Shown here piece by piece: positions 1-51,889 of a stretch of 51,889 nucleotides of DNA. The notes under the pieces are model-generated. The model worked only from the letters and a program-made list of their open reading frames with translations, made no database searches and had not been told where the DNA came from. This stretch comes from Candidatus Zixiibacteriota bacterium (GTDB taxonomy: Bacteria > Zixibacteria > MSB-5A5 > CAIYYT01). Within the stretch, counting starts at the first letter, position 1; every line of letters begins with the position of its first letter. The position numbers and the translations under genes are program-made. The stretch spans positions 1 to 51,889 of the forward strand of contig JADYYF010000027.1 of assembly GCA_020853795.1 (NCBI GenBank). The letters are read 5' to 3'.

Positions 1-1852
1 ACCGCGCGGTCACATCGTGAGGCTCCGTCGCCAACCGTCCTTCCGCCAGGTGCCGCGCCTCCGCGAAATCGCCCTTGCGGAAACAGACCATCGCCAAATG
101 CGTCTGCACGTCGAGATGATCCGGCCGGCGCTCGGCCACTTGCCGGAAATACTGCTCCGCCAGGTCCAGCCGCTCCTGATCTTCATAGATCAGTCCCAAG
201 CTGAACAGCGCCGTGACCTGATCGGCCGCGTGAATCAGAATGTAATTCGTCGTTTCTTTGCCGGGATCATATGCATCCGCCGCGGCGAGATAGCGCTGAT
301 AGGACGCAATCGCCTTCGGAAAATCGCGCTGCGCCGCGTGGATGTGTCCGAGTGCAAACAGCGGATCGATGTAATTGGGATCGTACTTTAACGCCCGCTG
401 CGCACATTGCTCGGCGCGCTCAAATTCTTTCAAGAAGAAGTACGCCGAAGTCATCTGGTCGAGCGCCATCAAGTGAATATGCCGTTGGTTCGCATCGTCG
501 GCGTTGGTATTGGCGACGGCGCGGCCCGCGTGATCCAGAATTTGCCGGCACACGTCTTCCGGCGGCGACTGATGTTCGCCGCGCAGCAACTGCGCCAAAT
601 TGAAATTGGCGAATGCGTTATTCGGATTCTCCTTGAGTTGCGCCTGCAATAGTTCCTTGCTGCGGGCGATCTTCTTGGTCATCTCGGTCCAGTCGAGCCC
701 GTAACCGTAGTGGATCAGCCGCGCATCGACGCGCAGGATCGGCTCACTCGCCGGCAATCGCAGCTCGTTGTGCACGATCCCCTCGTAACGCAAGTTGAGC
801 TTGCGCCGCCACAACCGTACCGACGGCAAGAAAGAGGTAAACTCGCCGGTGCGCGTATGTTTGTTGTGCACCGAAATCGATAAGATGTTCGTGTCGGGGA
901 TACATAGCGCCAGCCGCAACTTGTCCAGGTCCTCGCGCACCATCTCTTCGTCGGCGTCAAGGATGAAGATCCATTCCCCAGTTGCGTAGCTGAGAGACTG
1001 GTTGCGATGCAACGAGAAATCGTTCTGCCACGGATGCTGATAGACCTTGGCGCCGAAGCTCTCGGCAATCTCCATCGTCCGGTCGGTCGAACCCGTGTCG
1101 ACGATGATCATCTCGTCTACGAAATCCTTCACGCTGTTCAGGCACTGCGGTAGGAACTTCTCCTCGTTCTTGACGATCATGCACAGCGACACGCGCTCCG
1201 GTCCCGCCAGATCGCGCCCCAGCTTGGCCAGGTCGCGCTTCTCCGTCGCCTGCACCAGCCCGGCGCTGATCGCTCGCCGTTGCCCCGCTCGGTCGCCGCG
1301 CCGCCGGCACATCTCGCCCTGCGCGATGTAAAACTCGGCAATGTCCTGGCGACACGCAGTGGCGTGCTCGAGGATCGACTGCGCCAACGGATAATCGGCG
1401 CGTTTGGCTGCCGTTTCCGCCGCTGCCACGATCGCATCGCGGCATTCATACAACAGTTGCCCGAACGCGCTGCTCAGCTCCCGTTGCCATTCCGCGCCCG
1501 CCGCATACTTGCGCCACAACTGCAGACAATGGACCGACTGCGCAAATGATGCCGCCGTCACGATCTCCAGCCGATCGAGCGACCGCGACGCAGTCTTGGC
1601 CGCTCGCAGCGATTCGACTGTTGTCTGCGCTGCGTTCATCCGCCCTTGCCGATAGGCACTCCAGCCGCCGATCACCAGCGCCTGCGCGGTTGTCTCTTCG
1701 CCCACCGCCGCCGGCTGGTCGCGCAGCGGTGCGGTCAATTGCACGCACTCGGCGTAGGCGCCGCTGTCATATAACGCAAATACCGCCTCTACCCCGCCGG
1801 ACAGCACCGGTCGGGCTTGCGGCTGTTCCTGCACCTTGGTCTTCTTGCTCAC
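1..1852 (-). CDS. TPR-containing family 2 glycosyltransferase (partial, runs off left edge)
   Basis: I translated this reading frame by hand. It opens with a GTG at 1852 that overlaps the TGA of the upstream glycosyltransferase by 4 nt (GTGA), and it runs without a stop to the window edge, so only about 617 codons are visible. The first 220 residues are helical and repeat-like. Then comes a GT2 (GT-A fold) core starting SLCMIVKNEEKFLPQCL, with VDTGSTDRT and the metal-binding LDADEE at about residue 297. TPR-like helices follow. Such proteins transfer sugar from a nucleotide sugar to an acceptor. Its place at the end of a flagellar operon beside fliW and flgL suggests flagellin glycosylation, which is an inference. 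The C-terminus and acceptor are unknown. Confidence 0.85.
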   Translation of the reverse strand, partial: MSKKTKVQEQPQARPVLSGGVEAVFALYDSGAYAECVQLTAPLRDQPAAVGEETTAQALVIGGWSAYRQGRMNAAQTTVESLRAAKTASRSLDRLEIVTAASFAQSVHCLQLWRKYAAGAEWQRELSSAFGQLLYECRDAIVAAAETAAKRADYPLAQSILEHATACRQDIAEFYIAQGEMCRRRGDRAGQRRAISAGLVQATEKRDLAKLGRDLAGPERVSLCMIVKNEEKFLPQCLNSVKDFVDEMIIVDTGSTDRTMEIAESFGAKVYQHPWQNDFSLHRNQSLSYATGEWIFILDADEEMVREDLDKLRLALCIPDTNILSISVHNKHTRTGEFTSFLPSVRLWRRKLNLRYEGIVHNELRLPASEPILRVDARLIHYGYGLDWTEMTKKIARSKELLQAQLKENPNNAFANFNLAQLLRGEHQSPPEDVCRQILDHAGRAVANTNADDANQRHIHLMALDQMTSAYFFLKEFERAEQCAQRALKYDPNYIDPLFALGHIHAAQRDFPKAIASYQRYLAAADAYDPGKETTNYILIHAADQVTALFSLGLIYEDQERLDLAEQYFRQVAERRPDHLDVQTHLAMVCFRKGDFAEARHLAEGRLATEPHDVTAR

Positions 1853-3441
1853 GCAACTCCCTTCGCCCGGTCGCGGCCAACGACAGTCGCGATCAATTGC
1901 TCAATCTTCGCCTGTTGCTGATTCTGCTCGAAATTCTTGAGGATGTGCTCGCGACAGTCGCGTCCCAACTTTCGCCGGTCGGCGCGCTCCAGCTCTTGCA
2001 GCAAGCGCACACAGTCTTCCGGCGTCGAGTAAATGTATTGCCGCGGATACAAATATTCCGCCCCCAGCCAATCGTGAATCAGCGGCAGCACCCCGCTGGC
2101 CATTCCTTCCGCAATCGAATAGTGGAACGACTCGAACAGCGAAGTCGAAATGACGTAGTCCTTATCGCACAGGTACGCCGGGATATCTTCCACCCAGCCG
2201 TCAAACTGCACGGGCAGGTTCAGCCGCGGCAGCAGGTGCGCGAAGTAGACCTGGATGCGCGGATCCTGGTGCTCGCCCGCAATGTGGAACGTATAACCCG
2301 GATCGTAGTCGTGGATCGCCTTGAAGCAATACAACAGCAGCGCCGGATTCTTCTTGTAGTTGATGTATCCGATCGAGCAAATCTTCTTCCCGAGCGGCTT
2401 GCTCTTTGGAATGTCAAAACGGTCGCAATCTACGCCGTTGAAAATCACCGACTGGGGAATCGTGACCGGCACGTTGAACCCGAGCAAATCCTGCACCGAG
2501 CGATTGACAAACACCAGATGATCGACCTTGCTCCACTCCACCTGCCGCGGTAGTTCGGTGAAAACCTCGTAACTGTGCAGGCGGCAGACGATCTTGCACG
2601 TCTTCGGCAGCTTCGTCGCCTGGATCAACAATTGATCGCACCATTCGAACCAGGCTAAGTCACACCGTTCCAGCGCCGCGCTCATCTCCTCCGCCGTCGG
2701 CGTGGAATAAACCGTTACCTCGTGGTCACGCTTCAGCCGTTCGATCACCGGATCGATGAACATCCGGTGCGTCGCAAAAAACGCCAGCTTCAGCGCCGCC
2801 GGCTTGGCCTGCACCGAAGTCTTGTCATCCGTTGCTGGGCCTGCACTCTGCTCTGCCCACGTCATCAATTTCTGATCGCGCCCCCAGCGCCGGGTGTACA
2901 GCGCGCAGCCGCGCTCAAAGCTCTCCTGATCGTTGCTGCGCCGGCAAAAATCGAGATAATTCTGGAACAGGCGTTTGCTCGCCGATGGCAGCTTCAGCCC
3001 GCGCTCGTACATCAAGCGCGCCGCCGGATCGTTATCCGACTGCTCCTCGAGCACGGCCAGATCATTGATCACGCCGCTGTTTTCCGGCTCCAACAACAGG
3101 GCCCGGTGAAGGTACTCCTTCGCTTTCTCAAGCAATTGCTGCTCGGTCGCGACAATCGCCAGATTGTGCAGGATTTCGAGATTCTTGGGATCGAGGTGGT
3201 GTGCCTTGAGGAAATGTTTCTCCGCCTGCGGCAGGTCCCCGCTCTGGCGCAGGACGAGCGCGGCGTGGACATGCATCTCCACCGATTGCGGTGCCCGCGC
3301 GCACCCCTGCGTCAGCAGCTTGGCGGCGGCTTGATAGTCGCGATTCTGAATCGCATCGGTCGCCTGGTCGAGCAGGCGGGCCAGCTCAGCGCCGGCGGTC
3401 TCGGGCTGTACGGGGGACTTTGTCCGAACTTCTGGGCTCAT
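1849..3441 (-). CDS. TPR domain plus GT-B (GT4-like) glycosyltransferase
   Basis: The protein has 530 residues. Residues 1-190 are TPR-like (helical pairs such as AEKHFLKAHHLDPKNLEIL), which usually bind a protein partner. The rest looks like a GT-B glycosyltransferase, with IFNGVDCDRF, a nucleotide-sugar-binding half starting KKICSIGYINYKKNP, and a late ESFHYSIAEGMASG segment resembling the E-x7-E region of GT4 enzymes. I chose the ATG at 3441 because AGGAG sits 7 nt ahead of it; an in-frame ATG at 3459 has no such site. It is translationally coupled to the next glycosyltransferase (GTGA overlap). Flagellin modification is the likely role from context; donor sugar and target cannot be read. 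Confidence 0.85.
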   Translation of the reverse strand: MSPEVRTKSPVQPETAGAELARLLDQATDAIQNRDYQAAAKLLTQGCARAPQSVEMHVHAALVLRQSGDLPQAEKHFLKAHHLDPKNLEILHNLAIVATEQQLLEKAKEYLHRALLLEPENSGVINDLAVLEEQSDNDPAARLMYERGLKLPSASKRLFQNYLDFCRRSNDQESFERGCALYTRRWGRDQKLMTWAEQSAGPATDDKTSVQAKPAALKLAFFATHRMFIDPVIERLKRDHEVTVYSTPTAEEMSAALERCDLAWFEWCDQLLIQATKLPKTCKIVCRLHSYEVFTELPRQVEWSKVDHLVFVNRSVQDLLGFNVPVTIPQSVIFNGVDCDRFDIPKSKPLGKKICSIGYINYKKNPALLLYCFKAIHDYDPGYTFHIAGEHQDPRIQVYFAHLLPRLNLPVQFDGWVEDIPAYLCDKDYVISTSLFESFHYSIAEGMASGVLPLIHDWLGAEYLYPRQYIYSTPEDCVRLLQELERADRRKLGRDCREHILKNFEQNQQQAKIEQLIATVVGRDRAKGVA

Positions 3442-3507
3442 GCAATCTCCTATTTGCACTGCGCGCCGCAGCTCTGATCGGAATCCATCGGATCATGACG
3501 GCTGCGA

Positions 3508-3990
3508 CTATGCGATTTGCACCGGCGAGGCCGGCTTCGCGCTGGGCGCCAACTGCTGGCGTTCCAACTGGCGCACGATTGAATGTTGTACCGAGTAGGC
3601 GCTGTCGGTCAGCACGATCTGTTTGACTCTGTTGTTCCCGCGATTGATCAGGATCGGGCCCTGCAGGTTGACCGACATCTGCTCGAATTGCTCCGGGATC
3701 GTCACGATCACGTAGACCTCGACGTCGCTCGGCTGGGCCACACCGATGTCGGCCACTTCCTTCGCATGGACTACCACTTTGTAATCGGGGAAGAAGATCA
3801 CCGGACTGACGACGACAAACGCCAATTCCGGCGCGTCGACGCACTGCAACCAGCGGAAGGGGCGGCACTCGGGGACATCGACCAGCACGAACCGTTCGAG
3901 ACCCTCGAAGCCGAGCAAGCCTTTGGGAACCATCAGCACTTCCTCTTCGCCGATTTCCATCACTCCGAATTGCCGCGTTTGCAGTTCCAT
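3508..3990 (-). CDS. fliW: Flagellar assembly factor FliW
   Basis: The 160-residue protein matches FliW along its length: MELQTRQFGVMEIGEEEVL at the start, then GLLGFEGLERFVLVD, and LQGPILINRGNNRVKQIVL near the C-terminus. In Bacillus and Campylobacter FliW binds either flagellin or CsrA, so free flagellin releases FliW to inhibit CsrA. The C-terminal tail (about 25 residues, ending SAKPASPVQIA) is slightly longer than usual. The start has GAGGAAG just upstream. It lies 6 nt behind flgL, and csrA is one gene further upstream, the classic FliW-CsrA partnership. Confidence 0.95.
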   Translation of the reverse strand: MELQTRQFGVMEIGEEEVLMVPKGLLGFEGLERFVLVDVPECRPFRWLQCVDAPELAFVVVSPVIFFPDYKVVVHAKEVADIGVAQPSDVEVYVIVTIPEQFEQMSVNLQGPILINRGNNRVKQIVLTDSAYSVQHSIVRQLERQQLAPSAKPASPVQIA

Positions 3991-3996
3991 TCTTCC

Positions 3997-5925
3997 TCAC
4001 TCAATGAAATTCAGAAGCGACGGCTGCAGAATCTTCGCCGCCGAACTGAGCGCCGCCTGATAGGCGTTTTCCTGCATCGCCAGATCGGTGATCAGCTTGG
4101 TGATGTCTGCGTCTTCCACTTCCGATAGCAGTTTCGTGTAATTGACTTCGTATTCTTCCAGCCGCGTTAGCGTCGTCTCCATCCGGATCACTTTCGCTCC
4201 CGCCGAAGCGCGCTCATTGAGCACCACGTTCAGCGCCGAATCGAGGGTACCGACCAGCTCCGATACCGTCTGGCGGTCGTCGCTGCGCAGCGCATCGACC
4301 AGCAGAATCATCGTGCCCAGCACGTCCGCCGCGCCCGCAATCCCCAGCGACGTCGCCGCCCGGTTCTCGTCGGTATTCGCAATGGTCAGCGTTCGCGTCG
4401 GATCATTATTGGCAACCTGGATACCGGTTCCGGCCGGGTTGATTGAGGCCGTGATCGCCAGCCCGGAGTTGTTGATCGCGTCGAGAAAATCCTGCACCGT
4501 CACCAGCGCCGGATTGGACGTATCGATCACCACGTTCGCCTCGCCGTGCGCAATGCGCAACTGGCCGCGAGCGATTCCGAGATTGTTCTGCAGCTGCGAC
4601 AACAGCGTCGTGGGCTGAATTTGCGGGGTCAGGCTGCTGCCAACGCGGTTGTAAGTGAACTGCCCGACAATACCGAGATCGGCCGCCGTCGTCTCCCCCG
4701 TCGCGCTCTCGCCCACGGTAAACGACGGTTCCGGATTGAGCGGATTTCCCGCCAGCATTGGATTGATCGAACCGTTCAATCCCAGATTGGCCGCGGTGCT
4801 TTCGTTTGCTGAGGTTTCTTCCACCAGCAGCCCCAGCGGAGTGCCGTTGCTGTCGGTAATATTGATGCCGGTGCTGGTGCCGTTGAGCGCCGCCGTCACG
4901 TTATTCACCCCGGCCGCCGCCAACTGCGTGTTGATCGCCGTGATGGCATCACCGACGGTAATTGCGCCGGTCAGATCGATCGTCACATTGATTGCGCTCG
5001 CGCCGTCACGGATCACGAAGCGCCCCGGTTGCATATCGACGCCGCCGCCCTGATTCAGGTTCGCCAACGGTGTCGTCAGCGCAATCTCCGGCCGGTCCAC
5101 CGCCACGAAGCGGATATTATTCCCTTCCAGACCGAGTGATGCGGTCAGGTTGGTGATCCCGGCTGCGGTCAATTGCGTGTTGATCGCCGTCAGTACGTCG
5201 GCAACCGTCGTCGCGGCGCTGACGTCGATGGTCGCCGTGATGCCCAGATTATCGTCGCGAATCGTGAAGGTTCCCGGCGCCAGGTCGATGCCGGTCCCGC
5301 CGTTAAGCGTGGCCAACGGTGTCGCGCCGATGATCCCCGCATTCAGATTACTGGTGGCGCCGATCACTTGGAACGGCTTGGTCAGCAGGTTCGAGCCGAC
5401 CGTATTGATTTGCACCTTGGCTTTGGAATCGATCGTGTACGAGATGTTCCCGTCGTCCCCCCGATAGACAACGCCGTTGGCCGCCGACTCAAACGGCTTC
5501 GTACGCGTGCGGTAGCCCCCGAACAGGTAGTTGTTCTGCAATTGCGAGTTACCCGCTGCCAGCGTCTGCTCGAGCAGCGACTGGATCTCATTCGCCGCCG
5601 CCTCTCGCGCCACGGCGTCATAGGTGTCGTTCGACATTTCTACGGCCAGCGCCTTGGCGTCCTGGATCGCCACGTTGACGTCGTTGAGCGCCAGATCGGT
5701 CGATGCCAGCCAGGTTTGTCCGATCGAGATATTGGCCTTGAATTGCGTGATCTCGCTCAGACGCTCGCGGTACGACAGATCCTTGATCGTGCCGATCGGA
5801 TCGTCCGACACCTTATTGATGCGCCGATTCGTCGACATCTGGTTCTGCAGCTTGAAGAACCGATCAATATTGCGCGTCAGGTTGAAGACAACCTGATTCG
5901 CGATCATTTCGTGGGTTACCCGCAT
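3997..5925 (-). CDS. flgL: Flagellar hook-associated protein 3 (FlgL), enlarged
   Basis: FlgL is the junction protein between hook and filament. The N-terminal helical D0/D1 part (about 1-150, MRVTHEMIANQVVFNL) and C-terminal D1/D0 part (about 535-642, ending AAKILQPSLLNFIE) are typical. Between them lies an insertion of nearly 400 residues, making 642 in total against roughly 300 in enteric FlgL. The insert carries three flagellin hook-IN-like repeats at about 203-265, 286-347 and 441-500, each with a pattern like PGTFTIRDD followed by VADVLTAINTQLTAAGI. These probably form surface-exposed domains. It sits between csrA and fliW in the same operon. Confidence 0.93.
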   Translation of the reverse strand: MRVTHEMIANQVVFNLTRNIDRFFKLQNQMSTNRRINKVSDDPIGTIKDLSYRERLSEITQFKANISIGQTWLASTDLALNDVNVAIQDAKALAVEMSNDTYDAVAREAAANEIQSLLEQTLAAGNSQLQNNYLFGGYRTRTKPFESAANGVVYRGDDGNISYTIDSKAKVQINTVGSNLLTKPFQVIGATSNLNAGIIGATPLATLNGGTGIDLAPGTFTIRDDNLGITATIDVSAATTVADVLTAINTQLTAAGITNLTASLGLEGNNIRFVAVDRPEIALTTPLANLNQGGGVDMQPGRFVIRDGASAINVTIDLTGAITVGDAITAINTQLAAAGVNNVTAALNGTSTGINITDSNGTPLGLLVEETSANESTAANLGLNGSINPMLAGNPLNPEPSFTVGESATGETTAADLGIVGQFTYNRVGSSLTPQIQPTTLLSQLQNNLGIARGQLRIAHGEANVVIDTSNPALVTVQDFLDAINNSGLAITASINPAGTGIQVANNDPTRTLTIANTDENRAATSLGIAGAADVLGTMILLVDALRSDDRQTVSELVGTLDSALNVVLNERASAGAKVIRMETTLTRLEEYEVNYTKLLSEVEDADITKLITDLAMQENAYQAALSSAAKILQPSLLNFIE

Positions 5926-5928
5926 AGC

Positions 5929-6069
5929 TTAGTCTTCGTAAAAGACAAATCCTTCATCCATCGGATTCGGCTGGCGCTTGTCGTCGCCGCCCCGCGTCTG
6001 ATCCTTGATCTTCGGATCGTCCGCGCCCGTCGTGCGCCGCGTCACCGCGGTATCTTTCCCGTCGCGCAT
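5929..6069 (-). CDS. Small charged hypothetical protein between csrA and flgL
   Basis: A 46-codon ORF starts with ATG at 6069 (GGGA about 10 nt upstream), stops 3 nt before flgL and begins 10 nt after csrA, so it fills the gap exactly. The product is hydrophilic and highly charged (DGKD, DDPKIKDQ, GGDDKR) and ends DEGFVFYED. I do not recognise it. The snug fit supports a real gene, but no conserved motif is visible and it may be spurious. Confidence 0.4.
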   Translation of the reverse strand: MRDGKDTAVTRRTTGADDPKIKDQTRGGDDKRQPNPMDEGFVFYED

Positions 6070-6079
6070 TCCTGCTTCC

Positions 6080-6418
6080 CTACGGCTTTCCTTCTGGTCG
6101 TATATCGTCGTTCCGTTCCTTCTTGCTCTTGGAATCGCGATACTCCAGTTCCGACTTGGCGTCAAGGTCCGGCTTGATGTCGCCCTTGAACTTGTTCTTG
6201 AGCATCGTCACCACCGACATCAAGTCCTTCTTCCCCGCCTGCGCGGCTTTGCGATTCTCCTGCTGGATCTTGACGTACACCTCCTCGCGGTGCACGACTA
6301 CCTTCAGGGGCGCGTCGATCCCGAGGCGCACCTGCCGTCCGTAAATCCCCAAAACGGTGACCTTTATGTTGTCACCGATGGTTATGGACTCTCCTAACTT
6401 CCGTGTTAGAATTAACAA
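6080..6418 (-). CDS. csrA: Translational regulator CsrA with C-terminal extension
   Basis: CsrA binds GGA motifs in mRNA leaders and is controlled by FliW. Residues 1-60 are classic: [18 protein letters not shown], then [19 protein letters not shown]. The protein has 112 residues while most CsrA have 60-80; the extra 45 or so are basic and acidic ([16 protein letters not shown]). The start is a TTG at 6418 preceded by GGAGG with 6 nt spacing; no ATG or GTG fits the conserved N-terminus. It lies 18 nt after flgK and upstream of flgL and fliW. In other bacteria this gene limits flagellin (hag) translation. Confidence 0.95.
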
Positions 6419-6436
6419 TCCACCCTCCGTGGTTTG

Positions 6437-7819
6437 TTATCTGGTCATACCCATGCCGTTGATGACAGTGTCGAGGGCGCCGTCGACGAACGTGATTACG
6501 CGCGCCGCCGCCTCGTAAGCCCGTTGAAAACGGATCATCTCGGTGACCTCCTCGTCGATCGAGACTCCCTGCACCGACTGCCGGGCATTGTCCAACTGCG
6601 TAACCAACAGGTCATAATTGTCCTTGAGCGTCTCCGCCTCCTGCGTCTTGATGCCCAGGGTTCCGACCATATTGGCATAGAATTCATTCACCGAAACCGA
6701 ATTGGCGAGCAGCACCCGCGCGTTGCGCAATTCGGAAATCGCCTGCGCATTGCGCGTGTCCCCCGGCTCGCCCGAGAGCGAAGCCGCGATCAGATTCGGA
6801 TCCAGCTCCAGCTCCGGATTGAGCGCGATCGTCTGCGCCGTCAGAAATGTCGGATCAAAGAAATCCACCCCCGTCGAACCGGTCGCGCCGATCCCGCCCC
6901 GGTGAATCGCATTGACCTGCTCGATAATCGTCCGCGCCAGCGTGTCCAGGTTCGCCTGCATCTCCGGGATCGTCTTGTCCCGCAGTTGCTGATTGGCATA
7001 GACCTCGCCGCCGGAAAAATCGATCTCGAAGTTGGTGCCTTCCCAGACCGCGATGGTCTTGGTCGCCCCGCCCTGCTCCAACGTCTTGGTTTCAATCTTC
7101 AGGTTGTCGCCGCCGTCGACCAGCGACATCGAACCGATCAGCACCGCCACCGACCCGTTGTCGCGGTCGATCGTGCGTACCTGCACGATGCTCGACAACT
7201 GGTCGATCAGCAGATCGCGCTGGTCGCGCAAGTCGTTGGCCATGCCGCCGCCGATTTCGGAGCCGGCAATCTGCCGGTTGATCGCCGCAATCTGCGTCGA
7301 CAGTAGATTGATCTCCTGAATCCGGTTCTTGACGTCAGCATCTACGCTCGTGCGCAGATCGGACAACTGGTTGGCGTGCTCGTGAAGCGCATTGATCAAC
7401 ACCTTGGTCTTCTCGACCACCGAGCTGCGCGCCGTCGGGTTCGTCGCCAGGTTCTCCCAACTATTCCAGAAGTCCTGGATCAACTGGTTCAAGCCTTTGT
7501 CGCCCGGCTCGTTGAAAAACAGCTCGATTTGCGCCAGCGACTTGTGCGTCGTTTGCCAGCGCGAGAGATTGCCGTTGTCATTGCGGTATTGCGCGCCGAG
7601 GAACAGGTCGCGCACGTGCCGGACGCTCTGGGCAATCACGCCGGAACCAATACTGCCCTGCGGCGTGTCCAGCGGCAGGGTCTGCGTCAGGCTCACCCGC
7701 TGTCGCGAGTAGCCCGGCGTCGCCGCGTTCGCGACGTTGTGCCCGCTGGTGTTCAGCGCCGTCTGCTGCGCCATCAAGGCGCGCTTGCCCAGCTCCAGCC
7801 CGAAAAACAGTCCTGACAT
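6437..7819 (-). CDS. flgK: Flagellar hook-associated protein 1 (FlgK)
   Basis: The 460-residue FlgK has the diagnostic N-terminus LFFGLELGKRALMAQQTALN then SGHNVANAATPGYSRQRV, and the C-terminal helix with EMIRFQRAYEAAARVI ending in a FlgK-like INGMGMTR. It is the first junction protein on the hook. GGAG lies about 10 nt before the ATG. The length is close to the shorter members of the family. It follows flgN (its secretion chaperone) by 3 nt, so the pair is co-translated. Confidence 0.95.
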   Translation of the reverse strand: MSGLFFGLELGKRALMAQQTALNTSGHNVANAATPGYSRQRVSLTQTLPLDTPQGSIGSGVIAQSVRHVRDLFLGAQYRNDNGNLSRWQTTHKSLAQIELFFNEPGDKGLNQLIQDFWNSWENLATNPTARSSVVEKTKVLINALHEHANQLSDLRTSVDADVKNRIQEINLLSTQIAAINRQIAGSEIGGGMANDLRDQRDLLIDQLSSIVQVRTIDRDNGSVAVLIGSMSLVDGGDNLKIETKTLEQGGATKTIAVWEGTNFEIDFSGGEVYANQQLRDKTIPEMQANLDTLARTIIEQVNAIHRGGIGATGSTGVDFFDPTFLTAQTIALNPELELDPNLIAASLSGEPGDTRNAQAISELRNARVLLANSVSVNEFYANMVGTLGIKTQEAETLKDNYDLLVTQLDNARQSVQGVSIDEEVTEMIRFQRAYEAAARVITFVDGALDTVINGMGMTR

Positions 7820-7822
7820 CTC

Positions 7823-8326
7823 CTATGCTCTCCGATCGACCAGCGCCGTCTTGGCAGCCGGTGCGGCCTTGGTCCTATCCGCGGTATACGTCGTTTGGTT
7901 GACCTGCTCAGTCAAACCCAACTGCGCGATCGTGGTGTTGATGTATTCCATCGACTTTCTGATCAAGAAATCATTGCGCGCCTTGATCGTCGCAATTTGC
8001 TCGTGCAAGGCCAGCAGCGTCGTCTGCAAGGCTTGAATCTGATTCGACTGCGGCTCCGCCACCAGCTTCGTCAATTCGCTCAAGGTCAGATCGGAATGGT
8101 CGCGCCGCAGCTCACCGCAAATCTCTTCCACCAGCGCCCGACGTTCCGTCTCCACGCGTGTCGTCCTAAGCGCCAGTTCTTCCTGATCCCGCGTCACGCT
8201 CTGCAACGCTTCGAGGTTGTTGGCCACCAGCGCGTCTTGCTGTAAATTGAGATAGTGCAGAAACGTCTCGAAGATCTGCACCTCTTCCCCGATCAATTTT
8301 ATCAGCTTGAGAATCTTCGCTTCCAA
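7823..8326 (-). CDS. flgN: Flagellar export chaperone FlgN
   Basis: A 167-residue, almost wholly helical protein starting MEAKILKLIKLIGEEVQIFE, with long heptad-like stretches (LHYLNLQQDALVANNLEALQ and QALQTTLLALHEQIATIKAR). This is the FlgN pattern: a chaperone that holds FlgK and FlgL for the flagellar type III exporter. Sequence conservation in FlgN is low, so the call rests also on its position directly before flgK. The C-terminal tail (TKAAPAAKTALVDRRA) is unstructured. Confidence 0.85.
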   Translation of the reverse strand: MEAKILKLIKLIGEEVQIFETFLHYLNLQQDALVANNLEALQSVTRDQEELALRTTRVETERRALVEEICGELRRDHSDLTLSELTKLVAEPQSNQIQALQTTLLALHEQIATIKARNDFLIRKSMEYINTTIAQLGLTEQVNQTTYTADRTKAAPAAKTALVDRRA

Positions 8327-8376
8327 TGTGACTCCTCTTACACTCTCATTGTCGGACAGTGCGGGAATTTATTAAC

Positions 8377-9300
8377 CTATCGGTCGCCGGAAAGATCGCT
8401 AAGCACCCGTCGGATATAATTTTCCGTCTCCGGAAACGGCGGTACGCCTCCGTGCTTGTCGACATTGCCCGGCCCGGCGTTGTACGCCGCCAGTGCCGTT
8501 TTCAGATCGCCGTAACGGTCCACCATCTGTCGCAAGTACCGTGCCCCACCGAGGATATTTTCACGCGGATCGAAACGATCGCTCACCCCCACCGCGCGCG
8601 CTGTGTCGGGCATTAACTGCATCAACCCCGCCGCGCCGGAAGGCGACACGGCGGTGGTATCGCCGTTCGATTCGTTCTTGATCACGGCCTTCAGTAAGTC
8701 TTCGGAAAGATTGGTCTCGTGTGCGGCCTCGCGAATATGCTCGATATACTTGTCCAGTCGCGCCACCGCCGCCGATTTCGGAGTCGTACTGCTCTGCGCC
8801 TTTGGATCAGCCGGCTTCATTGCCGGCGTTGGCGCCGGTGCCGCCGGCGTCGTCTGCTCCGGGTCCGCCAGACTGACCGCCGGGGCGGCTGTCTTTGTCG
8901 CGGATTCGATCACCGTCGGCTTACTCGCACGCGCCGGCGCAATTCCGTCGATGTGGCGCTCCGAGGTAATCTGCAGTCCCGTCGTGGTCGCTGGTTTTTC
9001 TTCCAGCCGCTTGACCAGGTTTTGGTAGAGGATCTTGCCGACCCCGAACATGCCGGTCTTGGACAATTGTCGCGCCACCCCTTCGTCCGCCATCGCCAGC
9101 ATGATGTCCTTGCCGAAGCCGTCCTCTTCTTTGTTCGTAAAGCTCGTCGAACGCATGTTCTTGAGCAACTGCGCGATGAAGATCGCCTCGAAGGCTTCGG
9201 TGGCTTTCTTGAGCTTGATCCGCCGTTGGGCGGCCTCGCCTAACGCGGGGTTAGCCGACTCCAGCTTAAGCGGCGACGCCACCGTGTTCAGCTTGATCAT
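8377..9300 (-). CDS. flgJ: FlgJ-type rod-binding domain fused to an SLT lytic transglycosylase
   Basis: The 307-residue protein has two parts. Residues 20-100 are the rod-binding domain (FEAIFIAQLLKNMRSTSF, ADEGVARQLSKTG). After a Pro/Ala-rich linker (about 105-175), residues 180-303 are a family 1 (SLT) lytic transglycosylase with catalytic Glu210 (AVIKNESNGD), GLMQLMPDTAR and ALAAYNAGPGNVDK. Enteric FlgJ carries a glucosaminidase-type domain instead. It should cap the rod and open peptidoglycan for it. The ATG at 9300 overlaps the flgI stop by 4 nt (ATGA). Confidence 0.92.
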   Translation of the reverse strand: MIKLNTVASPLKLESANPALGEAAQRRIKLKKATEAFEAIFIAQLLKNMRSTSFTNKEEDGFGKDIMLAMADEGVARQLSKTGMFGVGKILYQNLVKRLEEKPATTTGLQITSERHIDGIAPARASKPTVIESATKTAAPAVSLADPEQTTPAAPAPTPAMKPADPKAQSSTTPKSAAVARLDKYIEHIREAAHETNLSEDLLKAVIKNESNGDTTAVSPSGAAGLMQLMPDTARAVGVSDRFDPRENILGGARYLRQMVDRYGDLKTALAAYNAGPGNVDKHGGVPPFPETENYIRRVLSDLSGDR

Positions 9301-10415
9301 AGCACGACCAGTTCGGCGCGCAGCGCCCCGGCCTGCTTGATTGCCTGGAAGATCGCGATAATGTCGCGCGGCGATGCGCCGATCGCATTCAGCGCGGCGG
9401 CAATTTCAGAAATGTTTGTGCGCTCTTCGAAGTACACCACCCGCGCTTCTTCCTCGGTCACATCCACCTGCGTATCCTGGGTCTGTACCGTCTCCCCCTT
9501 GCCGAACGGCTCCGGCTGGCTGATCACCGGGATCGACCGCACCTCGATCGTGATGTTCCCGTGCGCCAGCGCCACCGGCGCAATCGTGACATTGCCGCCG
9601 GCGACGATCGTGCCTGTCTTCTCGTTGATCACGATCCGCGCCCGCGAATCCGGCGTGACTGTGAGATTCTCGATCGCCGCGATGAAATAGGCCTTGCCGT
9701 CCGATCCGCTCAGCCCCTCGGGCAGCGTGATCGTAAGCGCGCCGTCACCCGCCACCGTCGCGGCATGAGCGTACTTCGCATTGATCGTTTGCTTTACCCG
9801 TTCGACGGTCGTATAGTCCGGATTGTACAGCGAAAGCTTGACCAGATTCGGTGTGTCGGAATCACGATTGAGTTCGCGCTCCAGCGCCAGGCCGTTGGGG
9901 ATTCGCCCCACCAATGTATAGTTGCTGACAATCTTGTTGTCGCCCACTTGCACGTTGAATCCGCCGATCGACACGCTCCCCTGCGCGTAGCCGTAGATGG
10001 TACCGTTGCGGTCAGCCAGCGGCGTCATGACCAGCGTTCCCCCTTCCAGCGTCGAGGCATCCCCGATCGAGGAAACCGTCACATCCAGCTTGTCGCCGCT
10101 GATGGAACTCGGCGGCAACTTGGCCGTCACCAGCACCGCGGCCACGTTCTTGATCTTGATCTTCTCCGGCGCCACCGTGATGCCCATCCGCTGCAGCATG
10201 TTCGTGATTGACTGCACCGTGAACAGCGCGCCCTTGCCGTCGCCGGTGCCGTTCAACCCGACCACTAAACCATAACCGACGAGGTCGACCTCGCCGGTTT
10301 GGCTCACGCGGGCTATGTCCTTGATTCTGACGTCAGCGCGCGCCTCCATCAGCGAGACAATGTTGACCAGCACGAAGATGATCAATCCGATGATCAGCAG
10401 TCGCAAAATGCGCAT
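9297..10415 (-). CDS. flgI: Flagellar P-ring protein FlgI
   Basis: FlgI forms the peptidoglycan-level bushing around the rod. The 372-residue protein begins with a signal peptide (MRILRLLIIGLIIFVLVNIV, cut near MEARA) followed by DVRIKDIARV, GLVVGLNGTGD and LPPSSISGDKLDVTVSSIGD, all typical. I chose ATG 10415 because the GGAG behind flgH lies 10 nt from it; the ATG at 10424 is only 1 nt from that site. Presence of FlgI and FlgH implies a cell wall plus outer membrane. Confidence 0.95.
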   Translation of the reverse strand: MRILRLLIIGLIIFVLVNIVSLMEARADVRIKDIARVSQTGEVDLVGYGLVVGLNGTGDGKGALFTVQSITNMLQRMGITVAPEKIKIKNVAAVLVTAKLPPSSISGDKLDVTVSSIGDASTLEGGTLVMTPLADRNGTIYGYAQGSVSIGGFNVQVGDNKIVSNYTLVGRIPNGLALERELNRDSDTPNLVKLSLYNPDYTTVERVKQTINAKYAHAATVAGDGALTITLPEGLSGSDGKAYFIAAIENLTVTPDSRARIVINEKTGTIVAGGNVTIAPVALAHGNITIEVRSIPVISQPEPFGKGETVQTQDTQVDVTEEEARVVYFEERTNISEIAAALNAIGASPRDIIAIFQAIKQAGALRAELVVL

Positions 10416-10430
10416 AGCATCCATGCTCCA

Positions 10431-11045
10431 TTAGAAGATCCAATTGAGAACCCTGGTGATTAAGCCAGGTTTGGAACCGTCAGCGGCCGGTCCCTTGCCG
10501 GTGTATTCAATCTTGGCGTTCGCGATGTTGTAGGAGTCGATCGTGTTGTCGGGATTGATGTCGGCCCGGCGAATCAGGCCGGACAACGTCATCGTCTCCT
10601 TCTCCGAATTGATCTCCAGGACCCGCGAACCGTGGATCACCAAATCCCCGTTGGTCCGTTCGCCGACGACTTCCACTGTCATGCGGGCGCGAATCGAACC
10701 GCGGCGGGAATTGGTCCCTTTGCCGTCGTAGGTGTTGTCATTGGCGTTGTCGGCGGAAAACAGCGGAATGAAGTTGAGCGGTCCCACGCCTCCCGATGAG
10801 CGCGTCGAGCCTTCGCTCTTCTCCTCCGTCTTCATCGCCGACTCGTTCGAGGCTTCCGTGTTCTCGTAAACCAGCACCGTCAGCAGATCGCCGACCCGGT
10901 GCGCTTTGATGTCGGTAAAAAACGACCCGTCGGTCCCGACCCGCTGCGCCTTCAGCGACAGCGGCAACGCCAGCAGCAGCGTCAGCACCGCCAGCACGAA
11001 ACCGATCGCCGACAGCTTAGCGGATGACTTTGACCGTCTGTTCAT
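10431..11045 (-). CDS. flgH: Flagellar L-ring protein FlgH, without the usual lipobox cysteine
   Basis: The 204-residue protein shows the FlgH core: AHRVGDLLTVLVYENTEASN, SRRGSIRARMTVEV, and GDLVIHGSRVLEINSEKETM followed by LSGLIRRADINPDNTI. It makes the outer-membrane ring. The N-terminus is a signal sequence ending LPLSLKAQRV, but there is no cysteine at or near the cleavage site, whereas enteric FlgH is a lipoprotein. Start ATG 11045 (GAGG about 6 nt upstream) lies inside the flgA end, a 29-nt overlap. Confidence 0.93.
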   Translation of the reverse strand: MNRRSKSSAKLSAIGFVLAVLTLLLALPLSLKAQRVGTDGSFFTDIKAHRVGDLLTVLVYENTEASNESAMKTEEKSEGSTRSSGGVGPLNFIPLFSADNANDNTYDGKGTNSRRGSIRARMTVEVVGERTNGDLVIHGSRVLEINSEKETMTLSGLIRRADINPDNTIDSYNIANAKIEYTGKGPAADGSKPGLITRVLNWIF

Positions 11046-11811
11046 CCTGCACCTCGGCTGAGATTATTCTGTTCGTAGCCAGATTCTTTATCTTTATCAC
11101 CTCGCCGCGCGCGCCGGCTTCCCGCGCTTCGCCCGAGGCCGTGATTTGCAAATTGCCGCTCTGATAGAAAATCGTGACCTGGTCGCCCCGCTTGATCACT
11201 TCTTCCGGCTTGACCATCGAGAAGGTCAGCGCTTTCCCCTGCGGGATCGTCCGCGCCGCTTCCTGCCCGTCGATTTCGTCCAGCGACGTGATCGCCGGAT
11301 CGGCGGTCGAAGTCACCTCGCGCCGCAACACCGTGAACAAATCCGGCGTCAGCGGCTCGCCCCGCGGTATCGCCCGCGTACTCACGAACATCTCCTGGTA
11401 CCAGCTTACCTGGGCATTCAGCGTCGCCGTGTAGACCACCGCGTTGTCGGTGTAGAAGAACACGCGCACCCAGCAGTTTCCGAACGGCAGTGCATCTCCC
11501 ACCGGCTCGACCCGCAGCGAATCGTAACGCTCCGGCGCGCCGGTCATGGTCTGGTTCAGCGCGACGATATACTCGTAGCGCGTATCGGTCAGCAGCTTGC
11601 GCACGGCCTGCTCAATCTGCGCCTGCGTATTCCCGGTCGCCCAGGTGTGCGCCAGCGAGATCATCATCAGCCACAGCATGGCCCCGATCGTCAGCTTGCG
11701 GCCGAAATCGGAGATGACGATCCGCCGCGACACGGCGACCGCGTGAAAACCGGCGTTCAAAAATCCGGCTGCCTTTTTCGCAATGACACGTCCCTGTGTG
11801 ATGCGATGCAT
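11017..11811 (-). CDS. flgA: Flagellar basal body P-ring formation protein FlgA
   Basis: FlgA is the periplasmic chaperone for P-ring assembly. The C-terminal SAF-type domain is clear from about residue 135: VSTRAIPRGEPLTPDLFTVL, then GQEAARTIPQGKALTFSMV, GDQVTIFYQSGNLQITASGE and IKIKNLATNRIISAEV. The N-terminal part has a likely signal anchor (IGAMLWLMMISLAHTWA) after a rather long basic leader of about 40 residues, so the true start may be downstream of 11811, although AGGCGGA precedes this ATG. Overlaps flgH by 29 nt. Confidence 0.88.
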   Translation of the reverse strand: MHRITQGRVIAKKAAGFLNAGFHAVAVSRRIVISDFGRKLTIGAMLWLMMISLAHTWATGNTQAQIEQAVRKLLTDTRYEYIVALNQTMTGAPERYDSLRVEPVGDALPFGNCWVRVFFYTDNAVVYTATLNAQVSWYQEMFVSTRAIPRGEPLTPDLFTVLRREVTSTADPAITSLDEIDGQEAARTIPQGKALTFSMVKPEEVIKRGDQVTIFYQSGNLQITASGEAREAGARGEVIKIKNLATNRIISAEVQDEQTVKVIR

Positions 11812-11818
11812 TGTCCGC

Positions 11819-12607
11819 CTACCGTTTCAGATTGTTGACCAGACTGCTCATGTCATCCGCGGTCTGGATTGCTTTTGAGTTGATCTCGTATGCTCGCTGC
11901 GCCACGATCATGTTCACCATCTCGGTGACCACGTCGACATTCGACATCTCCAGGTAACCCTGGTTGATGCGCCCCAGTCCATCCTCGCCGGCCGCGCCGG
12001 TGATCGGCGCACCCGAGGCGGGCGTCTCGACAAAGAGATTGTGCCCCCTGGCTTCCAACCCCGCCGGATTGATGAACCGCGCCAGCTCGATCTGCCCGAT
12101 CTCCTGCGGATCGCTCGAACCGGTCTGCACCACCGATACCCGGCCGTCAAACCCCACGGCGATCGAGACCGCATCTTCCGGAATCGTGATATCCGGCGTC
12201 AGGAACAACCCGTCCGAGGTCGTGACGCGCCCGTCGGCAGACAGCTTGAACGAGCCGTCGCGCGTGTAGGCAATCGTCCCGTCGGCCTGCTGAATCTGGT
12301 AGAACCCGTCGCCGTCGATTGCCAAATCGAGCGGGTTGCCGCTCTGCTGCAGCTCGCCCACCGAAAACTGGCGCGTCGTCGCCACCGGCCGCGTGCCGTA
12401 CCCGATATCGAGCGCCGTCGGCACCGTCGCGCCGGTGATCGAGGTCACGCCCGGTTTGCGCAGCGACTGGTACATGATGTCCTGAAATTCGATTTTTGAT
12501 TTCTTGAAGCCGGTCGTATTGACGTTGGCCAGGTTGTTCGCGATGTTGTCGACGTTCATCTGCTGGGCACTCATGCCCGATGCGGCCGTTCTGAGCGATC
12601 GAATCAT
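11819..12607 (-). CDS. flgG: Flagellar distal rod protein FlgG
   Basis: The 262-residue length and sequence are standard for FlgG: MIRSLRTAASGMSAQQMNVD, NNLANVNTTGFKKSKIEF, and the C-terminal NVDVVTEMVNMIVAQRAYEI. It forms the distal rod. AGGAG lies about 9 nt before the ATG. It follows flgF by 14 nt; both belong to the flagellar basal body rod family and probably arose by duplication. Confidence 0.96.
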   Translation of the reverse strand: MIRSLRTAASGMSAQQMNVDNIANNLANVNTTGFKKSKIEFQDIMYQSLRKPGVTSITGATVPTALDIGYGTRPVATTRQFSVGELQQSGNPLDLAIDGDGFYQIQQADGTIAYTRDGSFKLSADGRVTTSDGLFLTPDITIPEDAVSIAVGFDGRVSVVQTGSSDPQEIGQIELARFINPAGLEARGHNLFVETPASGAPITGAAGEDGLGRINQGYLEMSNVDVVTEMVNMIVAQRAYEINSKAIQTADDMSSLVNNLKR

Positions 12608-12621
12608 CTGCCTTCACTCCT

Positions 12622-13350
12622 CTACACGCGTGGCAATTCGCTTACCGCTTTGCCGAGCGTATCGTCTTGAATCTGTATCATCTTCTGGCCCGTCTCGAAC
12701 ATCCGGTAAGTGTCGATCATGTCGACCATCTCCTTCAGGATGTCCACATTCGAGCGTTCCAGGTAACCCTGGCGCACGTTGACGTTTGCCGGCGTGATCG
12801 GCGTCGTCGCGCCGTCGGTCGTGTACAGCGTGCCCGAGGTCTTCTGCAACTGCAGCGGATCCTCAAAATCCACGATCCGCAGCTTGCCGATCGTCTGCCC
12901 GTCCACCATCAATTGTCCGTCATTGCCGACCGCTACCTTGTCCTGCGTCAGCACGATCGGGCCGCCGTCGCCCAGCACCGGGTAACCGTCGGAACTCGTC
13001 AGCGTGCCGTCGGCGCCGAGTGTGAACGCGCCGTTGCGCGTGTACGCCTCGCCATTGGGGGTCAGCACCGCGAAAAACCCGTCGCTCTGCAGCGCCAGGT
13101 CGAGATCGCAGCCCGTCGCTTCCAGCGCGCCGCCGCTGTAATCGGTATAAATCTTGTCAATCATGCGTACCTCCCAGGACGGCTGAATCAGCTTGGCCGA
13201 AATTCCCTGCTCCTTCTTGAAGACCCGCAGAAACAGTGAATCCTTCTTGTAGCCCGCTGTCTCGGCATTGGCCAGATTGTTCGCGATCACCTCTTGCTTG
13301 CGCAGCCGAGGGACCATCGAAGCGGCGGTGTTGTAGATTCCTTTCAGCAT
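12622..13350 (-). CDS. flgF: Flagellar proximal rod protein FlgF
   Basis: First gene of the flagellar operon; 242 residues. It has the rod N-terminus MLKGIYNTAASMVPRLRKQE, then ANNLANAETAGYKKDS, and the C-terminal YLERSNVDILKEMVDMIDTY. It differs from FlgG by the shorter middle and IYNTAASM start, hence FlgF. I chose the ATG at 13350 (GGAG 8-9 nt upstream); an earlier in-frame ATG at 13389 would lie upstream of the transcription start predicted from the sigma-54 promoter at 13372-13389. Confidence 0.92.
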   Translation of the reverse strand: MLKGIYNTAASMVPRLRKQEVIANNLANAETAGYKKDSLFLRVFKKEQGISAKLIQPSWEVRMIDKIYTDYSGGALEATGCDLDLALQSDGFFAVLTPNGEAYTRNGAFTLGADGTLTSSDGYPVLGDGGPIVLTQDKVAVGNDGQLMVDGQTIGKLRIVDFEDPLQLQKTSGTLYTTDGATTPITPANVNVRQGYLERSNVDILKEMVDMIDTYRMFETGQKMIQIQDDTLGKAVSELPRV

Positions 13351-13371
13351 GGCAATTCTCCGCTGCAGGCA

Positions 13372-13389
13372 TTGCAAGCGGTCTGCCAA
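13372..13389 (-). promoter_or_regulatory. Sigma-54 (-24/-12) promoter of the flgF operon
   Basis: Read on the minus strand the site is TTGGCAGACCGCTTGCAA. It matches the RpoN consensus TGGCAC-N5-TTGCA with the GG and GC pairs exactly 10 nt apart (one mismatch, G for C at the sixth base). The predicted start point near 13362 gives a 12-nt leader carrying the GGAG of flgF. Sigma-54 control of rod/ring/hook genes is common. Confidence 0.7.
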
Positions 13390-13477
13390 CTCTCGCAGAC
13401 AACTGCTAAGGCTTTGTGCGAATAGGGTTTGCGCGACTGTGCCTTGGTAGGAAAATCTGAAGTGAGACTAGCTGGAG

Positions 13478-13507
13478 AGAAAACTCTTCCGCTGCGGGCG
13501 GCGGAAG
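13478..13507 (-). terminator. Probable intrinsic terminator of the Cys-rich small gene
   Basis: On the minus strand CTTCCGC (13507-13501) and GCGGAAG (13492-13486) form a 7-bp stem with an 8-nt loop, followed by AGTTTTCTCT. It lies just behind the 66-codon gene and ahead of the flgF promoter. The T-run is short and interrupted, so termination may be partial. Confidence 0.5.
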
Positions 13508-13511
13508 CTTC

Positions 13512-13712
13512 CTAAAGCTTGTGCAGGTCTTCGGCCTTGGTCTTGTCGATCAGTTCGTTGATCGCGGAGTGGAATTCTTCGGGCGTTACCGGCTTGCCGT
13601 TGGACTTGGTGTAAAGGATGCAATCAAGCTTATACCCATAGCATTGAAGCGCTTCCGCCAAATAGCAGACGTCCGTGTACTTGCACTTGGTGATTGTACG
13701 ATTCTCGCGCAT
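13512..13712 (-). CDS. Small Cys-rich protein of unknown function
   Basis: A 66-residue protein from ATG 13712, which has AGGAG 10 nt upstream; an in-frame ATG at 13739 has no ribosome site. Four cysteines lie at residues 10, 16, 24 and 31 (C-x5-C-x7-C-x6-C) in an N-terminal half starting MRENRTITKCKYTDVCYLAE; the C-terminal half (TPEEFHSAINELIDKTK) looks helical. The spacing suggests metal binding or disulfides but matches no family I know. It has its own promoter-like element (see 13745-13772) and terminator, so it is probably transcribed alone between the acyl-CoA cluster and the flagellar operon. Confidence 0.65.
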   Translation of the reverse strand: MRENRTITKCKYTDVCYLAEALQCYGYKLDCILYTKSNGKPVTPEEFHSAINELIDKTKAEDLHKL

Positions 13713-13744
13713 CGCAGCCTTGCTCCTATACCTGTCCATTTAGG

Positions 13745-13772
13745 TTATCGGCAGGCCGCCCAGCATTCCTTA
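13745..13772 (-). promoter_or_regulatory. Possible sigma-28 (FliA) promoter before the Cys-rich gene
   Basis: The minus strand reads TAAG (13772-13769), 16 nt, then GCCGATAA (13752-13745). The -10 box is a perfect match to the FliA consensus; the -35 has 3 of 4 bases of TAAA and the spacer is one longer than the usual 15. The start point would fall about 28 nt before the ATG at 13712. Confidence 0.4.
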
Positions 13773-13813
13773 CAAGATAGCGGGAAATCTCAAGGGATTT
13801 GTAGGTTAACGTG

Positions 13814-14320
13814 CTATTCGAGCTTCGCCAACTCAATTAAGACGCGGTCGGAATCCACCAGCTCCCCGTCGGCACAATTTACTGCCTTGACCTCCGCCGC
13901 AAATGGCGCGATCAGCGGATTCTCCATCTTCATCGCCTCGACGATCACCAGCTTCTGCTTCGGCGCAACCTTGTCCCCCGGCTTGACCAACACCTTGACC
14001 ACCTTGCCCGGCATCGGCGCCGCGATCTTCGACTTGTCGCCGTGATCGCCATGCTCCGCGCCGAAACCGTCGCCATCCTTGCCGGCGGGAAGTTCGAAGC
14101 GGTAGCTTTCGTTATCGGTCAACACATGGATAGCGCTGCCGTTCTTCACTGCCACCACCCGGTGCACCTGTTCGCCAACGCGCAGCAGGTACTCACAGTG
14201 ACCGCACTCCGTCACCGTCAGCTCGCGCCGCTCCCCGGCCGTTGACAGAAGCAACCGCTCGCCGTTTCGCTCCGCTTTGAGTTCGATCGACTGTTCGCCC
14301 ACAAGAAACTTCAGATCCAT
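13814..14320 (-). CDS. Biotin carboxyl carrier protein of an acyl-CoA carboxylase
   Basis: 168 residues. The C-terminal 75 residues are a biotinyl domain: KIAAPMPGKVVKVLVKPGDK, then VIVEAMKMENPL with the biotin lysine at K131. The N-terminal part (MDLKFLVGEQSIELKAERNG) is a small beta-rich region such as precedes the carrier in acyl-CoA carboxylase alpha subunits. Start ATG 14320 overlaps the TGA of the biotin carboxylase (TGATG) and has GGGAG upstream, so the two are co-translated. It works with the biotin carboxylase and probably the carboxyltransferase at 17146-18753. Confidence 0.92.
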   Translation of the reverse strand: MDLKFLVGEQSIELKAERNGERLLLSTAGERRELTVTECGHCEYLLRVGEQVHRVVAVKNGSAIHVLTDNESYRFELPAGKDGDGFGAEHGDHGDKSKIAAPMPGKVVKVLVKPGDKVAPKQKLVIVEAMKMENPLIAPFAAEVKAVNCADGELVDSDRVLIELAKLE

Positions 14321-15801
14321 CACAGCTCCCATCCGCCCAGCGTTTGCCACGGCGATACCGATTCCTGCGTCGTCGCGTCAGCCGCGGCCGGCCGGTGCAT
14401 CGCGGCCAGCACCGCACCTGCCACCGCAACATCAAATTCGCGACGCGGCTCCGGCTCCGACCATTCCGGGAAATGCTGGTCAATGAAGCCCGTGAAGATA
14501 TTCCCTGCGCGATACTCGGGATGGTTCAAGCAGGCAATCAGGAAACGCACGTTGTTCTTAATTCCGATCAGGCGATAATCTTTTAGCGCCAGTACCATCC
14601 GATCGGTCGATTCCTCGCGATTGCGCCCGTAGGTAATCACTTTCGACAAAATCGGATCGTAGAAGATCGGCACGTCGCAGCCGGAGTAGACACCGCTGTC
14701 GATCCGCAGATTCGCGCCGCTCGGCTCGCTCAAATACACGATCTTCCCCGGCGACGGCAGAAATCCCGTGGCTGGATCTTCCGCGTAAATGCGGCACTCG
14801 GTCGCATGACCGCGCACCTTGACATCCTCCTGCGTGAACGAGAGTTTCTCCCCCGAAGCAATCCGAAATTGCTCCTTGACTAGGTCGATGCCGGTCACCA
14901 TCTCCGTGATCGGATGCTCCACCTGGATGCGTGTGTTGACTTCGAGGAAATAGAAATTGCCGTTGTCGAGCAGGAATTCCACCGTCCCGGCCGAGATGTA
15001 GCTCGCGGCCTTCGCCGCCGCCACCGCTGCCTCCCCCATCTTCTTCCGCAATTCCGGCGTGAGTGCTGTCGACGGTGTCTCTTCTATAATCTTCTGATGC
15101 CGTCGTTGAATCGAACACTCGCGTTCGAACAGGTGCACCGTATGCCCGAACTGGTCGGCGATCACCTGCACCTCAATATGCCGCGGCCGCGCCAGGTACT
15201 TCTCCAGATAAACCGTCGCGTCGCCGAATGCCGACTTCGCTTCGCGCTGCGCCGCCTCGACTGCGTCCTGCAGATGCGACTCGTCGTTGACTATGCGCAT
15301 CCCCTTGCCGCCTCCGCCAGCGGCCGCTTTGACTAAGACCGGATAACCAATTGAATTCGCCAGCTTCTTGAAATCTTCGATCGTCCCCGATTTGATCTCG
15401 CCCCCCGGCACGGTCGGCACGTTCGCCTTCGACATCATCGAACGCGCGCCAAGCTTATTCCCCAGCGCTCGAATCGCCCGTGGCTGCGGCCCAATGAAAG
15501 TTAGCCCGGCATTCTGCACCGCCTGCGCGAACTCGGCATTCTCCGCCAGAAATCCGTAACCCGGATGGACAGCATCGCAGCGCGTCTTTTTCGCTGCCGC
15601 AATGATCTTGTCAATCGCCAGGTAACTCTCGGACGCCGGCGGCGGACCCAGTAGTACCGCCTCCTGCGCCCGGCGAACGTGCAGCGCGTCGCTATCCGCC
15701 TCCGAATAAACGGAGACGGTGGGAATGTTCATCTCGCGCGCCGCCCGCATGATCCGCAGCGCAATTTCGCCGCGATTCGCGACGAGGATTTTCTTCAGCA
15801 T
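14320..15801 (-). CDS. Biotin carboxylase subunit of acyl-CoA (methylcrotonyl/propionyl/acetyl-CoA) carboxylase
   Basis: The 493-residue ATP-grasp enzyme carboxylates biotin on the carrier protein, using ATP and bicarbonate. Hallmarks are MLKKILVANRGEIALRIMRA, the glycine loop KAAAGGGGKGMRIV, RHIEVQVIAD, ERECSIQRRHQKIIEE and FLEVNTRIQVEHP. About 40 extra C-terminal residues (AVAGAVLAAMHRPAA) form a linker that in fused enzymes leads to the biotin domain; here the carrier is a separate overlapping gene. AAGGG precedes the ATG. The substrate is set by the carboxyltransferase, not by this subunit. Confidence 0.94.
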   Translation of the reverse strand: MLKKILVANRGEIALRIMRAAREMNIPTVSVYSEADSDALHVRRAQEAVLLGPPPASESYLAIDKIIAAAKKTRCDAVHPGYGFLAENAEFAQAVQNAGLTFIGPQPRAIRALGNKLGARSMMSKANVPTVPGGEIKSGTIEDFKKLANSIGYPVLVKAAAGGGGKGMRIVNDESHLQDAVEAAQREAKSAFGDATVYLEKYLARPRHIEVQVIADQFGHTVHLFERECSIQRRHQKIIEETPSTALTPELRKKMGEAAVAAAKAASYISAGTVEFLLDNGNFYFLEVNTRIQVEHPITEMVTGIDLVKEQFRIASGEKLSFTQEDVKVRGHATECRIYAEDPATGFLPSPGKIVYLSEPSGANLRIDSGVYSGCDVPIFYDPILSKVITYGRNREESTDRMVLALKDYRLIGIKNNVRFLIACLNHPEYRAGNIFTGFIDQHFPEWSEPEPRREFDVAVAGAVLAAMHRPAAADATTQESVSPWQTLGGWEL

Positions 15802-15915
15802 TTGCCCTTCTATCAGAAATCAACAAATCTTCACCACTACCCCCCCACCAGTAAGTCCCCCGCCGGTGCCCCACCGCCTGCGTACCGTCCCGAGGAACGA
15901 GGGATTGCGGTGGGT

Positions 15916-16260
15916 TCCGAGGCACGAGCCCTTGCGCTGCGCTTTCGCTATCGCTCCACGCAATCCCGCACGACGCCCGTTTCTCCCCTCTCCCCCTGGG
16001 AGAGGGGCCGGGGGTGAGGGTGCATTTCCTGCCGAGGCACGAAGCTTTGCGGTGGGCTCTCGCTATCGCTCCACGCAATCCCGCACGACGCCCGTTTCTC
16101 CCCTCTCCGCCTGGAAGAGGGGCCGGGGGTAAGGGTGCAATTCCTGCCGAGGCACGAAGCCTTGCGGTGGGCTTTCGCTATCGCTCCACGCAATCCCGCG
16201 CGACGCCTGTTCCTCCCCTCTCCTCCTGGGAGAGGGGCCGGGGGTGAGGGTGCATTTCCT
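15916..16260. repeat. Three tandem 115-bp repeats with GC-rich hairpin
   Basis: Copies start at 15916, 16031 and 16146 (period exactly 115) and are about 90 percent alike. Each holds GCTATCGCTCCACGCAATCC and then CCCCTCTCC-cctg-GGAGAGGGG, a strong hairpin, followed by CCGGGGGTGAGGGTGC. A damaged fragment of a fourth copy precedes them (about 15885-15915). The hairpin plus GGGGGTGAGGG type occurs as dispersed intergenic repeats in many bacteria. ORFs crossing it are not genes. It separates the enoyl-CoA hydratase from the biotin carboxylase. Confidence 0.9.
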
Positions 16261-16280
16261 GCGGAGCGAGCGCCCTCTCC

Positions 16281-17072
16281 CTACTCCTCAATCACCCACT
16301 TCGGCTTCCGCTTATTCAAAAACGCGTCCATCCCCTCCTGCCCTTCCGGCGACTGCCGCAAATCGGCGATGACCCGCGCCGTGTATTCCTTGAATTCATC
16401 CACCGTCTGTTCCGGCACATTCTGCAACAGGCTCTTGCACACCTTGATCGCTTCCGGCCCCGACGACAGCAACTGCTGCACGATCCCCGTCACCGTCGCG
16501 TCCAATAGATCATCCGGCACGGCGCGATTGACCAGCCCCGCCTCCAGCGCGCGCTCGGCCGACAGTCGGTCGCCGGTAAGGAAAAATTCCCGCGCCCGTC
16601 CCTCGCCGACCCGCTTGATCACGTACGGCGAGATGCACGCCGGCACCACGCCGATCTTCACCTCGCTGAACGAGAACACCGCGCTCGCCGCCGCCACCGC
16701 GATATCGGTCACCGCGACAAATCCCGTCCCACCGCCGATCGCCGCGCCGTTGATCCGCCCGATCACCGGCTTCGGAAACGAATAGATATCGTAAAACAAT
16801 TCCGCCAGTCGCCGCGCTTCGTCGAGATTGTCCTCGTACGCCGCATCCTTCACCGACCGCATCCAGTTCAAATCGGCGCCGGCGCAAAACGATTTTCCCT
16901 CGCCCGTCAAGACCACCACCCGCACATCCTGGTCGGTCTTCAGCCGCTTGAACGCAAACGTCATCTCATCGATCACTTGCGCGTTAAACGCGTTGTGTAC
17001 TTCCGGCCGGCAGAAAACCACCTTGCCGATCGGTCCGACGGTCTCGACGCGGACTGTCCTGCTTCCGTTCAT
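16281..17072 (-). CDS. Enoyl-CoA hydratase/isomerase family, probable methylglutaconyl-CoA hydratase
   Basis: 263 residues of crotonase fold from ATG 17072 (AGAGG 6 nt upstream). Seen are LTGEGKSFCAGADLNWM (oxyanion hole), NGAAIGGGTGFVAVTDIAVA and FSEVKIGVVPACISPYV, which resemble the LiuC/AUH group that interconverts 3-methylglutaconyl-CoA and HMG-CoA. Position next to a methylcrotonyl-CoA carboxylase-like subunit and HMG-CoA synthase supports this, but general enoyl-CoA hydratase activity cannot be excluded. An in-frame upstream extension to 17189 would overlap the carboxyltransferase end and is unlikely. Confidence 0.85.
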   Translation of the reverse strand: MNGSRTVRVETVGPIGKVVFCRPEVHNAFNAQVIDEMTFAFKRLKTDQDVRVVVLTGEGKSFCAGADLNWMRSVKDAAYEDNLDEARRLAELFYDIYSFPKPVIGRINGAAIGGGTGFVAVTDIAVAAASAVFSFSEVKIGVVPACISPYVIKRVGEGRAREFFLTGDRLSAERALEAGLVNRAVPDDLLDATVTGIVQQLLSSGPEAIKVCKSLLQNVPEQTVDEFKEYTARVIADLRQSPEGQEGMDAFLNKRKPKWVIEE

Positions 17073-17145
17073 ATCTGCCTCTGCAAAAGTCACACCCTCT
17101 TCGCATGCCCCGCCCCTGTTCGGGAGAGGAGCCGCGGAGAGGCTG

Positions 17146-18753
17146 CTACATTCTAAACACTCCAAAATTGTGCTCGGCGATCGGCACATTCAGCGACGCC
17201 GCGATCGCCAGCGCCAGAAGCTCCCGCGTCTTAATCGGATCGATAATCCCGTCATCCCAAATCCGCGCGGTCGAGTAATACGCCGAGGACTCCCGCTCGT
17301 ACTTCTCCAGTGTCGGCTTCTTGAATTCCGCTTCCATCTCCGGCGTAATCGCCACCCCCTTCTTAGCCAACTGCGCCTTCTTGACCGTCCACAACACGTC
17401 CGCCGCCTGTTCCCCGCCCATCACACAAATCTTGCCGTTCGGCCACATCCAGAGGAAATTCGGATCATACCCGCGCCCGCACATCGCGTAGTTCCCCGCG
17501 CCGTACGATCCACCCACGATCACCGTGAACTTCGGCACCTGCGCGTTCGCGACCGCGTGCACAAGTTTCGCACCGTCGCGCGCGATCCCGCCATGCTCGT
17601 ACTTCTTGCCGACGATAAATCCCGTGATATTCTGCAGGAAGACCAAGGGTATCTTCCGCAGCGCGCACAATTCGATAAAGTGCGCGCCTTTGAGCGACGA
17701 TTCGCTGAACAATACCCCGTTGTTCGCCAGAATCCCCACCGGGTACCCATGAATCCGCGCAAATCCGCACACCAGCGTGATTCCATACAGCGCCTTGAAC
17801 TCCTGGAACCGGCTCCCGTCCACCAGCCGCGCGATTACTTCCTTCACATCAAACGGCTTCTTCAAGTCGGTCGGCACGATCCCGTACAACTCATCCGGAT
17901 CGTACTGCGGCTCTTCGGTCTCGGCGCGATCCAACTGGAACTTCTTCGACCGGTCCAGCGTCTCCACGATGTTGCGGCAAATCTGAATCGCATGCTCGTC
18001 GTTCTGCGCGTAATGATCCGCCACTCCGGAGATTCGGCAATGCACATCCGCGCCGCCGAGATCCTCATCCGAGACTTCCTCACCGGTCGCCGCCTTCACC
18101 AGCGGCGGTCCCCCGATGAAGATTGTCCCCTGCTTGCGCACGATGATCGCCTCGTCCGACATCGCCGGCACATATGCGCCCCCCGCCGTGCACGAGCCCA
18201 GCACGCAGGCAATCTGCGGAATCCGCAGCGCCGACAGCGTCGCCTGATTATAGAATATCTTTCCGAAATGATCGCGATCGGGAAACGTCCCCGATTGCTC
18301 CGGCAGGAAAATTCCCCCCGAATCCACCAGGTAGATACACGGCAGATGATGCTTGCGCGCCACATCCTGCGCCCGCACGTGCTTCTTGATCGTGATGGGA
18401 AAATAGGTGCCGCCCTTGACTGTGGCGTCGTTGGCCACGACAACCACTTCCCGACCATGCACGACACCGATACCGGTCACCATGCCGGCCGCCGGCGCCT
18501 CGTTGTCATACATATCGTACGCCGCCAGCGGCGAGAGTTCGACAAACGGCGTGTTGTCGTCGAACAATTTCGCCAACCGCTCGCGCACCGTCATCTTGCC
18601 GCGAGCCTTATGGCGTTCCACAGCCTGCGGCGGCCCGCCCTGACGCACTCTCTCTAAGCGGCCGCGGAGTTCCTCCAGCAGCCGCTTGTTGTCTTCATAG
18701 TTCTGTCTGTACTCGGGCGCTTTGGTGTCGATCTTCGATTCGATCCGATACAT
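17146..18753 (-). CDS. Acyl-CoA carboxylase carboxyltransferase, methylcrotonoyl-CoA carboxylase beta type
   Basis: 535 residues with the two crotonase-like halves of a biotin-dependent carboxyltransferase. N-half: [50 protein letters not shown] and [18 protein letters not shown]; the last two are typical of methylcrotonyl-CoA/geranyl-CoA carboxylases rather than propionyl-CoA ones. C-half: [30 protein letters not shown] and [16 protein letters not shown]. It moves CO2 from carboxybiotin to an acyl-CoA. Start ATG 18753 has AGGA upstream and follows the DUF35 gene by 6 nt. Exact substrate is inferred. Confidence 0.9.
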
Positions 18754-18759
18754 CGAATC

Positions 18760-19152
18760 CTACATCACCGGTACGAGTTTGTATCCGTAGGCCAGCACGC
18801 CTTCGTGGCCGTCGGTCTGGACCCGCCGGAACTCAATCTGCAGCTCCATGCCGGTCCGGATTTCCTCGTAAGGCAGATCTACAATCTGCGCGGTGAGCTT
18901 CGCACCTTCCTTCGTCTCCAAAATTCCGAGCGCATACGGCGCGATGTCCTTGAACTGGCTCGCCGGTGTATGTATTACCGTGTAACTCAATAACTTACCG
19001 CGCTCAGATAAAGTAATTGTTTCAAATTCGCGCCCCTTGCACTCCCGGCAGATCAGCCGGTGCGGAAAATACACCGCGCCGCATTTCTTGCACTTGCTCG
19101 CTTCCATTCGATAGCGATGCGGCATCTCTCGATGATATCTCGCCGGAAACAT
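18760..19152 (-). CDS. DUF35 zinc-ribbon/OB-fold protein, partner of thiolase and HMG-CoA synthase
   Basis: 130 residues. A rubredoxin-like zinc ribbon (CKKCGAVYFPHRLICRECKG) precedes an OB fold (LSYTVIHTPASQFKDIAPYA, TGMELQIEFRR). In archaea the DUF35 protein bridges acetoacetyl-CoA thiolase and HMG-CoA synthase into one complex that shares a CoA-binding site. Here its ATG overlaps the thiolase stop by 1 nt (TGATG) and HMG-CoA synthase is next upstream, the same trio. It is therefore likely a structural subunit rather than an enzyme. Confidence 0.92.
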   Translation of the reverse strand: MFPARYHREMPHRYRMEASKCKKCGAVYFPHRLICRECKGREFETITLSERGKLLSYTVIHTPASQFKDIAPYALGILETKEGAKLTAQIVDLPYEEIRTGMELQIEFRRVQTDGHEGVLAYGYKLVPVM

Positions 19153-20309
19153 CAGGCCACCTCCATCACATGCACAACCGAGCTGCCGCCCGAGCCGCCC
19201 ATATTCTGCGTCATGCCGACCCGCGCATTCTTCACCTGCCGCTTGCCGGCTTCTCCCCGAAGCTGATAGGTTATCTCAATCGCCTGGGCCACACCGGTTG
19301 CTCCGACCGGATGCCCCTTCGACTTCAAGCCGCCCGACGGATTGATCGGAAACTTCCCATCGATCCGCGTCTCGCCGTTGGCTGCCGCTGCTGCGCCCTT
19401 GCCGCAGGCAAAGAACCCGAGCGACTCCGACACGATGATCTCCGCGATCGAGAAGCAATCGTGCACTTCCGTCACGTTGACATCGTGCACGGCCTTCCCC
19501 GCCATCTTCAGCGCTGCCATCGACGACATCTTCACCGCATCGAGCGTCGTGAAGTCGCGCCGATCGTGCAGCGCGATCGTATCCGAGGCCATCGCCGAAC
19601 CGATGATCTTAATCGCCGGTTTGTCTGATAGCTTCTTCGCCATCTCCAGCGGACACAGAATCAGCGCCGCCGCGCCGTCGGTGATCGGCGAGCAGTCGAG
19701 AATCCGCAGCGGATCAGCCACCATCACCGACTTGTTGACGTCGTCGACGGAGATCTTCATCTGATACTGCGCATTCGGATTGTTCAACCCATTCTCGTGA
19801 TTCTTCACCGGCACCGCCGACAACTGGTCGCGCGTCGCGCCGAATTTCTCCATGTACGCGCGCGCCATCAGGGCATACAACCCCGGGAACGTCGCGCCGT
19901 TGTAGACTTCATATTCCTGATCCGCCGCCGTCGCCAGCGCGTAGGTCGCGCCGTCGCCGGAGACATCCGTCATCTTCTCGACACCGCCCACCAGCACGAT
20001 ATCGCTCATACCGGAGGCCACGTCGATGAATCCCGCGCGCAACGCCGCGCCGCCGGAGGCGCACGCCGACTCGACCCGCGTCGCGCCGAGATAGCGCTGC
20101 CCCAGATAGTCGGCCATGATCGCGCCGATATGTTCCTGCCCGACGAACAACCCGCCCGACATACAGCCGATATACATGTGGTCGAGCTTGTCGACCTTGG
20201 TTTCTGCTAATGCGTTCAGCGCCGCTTCGACGAAGAGATCGCGGAAGGATTTCTCCCACAACTCTCCCCACTTCTGCAGCCCTACGCCGATGATTGCTAC
20301 ATCTCTCAT
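19152..20309 (-). CDS. Acetyl-CoA acetyltransferase, thiolase (SCP2/archaeal type)
   Basis: 385 residues of the SCP2-type thiolase seen in the archaeal HMG-CoA synthase complex. The nucleophile is C83 in [15 protein letters not shown]; the other catalytic parts are [10 protein letters not shown] (His) and [13 protein letters not shown] near the C-terminus. It joins two acetyl-CoA into acetoacetyl-CoA or splits it. It has AGGAGTGAG before the ATG and lies 10 nt after HMG-CoA synthase. Confidence 0.93.
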
Positions 20310-20319
20310 GATCTCACTC

Positions 20320-21375
20320 CTAAGCGTTCTTCAAGATTTTCCGCCGGAACTTGGCGTAGGTGCCGTAATCGACGTAGTACTTCTTCTCGTCGAGAAGCGT
20401 AAACGTCTTGGTCGTGATATCCTGCACTTCCTTGATGCGGTCGGTCACGTTCCAGATGAAGCCGTCCGAGCCCGCTCCGGAACCGTAGGACACCATGAAA
20501 ATCTTGTCGCCCGGCTTGGCGTGATCCAAAATCGCGGTCAAGCCGATCGGCGATGCGCCGGAATAGGTATTGCCGAGACGCGGCGTCAAGCGGCCCGTCT
20601 CCATTTGCTCTTTCTTGAATCCCAGCATCTGCCCCACGCGGTGCGGGAACTTCCCGTTCGGCTGGTGAAACACCGCCCACTGGAAATCGCCCGGCTTCAT
20701 CCCCGACTTCTTCAACAAGTCGAGCGCCGCGCCCTGCGTGTGCTTGAAGTATGCCGGCTCGCCTGTAAAGCGGCCGCCGTGCTGCGGATAAAACTCATGC
20801 TCGCGCCGCCAGAAATCCGGCGTGTCGGTCATATATGAGGTCGTAAACTCGCACTCGGCGACCAGATTATTCGCGCCAAACACAAACGCCGCTGCGCCCG
20901 CGCCCGCCGAATATTCGAGCGCATCGCCCGGCGCGCCCTGCGAGGTATCCGCCGCGATCCCCATGCCGTACTCGATTTCCCCGGCCTTCACCAGCGTCAT
21001 CGCCACGAACATGCCCTCGGTGCCCGCTTTGCAGGCGAATTCAAAATCCGCCACGCGGCAGAACGGCACCGCGCCGATCGCCTCGGCCACCACCGTTCCG
21101 GAGGGTTTCACGGCGTACGGATGCGACTCCGAGCCGATATACATGCAACCGATCTGCTTGCCGGCGATACCGGCGCGCTTCAATGCACGCTTGGCAGCTT
21201 CCACCGACAGCGTGATCGTATCCTGGTCGGGTGGTGGGACAGATTTCTCCCACAACTCGAGACCCTTTTTGTACGACGGAGCATCCGCGCCCCAGGTCTT
21301 GGCGATTTCCTCGACCTTGATGCGATACCGCGGGATGTGGGCTCCGTAACCAACAATGCCGACTTTTCGGGACAT
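20320..21375 (-). CDS. Hydroxymethylglutaryl-CoA synthase, archaeal type
   Basis: 351 residues. It starts [20 protein letters not shown] and has catalytic C115 ([12 protein letters not shown]), the glutamate region [15 protein letters not shown] and a histidine in [13 protein letters not shown], plus [10 protein letters not shown] near the end. All fit the archaeal/actinobacterial-like HMG-CoA synthase that condenses acetoacetyl-CoA with acetyl-CoA. It is the first gene of the acyl-CoA cluster, behind a promoter region with two 18-bp tandem repeats. GAGG lies before the ATG. No HMG-CoA reductase or lyase is in the window. Confidence 0.94.
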
Positions 21376-21398
21376 AGGTTACCTCGATGATCTATAAT

Positions 21399-21435
21399 AA
21401 TAAGCGTTCAATTCCAAAATGAGCGTTCGATTCCA
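21399..21435 (-). promoter_or_regulatory. Two tandem 18-bp repeats at the HMG-CoA synthase promoter
   Basis: Plus-strand copies AATAAGCGTTCAATTCCA (21399-21416) and AATGAGCGTTCGATTCCA (21418-21435) differ at two bases and lie 19 nt apart, about two helical turns. Each is a weak inverted repeat (AAT...ATT). On the minus strand they overlap a TTGGAA/TATAGA-like promoter for the HMG-CoA synthase gene, so they look like a repressor or activator site. The regulator is unknown. Confidence 0.5.
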
Positions 21436-21586
21436 TACGCGCGTTCTCCCTCACTGACACCGCCCCCGCCGTGATGATAATTCTACGCCAGTCTTGGGCG
21501 AAAACGCTAATCTTACCTTTTTCGCTCTGATAGTCAAGGGGAAAGGAAGAGGCTGCCCGACTCCGACTACACCAACACCACCGCGA

Positions 21587-21671
21587 ACACCGTTGCGGCA
21601 GGTCTTGTCCCGCACGACGAAATCCAAGGAAGCACGTGTGTAGTCAAACATGCGGGATGTGGCCCGCCGCC
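21587..21671. repeat. 85-bp hairpin repeat element, copy 1
   Basis: It begins ACACCGTTGCGGCAGGTCTT and ends TGCGGGATGTGGCCCGCCGCC-like; the ends form an imperfect stem (CCCGCA/TGCGGG inside, GC-rich pairs outside). A second copy of equal length lies at 30602-30686, about 78 percent identical, with the arms better conserved than the loop. It has no coding content. Both copies stand behind minus-strand genes. The rest of 21436-21888 shows no credible gene, only a further inverted repeat (21681-21699 and 21893-21911). Confidence 0.75.
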
Positions 21672-21680
21672 ATAACGCAT

Positions 21681-21911
21681 CCGGTAGCCCACCCGAAGCG
21701 ATGCATGACCTGTCAACTCCAGCCGATGATGCAGACACGCTAAACGAGGCACTGCTTCTTCTCGCATCACAAGCGCAGGGTGGGGCCACATTGACGACGC
21801 TGCCCTTCCCACCCTTCGCTCAACGATCGCAAGTCAATCGGGGTTTGATCACACCGCAGCGCTCTCAATGTGACAACGCAAAGATCGACTACGCTCCGGG
21901 TGGGCTACCGG
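21681..21911. repeat. 19-bp inverted repeat pair
   Basis: CCGGTAGCCCACCCGAAGC at 21681-21699 is repeated in inverse at 21893-21911 with one mismatch. The right arm covers the last codons and stop of the neighbouring 167-residue membrane protein gene. It may bound a small degenerate mobile element of about 230 bp; no ORF inside is convincing. Confidence 0.6.
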
Positions 21912-22392
21912 CTCGAGGCGCGGCGGAATACCTCAAACGCAGACGTTCCATCAACTCCGCCAGATACTCTGCTTTCATACCGTAGGTGTCTGGCAACGCT
22001 GCTTCGAAATCAGCAATCCACCTCGAGAATGCCCGCCCGCCTCGGCTCGCCGGATAATCAGGTGCGAAATTCCAAGCTACTATCCGATTGAATTTGAAAA
22101 TGACAACGCCGAATTCCTGGATGTCTGACCATCCATGAGTGTGACGAAGAAACCCCCGGCAATAAGTGAATCCATCCTCGGAGAGATGCAAATACGCTGC
22201 TCTTGGGTGAAAATTGAGTCCAAATGCTATTAAGCCGAGGCCGAAGAAACCGATACTGAGGTATCCCACTACCAAGCCTTCACGAACCATCCACACACCG
22301 AGGATGACAAACATCAGTGAGCCGCAAAACAAGAGGGCGGTACGCGTACGGCTTGGCCGCAATGTGACTGGAATTTGCATGCTTGCGAACAC
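21889..22392 (-). CDS. Hypothetical membrane protein, STM3941-like
   Basis: 167 residues, starting with GTG at 22392 (GGAG 6 nt upstream). Two membrane segments at about 17-35 and 41-60 (TALLFCGSLMFVILGVWMV, GYLSIGFFGLGLIAFGLN) are followed by a soluble part with LHLSEDGFTYCRGFLRHTHG then WSDIQEFGVVIF, the pattern of STM3941/PH-like membrane proteins of unknown role. The C-terminal 10 residues (PRAGSPPGA) are encoded inside the right arm of an inverted repeat, so the original end may have been replaced. Confidence 0.7.
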   Translation of the reverse strand: MFASMQIPVTLRPSRTRTALLFCGSLMFVILGVWMVREGLVVGYLSIGFFGLGLIAFGLNFHPRAAYLHLSEDGFTYCRGFLRHTHGWSDIQEFGVVIFKFNRIVAWNFAPDYPASRGGRAFSRWIADFEAALPDTYGMKAEYLAELMERLRLRYSAAPRAGSPPGA

Positions 22393-22439
22393 GATTCACT
22401 CCACCTCTACCTTTGCCTTCCCCCACTCGCCCCCTTCCA

Positions 22440-22986
22440 TCTACAACCTACTCCCCTTTCTCTCCCCCGTCAATCAGTTTTCATTGCCCTTCAAGCTCGC
22501 GCTATCTGACCATTTCATCGCGAAAATCATTCGTGTAGTCTCCCGCCTCAAAGCCGTCGTAGACCCACTGCACCGCACTTGAATCGTCTTTATAAAAATA
22601 CAAGCAGAGCTTTTCGTCAATGATGATGCGAATCGTTGTCGGAATGGGATCTTCCTCTCCGGGCGGATCGCCGGGTCGATAGCTGAAGCGAATTGTGCTG
22701 CCGCCGAAGAGATCATAGGTTGATCGGACCACAGCCGCTGGCGTGCGCAGATGCTTCGGTAGCTGCTTCATCATCTTCTTGATCTTCTCGGTCGTGACCG
22801 GCGCCGGTCGCGTCCCCCGTCGTCTTTCGCGATAGCCGGTTATGGACTTGTAGATTATGTAGATCAGCAGGCCCAGAATGAAGAGAGCAAAGCCGGCTCC
22901 TCCCATTTCACACTCCTTTTGACTGAGGTTCTATTCGAGCGATCTACAACCTACCCCCCCTTCTCTCCCCCGTCAATCAGTTTTCA
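22440..22986. repeat. Pair of 44-bp direct repeats flanking a small gene
   Basis: The sequences at 22440-22483 and 22943-22986 (both TCTACAACCTAC ... CCGTCAATCAGTTTTCA) agree at 42 of 44 positions and stand 503 bp apart, enclosing the 134-residue gene. The right copy contains the stop codon of the 262-residue membrane protein; the left copy lies behind the 134-residue gene. This looks like a duplication that came with insertion of, or a tandem event involving, the enclosed gene. Confidence 0.8.
22502..22906 (-). CDS. Hypothetical protein with one N-terminal membrane segment
   Basis: 134 residues from ATG 22906 with a strong AAAGGAG 6 nt upstream. Residues 2-20 (GGAGFALFILGLLIYIIYK) form a membrane anchor, then a basic stretch (RERRRGTRP), and a soluble domain with RSTYDLFGGSTIRFSYRPGD and IIDEKLCLYFYKDDSSAVQW. 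I do not recognise the family. It is enclosed by 44-bp direct repeats, which suggests it was added recently. Confidence 0.65.
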   Translation of the reverse strand: MGGAGFALFILGLLIYIIYKSITGYRERRRGTRPAPVTTEKIKKMMKQLPKHLRTPAAVVRSTYDLFGGSTIRFSYRPGDPPGEEDPIPTTIRIIIDEKLCLYFYKDDSSAVQWVYDGFEAGDYTNDFRDEMVR

Positions 22987-23772
22987 CGCCCCCTCGCGCT
23001 CGGCCGCCGCCTGCCGGAACAACAACGCCGATCCGACAAACAACATCGCAAACACCGCATTGAGCACAAACACCCCGATCAATCCCGGCGGGTTGTCGTA
23101 GACCTCTTTCGGCGCAAATAAGAGCGCAACCACCGGAATCACCATCTGCACGACCGCCATCACAATTAACGTCCGCGCCATCCCCTGCGGCTGCAATCGG
23201 GAAATGATCGCGCCGAAAAATCCGATTGCGAAGATCAGCACGTACAGCATGTTGATCGGATGGTCATCCCCGATGATCCCCACCGCGGCATTGACCCACA
23301 GCAGTAAAAACGTGGCGACGACCGCGATTCCCACCGCGACCTTGTACTTGGTATCGCTCGACCGCCGCGCCACCATCTCGTACGCCACCCCGAATCCAAA
23401 CAGCATGAGGTAGCCGAAAATGAAATCCCCCACCGACCAGTGCCAACCGTCACCCTCCGCCTTGTTCCTGTCGATGATCGTCATCACCAGCGGTATCAGC
23501 AGTATCAGCGCCGCCCCCATCGCAATGCGAATGATGTTTTTCTTCATAATGACCGACGTCCAGTTCTCCCTGATGATTCCTATCGATGTTTCAGCAAATA
23601 TCCAGAGGATAATCCCGAGCAACCCTCGGCGCGACGCAACGCGCTCCCGACAAAGGTCGCAAAACGTCTGCTGCATCCCTTCGCCGAACCGTTGGTGGTA
23701 CGGCGTCGGATAGAGCCGGATCAGGCGCGCATACCGCCGCCGCCAACGCTGGATCGATTTTTCAGAAGCCAT
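22984..23772 (-). CDS. Membrane protein with permease-prefix-like N-terminus, partner of PadR
   Basis: 262 residues from ATG 23772. The N-terminal part WRRRYARLIRLYPTPYHQRF and GEGMQQTFCDLCRE is the short helical prefix that often precedes membrane proteins encoded beside PadR regulators. At least six membrane segments follow (IIRIAMGAALILLIPLVMTI, FIFGYLMLFGFGVAYEMV and others). Its start overlaps the end of the PadR gene by 11 nt, so the two are co-expressed and it is likely the regulated output. It lacks the MacB/FtsX motifs of full permeases; its substrate is unknown. Confidence 0.75.
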   Translation of the reverse strand: MASEKSIQRWRRRYARLIRLYPTPYHQRFGEGMQQTFCDLCRERVASRRGLLGIILWIFAETSIGIIRENWTSVIMKKNIIRIAMGAALILLIPLVMTIIDRNKAEGDGWHWSVGDFIFGYLMLFGFGVAYEMVARRSSDTKYKVAVGIAVVATFLLLWVNAAVGIIGDDHPINMLYVLIFAIGFFGAIISRLQPQGMARTLIVMAVVQMVIPVVALLFAPKEVYDNPPGLIGVFVLNAVFAMLFVGSALLFRQAAAEREGA

Positions 23773-24124
23773 AGGCCGATGCATCCGGCGAAAGCCCTTT
23801 CAACTTGGCCACCGAGACAACCTCGCGGTAGCGCTCCAGTTCGGCGGCGAGCGTCTTGCGTCCGAGCCCGGTGATCTTGTAGTAGACGCGGCGTTCATCG
23901 TCCAGTTCGGGATCGACCTTCTTGTCGCTCTCGGCGATCAGCCCCGCCTCAAGCATTCTACCGATCGAGCCGTAGAGCGTTCCTGGACCCATTTTGACTT
24001 TTCCCTGCGAATCGGAAGCGACCTGCTTCATGATCCCGTACCCGTGGCGCTCTCTGGCCGACAGCGCCAGCAGGATATGCAGCACCGCCGGCGTGAGCGG
24101 CGTGTTGACCTTGTCTCTCTTCAC
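23762..24124 (-). CDS. PadR family transcriptional regulator
   Basis: 120 residues of the short PadR winged-helix type: TPLTPAVLHILLALSARERH, YGIMKQVASDSQGKVKMGPG, TLYGSIGRMLEAGLIAESDK and RRVYYKITGLGRKTL, plus a C-terminal helix for dimerisation. I chose GTG 24124: it gives the usual PadR N-terminus (KRDKVNTPLTP) and coincides with the transcription start predicted from the promoter at 24131-24159, so the mRNA may be leaderless. The ATG at 24253 would read through the operator. It probably represses itself and the overlapping membrane gene. Confidence 0.88.
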   Translation of the reverse strand: MKRDKVNTPLTPAVLHILLALSARERHGYGIMKQVASDSQGKVKMGPGTLYGSIGRMLEAGLIAESDKKVDPELDDERRVYYKITGLGRKTLAAELERYREVVSVAKLKGLSPDASAYGF

Positions 24125-24130
24125 GCCGGC

Positions 24131-24159
24131 AACATATATCCGTAACGGATATATGTCAA
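24131..24159 (-). promoter_or_regulatory. PadR operator overlapping its own promoter
   Basis: A perfect 11-bp inverted repeat with a 3-nt centre, ACATATATCCG-taa-CGGATATATGT, covers 24132-24156. On the minus strand TTGACA (24159-24154), 17 nt and TATGTT (24136-24131) form a promoter, so a bound dimer would sit on the spacer and -10. The start point falls at about 24124, the GTG of padR. Confidence 0.8.
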
Positions 24160-24323
24160 GAAAAAAGTCCAAGGCTGACCGTAACGAGCCAATTTCGCCT
24201 CTGCACTTCCGTAGGGGTCGGGTCTGCCTACCCTTCGACAGTAGCCGCAACATATCCGGGCCGGCAAACCCAGCTCCTACCGTGTCGTTCCTCAGCCGTC
24301 CCCCCTTCCACCGAAAGTAAAAG

Positions 24324-24503
24324 ATGAGAGTCTATATTCTACTTTTGAGGCTTTACAGAGAACAAGGAACTGAACACTCGATCGAAGTTGCGTCCGATTT
24401 GATTCGTGACTTCGTCGCGCTGCAGATCCTGCGTGAAATGACTGGTTACAAGCGCAACCGGCTTTTCGCCTTTACGGAATACTTGACAATCCTGAAGAAG
24501 TAG
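24324..24503 (+). CDS. Small hypothetical ORF
   Basis: A 59-codon plus-strand ORF starts MRVYILLLRLYREQGTEHSI and ends FAFTEYLTILKK. It has balanced, protein-like composition with helical segments and the ATG follows a weak GAAAG. It converges on the methyltransferase gene. I do not recognise it; it may be a fragment of a larger lost gene or chance. Confidence 0.3.
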   Translation: MRVYILLLRLYREQGTEHSIEVASDLIRDFVALQILREMTGYKRNRLFAFTEYLTILKK

Positions 24504-24510
24504 CGTCAGG

Positions 24511-25215
24511 CTACCCCTTCCTCCCCACCACATACATCTGCCGGCTCGCCTTGCAGTAGGCATCCCCCTCCAGCGATCCGTAGATCGCCTCCAGCCGCAG
24601 CCCGGCGCTCCGATATAGCCGCATCATCTCTCCCGGTGAGTACAACCGCATTGAGGAAATATTCTTCGGGTCGTACACGCCGTCCACGTAACGCCGCGAA
24701 ATCACCCGCTTGCGCTTCGCATCCCAACTGTTGTGCGAAATGCAATTGTACGCTGGGATTCTGCGCATGAAATGCCGCAGAATGAATTCCCGGTTCGGCT
24801 GCGCGATCAAAAGCCGCCCGCCCTTCCGCAGCGCCCGCGCAAAATGCACCACCAGCTCGGCATTCTCCCGGTCCGGGAAATACCCGAAACTCCCGAGCCA
24901 ATTGTAGATCGCGTCAAACTCATCTTCGAAATCCAGTTCCCGAAGATCGCCCCTGACGAAACGGCCAACTTGTCCCCCGCGCCGAAACCGCTGCCGCGCC
25001 CGCCGCAGGAACGTCGCCCGCAGATCCAGCAGCGTGACCCGGCAGCCGCGCTGTGCCACATGAATCGCAATGCGCCCCGCGCCGCTCGGCGCATCCAGCA
25101 CCGCCTGCCCCTTGCGCAAATGCAGCGCCTGCGCGATGAACTGCGCCTCCTCCTGGCCCTGTTCGTCCGGAAGAAGCCACAGCGGATCGGCCATCGTTTC
25201 AAACCACTCGGGCAT
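24511..25215 (-). CDS. Class I SAM-dependent methyltransferase
   Basis: 234 residues. Motif I is AVLDAPSGAGRIAIHVAQRG, motif II about VTLLDLRATFLRRAR, then GDLRELDFEDEFDAIYNWLG (acidic loop) and LRKGGRLLIAQPNREFI (motif IV/V region). The fold is a Rossmann methyltransferase of the ubiE/small-molecule group with a C-terminal beta part (RLYSPGEMMRLYRSAGLRLE). The acceptor cannot be predicted. It stands alone between small accessory genes. Confidence 0.88.
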   Translation of the reverse strand: MPEWFETMADPLWLLPDEQGQEEAQFIAQALHLRKGQAVLDAPSGAGRIAIHVAQRGCRVTLLDLRATFLRRARQRFRRGGQVGRFVRGDLRELDFEDEFDAIYNWLGSFGYFPDRENAELVVHFARALRKGGRLLIAQPNREFILRHFMRRIPAYNCISHNSWDAKRKRVISRRYVDGVYDPKNISSMRLYSPGEMMRLYRSAGLRLEAIYGSLEGDAYCKASRQMYVVGRKG

Positions 25216-25380
25216 ACATTTTCTCCATCGTGGATTATTCGCTCGATTAGTCTACGTTAACGCAGCGACATAGTCAATCGAAATTCCGCAGAGTCGTGCC
25301 TTACCTGACCGTCTCGCCCCAAGCGCCTGGAATTCGGTTTTCCCTCCGCTCGCCTACCCCGCCATTCGCGCGATAACACT

Positions 25381-25407
25381 CGTCATTCCCGCGGAGGCGG
25401 GAATCCA
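25381..25407. repeat. REP-like palindrome (left of GIY-YIG gene)
   Basis: The sequence CGTCATTCCCGCGGAGGCGG followed by GAATCCA contains the palindrome ATTCCCGC-ggag-GCGGGAAT. It is the widespread dispersed repeat whose translation reads HPREGGDP on one strand. It lies 18 nt behind the GIY-YIG gene, and a related inverted copy lies before that gene. Confidence 0.85.
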
Positions 25408-25425
25408 GCCCCTTACGCCGCCACT

Positions 25426-25710
25426 TCACAAATCTTCATATAGATCCCGCCATGTTGGATTGAAACTTTCGATGAGTCTCAGCTTCCAACCCCGATTCCA
25501 CTTCTTCAACTGCTTTTCCCGCGTGATGGCACTACGAATGTCTCCAGCTACCTCATAGTAAACCAGCATGTGTACGCCATACTTCGACGTGAAGCCTTCA
25601 ACCATGTCGGTCTTGTGCTCCCACACTCGCCCCTTGAGGTCGGATGTTACACCGACATAAAGTGTCCCATTACGTCTGGACGCCAGGATGTAGACGTAGC
25701 CCGCTTTCAT
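25426..25710 (-). CDS. GIY-YIG nuclease superfamily protein
   Basis: 94 residues from ATG 25710 with a perfect AGGAGG 5 nt upstream. The GIY-YIG core is GYVYILASRRNGTLYVGVTSD, with Arg in DLKGRVWEHK and catalytic-type Glu in the later helix (SAITREKQLKKWNRGWKLRL). This is the single-domain type near UhbB/YhbQ. It is bracketed by REP-like palindromes on both sides, a common arrangement for this family, which suggests the gene travels or co-evolves with the repeat. Upstream in-frame codons to 25977 come from the repeat (CHPREGGDPGGN) and are not part of the protein. Confidence 0.88.
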   Translation of the reverse strand: MKAGYVYILASRRNGTLYVGVTSDLKGRVWEHKTDMVEGFTSKYGVHMLVYYEVAGDIRSAITREKQLKKWNRGWKLRLIESFNPTWRDLYEDL

Positions 25711-25717
25711 ATTGCCT

Positions 25718-25746
25718 CCTGGATCCCCGCCTTCGCGGGGATGACA
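25718..25746. repeat. REP-like palindrome (right of GIY-YIG gene)
   Basis: TGGATCCCCGCCTTCGCGGG followed by GATGACATC has the palindrome ATCCCCGC-cttc-GCGGGGAT. It is inverted relative to the copy at 25381-25407 and abuts the ribosome binding site of the GIY-YIG gene. Confidence 0.85.
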
Positions 25747-25822
25747 TCGCTTGATAATAACGCTGCCCCTTCTGCCCCAACCCAACGATTGTGCTCCCCT
25801 GACCACCACGCTCGCGCTCAAC

Positions 25823-26332
25823 TCAGTTTGCCCGCGCCCGCTCCACCTCTTGCCAGAGCAGGTTCGCGTAGTTTTCCGCATCGTAGTAGCCCGGAACTCT
25901 CTGCAGTTCGCTGCCGTCGTTGTCGAAAAAAATCGTCGTCGGATATCCCCTGACACCAAATACCGCGCGCACAGCATCGTGACAGCTCATCGTCGAATCA
26001 CCGACCGTGATCAGACTGTCGCTGTCGCCGTCGATAATGCACGCCGCGAAATACTTCTCCACCAGACCCATCACGCTGCGATCGGTCAGCGTCTCCTCCC
26101 GCAACTTCTCGCACCAACCGCACCAGTCGGCGCCGACGATCAGAATCGATGCCGTTTTCGCATTCGCGCCCGTCCAGATGACGCTCGTCGACTGCCAATG
26201 AATCGTGTCGGCCAGCGGCGCAATCCCGTACTGGTACTCCGGCGCTACGGTATCATCGCCGCAGCCGACCATCCCGACCGATAACATGACCAGCGCTGCC
26301 AGAGCGCTGCAAAACCTCAATCGACCACCCAT
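25823..26332 (-). CDS. Thioredoxin-like lipoprotein
   Basis: 169 residues from ATG 26332. The signal sequence LRFCSALAALVMLSVGMVGC suggests a lipoprotein with Cys24, although Met at -3 is unusual. The thioredoxin fold has the active site GADWCGWCEKLREET (C71, C74) and cis-proline segment FGVRGYPTTIFFDNDGSEL. The pair SMSC adds another cysteine. Such proteins reduce or isomerise disulfides of exported proteins. It has no gene partner on its strand. Confidence 0.85.
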   Translation of the reverse strand: MGGRLRFCSALAALVMLSVGMVGCGDDTVAPEYQYGIAPLADTIHWQSTSVIWTGANAKTASILIVGADWCGWCEKLREETLTDRSVMGLVEKYFAACIIDGDSDSLITVGDSTMSCHDAVRAVFGVRGYPTTIFFDNDGSELQRVPGYYDAENYANLLWQEVERARAN

Positions 26333-26503
26333 TGCCAAAGTGAATCTTCCCTTTCTCGCCCGCCCACCATTAATACTACCCCCGGCCATCATGGACGTCA
26401 ACCCCGATTTTGCGCCGACCGCGCATTCTCTGAAACATTTTCCGTCCCCAACCAGTCTTATCTACCGGAGTACGTCCAAAATTGCATCGAACCGGAGTCA
26501 CCA

Positions 26504-26884
26504 ATGACCGATTACGAAAATCATTATCGCCTGGTCGCCATCCTCCACCTGGTCTGGGCCGGCTTCGCCGTCCTCGGCCTCGGGGTCGGTGGCCTGCTGA
26601 TCGCCGCGCTCGGCGCACTGCCGGGCGTCCTCGACGACGTTTGGTTCCCGCTCGCGATCACCACTGCCGTCGGCTTGCTCGTCTTCATGTTCGTCGCCCT
26701 TTTTTTCATCCCCAGCCTGATCGGCGGCATCGGCGCGCTGCGCCATCGCCCCTGGGCCCGCAACTGGCTCATCATCGCCGCGATCCTCAACCTGATCAAC
26801 TTCCCGCTCGGCACCACCCTCGGCATCTACACCCTCTGGGTCACCTGGCCGCGCACTCCCGAGGTCACCATCAGCGGCTCCTGA
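26504..26884 (+). CDS. Hypothetical four-helix membrane protein
   Basis: 126 residues, GGAG 6-8 nt before the ATG. After a short polar start (MTDYENHYRLV) come four hydrophobic segments, including AILHLVWAGFAVLGLGVGGL, ITTAVGLLVFMFVALFFIPS and WLIIAAILNLINFPLGTTLG. The last part (LGIYTLWVTW) is common in small DUF-type membrane proteins of metagenomic bacteria. No function can be assigned. Confidence 0.7.
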   Translation: MTDYENHYRLVAILHLVWAGFAVLGLGVGGLLIAALGALPGVLDDVWFPLAITTAVGLLVFMFVALFFIPSLIGGIGALRHRPWARNWLIIAAILNLINFPLGTTLGIYTLWVTWPRTPEVTISGS

Positions 26885-26993
26885 GTCCCGCTTCTCACCA
26901 AAACACCGCCGTCTTTCGCTTGTACGGAAATCGACTACATAGGTCTCTGTATCTCGCAATTTGATCGGTTCACTTCTCAAGCGAGGTCAGAAG

Positions 26994-27389
26994 ATGAGAC
27001 TCTCAAACCTGATGCGACTGGGCGTGCTGGTCGCCCTTTTAGCGACACTTACCGCCTGCTCCTCCGACAATGGTACCAACCCCGGCAACGGTGGCGGCGG
27101 TGGTGGCGGCGGCACACGCGAATTCGTCTCGCCCACCCTGAACAACGGCGATGCTTACCAGCACACGTTTAATGCCGCCAAGACTGTCCGCTACTATTGC
27201 CGCTTCCATGGCGGTCCCGGCGGCGTCGGCATGTCGGGCATTATCACCGTCACGGCCACCGGAACCATCGAAACCCGTGCGGTCGAAATCACCGGCAACA
27301 CGCTGCCCAGCCTCACCGTCGCGCAAGGCTCCACGGTCCGCTGGACCAACGAGGACAACGTGCCCCATACCGTCGAATCGGACAACTGA
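26994..27389 (+). CDS. Lipoprotein with apparently circularly permuted cupredoxin domain
   Basis: 131 residues from ATG 26994 (GAGG 9 nt upstream). A lipobox (LLATLTAC, Cys22) is followed by a glycine linker. Then the parts of a plastocyanin-like domain come in reversed order: first the C-terminal half (FVSPTLNNGDAYQHTF, then VRYYCRFHGGPGGVGMSG with the Cys, His and Met copper ligands), then the N-terminal half (LPSLTVAQGSTVRWTNEDNV, then PHTVESDN with the first His ligand), where the protein stops. All four type 1 copper ligands are present. It would be a membrane-anchored copper or electron-transfer protein. A tandem-domain protein cut at both ends is the alternative. Confidence 0.75.
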   Translation: MRLSNLMRLGVLVALLATLTACSSDNGTNPGNGGGGGGGGTREFVSPTLNNGDAYQHTFNAAKTVRYYCRFHGGPGGVGMSGIITVTATGTIETRAVEITGNTLPSLTVAQGSTVRWTNEDNVPHTVESDN

Positions 27390-27397
27390 GCCGGCCG

Positions 27398-28531
27398 CTA
27401 CTTCACCAGCGTCAACTCCGGCCGGTCCGACTTGGTGAAATAAAACGCCCAGACGATGATGATCACGATCTGGCGCATCAGCGAAAACAGCGGATAATCC
27501 TGCATCCGCGCACCGCTGTCCAGCGGTGGATTCAGCAGCGTCAGCGCCAGGAAAAGCAGTGCCAGCATCGTCAGGTAGAGAAAGAAATTCAGCTTGAAGC
27601 TGCGCTTGCAGGCCGCCAATTGCCAGATCAGAAATCCGACTGTTGCCAGATGACCGAGCCCGAACACCATCATCGTCGCATCCCGGTAGATCTTCAGCAT
27701 CAACATCTCGAACAATTGCATGCCGAAAATCAGCACGAGATTCACCATCAGGACCAATAGCCCGCCCCTGATTCCGACCCGATCGCTCGCGGCCGCTGCA
27801 TCAACTGCACTTTCAGCCGGCTGATCATTTGACTCCTCTTCGGCTTCGGCCAACTCCCCCTCCTCGACTCCCGTCTCCGCCTCGGCCGTCTCGTTGAGGT
27901 CAACTTCTGCCTCCTCTGCTTCGGCCTCCGTGTCCTCGTCCGAGGATACCTCCTCTGCCACTGGGACAACGGCGGGCGCTTCGCTGACCGCCTTCTCAAA
28001 ACACGCGGCGCACAAGAACTGCCCCCGATGCGAGTACACCTCCATGGCCGTCAGGTCGGCCCCGCATCTGCCACACTCGTTGACCTCCGCTTCGGGATGC
28101 TTCTTGATATCGATCTCTGCCGGCTCCAGCCCGGCCGCCGGCTCTCCTCCAGTAGCCGTCTCGTCGGTCTCTTCTGCTTCCGCTGCGGCAACTTCCTCGT
28201 ATTCGCCCTCCGGCGTCGATCGCGCCATCCGCGGGTACTTGACGTATTGCGACTCGCCGCACTCCGGGCAGGTAAATTCCCCCGCCTCCAAGTCCCCGCG
28301 ATCCAGCGTCAGCTCGACATCACAGGATTGACAGACGGCATCCGCGCGGACCCGCCTTAATCCGGCCGCGCGGTACGCGGCGACTTCCGCTTCCGCCACC
28401 CCGCGCTCACGCAGAAGCTGCTCCAGTGCAGCCACACCTTCAAACGAATACTGGCTCTTTTCAAACGCACAAACGTGCAGAATCTCTTCGGTGCTCCAGG
28501 TCTTGAGCACATCGTAGATGTCGCTGTCCAT
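27398..28531 (-). CDS. Zinc-ribbon membrane protein with DUF2569-like C-terminus
   Basis: 377 residues from ATG 28531 (GGGGAG 9 nt upstream). Residues 1-50 (STEEILHVCAFEKSQYSFEG) are a helical start. Two zinc ribbons follow (CQSCDVEL/CPECGES and CGRCGADL/CAACFEK), then a very acidic linker (EVSSDEDTEAEAEEAEVDLN) and, from about residue 250, four membrane helices ending IIVWAFYFTKSDRPELTLV, which resembles DUF2569. The function is unknown. It is transcribed divergently from another zinc-ribbon gene at 28716 and its stop lies 8 nt from the cupredoxin gene end. Confidence 0.8.
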   Translation of the reverse strand: MDSDIYDVLKTWSTEEILHVCAFEKSQYSFEGVAALEQLLRERGVAEAEVAAYRAAGLRRVRADAVCQSCDVELTLDRGDLEAGEFTCPECGESQYVKYPRMARSTPEGEYEEVAAAEAEETDETATGGEPAAGLEPAEIDIKKHPEAEVNECGRCGADLTAMEVYSHRGQFLCAACFEKAVSEAPAVVPVAEEVSSDEDTEAEAEEAEVDLNETAEAETGVEEGELAEAEEESNDQPAESAVDAAAASDRVGIRGGLLVLMVNLVLIFGMQLFEMLMLKIYRDATMMVFGLGHLATVGFLIWQLAACKRSFKLNFFLYLTMLALLFLALTLLNPPLDSGARMQDYPLFSLMRQIVIIIVWAFYFTKSDRPELTLVK

Positions 28532-28657
28532 CGGCAATGCTCCCCTCAGTCCGGCGCGCACGCCGGGCCCGGCAATCAGGATTTCTTCGTAAAATAGCGT
28601 TGGCCACGCCCTCCACCGCAACAATTTTCCGGCGCGCAGCTACTCCCGTGTTTAATA

Positions 28658-28686
28658 TTGACAAAATACTCCGTGCCTGATACGCT
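28658..28686 (+). promoter_or_regulatory. Sigma-70-type promoter for the zinc-ribbon DUF2007 gene
   Basis: TTGACA at 28658-28663, a 17-nt spacer and TACGCT at 28681-28686. The -35 is perfect and the -10 is weak (3 of 6). The expected start leaves a leader of about 23 nt carrying AAGGAGA before the ATG at 28716. Confidence 0.5.
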
Positions 28687-28715
28687 GAAGTGACTTCCAC
28701 CCAAGGAGAAGATTT

Positions 28716-29129
28716 ATGCCGTACTGCCCCAAGTGCCGCTTTGAATACAATCTTGAGATCACCCGCTGCCCCGATTGCGATGTGGAGTTGGTCGAACAGC
28801 TGTTCGAGGAAGAAGTTGAGTACTCCGATGAGAGATCGCTCGAAGAAGCCGGCTGGGTGCCGATCGGAATCCTGACCGCCAATTCCTACGCCGAGATGGT
28901 TGCCGAAGGGCTGCGCGACAACGGGATCGAGGCCGAGGTCATCTCCCAAGCCGGCTACTTCGGCATTTCCGGCATGATGGGCGACGGCAGCTACGCGCCG
29001 GGCGGTGGCGGCTACGTGATTCTCGTTCCGACCGCCCAGGTCGAGGCCGCCAACGAAATCGCCGAACTGCTGCTCGGCGATATCTGGGTCAAGTCGCGTC
29101 TGACCAAGCCCCCGAAGATCGGGCAATAG
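28716..29129 (+). CDS. Zinc-ribbon protein with DUF2007-like domain
   Basis: 137 residues. The N-terminal ribbon MPYCPKCRFEY...RCPDCDVEL has Cys at 4, 7, 18 and 21. An acidic linker follows, then about 45-125 a DUF2007-type alpha/beta domain (VPIGILTANSYAEMVAEGLR, DNGIEAEVISQAGYFGI, GGYVILVPTAQVEAANEIAE). DUF2007 is described as a putative signal-transducing domain of unknown ligand. AAGGAGA precedes the ATG. It runs divergently from the other zinc-ribbon gene. Confidence 0.85.
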   Translation: MPYCPKCRFEYNLEITRCPDCDVELVEQLFEEEVEYSDERSLEEAGWVPIGILTANSYAEMVAEGLRDNGIEAEVISQAGYFGISGMMGDGSYAPGGGGYVILVPTAQVEAANEIAELLLGDIWVKSRLTKPPKIGQ

Positions 29130-29130
29130 C

Positions 29131-30396
29131 CTACTTCAGTACCACCATTTTGCGTGTCTGCGTGACGCCGTCGGCGGTCAGGCGGTAGAAATAGATGCCC
29201 GATGGCACCGCTTCCCCATTCGCATTCAATCCGTTCCATGCGACTGTGTGCGTCCCCGCCGCAACCTCGCGATCAACCAGCGTTGCCACCAACTGCCCCA
29301 GCACGTTGTACACGCTCAACTGCACCTTTCCCGGCCTTATCGTCGTGAAAGCGATCGCCGTGCTTAGGTTGAATGGGTTCGGATAATTCTGCTCCAAACT
29401 CATCGCGCGTGGTAGCACCGGATCATCGCCCGGCGCGTCTGTGACATCAAGATCGGTATACCAGACGCCGTCGGCTCGCCCCAGGTACATACGATTGCCG
29501 AAAATCGTCATGTCCCACGTCACGACCAGGTTCAACTGGTCGATCTGCGTCCACGTGTCTTGTGTCCACTGGTAGATCCGTGTTCCCAATCCCAATTTGT
29601 TGACCGCCGCGCAAACTCGATGCGCGCCCCGCGCTACCGCAGCGTTGCCGATCTCGCCAATCCCGGTCAAATACTGTTCCCACTTCTCGCCGTTGTCGCT
29701 GCTGCGGTAAAGCCCGTCGGATGCTGCGCCGTAGACCGTCCCGTCCTGCGCAACCAGGCCCAACATTTTCAACGGCGTGCCGCTGAATTCGGAAAACTGG
29801 TGGTTCTGCCACTCCATCGCTCCGCTCGTTCGCGCGGCAATCGTGCCGTTCGCGCCGGCACCCGCGATCAATCTCCCGGCACTGTTGACCAGGCTGGCCA
29901 CGTTCCACTCCACGCCGAAATCCAGCCCCTCCCGATACGGCGTCCACGTCGCGGTTCCCGCCAAATTCAGCACGTACACTCCCGCGCCCTCGGTCGCCAT
30001 GTACAGGCTGTCCCCGCGCACGGCAAACTCGTTCGGCACGTTCGCGCCCAACTCCGTTAACCCGCCGTTGCGCGGCGTCCAGCTCGCGCCACCGTCCGTC
30101 GATTCAAACACACCTTCGTAGTAGGCGCCTGCAAACAAACGATTGCCGACCGCAATGATCGCCGCCACATGATCCGCCGTCTCGGAAATCGGCGCGGTTG
30201 CCGTCCAACTTCGACTATTGCCGTCGTAGATGTAGACGACTCCCGCCCCACCCGCATAAAGCCGATCGTCGCTGGCATACAATGACAGGAATTCCCCTGC
30301 CGGCACCTCGCCGACCCGCGTCCACTCCTCGGCGAACGTTGCGCCAAAACTCATTGCCAGAAGCACGGCGGCTCCGATCATCATCCGGGGATTCAT
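29131..30396 (-). CDS. Secreted beta-propeller protein with FlgD-Ig/type IX-like C-terminal sorting domain
   Basis: 421 residues from ATG 30396 (AGGAGG 4-5 nt upstream). Signal peptide MIGAAVLLAMSFGATFAEEW. The body has repeated BNR/photosystem-stability-like blades (GVFESTDGGASWTPRNGGL, GLYRSSDNGEKWEQYLTGIG). The last 85 or so residues are the FlgD-Ig tail: LEQNYPNPFNLSTAIAFTT, VQLSVYNVLGQLVATLVD, GIYFYRLTADGVTQTRKMVV. In FCB bacteria such tails serve type IX secretion. The ligand of the propeller is unknown. Confidence 0.88.
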   Translation of the reverse strand: MNPRMMIGAAVLLAMSFGATFAEEWTRVGEVPAGEFLSLYASDDRLYAGGAGVVYIYDGNSRSWTATAPISETADHVAAIIAVGNRLFAGAYYEGVFESTDGGASWTPRNGGLTELGANVPNEFAVRGDSLYMATEGAGVYVLNLAGTATWTPYREGLDFGVEWNVASLVNSAGRLIAGAGANGTIAARTSGAMEWQNHQFSEFSGTPLKMLGLVAQDGTVYGAASDGLYRSSDNGEKWEQYLTGIGEIGNAAVARGAHRVCAAVNKLGLGTRIYQWTQDTWTQIDQLNLVVTWDMTIFGNRMYLGRADGVWYTDLDVTDAPGDDPVLPRAMSLEQNYPNPFNLSTAIAFTTIRPGKVQLSVYNVLGQLVATLVDREVAAGTHTVAWNGLNANGEAVPSGIYFYRLTADGVTQTRKMVVLK

Positions 30397-30601
30397 GGCT
30401 CCTCCTTGTCGATACCTCTCCACTTGCCCAGCCCGCAAAATCTACGGATTTAGTCGACGAAAAGATTCACCCTTTCTGGACGGCAGTTCTCTCTAACTAA
30501 GTAGGTCGGGTTTCCAGCATCCCCGTCACTCAATTTCACGGACGCACTCCCCAACGCGAAACTCGACACACTCTTGAGTCCCCACCGCTACCAACCCCTC
30601 C

Positions 30602-30686
30602 ACACCGTTGCGGCAGGTCTTGGCCCGCACGCTCAAATCTAAGGAAGAACACCCTCAGCCAACCGTGCGGGGTGTGACCTGCTGCC
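30602..30686. repeat. 85-bp hairpin repeat element, copy 2
   Basis: Same orientation and length as the copy at 21587. Here the arms pair better: GCAGGTC with GACCTGC (7 bp) and CCCGCACG with CGTGCGGG (8 bp), separated by a 4-nt internal loop. It lies 36 nt behind the NtrC-type regulator gene and may serve as its transcript end. The rest of 30397-30722 has no credible gene. Confidence 0.75.
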
Positions 30687-30722
30687 TTTTGACACTGTTG
30701 CGAATATCTGCTGACGCCCGCC

Positions 30723-32084
30723 CTACTCGCCGTCCGGCTTCTCGATGCCGTACTCTTTCATCTTCTGCCGCAGCGTATTGCGGTGGATCCCCAGCACATC
30801 GGCGCTCTTCTGCAAGCTGTATTCGTTCGCCGCCAGCACGTTCAGGATATGCTGCTTCTCCAGGTCGCGCAGCGTCAGATTCAACGGAATCGCCCCCGTC
30901 CCGCCCGCGCTCACCGTATCGCGCAGTTGCGGAAAATCGTCAACGTCCAGCACTTCCCCGCGCGCCAGCACGATCGCCCGCTCAATCACATTTGCCAGCT
31001 CGCGGATATTCCCCGGCCACTCCGCGCCTACCAGCAAGTCTTTCGCCGCCGGCGTCAATCGCTTCATCGGCCGATTCAGCCGCGCACCGGTTAGCTTTAG
31101 GAAATGTTCCACCAGTGGCATGATATCCTCGCGCCGCTCGCGCAGCGGCGGAATGTGGATATGAACCACGTTGATGCGGAAGAATAAATCCTCGCGGAAT
31201 CGCCCCGCTTTCACTTCATCCTGCAAATTCCGATTCGTCGCCGCAATCAACCGCACATCCGCCGTCACCTCTTCCTCTCCACCCAGCCGCTCGAACTTTC
31301 GCTCTTCCAATAGCCGCAGCAACTTCACCTGGATTGCCACCGGCAACTCGCCGATTTCATCCAGAAGCAGCGTTCCCCCCGAGGCCAGCTCAAACCGCCC
31401 TAACCGCCGCTTCTCGGCCCCCGTAAACGCTCCCTTCTCATGACCCAATAGCTCCGACTCCAGCAGTGTCTCCGGAATCGCTGCGCAACTCACCGCCACA
31501 AATCGGTTTTCCCGCCGCGGCGAGAGGCGATGAATCGTCCGCGCCAGAAGCTCCTTCCCTGTTCCCGACTCTCCCGTAATCAGCACCGTCGCATCCGTCG
31601 GCGCCACCCGCGCCAATTCCGACAGCAGCGACTTGATCTTCGCCGACACCCCGACAATTTCCGGGGCCTCGATCGACTCCAGGTGTTCCCGTAGCCGCCG
31701 ATTCTCCGCCAGCAGGTAGTGCCGCTCCCCCGCCTTGCGAATCAATTCCTGTAATTCCTCCAAATTGACCGGCTTGGAGATGTAATCAAATACCCCCGCC
31801 CGCATCGCCTCCACCGCCGATTCAACGTTCCCGAACGCCGTGATCATGATCACCTGCATCTCCGGGTCCTGAGCGTGCACTTTTTGAAACAACTCCAGCC
31901 CGCTGATTCCCGCCATTTTCATATCAAAGAGCCCGATCTCAAATGCTTTGGACTCAAGCAGTTTAAGCGCCGCTTCCCCCGATTCGGCGGTCTGAATGCT
32001 GTACCCCAACCGCTTAAGATACCCCCCCAGCATCTCGCGCTGATTGGATTCGTCATCGACTATCAATAATCGCAGACTCGCCAT
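30723..32084 (-). CDS. Sigma-54-dependent response regulator (NtrC/AtoC family)
   Basis: 453 residues in three domains. Receiver (1-120): LRLLIVDDESNQREML, phospho-acceptor Asp54 in IGLFDMKMAG, and FDYISKPVNLEEL. AAA+ (about 140-375): Walker A LITGESGTGKELLARTIH, sigma-54 contact GHEKGAFTGAEKRRLG and GTLLLDEIGELPVAIQ. C-terminal Fis-type helix-turn-helix (SLQKSADVLGIHRNTLRQKM). It activates RpoN promoters after phosphorylation. No histidine kinase is nearby. The start is ATG 32084 or the GTG just before; neither has a clear ribosome site. The flgF promoter in this window is a possible target, which is only inference. Confidence 0.95.
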   Translation of the reverse strand: MASLRLLIVDDESNQREMLGGYLKRLGYSIQTAESGEAALKLLESKAFEIGLFDMKMAGISGLELFQKVHAQDPEMQVIMITAFGNVESAVEAMRAGVFDYISKPVNLEELQELIRKAGERHYLLAENRRLREHLESIEAPEIVGVSAKIKSLLSELARVAPTDATVLITGESGTGKELLARTIHRLSPRRENRFVAVSCAAIPETLLESELLGHEKGAFTGAEKRRLGRFELASGGTLLLDEIGELPVAIQVKLLRLLEERKFERLGGEEEVTADVRLIAATNRNLQDEVKAGRFREDLFFRINVVHIHIPPLRERREDIMPLVEHFLKLTGARLNRPMKRLTPAAKDLLVGAEWPGNIRELANVIERAIVLARGEVLDVDDFPQLRDTVSAGGTGAIPLNLTLRDLEKQHILNVLAANEYSLQKSADVLGIHRNTLRQKMKEYGIEKPDGE

Positions 32085-32227
32085 CACTGCAGATTCTATC
32101 TATCTTTGTGGTGGAAAACAAGCAACAATCGTTTTCCGATGCCAAGGCGATACGTGCAATTTCCCTTTATGCCGCGCCATAACTTCCGATACCATGAGTG
32201 GCCGTTCTCGGCCCCGAAAAAAACAAA

Positions 32228-32256
32228 TTGACACCTGTTTGGGAGGAGATTATACT
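32228..32256 (+). promoter_or_regulatory. Strong sigma-70-type promoter with long leader
   Basis: TTGACA at 32228-32233, spacer of exactly 17 nt, TATACT at 32251-32256 (5 of 6). This is the best vegetative promoter in the window. The next gene starts at 32613, so the leader is about 350 nt. Confidence 0.75.
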
Positions 32257-32262
32257 CAAGGT

Positions 32263-32612
32263 GTACAGCAGAAAAACCAATAGGTCTTACTACCGTCTGA
32301 GACGCCTCGGGGTGAGTGAGTGCGTAACTGGTGAATTTCTACGGCTCGTAGACTACTAACCCGGTTTCGCCTGAACCTGCCGTACCCGTTACGATCACCC
32401 TCCCCCAGAGTCTCCTCTAAACCACTATTCGGGTGTTGAGACCAACGAATACCAAAGTTCGAGTCAGGAAAGCACTATGCTTGCGCCATCAACGGTCCAG
32501 TCTGGGCGCTCCCTGAGGGAGGTGATCAACTCCTAACAGACAGCGTTCAAGCAACTTGTGTTTACGAATTTGCAACGTTTCTCTACTCACTAATCTGAAA
32601 GGAGCACACAGT
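32263..32612 (+). promoter_or_regulatory. Long 5' leader of the 1014-residue secreted protein
   Basis: No gene of normal size is visible in these 350 nt. There are small hairpins, such as TCTACG-gct-CGTAGA, and near 32509-32533 two alternatives that share GGAG: CTCCC-tga-GGGAG or GGAG-gtgatcaa-CTCC. A 32-codon frame from a GTG at 32261 to about 32359 could be a leader peptide. I could not match it to a known riboswitch. It ends in AAAGGAG before the ATG. Confidence 0.4.
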
Positions 32613-35600
32613 ATGAAAAAACTCACACTGATCCTTGTGAGTTTGTTCTACGTGGCCTGCCTGTTGTCGGTTTCAGCTTTTGCCGCCAAATCCTCAAACT
32701 CCGCCACAGGTATCGATCCGCGCGACATCGTCGCCGAAAGCTCGAAGCGTCCGCTGACTGATGTCCAATTACAGCAACTCAACCGTCCCGTCAAGTCGGG
32801 CGGCTCTAATTCGACCGCCCTCGGCTTCATGGCCTCCCCCGGTATTGTCATTGGCAACTCCGCCTATGACATCCAGCATAACTCGGCCATGGGCCATCAG
32901 ATCGTCCAGGGCGGCGATGGCCGCGTCCACTTCGTCTGGACGCACAAATTGGTCGCCAATACGCTGCGTGAAGTTCGCTACGGCAGCTATCGGCCTTCCA
33001 TCGCCACGTTCTTCGACCTTCCCGGCGGCCTCGTGATTTCCGATGCCCGCGAAGGTCACATGTGCAACGTCGATCAAATTAGCAATTCGGCTCTGCCGGT
33101 CTGGCGTTATGGCGCGTCTTTCGCCGCCTACCGCTCGACCTCGGCTCTCGACTTTGCCTCCGGCGCCGGTGCTTTCACTATGGTCGACGTGCCCTCCACG
33201 GCCCCGACCTGCGAGAACATCTGGTCCGGCTCGACAACCGAACCCTATATCTGGCCGCGCGTCGCCGGCGACGTCGACGGCAGCCTGAACCCGGTCGTCC
33301 ACCTGGTCGCTATGGAAGGCAACTCCGGTTCCGACTTTAGCGCCATGTCCTACTATCGCGGCACCGGCACGCCGTTCACGACCTACACCTCCTGCGGCAA
33401 GTTCATTGACTCCACGCAGGCGATCTCGTATTCGATTGCCCAGGACCCGAATTCCAATAAGGTCGCAATCGCTTACACCAAGTCCCGCCAAAACGTCGGC
33501 AGCCGCGCCAATAACGATGCGGCCTATCGCCTGTCGACCGACCTCGGCGTCACCTGGGGTCCGGTCGTCAACATCACCAACTACGCGACCGGCACCAAGG
33601 AACGCGCCAATCAGGAGGCCAACTGCGTGTTTACCTCCGATGGCTGCTTCCATGTCGTCTACACTGCCGCCTTCTACGATTCCGTCGCCGGTCAGATTGC
33701 CGATCAGGAAGGCAAACTGTACCACTACGACGACTGCAATCAGTGTATCTCGCTGATCATCGACGCCAACAATGTCCATGACAATTGCGAGATGAAGGCC
33801 TTTGAATCCAACGTCTGTCGCGCCAGTTTGGCCGAGTGCACCGTCGGCGCTACCAAGACCCTCTATGTGGTCTACACCCGCTACGTCGGTGACACCAATC
33901 CGTCCACGCCGGCTCTGACCGACTGCTCGGCGGGCGGCTTCCCGAACGGCGAAATCTACGCCCAGGCTTCTTCCACCGATGGTGAAACCTGGGGCCCGCC
34001 GGTCAACCTGACCAACTCGCGCACCGACGGTTGCACCGCCGGTAACTGCGACGACGACAACTTTGCCACCGTCGCACCGCACTCCACCGACTCGTTGTAC
34101 ATCGAGTACATGAACGATAAGGATGCCGGTTCGGCAGTCGGTAACGATGCCACCGCCGAAACCTACAGCCCGATCATGTATCTCGGCCGGGCTTGCTTCC
34201 CGATGGACACCTACCGCAACGTCACCGCCAATCCGGCCGGATTGGTCTATCCGTTGCTGCATGCGGCCCCGGGCGGCCAAGACAGCGAGAATCTCGTGCT
34301 GACCAACTCCGGTAACGCGTCGGCCACCTGGACCCGGACGATTACTTACAACTCCGGCTCCGGCTGGCTCAGCGTGCCCGCTGGCGGCTCTGTACCCGCG
34401 GGCTGCACCAATTCGCAGACCCTGCTGGTCACCGCCGGCCCGATCGCGACCGAAGGCTACTACTCGGCTACGATCACCTTCAGCTACGAAGGTCCGACTC
34501 AGTTCCAGGTGCCGGTGGAATTCTTCGTGTTTACCAACTTCTTCCTGCCGCAGGATGCCGCCATCCGCACCAGCCTCGTCCGTATGAACGTGGCGCAGGT
34601 AGGCCGCAACTCGCATCAGGAAACCGGTCGGTCGTTCTACTTCTTCTCCGATCAGACCGAACCGATGTTTGACGGCTCGTTGGTGCTCGGCAACTCCGCC
34701 GCCAATATGAGCTATCAAATCTTCGAGGGCGGCGGCAGCGCGCCATCGGCCAACAATCCGTTCGGCTACCTGTACGCGCAGTCGAATACGACCTACGATT
34801 CGACCACCTTCAGCACTTACCGGATCGCCTCCGGCCGCGGTTCCAACCGCGACACCACCCTCGGGTTCATCGTTGACTACTACGCCCCCAAGAGCCCCGA
34901 TACCGCCAAGGTGATCCTCGCCTCGTACCGGCTGTTCAAGGGTGCCAAGAACCCGACCGGCAGCGTTACCAACCTGACGATCGCGTATGCCCTCGACCTT
35001 GACGTCCAGGACGACAGTTCCGACAACGTCGGCGGTTCCGACGCCTCGCGCCAGGCTGTCTACCAGCGCGGCAAGTACGGTGCCAATCAGAACCGCTATG
35101 CCGGTATGCGCGGCGTTCGTCGCGACAATACAGCCATGGCCGGCGGCTTCGTCTGGGAGAACGACGTGACCGTCTATCCGCTCGGTGGTTACGAAAACGA
35201 CACCTTGTGGAACAAGATGGCTGCCACTTCCGGTTACAGCGTCACCGACTCGACCGAGGACCTGAACTCGGTGCTGATCATCCAGAAGAATGCGACCGTC
35301 AACGGCGCCACCAATGACACGTTGCGCTTTGCGGTCATCTTCGCCGGCACCGAAGGCTCGACCTCCCTGGCCGACTTCCAGAATATTCTGGATCGCGGCA
35401 AGGCCTGGTTGTGCGCTCACGTCTATACCGGCGCTCCGGCTTGCGCACTCTGCAAGTGCGGCGATGCCGACAACTCCGGTGCATGGTCGATTTCCGACGC
35501 TGTGTATTTGATCAACTACATCTTCGCGGGCGGTCCGGCTCCGGCTCAGACCTGTCTCGGCGACGCCGACGGATCGAAAGCGATTTCGATCTCCGACGCG

Positions 35601-35657
35601 GTGTACTTGATTAACTACATCTTCGCCGGCGGTCCGGCTCCGGCTGGCTGCATTTAG
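32613..35657 (+). CDS. Large secreted protein: sialidase-like propeller, BACON/Ig-like domain, C-terminal dockerin pair
   Basis: 1014 residues from ATG 32613 (AAAGGAG 8 nt upstream). Signal peptide MKKLTLILVSLFYVACLLSV, cut after SAFA. About 60-530 has BNR-like blades (YRLSTDLGVTWGPVVNITNY, AQASSTDGETWGPPVNLTN). About 545-630 is an Ig/BACON-like domain (ENLVLTNSGNASATWTRTIT). About 640-940 is beta-rich and unassigned. Residues 947-1014 are two dockerin-like calcium loops (CGDADNSGAWSISDAVYLIN and LGDADGSKAISISDAVYLIN), each ending IFAGGPAPA. Strong promoter, ribosome site and terminator suggest a major surface or exported protein. Catalysis is not evident. Confidence 0.88.
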   Translation: MKKLTLILVSLFYVACLLSVSAFAAKSSNSATGIDPRDIVAESSKRPLTDVQLQQLNRPVKSGGSNSTALGFMASPGIVIGNSAYDIQHNSAMGHQIVQGGDGRVHFVWTHKLVANTLREVRYGSYRPSIATFFDLPGGLVISDAREGHMCNVDQISNSALPVWRYGASFAAYRSTSALDFASGAGAFTMVDVPSTAPTCENIWSGSTTEPYIWPRVAGDVDGSLNPVVHLVAMEGNSGSDFSAMSYYRGTGTPFTTYTSCGKFIDSTQAISYSIAQDPNSNKVAIAYTKSRQNVGSRANNDAAYRLSTDLGVTWGPVVNITNYATGTKERANQEANCVFTSDGCFHVVYTAAFYDSVAGQIADQEGKLYHYDDCNQCISLIIDANNVHDNCEMKAFESNVCRASLAECTVGATKTLYVVYTRYVGDTNPSTPALTDCSAGGFPNGEIYAQASSTDGETWGPPVNLTNSRTDGCTAGNCDDDNFATVAPHSTDSLYIEYMNDKDAGSAVGNDATAETYSPIMYLGRACFPMDTYRNVTANPAGLVYPLLHAAPGGQDSENLVLTNSGNASATWTRTITYNSGSGWLSVPAGGSVPAGCTNSQTLLVTAGPIATEGYYSATITFSYEGPTQFQVPVEFFVFTNFFLPQDAAIRTSLVRMNVAQVGRNSHQETGRSFYFFSDQTEPMFDGSLVLGNSAANMSYQIFEGGGSAPSANNPFGYLYAQSNTTYDSTTFSTYRIASGRGSNRDTTLGFIVDYYAPKSPDTAKVILASYRLFKGAKNPTGSVTNLTIAYALDLDVQDDSSDNVGGSDASRQAVYQRGKYGANQNRYAGMRGVRRDNTAMAGGFVWENDVTVYPLGGYENDTLWNKMAATSGYSVTDSTEDLNSVLIIQKNATVNGATNDTLRFAVIFAGTEGSTSLADFQNILDRGKAWLCAHVYTGAPACALCKCGDADNSGAWSISDAVYLINYIFAGGPAPAQTCLGDADGSKAISISDAVYLINYIFAGGPAPAGCI

Positions 35658-35701
35658 GGGGCACCTCGGTCAAAGCTTAGTCAATCTTTGACTCCTTTCA
35701 G

Positions 35702-35738
35702 CGCCGCGCCCGGATCGTCCCGGGCGCGGCGTTTTTTT
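35702..35738 (+). terminator. Rho-independent terminator
   Basis: CGCCGCGCCCG (35702-35712) pairs perfectly with CGGGCGCGGCG (35721-35731), followed by seven T. It ends the transcript of the large dockerin-tailed protein, which is thus a one-gene unit. Confidence 0.93.
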
Positions 35739-35791
35739 GCATTGCAAATTCGACTCCTTGAACGGATACTGCGGCTTCAGCGTTATCTTGA

Positions 35792-37951
35792 ATGAGTATT
35801 TCGATCATGCCGTTTTCACTCCGCTCTGTCCCATTACTTCTGTTCGCGCTGTTGCTCCTTCGCGCCGCGAACCCCAGCCTGGCTCAGCCCGCGCCGTACC
35901 TCCCTCAGGACGAGAAGCTGATCCATCAGCATCAACAACGCTTGTCCGCGCTCTCCACACGCCTGCAACAGTATCCGCTGACGGACAACCAGAAACTCTA
36001 TGACGCCCAATACTACCGTCTCGACCTCGAGATCGACGCGCTCCGCCAGACGATCGTCGGCCAGGTCGATATCGTCGGCCGCGCGCTTGGTTCTCCCCTC
36101 ACCGCGCTTGATTTCGACTTCTACCGCGACCTGGTCGTCGACTCCGTTCGCGCCGCCGGCTCTCTCGCCACCTTCACCTTCGCCGGCGATCTTCTGACCG
36201 TTGACTATCCCGGCTTGCAATCGGGCGCCGAATTTGCGGTGACCGTCTTCTACCATGGCAACCCCGGCAACCAGGGCTTTGGTTCATTCACTTTCGCCCG
36301 CTATCAGGATATCTTCGTCATCAGCTCATTGTCCGAGCCCTTTTTCGCCCGCACTTGGTGGCCCTGCAAAGATCATCCGTCTGACAAGGCCGATTCCGTC
36401 GATATGATCGTCACCATCGACAGCACGCTCACTGTTGTCTCCAACGGTAGCCTGCGTTCTCTCGTCGACAACGGTGACGGCACCAGCACCGCCCACTGGC
36501 ACGAATCGTATCCGATCTCGACCTACCTCGTCAGTCTGGCAATCTCCGACTACGCTCACTACGCCGACACCCTGCACGATCAGGGAAAAACCATGCCCGT
36601 CGAGTTCTGGCTGTTCCCGCAGCAAATTGACCAGTACCGCGCCAGTAATGCCCTCGTCGTCCCGATGATCGAGTTCTTCTCGAGCATCTACGGCGAGTAC
36701 CCCTTTATCAACGAAAAGTACGGTCATGCACAATTCCTCTGGGGCGGCGGCATGGAACACCAGACCTGCTCCTCGATGGGCGGCTTCCACGACTGGCTGA
36801 TCGCCCACGAACTCGCCCACCAGTGGTGGGGCGACATGATCACCTGCGGCACCTGGCACGATATCTGGCTCAATGAAGGCTTCGCCCGTTACTCCGAAGC
36901 CCTCTGGATCGAACACACTTTGGGCTGGCCGGCAATTCGCAACTATATGTCGCACCTGGTTAACCTCGACCTGCAGGTGTATGTCGAGGATACTTCTGTC
37001 GTCGGCTACATCTTTGACCGCGTCGTCTACGACAAAGGCGCTTTTGTCCTCCACACGCTGCGCTATCTGACCGGCGATTCCACCTTTTTTGCGATCCTCC
37101 GCACCTATGGCGAATCGGTGCACAAGTACGGCTCCGCTACCACCGAGGACTTTCGCGCCGTCGCTGAAACCGTCTCCGGTCGCGATCTGCGCCGCTACTT
37201 CGACCAGTGGGTCTATCAGCCCGTGATCCCCTCGTTTGAGTACGGCTTCACCACGTACCAGACCGATTCCGGTTGGGTGACGCAACTTGAACTGCGCCAG
37301 ATGCAGGGCGAGCCGATCTTCGCGACGGATCTCGATGTCGCCTTCGTCCTGGCCGACACGACCATCGTCGAACGTATTGTCACCGATTCCCCCCGGCAAT
37401 TCTACCGCTTCCTCTTGCCCGGCCGTCCCGACGCCTGCAATCTCGATCCCGAAAACTGGGTCATCAACTACGCCTGGCAAACCGATTTCGATCTGACTGC
37501 GATAGACGATACCCTCTCGGAGGCCTTCCGAGGCGAATTCTATTCCTATCGCCTCTCTGCCGCCGGCGGCCATCCGCCCGTTGCCTGGGCACCTTACATC
37601 GTGACGCTTCCCGAAGGTCTCGATCTTTCCGACGACGGCCTCCTCTCCGGCTTTCCGACGACTGCCGGTGATTTCGACATCGGCGTTCGCCTCACCGATT
37701 CCGGCCAGCCCCAGATTTCCGGTTCTGCGTTGCTGCACCTGCGCGTCAATCGCCTCCAGGGCGACCTCGATGACCAACCCGGTCTCAACCTCAACGATGC
37801 GCTGTGGCTTATCCGCTATCTTTATCGCGGCTACAACATCACGCCTGATCCGGACCTGGCCGATGTCAACTGCGACGGCACCGCCAACGCTATCGACATC
37901 GTAGTTTTGCTCAACTATCTCTACCGCGACGGTCCCCGTCCCTGCTACTAA
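35792..37951 (+). CDS. Secreted M1 family aminopeptidase with Ig-like and dockerin C-terminus
   Basis: 719 residues. Signal peptide RSVPLLLFALLLLRAANPSL ending in LAQ. The M1 signature is complete: exopeptidase motif GGGMEH (318-323), zinc site HELAHQWW (339-346) and third ligand in NEGFARYSEA (E362). About 575-650 is a putative Ig domain (YSYRLSAAGGHPPVAWAP, GLLSGFPTTAGDFDIGVRL). The end is a dockerin pair (GDLDDQPGLNLNDALWLIRY, VNCDGTANAIDIVVLLNYLY). It should trim peptides outside the cell. ATG 35807 is an alternative start; neither has a strong ribosome site. The 3' end overlaps the opposing RHH gene by 41 nt. Confidence 0.93.
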   Translation: MSISIMPFSLRSVPLLLFALLLLRAANPSLAQPAPYLPQDEKLIHQHQQRLSALSTRLQQYPLTDNQKLYDAQYYRLDLEIDALRQTIVGQVDIVGRALGSPLTALDFDFYRDLVVDSVRAAGSLATFTFAGDLLTVDYPGLQSGAEFAVTVFYHGNPGNQGFGSFTFARYQDIFVISSLSEPFFARTWWPCKDHPSDKADSVDMIVTIDSTLTVVSNGSLRSLVDNGDGTSTAHWHESYPISTYLVSLAISDYAHYADTLHDQGKTMPVEFWLFPQQIDQYRASNALVVPMIEFFSSIYGEYPFINEKYGHAQFLWGGGMEHQTCSSMGGFHDWLIAHELAHQWWGDMITCGTWHDIWLNEGFARYSEALWIEHTLGWPAIRNYMSHLVNLDLQVYVEDTSVVGYIFDRVVYDKGAFVLHTLRYLTGDSTFFAILRTYGESVHKYGSATTEDFRAVAETVSGRDLRRYFDQWVYQPVIPSFEYGFTTYQTDSGWVTQLELRQMQGEPIFATDLDVAFVLADTTIVERIVTDSPRQFYRFLLPGRPDACNLDPENWVINYAWQTDFDLTAIDDTLSEAFRGEFYSYRLSAAGGHPPVAWAPYIVTLPEGLDLSDDGLLSGFPTTAGDFDIGVRLTDSGQPQISGSALLHLRVNRLQGDLDDQPGLNLNDALWLIRYLYRGYNITPDPDLADVNCDGTANAIDIVVLLNYLYRDGPRPCY

Positions 37952-38201
37952 GCTCCGTAGCCGCCCGCAACACCTTCGGCGTCACCGATCCGGCGGCGAT
38001 CCGAGCCGCCCAGTCCGCCACCAGCCGGTCTTCCGCCTCCCACATCCCGCGTAGGACCGGCACCGCTGTCCGCAATGCCAGCCGGATCACATCCGCCAGG
38101 GTCCGCTCCTGTCGGCGCGCCAATTCCTCCAGCTGCTCTTTCAGCGCACCGCTGATGAAGAAATTCACCGCGTACCCGTTGCGTTTCTCCTTCTCTTTCA
38201 T
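37911..38201 (-). CDS. Ribbon-helix-helix-like small protein
   Basis: 96 residues from ATG 38201 (AAAGGAG 7 nt upstream). The start KEKEKRNGYAVNFFISGALK then EQLEELARRQERTLADVIRL resembles a CopG/RHH DNA-binding domain: a beta strand, then two helices. The C-terminal half (VLRGMWEAEDRLVADWAARI) is helical. Its start overlaps the stop of the sigma-like gene by 4 nt (ATGA), so the two act together. It could be an antitoxin-type or other repressor, but no toxin is seen. Confidence 0.7.
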   Translation of the reverse strand: MKEKEKRNGYAVNFFISGALKEQLEELARRQERTLADVIRLALRTAVPVLRGMWEAEDRLVADWAARIAAGSVTPKVLRAATELSSRDGDRRGRDS

Positions 38202-38701
38202 TCTCTTGCTCCTTTTCGATAGTGGTACTTCAGATGTCCGACCAGCGTCTGCTTCGAGACCAGCCGAATTCCGAACCGCAACTCCAGCACCGCCATCACC
38301 CGCCGAAATCCCTCCCCCGGACGCCGCGTCGCCAGAAGCGCCTCGATCGCTGCGCGCTCTGGTGCCGCGCAAATGACGCACCGCTCTGCCATTCCCTCAA
38401 TCCCGAACTCCTCCTTCGCGAAATCCGCCAAAAACCGCTCCAGCCTGCGCAGCGCTCCCCGATACTGCGTCAACACCCGCTCCAGCCGGCTGCCGTCGGC
38501 CAGCGCAATCTCCGCCAGCGAAGCCCCTTCCCAAAAGTGCCGCTGCAGAATCACGCGCTCGACCGGAGCCAGCCGTTCCAACGCCCCTTGCACCGCCTCC
38601 GCCCGCCGCTCCTGCTGCCGCCGCCTCTGCAAACCGCCTTCAGCCGTCCACGCCGACTCCCCGCGCGCTTCTGCAATCCATGAGTAGAACCGTAGTCCCA
38701 T
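38198..38701 (-). CDS. Sigma-70 region 4-like HTH protein with Cys/His C-terminal domain
   Basis: 167 residues from ATG 38701 (AGGAGG 9 nt upstream). About 30-100 resembles sigma region 4 (ALERLAPVERVILQRHFWEG, ASLAEIALADGSRLERVLTQ, YRGALRRLERFL). There is no region 2, so it is not a complete sigma factor. The C-terminal 60 residues hold CVICAAPERAAIEALLATR and end LVGHLKYHYRKGARE; the CxxC and HxxxH could bind zinc. It is coupled to the RHH gene. I know no named family with this architecture. Confidence 0.7.
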   Translation of the reverse strand: MGLRFYSWIAEARGESAWTAEGGLQRRRQQERRAEAVQGALERLAPVERVILQRHFWEGASLAEIALADGSRLERVLTQYRGALRRLERFLADFAKEEFGIEGMAERCVICAAPERAAIEALLATRRPGEGFRRVMAVLELRFGIRLVSKQTLVGHLKYHYRKGARE

Positions 38702-38858
38702 ACCGTCGACCTCCTTCACGCGCAATCAACCCGCCCGCGCCCGTCTTGGGAATCAGGTGAAGATCACATCAATCATCACCGCGAATTTGCGCTTGCGCAC
38801 CGGGCTGCCGCCGCGTAAGTTGCCCCGACATGAACTTCCAGTGAGGAATCGTCCAACC

Positions 38859-39047
38859 ATGACCGAACCGAATGAACCGTCGCAGCCGCTCCGGCGTCAT
38901 AGTCTGACCGGCGGCTTGATCGTGCTGGGCATCGGCCTGTTCTTTCTCCTCGCCAATCTCGAAGTCATTCCGCCGGTGCGTAAATCGTGGCCGATTATTC
39001 TGATTATCGTGGGGATAGCCCTGGTGCTGGCCCGCCTGCGTCGGTAG
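38859..39047 (+). CDS. Small LiaI/LiaF-like membrane protein
   Basis: 62 residues from ATG 38859. A polar start (MTEPNEPSQPLRRHSLTGGL) is followed by two membrane helices (IVLGIGLFFLLANLEVIP and WPIILIIVGIALVLARLRR), the pattern of LiaI-LiaF-like transmembrane regions. GAGGA lies about 13 nt upstream, rather far. It overlaps the CPBP protease gene if that gene starts at GTG 38987. Confidence 0.7.
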   Translation: MTEPNEPSQPLRRHSLTGGLIVLGIGLFFLLANLEVIPPVRKSWPIILIIVGIALVLARLRR

Positions 39048-39730
39048 AACCGCCGCCGGTCCCCCGCCTGACGATCATCTCCTATGCCGTCCTGACGCTG
39101 TTAGCTCTCGTCTGGCCGCTCGCGTCGTTCCTCTTTGTTGAAGACCAACTCAATCTCGCCCAAGAAACCGCCAACCCGATCACCGAGGTCTACCTGCCGA
39201 CCATGGCGTTCCAGTTGGCAACTTTGCTGATCGTCGCCATCGCCGTGCGCTCCGAGCGTGATTCCCCCTCCGGCATCGGACTTGGTCGCTTCCGTTGGTG
39301 GTCTTTGCCCGTCGGCATCACGTTCCTCGTCGCCGCGAATTTCGCCTTGATGCTACTGCAGAATCTCGTGCTCTCGCACGCCCCCGCCAGCATCGCCGAA
39401 ATCACCCCCTTGTTGCCGCACACTTCAGGTGAACGATCGGTCTGGGCGCTGCTCTGCGTGGTCGTCGCCTTCTCCGAGGAAATCACCTTCCGCGGCTATC
39501 TGATCACGCGTCTGGCCCTGCTCACCGGCAATCGCCGCTGGATCGGCGTCCTCATCTCCTCCGTCGCCTTCGCCTCCGGCCATCTCTACCAGGGCTTCGG
39601 TGGCTTTCTTCTCATCTTCGTCTACGGTCTCATGTTCTCCGCCCTCTTTCTTGCCACCCGCTCCCTTTATCCCGGCATCATCGCCCACTTCCTGCAGGAC
39701 ATCGCCGCGACCTTCGTCGCCGATATCTGA
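38987..39730 (+). CDS. CPBP family intramembrane metalloprotease
   Basis: 247 residues with about seven membrane helices. The CPBP/CAAX motifs are SEEITFRGYLITRL (E164, E165, R169), FASGHLYQGFGG and IAHFLQDIAATF, all intact. Members cleave prenylated or membrane-bound peptides, and many serve in bacteriocin immunity. The N-terminal 27 residues are Pro-rich and the GTG start at 38987 overlaps the upstream gene by 61 nt without a ribosome site, so the real start is uncertain. Confidence 0.85.
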   Translation: MADYSDYRGDSPGAGPPASVEPPPVPRLTIISYAVLTLLALVWPLASFLFVEDQLNLAQETANPITEVYLPTMAFQLATLLIVAIAVRSERDSPSGIGLGRFRWWSLPVGITFLVAANFALMLLQNLVLSHAPASIAEITPLLPHTSGERSVWALLCVVVAFSEEITFRGYLITRLALLTGNRRWIGVLISSVAFASGHLYQGFGGFLLIFVYGLMFSALFLATRSLYPGIIAHFLQDIAATFVADI

Positions 39731-39739
39731 CGTCGCCCG

Positions 39740-40084
39740 CTACTCCTTCTCCAGTTCGTCCAGCAACTCCACCGCCCGCCGCAGGTGCGGAATCACGATC
39801 GATCCCCCTACGACCAGTCCGACGTTGAAGATCTCAAAAAACTCCGGGCGCTCCACGCCTTCCCGCTTGCACTGAATCACATGATACGCGATACAATCAT
39901 CGCAGCGCAGCACCAGCGAGGCCACCAGCCCCAGCATCTCCTTGGTTCGGGCGTCCAGCGCCCCCGCCTCATACGTGCGCGTATCCAGCGCGAAGAAGCG
40001 ATTGATCTGCTGGTGCTTTTCCGCCAAAATCCGCTCATTCATCTTCTCGCGGTAGGCGCGAAATTGCTCCAATCGTTCCGACAT
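39740..40084 (-). CDS. Carboxymuconolactone decarboxylase/AhpD-like protein
   Basis: 114 residues with AGGAGG 6 nt before the ATG. The AhpD-type motif is LRCDDCIAYHVIQCKREG (C61, C64, H68), preceded by DARTKEMLGLVASLV. Such proteins act as thiol-dependent peroxidase partners or decarboxylases; with a CxxC the redox role is more likely. A long N-terminal helix (AYREKMNERILAEKHQQINR) precedes the domain. Stop lies 9 nt from the converging CPBP gene. Confidence 0.88.
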   Translation of the reverse strand: MSERLEQFRAYREKMNERILAEKHQQINRFFALDTRTYEAGALDARTKEMLGLVASLVLRCDDCIAYHVIQCKREGVERPEFFEIFNVGLVVGGSIVIPHLRRAVELLDELEKE

Positions 40085-40173
40085 AGATTCCTCCTGTGGC
40101 GCCGAATATAGAGGGGAATGGTCAGGAAAGCAATGGCAGGTGCGCGGCGCAGTTTGCGATCATCACCTGATAA

Positions 40174-41622
40174 TCACTTTTGCGTCCCCGGCGCCGGTCC
40201 GCCGGCAAAGATGTAGTTGATCAGGAAAACGACGTCGGAAATGCTGACATTCGGACTGGCATCGATCGCCACCGCCGCCGCCCACGGCACTGGATACGGC
40301 CCGCCCGCGAAAATATAATTGATCAGGTACACGGCATCCGACACATTCACGATCCCGTTGAAGTCGACGTCGCCGTTGATAAACGCTGCTGGCGCCAGCG
40401 TGATATCTTCAACCAAGTTACCGAAGACGTCCCGGATGCTGCTCTGCGCCACGTAGCCGTTTCTCGCCACCGCAACCAGATAACGCCCCGCCGGTTGACT
40501 GGTGTAGCTCGGCGTGCCCGTCTCCGTCGTGTCGTTGATGCCGGTATACGGAACTTGCACAATAAAGTCGCGCGCATGCGGATTACCGTCGGTCGTTGCC
40601 AGATTGAGCGTGATCGTGTAGAAGTTCGCTGTCGTTACCGTCATGCTGTCGACCGCCAGGTTGCCGTAGCGGTCCTTCGCCCAGGCGCGGATCGTGTAAG
40701 TATCGTTCGGCACCTGCCCCGTCGCCCACTTGCCGCCGATGTCGTACGGCGTAATCAACGGATCGTTGTCGTGATTGGTGAGGATCTCATAGAATTGACG
40801 AAAGTCATAGTCGGCTTGCGAATTGCACGGCCCCGAATTCTTGAACACCGTGTGCTGCGACTGGTCCCACAACAACTCACCGCTGAATCGAAATGAAAGA
40901 AACGGCCCCAGCATCACCGAATCGGAGCGAATCTCATACCCCATCTCGTACGGACACAACACCCAGGTCGGATGCCCGACTCGGTCATGCGCCTTCGCGA
41001 TGATGTCGACATCCCCATTGATCGGCACCCCGACGTTGAAGTACGTGTCGCTGTTGTCGCGGCAGAATCGAAACGGCGTTCCCGAGTTGATGTCGACAAA
41101 GAATGGCGGCGCGAAATCATCGATGTTCACCAGCTCGTCGAGCGGATTGCCCACAAACCGCCAATTCGCCGTCCACACCAGTCCAGCGTCGCGAATCTTG
41201 ACGAAGTGCAAATGGTGAAAATCCGCCACCGGCCATTGCACGATATTGCCCAAGAATGTCCCGCTGTCCACATGCTGCCCCAGCGACACGGCGATTGTCG
41301 GCTCATCCAGGTGCGCATACAACCAGCCGTCGCAACTGTCGGCTCCCGCGCTGTCGCCGATCGCCACGCGCCAGTGCAATTCCGCCGATGTCGTCAGAAC
41401 TGCCTTGACCCACCCCGCCTTAACGGCATAGACCGCCGTCCCCGCCGGTCGCAGGATATCGATCCCCGGATGCATGTACGGCGACCCGCCATAGTCCTGG
41501 TACTCGCCGTAACTGTTCCCCAGCGGCTGCGCCGAGTCAAACGGCTCCATCGGCCACGGGATCGTCGCCTGCGCGCTGCCGGCAAAGCATAGAGTAAGAA
41601 CAATGAAAATCGCGGTTCGCAA
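40174..41622 (-). CDS. Secreted M23 (LytM-type) peptidase-like protein with dockerin C-terminus
   Basis: 482 residues from TTG 41622, which has GGAG 6 nt upstream and is followed at once by a signal peptide (RTAIFIVLTLCFAGSAQA). An ATG at 41682 would add 20 residues before it. Zinc ligands of the M23 fold are seen: MHPGIDI (H51, D55), YAHLD (H104) and FHHLHF (H137, H139). Later parts are beta-rich, and the C-terminus is a dockerin pair (GDVDFNGIVNVSDAVYLINY, then DASPNVSISDVVFLINYIFA). It may cut peptidoglycan or proteins outside the cell. Confidence 0.87.
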   Translation of the reverse strand: MRTAIFIVLTLCFAGSAQATIPWPMEPFDSAQPLGNSYGEYQDYGGSPYMHPGIDILRPAGTAVYAVKAGWVKAVLTTSAELHWRVAIGDSAGADSCDGWLYAHLDEPTIAVSLGQHVDSGTFLGNIVQWPVADFHHLHFVKIRDAGLVWTANWRFVGNPLDELVNIDDFAPPFFVDINSGTPFRFCRDNSDTYFNVGVPINGDVDIIAKAHDRVGHPTWVLCPYEMGYEIRSDSVMLGPFLSFRFSGELLWDQSQHTVFKNSGPCNSQADYDFRQFYEILTNHDNDPLITPYDIGGKWATGQVPNDTYTIRAWAKDRYGNLAVDSMTVTTANFYTITLNLATTDGNPHARDFIVQVPYTGINDTTETGTPSYTSQPAGRYLVAVARNGYVAQSSIRDVFGNLVEDITLAPAAFINGDVDFNGIVNVSDAVYLINYIFAGGPYPVPWAAAVAIDASPNVSISDVVFLINYIFAGGPAPGTQK

Positions 41623-41700
41623 GAATGTCTCCGGTAAGTAGAGTTGCTGAGGTGAATATAATGCAATTCCCGAATTTGGCAATCGGGACTTGTCCGGCCC

Positions 41701-43047
41701 CTACGGCGCCTGATACCGCCGCCGATTCGGCAGCTTGCGCAGCACCCACAATCCGATCAACATCGGCACCACTTGCGCTACCAGCGCCAGCCGGTGGTGA
41801 ATCGACCCCGCCAACGCTGCCGGATCGCCGATTCCCAACGCCCCCAGCCAATCCAGCGTCACCTGCCCCAGCGGTTGGTCCGACTTGCCGAACAGCACAA
41901 CCAGCCCCCATAGAAGCGGCCCAACAATGGCTGCCGCTTTCGAGCACAGCGACAACACTCCGTAAAATTGACCCAGCTTCTCCGCCGGCGCCAGGCTGTT
42001 GAGAAGTGGCCGCGAGGTCGTCCAGACCGCCCCTAAGAAGATGCCGACTAAGCCTCCAATCACGAAGAACACTGCTTTCGACGCCGCCACCGAAGCAGCC
42101 AGCAAGCACACAACCCATCCCGCCGCCGTAATCATCAACGCCGTCTTCGCTTTCAGCCAGTCCGTGATGTAGCCGAACAAAATCGAACCGAACAGCGCCA
42201 CCGTCGTCGACACCGCAAACAGAATCAGCTTGTCCGTTTCGACAAAGCCTACCGCCGACTGCGAGTACACCGACATGTACAGAATTACCGTGTTCACCGC
42301 ATCCGCGATCAGGAAATTGCCGATCATGAACCGTAACAGCCCCGGATAATCACGCGTCTCCTTCAACGACCGGCGCAGCCCGACCCAGAAACTCTCGCGC
42401 GCCGGAATGTGCCCCTGTACCGCCGGTCGCTCTTTCACCCACAGGAATGTCGGGATCGCAAACAGCGCAAACAGCAGCGCCGTCGGTAGAAACGTGTACA
42501 CGCTCCCCGACACCCCCGGCCAGATCGTCAGTGTCGACAGCGGATAAACCATCAGCAACCCGCACAACGAGCCGGCATACCCGATGCCGGTGCCCAGGCC
42601 GGAGATCTTGCCGATGTTCTCCGGCGTCGACACATCGCTGATCAGCGCATTGTAGAACGTCAGCCCGCCTTCGTAAAAATAATTCGCCGCCGCAAACAGC
42701 ACCAGAATCACCACGATCAGCGCCGTGTAAAGCGACTGCAGCAAAGCCGTCAGCGCAATCAACTCTGTGAATCCGACGCACAGCAGCGTGAACACCAGCA
42801 GGTGATCAAGTCGCGTGCCGTGGTGATCGGCGCGCCGTCCCAGCGCCGGCAGCGTCAACGCCACCGCCAGCATCGAGGCCGAATACGCCAGGCTGAAATA
42901 GATGTCCTCCAGCGCCAGCTCATTGATCAGCCACGACGCGAAAAAATACGTCACGATATTCATCGAGAAAATCGTGTTCGCAAAGTCGTAGATGATCCAG
43001 CCGATCTGCGCCTTACGCATCTCCCGCGTTGCCGTGACTGCTGCCAT
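41701..43047 (-). CDS. MFS transporter, UMF1 family
   Basis: 448 residues with about 12 membrane helices. The start RKAQIGWIIYDFANTIFSMN is the hallmark of the UMF1 (Vps22/Atg22-like) group; LGTGIGYAGSLCGLLMVYPL and SRPLLNSLAPAEKLGQFYGV are also typical. The substrate is unknown in most members. It has no strong ribosome site and lies 63 nt behind the HD-domain gene, probably in the same run. Confidence 0.9.
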   Translation of the reverse strand: MAAVTATREMRKAQIGWIIYDFANTIFSMNIVTYFFASWLINELALEDIYFSLAYSASMLAVALTLPALGRRADHHGTRLDHLLVFTLLCVGFTELIALTALLQSLYTALIVVILVLFAAANYFYEGGLTFYNALISDVSTPENIGKISGLGTGIGYAGSLCGLLMVYPLSTLTIWPGVSGSVYTFLPTALLFALFAIPTFLWVKERPAVQGHIPARESFWVGLRRSLKETRDYPGLLRFMIGNFLIADAVNTVILYMSVYSQSAVGFVETDKLILFAVSTTVALFGSILFGYITDWLKAKTALMITAAGWVVCLLAASVAASKAVFFVIGGLVGIFLGAVWTTSRPLLNSLAPAEKLGQFYGVLSLCSKAAAIVGPLLWGLVVLFGKSDQPLGQVTLDWLGALGIGDPAALAGSIHHRLALVAQVVPMLIGLWVLRKLPNRRRYQAP

Positions 43048-43110
43048 GAATTCGTCTATCCGAACCGCCCCGCTGCCTGTTAGCGTCTGATTAGCGCTTG
43101 CCGCCCGCGC

Positions 43111-43659
43111 TCAAAACCCCAGCTCCGGCGCGATCGACCGCATCCCCTCGAGCGCCAGACCGAGAAATTCTTCCAGTGTCAAGCCCAGTTCCGAGCATTT
43201 GGCGATCCCCTCGCGCCGCGCCCCCGCAGCAAAACGTTTGTCCTTGAATCGCTTCATGATCGATGCCACCTGCAGCTCCGCCAGCTTGCGCGACGGATGC
43301 ATCATCACCGCCGCCGTAATCAGTCCTGTCGTCGGATCGGTCGCATACAACGACCAGTCCATCCTCGACAAACACGGCTTGTGGTCGGCGTGGCAGTGAA
43401 TCGCATACTGCATTTCCTCGTCGATTTCCGGATACGCCGCCAGCCACTCGCGGGTGACGAAGGTGTGCCGCTCCGGCGCGTTCATCGTCTCCACATAATC
43501 GAGATCGTGCAGCAACCCGACCATCCCCCAGCGCTCGACGTCTTCCCCAAAATGCTCCGCCAGCCGCCGCATCACCGCCTCGACGCTGATGATATGCTTA
43601 ACCAGATTTTCCTGCCCCACCTTCGCCCGCACCAGTTCCAATGCCTCGGTTCGATTCAT
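43111..43659 (-). CDS. HD-domain phosphohydrolase
   Basis: 182 residues from ATG 43659 (AGGAAG upstream). HD ligands: NLVKHIISVEAVM (H21), VGLLHDLDYVE (H51, D52) and YAIHCHADHKP. The C-terminal half (DKRFAAGARREGIAKCSELG) is as in small HDIG hydrolases. The substrate, probably a phospho-compound, is unknown. The stop of the outer-membrane barrel gene lies 10 nt ahead. Confidence 0.88.
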   Translation of the reverse strand: MNRTEALELVRAKVGQENLVKHIISVEAVMRRLAEHFGEDVERWGMVGLLHDLDYVETMNAPERHTFVTREWLAAYPEIDEEMQYAIHCHADHKPCLSRMDWSLYATDPTTGLITAAVMMHPSRKLAELQVASIMKRFKDKRFAAGARREGIAKCSELGLTLEEFLGLALEGMRSIAPELGF

Positions 43660-43669
43660 CCGTCTCTTC

Positions 43670-45592
43670 CTAATCCAGAAACGCCCAATTAAAGCCCCAC
43701 CAGACCGAACGGCCGCGCTGATCCAAGCCGGCCACCGTGTACTTCGTGTCGAAGACATTCTCGAAGTTGAAGAAGAAATGAAAGCTCTTGAGATCAAAAG
43801 TGAAATACGTGTCTGCTGTCAACGCGCCGTCCTCCGGCGCTCCAACGAAGTTGCGATCCGCCGCCGACCGCAGCTTGGCCCCTGCGCCGAAATGCAGATC
43901 AACCAGGAACCGCCGGATCGGCAACTTGTACATCACGATCCCAGTCGCCGTGTGCGCCGGACCGAACGTCAGATTTTCGCCCGCCGTCGTCACCCGTCGC
44001 AGCCCATAACTCACCTCCGCCTCCAGTCGCGGATGCATCCGCCACTGTGACTCCAGACTGACCAGCCAAACGTTGCGGTCAATCCCCGCCGCGCTAAACT
44101 CGCCGTACTTCAACGAATCGAAGCTGACTGTCCACGCCGGCATCTCCTCTAAATGAAAATACCCGCCGCGCAACCGCAACCACAGCCACTCCGATCGGCG
44201 CTCCAAACTGGCCTCCACGCCGCTGGCCGACCCGATATCGAGATCATCGCTCGGCCGCAGGCGGTAATCCACCGAATCCGCCTCAATTGCCGCACTCTTG
44301 TCGACGCCGTACATCATCTCCGCCGTCGGCACGATCGCCGCATGCGAGGCCGTCACACTCGCCGTGATTTCCTCCGACAGCGACCCGACGATCATCGCTA
44401 CCGCCGTCGGTCGCGGCGTCAGGTCCGATGATCCCGTCACCGCCAGATGCGCATAAGCCGTCGTCCTCGCATTCAGTGCCACGATGTCGCTCACGCCGCC
44501 ACTGTAATATAGGGCGTTTGTCGTCTCCCCCTTATCGGTGTAGCGGCAATACCGCGAATCCACCGCCAACTCCAATTGATGTCGGCCCGCTTCGCGCTGA
44601 TTCGCCACCCGTACATCGACGACCTTGAATCGTTGCGCCGTTCGCAACTTCACATCGTTGAATTTCTGATCCGCGCTCTTGTAAGACACGTCGAACGCGT
44701 ACACCGACGTCGGCCCGGCATAATACCGCGCCTGCGCCGCATATGTCCCCTCGTAATCGCTGCTATATCCCGAGTACCCATACGCCGACGGAAAGATCAA
44801 CCGATCCCCCTTCAGCCGGTTGAACGCGTACAGCAAATCCAGCTTCAGTCGCCGCCCAACATCTGGCGCAGCCACAAACCGCATTCGTTCCAGCTTGCTG
44901 TTGGACGAGAAGTATAGCCCGTCCATCTTCTGGAAACTGCCGTCCGCCGCCAAAAATCCTACTGGTCCAAAATAGTTCTGGAATCGAAATGTCGTGTTGG
45001 CAAATCCCCCGCGCCCGCGCGTCACATAGATCGAGCTGTGCGCCGTGTCCGACGGAATCCGCTCCAGCCGCTGCACCATCGTCAACGCCCGTCCAAACGG
45101 CGCCATCACCGCCGCCGACCCGGGCCACAGTAACATCTCAAAATCCGCCGTCTCCGTGCGCAAGAAATCCTCCCCGTACGGCAACGGCACCGGATTCGCA
45201 AAGGACTGATCCCCAGCGAACATATCATATCGCGACAGCGCTGCCGGCGCCAACCCCGCCGCGTAGAAACTCTCGAAATCTCCCCACGGCGTCACGGAGT
45301 ACCGCGCCAGCGCCGGGTTCATCTTCCACCGCGACGTCGCCTGCGGCAGGTCGAGCCTGAGCAGCCAGCCCTGCTCCCCGGCCAGCAACACCATCACGCT
45401 GTCCCGAAACTCCCGCGGCCACACGATCGTCGCAGTATCGGTTGGCGCCGCCACTTCGACCGTGTCCCCCACCGCCCTTGCTGAGTCGCCAATTGCCTCG
45501 GTCGTCTGCGCCGGGCAGTATACAGCCCCGCAGATCATCACAAGAGCGACGGCAACAAAAGTAACGGCGGGATGGCGCTGAGAGTGTTTCAT
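43670..45592 (-). CDS. Outer-membrane beta-barrel, TonB-dependent receptor-like
   Basis: 640 residues from ATG 45592 with signal peptide (VTFVAVALVMICGAVYCPAQ). A plug-like region with RTETADFEMLLWPGSAAVMA precedes many amphipathic beta strands (LKLDLLYAFNRLKGD, RYYAGPTSVYAFDVSYKSAD). The end FNFENVFDTKYTVAGLDQRG then WWGFNWAFLD is the usual C-terminal strand of TonB receptors. There is no clear carboxypeptidase-like domain or TonB box. With the ECF-type gene just upstream it may help take up a vitamin or metal, but this is inference. Confidence 0.8.
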   Translation of the reverse strand: MKHSQRHPAVTFVAVALVMICGAVYCPAQTTEAIGDSARAVGDTVEVAAPTDTATIVWPREFRDSVMVLLAGEQGWLLRLDLPQATSRWKMNPALARYSVTPWGDFESFYAAGLAPAALSRYDMFAGDQSFANPVPLPYGEDFLRTETADFEMLLWPGSAAVMAPFGRALTMVQRLERIPSDTAHSSIYVTRGRGGFANTTFRFQNYFGPVGFLAADGSFQKMDGLYFSSNSKLERMRFVAAPDVGRRLKLDLLYAFNRLKGDRLIFPSAYGYSGYSSDYEGTYAAQARYYAGPTSVYAFDVSYKSADQKFNDVKLRTAQRFKVVDVRVANQREAGRHQLELAVDSRYCRYTDKGETTNALYYSGGVSDIVALNARTTAYAHLAVTGSSDLTPRPTAVAMIVGSLSEEITASVTASHAAIVPTAEMMYGVDKSAAIEADSVDYRLRPSDDLDIGSASGVEASLERRSEWLWLRLRGGYFHLEEMPAWTVSFDSLKYGEFSAAGIDRNVWLVSLESQWRMHPRLEAEVSYGLRRVTTAGENLTFGPAHTATGIVMYKLPIRRFLVDLHFGAGAKLRSAADRNFVGAPEDGALTADTYFTFDLKSFHFFFNFENVFDTKYTVAGLDQRGRSVWWGFNWAFLD

Positions 45593-45633
45593 GACATTCC
45601 GTGCCGGACCAGCGCAGCCCCGGCGCCCCGACA

Positions 45634-46155
45634 CTAGTTGACTGGGAAAATACCCAACTTTTTGAGTTTCGCAAGGACGGGAAAGAGGATCACGAAGAAC
45701 AGCACATTACTGCCGACGGTCACCAACACAAATGGCGCCGACAACGCCAAGCGCTCCCAGAACGGCCCGAAGAGATACGCATCCGCCACCGACACCGGCG
45801 TCATATAGATCAGCGCGCTGACGATTCCCATCAACACCAGCCACACGTATCGCACGGCCTTTGACGCAGCATCCACCAGCCGCCGCGACCCCGAACCCAG
45901 TAGCCCGACTAGCGCATACCCCAGGACCTGCGCCGCCAGCACCGGCGGCGGCGCCAAACCATACGGATTGAACAATGAAATGATTAGCGCCGCGATGATT
46001 CCGACCGCCATCCCCGCCAGGCTCTCCAGGTAGAAGCCGGCGTAGAAAACGATCAGGATCGACAGCGTGACATTGGGGAGCGCGAGCAGCACAAACGAGC
46101 CGGCGTAAGCCAGCGCGGCAAAGATGCCGATGGCGGCAACGCGGCGCGCGTTCAC
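45634..46155 (-). CDS. ECF transporter S component-like membrane protein
   Basis: 173 residues, six hydrophobic segments, starting RRVAAIGIFAALAYAGSFVL with PNVTLSILIVFYAGFYLES and ISLFNPYGLAPPPVLAAQVL, a pattern of ECF S components (substrate-binding). GTG 46155 overlaps the metalloprotease stop by 4 nt (GTGA). No EcfA or EcfT lies in the window, as is common for group II types. Ligand unknown. Confidence 0.75.
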   Translation of the reverse strand: MNARRVAAIGIFAALAYAGSFVLLALPNVTLSILIVFYAGFYLESLAGMAVGIIAALIISLFNPYGLAPPPVLAAQVLGYALVGLLGSGSRRLVDAASKAVRYVWLVLMGIVSALIYMTPVSVADAYLFGPFWERLALSAPFVLVTVGSNVLFFVILFPVLAKLKKLGIFPVN

Positions 46156-48029
46156 CTGATCACGAGGATCTTCTTGTGGGTGGTCTCGTCACCGATGCGC
46201 ACCTGCACGACATACACCCCCGAGGCGACTTCTTCCCGGTCGTTGTTGCGGCCATTCCATTGAATCGGATACCGCTCTCCGGCCGCCGGCTCGTAGGTCC
46301 CCGACTGGTAGACCTCTTCCCCCGCGGCGTTGAAGATCGTCATGTTGACCTGCGCCTTCGCTGCCGGTTGCACGATCACATAGAAGGCATGGTCGTCGCC
46401 TTCCGAGAGCAGGAACTTGGTGTTGACGAACGTTACCGTATTCTCCTTGATCACCACCGATGTGTTGGTCACTTCGAAGCGATAGAAATTGTCCTTCCGC
46501 CTCAGTTCCGGGTTCACAATCGTTACCACCCCGAGCAGATCCGTGACGGCCGTCAGGTTGCGCTCTTGAATCAGCCCAAAGTTCTGATAGTGCGTCGGAT
46601 CAACTTTCAAGGGTGCATTGAGATTGAAACGGTCATACCCGGTCATCGCAATCCGCCAATCGGTCGGAATTGGCGTGCTCACCGCCCCCTCGAAATTCAT
46701 CGTAAACACCGAGTCGATTGTGCCGGTGCTGAATACCAGGTAATTGAACCCCAGCTCCGACGGTAAGAACGCATTGTCGCTCGCCTGCTGTTTGGTCACC
46801 GGATACTGCGAATAGTACCGGATATACGGACGCAGCGGACTGCCGGCGTTATCCGGCACCATCGCGTAATTGGCCGCTTCCTCGAAAAACTTCCCCGGCC
46901 GCGCCCGCGTGCCGGTGAAAAAGAGCGCCTTTCCATACTCCAGCCACGCCTTCTCCAGGTCGACCGCGCCGCCGCTGATCTCGTCCAGCGCCCCTTGCAA
47001 CGCTCCGCTCAGGAGATTCTCCCCCGGGACCTCGCCGCAGCGCTCCCACACCAGCCGCACCAAATCGCGCCCGTACAACTGGCTCAAATAGATCGGCATC
47101 AGTGCGGCGCCGTAGATGTTCAGACCCGTCTCGGAAATGTAACGCAGTGACCGGTGAACCTGGTCCAGGTAGAATTCCAAATACAAATAATAGTCGTTGA
47201 TGTTGTCGTATGTGTCCTCTTCCGCCCACACCGAGGACATCTCGAACCAGTACGGATTCTGCAGCGCCGGCGTGCAGTTCGCGTCGGTGCACAACTCCTC
47301 GGCATCGTAAGCCAGGTGAATCGCGTGCAGAAACTCGTGCGCCACCGTCACCCGCATCGCGTCCAGCGGTCGCGTGTCATAGCCCTGGTACTGCTCATAG
47401 TGGTTGTCCAACTCCATCCAGGACGTCGCCTTCACCATCGGCCCGTCCGCCACGGCCTGATCCGCCCACGTGATACCGTAAACCTGGCCGCCGACGTCGC
47501 GGATGTACACGTCATAGCGCGCATCGCCCCCGCCGTGATTCTGGTCATTGATCGGCTCGCGGAAGCCCCGCTGATTGATATGATGATCCCAGACCGAATC
47601 GCACACCAACGCAACAATCTCCGGATAATCCGGGACTCCGTTGCTGTTGTGATCGCCGTAGCTCTCGTCGATCCGATCGCGATCCCCCGCCGCCGTCGTA
47701 TAATGAATCTTGAAGTGCCCGCCCGGCGAATCGTAGATCTCCGGAAAATCGGCATCCGTCGGCCGCGCCAGGAATTCCGAAATCCCCGCCTGCTTGCCCA
47801 GCAACTTCTCGTAGGCCCGCAGTTGAAACACCGCCGGCAACCCGCACTTGACCAGCGCCGCCGGCTGCTCCGGCTCTACACCCGCCAGCGCCGCACGCTC
47901 TTGCATTGCTGCCAGGGCCGCCGCCAATTGCTCCGCCCGGCTCATCGCCGCCGTCGGCAAGGCGTAACTGAAGGAATTGATCACCAGGAAAACGAACGCG
48001 GTTAGGAGGGCAGAAACATGCAGACTCAC
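46152..48029 (-). CDS. Secreted MXAN_6640-like metalloprotease with FlgD-Ig C-terminus
   Basis: 625 residues from GTG 48029 (AAGGAG 6 nt upstream), overlapping the PHP gene stop by 4 nt. Signal peptide LTAFVFLVINSFSYALPTAA. GGHFKIHYTTAAGDRDRID, DHNSNGVPDYPE and the zinc motif HEFLHAIHLAYD (231-242) with downstream WFEMSSVWAEED match the MXAN_6640 putative metalloproteases. The last 80 residues are a FlgD-Ig/type IX-like tail (VNMTIFNAAGEEVYQSGTYE ending KKILVIR). It probably degrades proteins outside the cell. Confidence 0.87.
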   Translation of the reverse strand: MSLHVSALLTAFVFLVINSFSYALPTAAMSRAEQLAAALAAMQERAALAGVEPEQPAALVKCGLPAVFQLRAYEKLLGKQAGISEFLARPTDADFPEIYDSPGGHFKIHYTTAAGDRDRIDESYGDHNSNGVPDYPEIVALVCDSVWDHHINQRGFREPINDQNHGGGDARYDVYIRDVGGQVYGITWADQAVADGPMVKATSWMELDNHYEQYQGYDTRPLDAMRVTVAHEFLHAIHLAYDAEELCTDANCTPALQNPYWFEMSSVWAEEDTYDNINDYYLYLEFYLDQVHRSLRYISETGLNIYGAALMPIYLSQLYGRDLVRLVWERCGEVPGENLLSGALQGALDEISGGAVDLEKAWLEYGKALFFTGTRARPGKFFEEAANYAMVPDNAGSPLRPYIRYYSQYPVTKQQASDNAFLPSELGFNYLVFSTGTIDSVFTMNFEGAVSTPIPTDWRIAMTGYDRFNLNAPLKVDPTHYQNFGLIQERNLTAVTDLLGVVTIVNPELRRKDNFYRFEVTNTSVVIKENTVTFVNTKFLLSEGDDHAFYVIVQPAAKAQVNMTIFNAAGEEVYQSGTYEPAAGERYPIQWNGRNNDREEVASGVYVVQVRIGDETTHKKILVIR

Positions 48030-48877
48030 GATGGCTCCTTGCGGCTGGAAGTTCGAGCGGCTAAGTATTCTCTCATGCGAACAAGTACTTCATAAGGTAC
48101 ACGCTGGCTCCCCATCTCGGCGCGCGGATCGGGACGGCCATGCCAGTCTGACCCGCCGGAGATGAGCAGATTCTTCTTCTCGGCAATGCTCTTGTAATGA
48201 CGCACCTGCTGCGGTGTATGTTTGGAATGGTACACTTCGATCCCGTCCATCCCGATCTCTTTGAAATAATCGATCGTGTCGTCGCGCTTGGCCGTCCCCG
48301 GGTGCGCCATGATCGCCAGCCCGCCGGCCTCGTGTACCAGCTCGATCGCCTCCACCGGATCAAAGAAGGTCTTCGGCACGTACGCCGGCGCGTGATAGCC
48401 CAGATACCGGCTGAACGCCTCGTCAAACGTCTGCACGAATTCCTCCGACAACAGCGCATCCGCCACGTGCGGCCGGCCCACGACCCCCGATCCCGCCATC
48501 CGCTTGACCGTGTCCATCCGCAAGTCGATTCCCATTTCGTTCAGCTTCTTCACCATCATCTCCCCCCGCTTCAACCGCTCGGCCTGATAAAACGTCACCT
48601 TCTCCGCCAGCGGCTTGTAGTTGCAGTCGATGAAGTACGCCAGCATGTGGATGTCGGAATTCTGATACGTGCAGGACAACTCGATGCCCGTCACAAATTC
48701 AATGCCCAATTTGTCGGCACATCCCTCCGCCTCCGGCAGCGCATCCAGCGAGTCATGATCGGTGATCGCAATCGCCGCCAGCCGCCGCTCCGCCGCAATC
48801 GCCACCGTCTCCTGCGGCGTACAGCGGCCGTCGGAGAAATGCGTGTGCATATGCAGATCAATCAGCTTGCCGGACAT
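48026..48877 (-). CDS. PHP domain metal-dependent phosphoesterase
   Basis: 283 residues with the PHP metal sites: LIDLHMHTHFSDGRCTPQE, AITDHDSLDALPEA, VTGIELSC, IMAHPGTAKR and SGGSDWHGRPDP. It resembles the YciV/TrpH type that acts on nucleotide ends (RNase AM or 3',5'-nucleoside bisphosphate activity in characterised members). The insert with VVGRPHVADALL is typical. Start ATG 48877 lies inside the end of the formiminotransferase gene (16-nt overlap). Confidence 0.92.
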   Translation of the reverse strand: MSGKLIDLHMHTHFSDGRCTPQETVAIAAERRLAAIAITDHDSLDALPEAEGCADKLGIEFVTGIELSCTYQNSDIHMLAYFIDCNYKPLAEKVTFYQAERLKRGEMMVKKLNEMGIDLRMDTVKRMAGSGVVGRPHVADALLSEEFVQTFDEAFSRYLGYHAPAYVPKTFFDPVEAIELVHEAGGLAIMAHPGTAKRDDTIDYFKEIGMDGIEVYHSKHTPQQVRHYKSIAEKKNLLISGGSDWHGRPDPRAEMGSQRVPYEVLVRMREYLAARTSSRKEPS

Positions 48878-50415
48878 CCGATCTTCTCGATAACAATTTC
48901 ACGCGCGCGCTTCGCCTGAGTTTCCGCTGCCGCCAGGATTTTGCGCGCCTCCCCGTCGATTTCCGCCGCCACTCGCTTGTCGGCAATCCCCGGCAAGTTG
49001 ATCTGAACATTGTAGAACGCCCCCTGCACGGCCGCGTGACCCATCAGCGCACCCACGCCGGCATCCGAGATCGAATTGACATTCCCGATCTTCGCAATCT
49101 CCATCGCCAGACCGATCGCCGCCAGCGCCTTCTGCATCGTCTCCAGCGGCGTTCGCGTCGCGGTAATCGTCGCCGCCTGAACCGCCGCCGTTCGCGCCGC
49201 CTGCTGTTCCGGCGACTCCTTCGGCAGCTTCATCGCCGCCATCACGGCATCGAACGATGCCGCATCGCGCGCGACCAGTTCGTACAGCTCATCCTTGAGC
49301 GCGTCCGCCCGCTTCAGAATCTCGTCGGCCTGGTCCTGCACCTCGGCGTACTTCTTCTTCCCCAATGTCAGCCGGCACACCATCGCCGCCAGCGCCGCCG
49401 CCAGCGAACCCGCCGCCGCCGACACCGAACCGCCGCCCGGCGCCGGCGCCGACGACGCCACGCTCTCGACGAACGTACTCAAGCCGCCGCGACTCCCCTG
49501 CTCCTCCGCGGACTTTTGCAGCTTGGCCTCAAGAATCTGCTCTTTGCTGAAATTCTCCAGCATCAGGTACCAGCGCGCGCTGTTCGATATCGCATCCAGC
49601 GGCACCAGCCCGACAATCTCGGTCGAGGTCACATTCGTTCCCCAGCGCGCCGCCTCCGACTTGATCGTCTCCAGCACCCGGTAAATCGGCGTCAACTGGT
49701 AGTTGATCAGGTTCATCGACACCTGCACGCAATTGCGGTCCTTGATCTCGAATCCGAGGGCGCGACAATACGCAAACCCGCCCGAGTTAGCCCGAATCGC
49801 CTTGGCAATCCGCTGCGCTACCTTGATGTCATTCGTGCCCAGGTAAGCGTTAAACGCGATCAAGAACTGCCGCACGCCGATCGCAATCGCTCCCGCCTGT
49901 TCATGCACCCGCCGCGGCCCGTAGTCCGGGACCAGCGTGTCGTCGGTCGCGATTGTCGCCTTGATCCCCTCGTACTGCCCGTGCTTGTTGCGAATGTCAG
50001 GCAGGCTCACTCGATCCGGTCGGGTCGCCGCCTGGTCGTAAAGATAGACCGGAATTTGCAGCTCGCTTCCCACTTTCTCCGCCAGCGACTTGGCCAGCTC
50101 GATGCATTCTTCCACCGTGATTTCGCTGATCGGCACAAACGGGCACACATCGGTCGCACCCATCCGCGGATGCTCACCCTGATGCGTCCGCAAATCGATC
50201 AGCTCGGCCGCCTTCTTGATCCCCAGGAACACGCCGTTCTTGACCGCCGTCGGCTCGCCCGCCACGGTCACGACCGCGCGATTGTGATCCTTGTCCATTT
50301 CGGCGTCCAGCAGCACCACCCCCGGCACCGAGGTAATCGCATCGGTGATCTGCTTGATCACCTCCGGTCGCCGCCCTTCGGAGAAATTCGGAACGCACTC
50401 CACGATCTTTGCCAT
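48862..50415 (-). CDS. Bifunctional glutamate formimidoyltransferase / formimidoyl-THF cyclodeaminase
   Basis: 517 residues from ATG 50415 (GGGAG upstream). Residues 1-300 are the transferase: KIVECVPNFSEGRRPEVIKQ, GEHPRMGATDVCPFVP, NCVQVSMNLINYQLTP. After a short joint, about 310-517 is the cyclodeaminase (SSAPAPGGGSVSAAAGSLAA, MVCRLTLGKKKYAEVQ, EIAKIGNVNSISDAGVGALM). Together they move the formimino group from formiminoglutamate to tetrahydrofolate and release ammonia, the last steps of histidine breakdown. No hutH, hutU or hutI is nearby, so other histidine genes must be elsewhere. Confidence 0.95.
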   Translation of the reverse strand: MAKIVECVPNFSEGRRPEVIKQITDAITSVPGVVLLDAEMDKDHNRAVVTVAGEPTAVKNGVFLGIKKAAELIDLRTHQGEHPRMGATDVCPFVPISEITVEECIELAKSLAEKVGSELQIPVYLYDQAATRPDRVSLPDIRNKHGQYEGIKATIATDDTLVPDYGPRRVHEQAGAIAIGVRQFLIAFNAYLGTNDIKVAQRIAKAIRANSGGFAYCRALGFEIKDRNCVQVSMNLINYQLTPIYRVLETIKSEAARWGTNVTSTEIVGLVPLDAISNSARWYLMLENFSKEQILEAKLQKSAEEQGSRGGLSTFVESVASSAPAPGGGSVSAAAGSLAAALAAMVCRLTLGKKKYAEVQDQADEILKRADALKDELYELVARDAASFDAVMAAMKLPKESPEQQAARTAAVQAATITATRTPLETMQKALAAIGLAMEIAKIGNVNSISDAGVGALMGHAAVQGAFYNVQINLPGIADKRVAAEIDGEARKILAAAETQAKRAREIVIEKIGCPAS

Positions 50416-50439
50416 AACGAGAAACTCCCGAGCCGATAA

Positions 50440-51372
50440 TCAGATCCGGTCGCGCACGGCCGCCCATAACAAAGGCAGCATGATCTCGTGGTGACCGGAG
50501 AAATCGAATGTCGTCGCGCCCAGCAAACGCGGGCGCGTTACAAAATTATTCCGCGGGCGGTAAAGCCCGATCATGTCGAAATTCGCGCAGGTGAAACGGG
50601 TGAACTTCGGATCAAGGTTGCGTGCAATTGCCAGCGCCTTTAAAAACACCTCCGGCATGATCACCGCCGACCCGAAATTCAGCGCCACCCCGCCGTTCTT
50701 CAGCCGCGTGACATGGTGACAATGAATCTTGAAATCGATCTGCGAGGCCGCCCCGACCACCGCGCCGTCATACGAATCGTGCGCATTTACGATATCCGTC
50801 CCCACTGCCACGTGCACCGTTGCCGGAATCCCCAGTTGCTGCGCCACCGCAAAAACCGACCGCTGCCGGTACTTGGCCCTCCGGCCGTTGATATAGCGCC
50901 CGGCCGCTTCGCCGAGTCCCGTCTTCTCTGTCCGGGCGATCGCCAAGACGCCGGCATAGTGCTGGCAGGTCTCCTGCGTCATCCCGAATTCCCCCTCCGC
51001 CAATGCCGCTTCGACATCTTCCGAGGTTTGCCCGAAAAACGCCAGCTCCAGATCGTGGATCAACGCGGCATTATTCGTCGAAAGCATTTGCACGCAGCCG
51101 CGTTGCATCATCTCGCACAATAGCGGCGCCAGACCGACCTTGATTACGTGCGCGCCGAACATCCACAGTATCGGTTTCTTCTTGCGCTGCGCCGTCACCA
51201 AGGCCGCAGCCAGCCTCTTTAAATCGGCGCCCTTCAAAATCTCCGGTAACGACTCGACGAACTCCGCGACCCCCGCACTCGCCAGCTTCAGGTCGAATTG
51301 TGAACGATGCACCTTCGAATGGCGCCCCTTGATCGAGCGCACCTTGAGCCGGCCAAGATCGATCTGCTTCAT
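50440..51372 (-). CDS. Deoxyhypusine synthase-like conserved protein
   Basis: 310 residues. The centre, PILWMFGAHVIKVGLAPLLC, then NNAALIHDLELAFFGQTSED and EGEFGMTQET, resembles the NAD-binding core of deoxyhypusine synthase (GAxxIKxGLxP, AaxIHDxE, G.TSEDV, FGM..ET). The usual C-terminal lysine motif is not evident, and bacteria lack eIF5A, so another NAD-dependent reaction is likely. It follows the DUF3108 gene within 1 nt and precedes the formiminotransferase gene by 24 nt. Confidence 0.75.
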   Translation of the reverse strand: MKQIDLGRLKVRSIKGRHSKVHRSQFDLKLASAGVAEFVESLPEILKGADLKRLAAALVTAQRKKKPILWMFGAHVIKVGLAPLLCEMMQRGCVQMLSTNNAALIHDLELAFFGQTSEDVEAALAEGEFGMTQETCQHYAGVLAIARTEKTGLGEAAGRYINGRRAKYRQRSVFAVAQQLGIPATVHVAVGTDIVNAHDSYDGAVVGAASQIDFKIHCHHVTRLKNGGVALNFGSAVIMPEVFLKALAIARNLDPKFTRFTCANFDMIGLYRPRNNFVTRPRLLGATTFDFSGHHEIMLPLLWAAVRDRI

Positions 51373-51373
51373 G

Positions 51374-51889
51374 TTACCAGTTCAGATTGCCCAGCTTGAA
51401 TTCCGTCAACTCGGCGTGAATCGACCCCACGATCACCTTGCTCTTCATCAGCACCGGCATCTTCAACCGGTCATCCGTCAGCCACACCTTGACCTCGCCC
51501 TCCTGCTTGAACACCCCCGCCGAGGTCAACATTGGCTCCACCACGATGCACTTGAATTCTCCTGCCGGTACCGACACCGTTTCCCGCTTGAGTACATTGA
51601 CGTTCAACACCGACACCGAATCGTGCCCAACGTAATTGAGCCGAACCGTCTGCCCCACTTCCAGTGGCAGCGACCGCACATAGTAGAACGCCGATATCAC
51701 GTCATGGAAAAACGCACCGATCGCTACCGTGTCGATATCGTCCGTGCCCTTGCGCGTAATCGCCCGGCTCAGCTCCGGCTGGAAGATAATCTCCCGCTCC
51801 GAATTATAACTCCCCTCGTGCAGCATCCGCTTCGAGTAGTGCGCGAAAATCCCTTCCGCGTCGATCTGCGCGATGATCGTGTCCCGCAC
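51374..51889 (-). CDS. DUF3108 domain protein (partial, runs off right edge)
   Basis: The visible 171 residues are the C-terminal part; the frame stays open at the window edge, so the apparent GTG at 51889 is not the start. Seen are SYNSEREIIFQPELSRAITR, LPLEVGQTVRLNYVGHDSVS, RETVSVPAGEFKCIVVEPML and GEVKVWLTDDRLKMPVLMKS, the pattern of DUF3108, a beta-rich exported domain of unknown role. It appears to be an upstream member of the overlapping operon continuing to 45634. Confidence 0.85.
   Translation of the reverse strand: MRDTIIAQIDAEGIFAHYSKRMLHEGSYNSEREIIFQPELSRAITRKGTDDIDTVAIGAFFHDVISAFYYVRSLPLEVGQTVRLNYVGHDSVSVLNVNVLKRETVSVPAGEFKCIVVEPMLTSAGVFKQEGEVKVWLTDDRLKMPVLMKSKVIVGSIHAELTEFKLGNLNW

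Follow-up and report, generated by a model that had tools for sequence, protein, structure and literature searches.

A circularly permuted cupredoxin domain in a predicted lipoprotein of a Candidatus Zixiibacteriota bacterium

Cupredoxins carry four ligands that form a type 1 copper site and transfer one electron at a time through an exposed His of the C-terminal loop. In plastocyanin, both natural termini sit at one end of the barrel, at the pole away from the copper, and are therefore easy to join within one chain. The purple cupredoxin of Nitrosopumilus maritimus (PDB 5fc9) has an open site without an axial Met. Permutants of azurin were reportedly opened at loops between early strands, one of them the loop between the third and fourth, and are said to keep the fold and the type 1 copper with a raised reduction potential. 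To our knowledge, circular permutation of blue copper proteins is known only from protein engineering. Cupredoxins are a standard case for the view that a protein scaffold dictates the geometry of its copper site, and circularly permuted azurins were built as a test of it. Such azurins were engineered by Yu et al. (Protein Sci 26:218, 2017; reference 41 of PMC6288478).

The DNA analysed here is a stretch of 51,889 nucleotides (the window), in which one gene encodes a small lipoprotein-like cupredoxin with the two halves of its domain in swapped order. The same permuted layout was found in three genomes from two families of the class, namely that of the window (G000), G010 and G004. We consider it likely that this is a naturally permuted, lipid-anchored cupredoxin with a type 1 copper site, which serves as a tethered electron carrier and originated by duplication. 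A search of a collection of open-access papers turned up no single-domain cupredoxin that is circularly permuted in nature. According to an earlier note, no described cupredoxin of this layout was known from such bacteria. Permuted azurin had already been made by engineering, and what is new is the natural occurrence only.

Layout of the gene and its putative product

The translation of the open reading frame runs MRLSNLMRLGVLVALLATLTAC-SSDNGTNPGNGGGGGGGG-TREFVSPTLNNGDAYQHTFNAAKTVRYYCRFHGGPGGVGMSGIITV...LPSLTVAQGSTVRWTNEDNVPHTVESDN, followed by the stop codon (Table 1). In the mature chain, Cys22 is followed by the Ser/Asn/Gly linker with its Gly8 run, then by TREFVSPTLNNGDAYQHTFNAAKTVRYYCRFHGGPGGVGMSGIITV (the second half), the ATGTIETR joint, AVEITGNTLPSLTVAQGSTVRWTNEDNVPHTVESDN (the first half) and the stop, the C-terminus lying six residues past H125. 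The lipobox LTAC22, judged by eye, and the linker behind it are those of a bacterial lipoprotein, and the lipoboxes of the orthologs read ILGC (G010) and VIGC (G004). The Ser following Cys22 would fit sorting to the outer membrane under the Escherichia coli rule, which may not apply here. A scan for promoters and terminators around the gene gave nothing informative.

Table 1. Features of the permuted cupredoxin gene in the window
Feature	Position	Strand	Evidence
Permuted cupredoxin lipoprotein ORF (131 aa + TGA; ATG at 26994, TGA at 27387-27389)	26994..27389	+	Sequence; same-layout orthologs in G010 and G004
Lipoprotein signal peptide, lipobox L19-T-A-C22 (lipidated Cys codon 27057-27059)	26994..27059	+	Sequence; ortholog lipoboxes
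Flexible Ser/Asn/Gly linker (SSDNGTNPGNGGGGGGGGTR)	27060..27119	+	Sequence; Gly- or Ser-rich in 3/3 orthologs
Canonical second half, now in front (FVSPTL and last three strands)	27120..27257	+	Pfam, NCBIfam and PDB matches; rotation test; AF2 strands
Codon of ligand C69	27198..27200	+	
Codon of ligand H72	27207..27209	+	
Codon of ligand M80	27231..27233	+	
New joint ATGTIETR, old C-terminus to old N-terminus	27258..27281	+	Cys-to-Trp spacing compared with tandem cupredoxins
Canonical first half, now last (AVEI..LTV..TVRWTN..PHTV-ESDN)	27282..27386	+	Pfam, NCBIfam and PDB matches; rotation test; AF2 strands
Codon of ligand H125	27366..27368	+	

The residues H125, C69, H72 and M80 stand in the motifs HTV and C-x2-H-xn-M and are invariant in all three members. 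Together they are predicted to build a type 1 copper site, in which H72 is presumably the exposed His of the C-terminal loop. The protein most likely acts in the periplasm as a membrane-tethered one-electron carrier. Its lipid tether would enter at the side of the barrel, in the loop between strands 4 and 5, rather than at the first strand, which would change the orientation of the domain at the membrane.

Several other features were seen around the permuted genes. In the window, a gene for a 408-aa protein (27398-28624, minus strand) converges with the cupredoxin gene; its product combines zinc-ribbon-like CxxC pairs with a low-complexity, acidic middle part and hydrophobic segments towards the C-terminus, and matches the Pfam HypA family only below threshold. 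A small GIY-YIG-like ORF (KAGYVYILASRRNGTLYVGVTSDLKGRVWEH...) occupies 25426-25977 on the minus strand, and a palindromic repeat, GGATCCCCGCCTTCGCGGGGATGACATC, lies in its start region at about 25719-25748. The repeat, a REP-like element adjoining a GIY-YIG-like gene, recurs in G001, G002 and G004. In G004 (L079, G004:C237, 1101-3175), the permuted gene is preceded on the same strand, at a distance of about 200 bp, by a gene for an Fe/Mn superoxide dismutase, and a convergent arsenite-methyltransferase-like ORF lies on its other side.

A protein that binds copper but does not transfer electrons, such as a chaperone, a sink, a sensor lipoprotein or a factor in protection against oxidative stress, is an unlikely alternative. 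The examined part of the window shows no linked redox enzyme, and the superoxide dismutase gene upstream in G004 would suit a role in oxidative stress. Against this, the full Cys-His-His-Met type 1 set is normally redox-active in the family, no copper-export or copper-sensor gene was seen adjoining the permuted gene, and the three genomes have no gene neighbourhood in common. The three loci show neither synteny nor a conserved operon that would point to a redox partner for the proposed electron carrier.

Order of the halves in sequence and predicted structure

Sequence searches recognise the two halves separately and in reversed order. Pfam PF00127 (Copper-bind) scores 27.6 bits over the whole protein, against a gathering cut-off of 21.2, in two stretches, the best of which places residues 50-86 on profile positions 65-98. 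The NCBIfam models for plastocyanin (TIGR02656, 2.5e-7) and amicyanin (TIGR02657, 6.5e-7) also match in two stretches each, the best being residues 50-86 on positions 65-98 for the former and residues 104-127 on positions 10-33 for the latter; the scores of 31 and 29.7 bits do not reach the respective equivalog cut-offs of 87.85 and 110.2 bits. With phmmer, PDB entry 5fc9 is matched at 8.3e-11 overall, query residues 106-129 falling on chain positions 23-46 and residues 42-79 on positions 55-90.

In a rotation test, every rotation of the mature domain was scored with an HMM built from 73 canonical cupredoxin domains of the fetched loci, with the permuted proteins left out, and 200 shuffles of each protein served as control. 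In native order, the proteins of the window, G010 and G004 score 39.6, 47.2 and 50.0 bits and cover only model positions 44/47-84/85. At the best rotation, the scores rise to 80.5, 87.9 and 84.7 bits and the coverage extends to positions 11/16-84/85; the best rotation point coincides in all three, while the shuffle maxima are 8.0-9.3 bits (8.0 for the window). This gain in score and coverage indicates that the chain contains the whole domain, opened in the loop after HTV-ESD. The family order, with the first His ahead of the Cys-His-Met cluster, is reversed here, and the native score is about half of the rotated one. All three members thus have the full complement of a domain, with the old termini joined and new termini elsewhere, and rotation restores a single alignment, which is a circular permutation.

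At the site of the cut, canonical relatives read SDAGTELDSP (L095) or SDVGDELESG (L094) in the alignment. The permuted proteins end in ESDN-stop or ISD-stop, and their domains begin with GTREFVSP, GGREFVSG or GPELGSS, from which it follows that the domain core is complete and none of it was lost. The earlier note had described a lipobox, a Gly linker, this order of motifs and the position of the stop, all of which are as read from the open reading frame; its further claim, that the two halves make up one complete domain in swapped order with four ligands, agrees with both the profile matches and the rotation test. By its sequence, and indirectly by its predicted fold, the product is a cupredoxin.

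The 93-residue domain was modelled with AF2 from a shallow alignment of 7 rows, of which six were fragments covering half a domain. The model is one compact domain (pLDDT 87.6, pTM 0.80), comparable to that of a canonical control, the Chloroflexi relative L023 (pLDDT 90.9, pTM 0.80). Its strands span residues 16-20, 25-33 and 39-49 in the second half, and 56-61, 69-72, 76-81 and 87-91 in the first half. According to DSSP, the L023 strands 54-58, 63-71 and 77-87 equal the former three at an offset of exactly -38, strands 24-29 and 35-39 equal 76-81 and 87-91 at exactly +52, and strands 16-20 and 2-8 correspond to 69-72 and 56-61 within two residues. Even the isolated bridge residues 45 and 49 of L023 are found at 7 and 11. 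After rotation, the predicted strands therefore correspond one to one to those of the canonical relative. The earlier note had named a predicted fold with the PHTV His far from the Cys-His-Met cluster as a refutation of its reading; on this, the confident model and the correspondence of its strands bear indirectly.

Sequential structure searches with Foldseek behave differently with the two models. The control L023 gives 302 PDB matches at E<=0.001, the best 50 of the 302 being cupredoxin-fold proteins, whereas the permuted model gives no PDB match at E<=0.001 and nothing significant in the viral library BFVD. By a rough estimate, a half-length match would lie near E 10 or higher. The changed connectivity makes this absence of sequential matches expected, and it is not a positive proof of the fold.

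In the proposed topology, a short linker would join the old C-terminal strand (TITV) to the old N-terminal strand (VEI), and the new termini would open in the loop that leads from the HTV strand (strand 4) to the F.S..L segment, a plausible site for new ends. Both halves of one chain would then fold into an ordinary plastocyanin-like sandwich. The halves could also pair between chains, giving a domain-swapped dimer or a filament, with the dimer as the unit and two copper sites each built from two chains. The order of the halves allows such swapping and the sequence forbids nothing in it; it is nevertheless quite improbable, as the joint is as long as the linkers between tandem neighbours, the AF2 model of the monomer is confident, and the general position of the plastocyanin termini makes closure within one chain easy.

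Conservation, distribution and origin

Full-length orthologs with the lipobox, the linker, the cut and the stop at the same place as in the window are present in G010, which belongs to another family of the class (55% identity to the window protein), and in G004, which belongs to the same family as the window (46%). The gene is under purifying selection: dN/dS is 0.28 for window/G010 and 0.22 for G010/G004, two pairs in both of which dS is near saturation, dS of window/G004 being not computable. A tblastn search of the flanks (about 1 kb) with canonical domains found the two expected halves only and no complementary half. Truncation, frameshift or assembly error is therefore excluded in practice by the orthologs with the same layout and stop, by dN/dS values of 0.2-0.3 and by the absence of a stray half. 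The earlier note had proposed a search for homologs of the same order, and these are the two orthologs; it had also held that homologs with a second full domain, together with truncation of this gene, would speak against its reading, and instead the orthologs are permuted and the flanks clean.

The assembly that contains the window is 99.9% complete. A profile search of 133 genomes of the class and phylum found no permuted member beyond the three, and G001, the nearest genome to that of the window (same genus, 89% complete), has no match to the permuted protein. Overlapping samples of 400 genomes from the phylum of G134 and 396 genomes from the class of G133, both chosen through Chloroflexi records, gave no permuted member either. 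The same holds for 191 relatives of G135 (a Patescibacteria record), for 380 genomes of its phylum, and for viral contigs and plasmids. Genome contigs scanned with one protein query yielded canonical relatives only.

In trees of the rotated permuted domains and canonical domains, the permuted ones fall among the small cupredoxin domains of the same class, and most of the canonical proteins closest to them are small lipoproteins of the class with the motif S[DN].G.EL.S at the cut site. The domains of the window and G010 are sisters (100/93 in the second tree) and adjoin canonical L095 of G105. That of G004 stands apart from them: the first tree places it close to L045/L046 (other handles of the genes L094/L096), the second gives its position no resolution, while a single clade of the three is not rejected by the AU test (p 0.20). 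A turn between strands 1 and 2 that is two residues shorter (TL--PS or TL--QS) is found in all three permuted proteins and in 0 of the 33 canonical rows of the alignment. This shared turn favours a single origin of the permutation, and the trees leave room for the same permutation having arisen more than once. The copper loops read HGGPGGVGM (window) and HGGAGGVGM (G010), resembling those of the Chloroflexi and Patescibacteria relatives L022-L024; that of G004, HPSM, is short and amicyanin-like.

The parent was most likely the class's own family of canonical small lipoproteins. Tandem cupredoxins of 2-5 domains abound in the class, and some of them have dockerin-like or sorting tails (L006-L008, L010-L014, L017 and L018, in genomes G021, G028, G005, G044, G027, G039, G022, G037, G053 and G009). 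From Cys to Trp, the permuted proteins have 48, 48 and 43 residues, and neighbouring domains of the tandems 41-45; those with 48 have a Cys-Met copper loop that is 5 residues longer, which leaves 43 after subtraction. A joint of about the length of a tandem inter-domain linker fits a duplication after which the outer halves were lost. We infer a tandem stage: one of these canonical lipoproteins was probably duplicated in frame, and copy 1 would then have lost its first half and copy 2 its second. We give hardly any credence to the idea that the gene is a truncated or frameshifted remnant of a tandem cupredoxin (half of domain 1 and half of domain 2), non-functional or complete by accident: tandems are common in the class, the protein spans their inter-domain junction and the joint has the right length, but layout and stop persist at 46-55% identity under the constraint described, nothing of the missing halves remains within about 1 kb, the fusion to a normal signal peptide and linker falls exactly in the loop, and the nearest canonical tree rows are mostly single-domain lipoproteins.

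In the three genomes with the permuted gene, nothing matches the family of canonical small lipoproteins strongly. This hints that the permuted protein has replaced the canonical one, three genomes being too few for a test. It is possible, if doubtful, that a few lineages exchanged the canonical lipoprotein for the permuted type 1 protein because a tether moved to the loop between strands 4 and 5 alters the presentation of the copper face to membrane partners, and perhaps the potential. The window's genome also encodes a cupredoxin domain of canonical order that is joined to CHRD-like repeats with the motif HIHFGAP (L082, G000:C156:613-864, minus strand); its open frame is at least 328 aa long.

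Comparison with known cupredoxins

A permutant maintained by selection is a natural test of whether connectivity matters for folding, the copper site and the reduction potential, and the canonical sister lipoproteins of the same class are matched controls. There is also a practical blind spot, in that sequential structure searches and equivalog models overlook such proteins.

The permuted protein resembles the canonical small lipoproteins of the class (for example L094/G073, L095/G105, L096/G023 and L101/G053) in having a lipobox-like signal, a short linker and one domain. They have the S[DN].G.EL.S loop in common and are among its nearest tree rows after rotation, but in them the HTV half comes first and the domain ends after the last strand. 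With plastocyanin and amicyanin (PF00127, TIGR02656 and TIGR02657), it has in common the H-C-H-M ligands, the strands of the sandwich and the motifs WTN..PHTV and YYC..H...M, the halves being in the opposite order. The purple cupredoxin 5fc9 is the best PDB sequence match of both permuted halves and also one of the top structural matches of the control L023; it is of canonical order, and where it lacks the axial Met, the permuted protein has M80. The tandem cupredoxins of the class contain the permuted unit within them, made up of the second half of a domain and the first half of its neighbour, with a nearly equal spacer, but there it is flanked by whole domains, while the window protein is a free permuted domain. 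Finally, the engineered permuted azurin is man-made and not a lipoprotein, and its scaffold is azurin, whereas the protein described here is a small plastocyanin-like lipoprotein.
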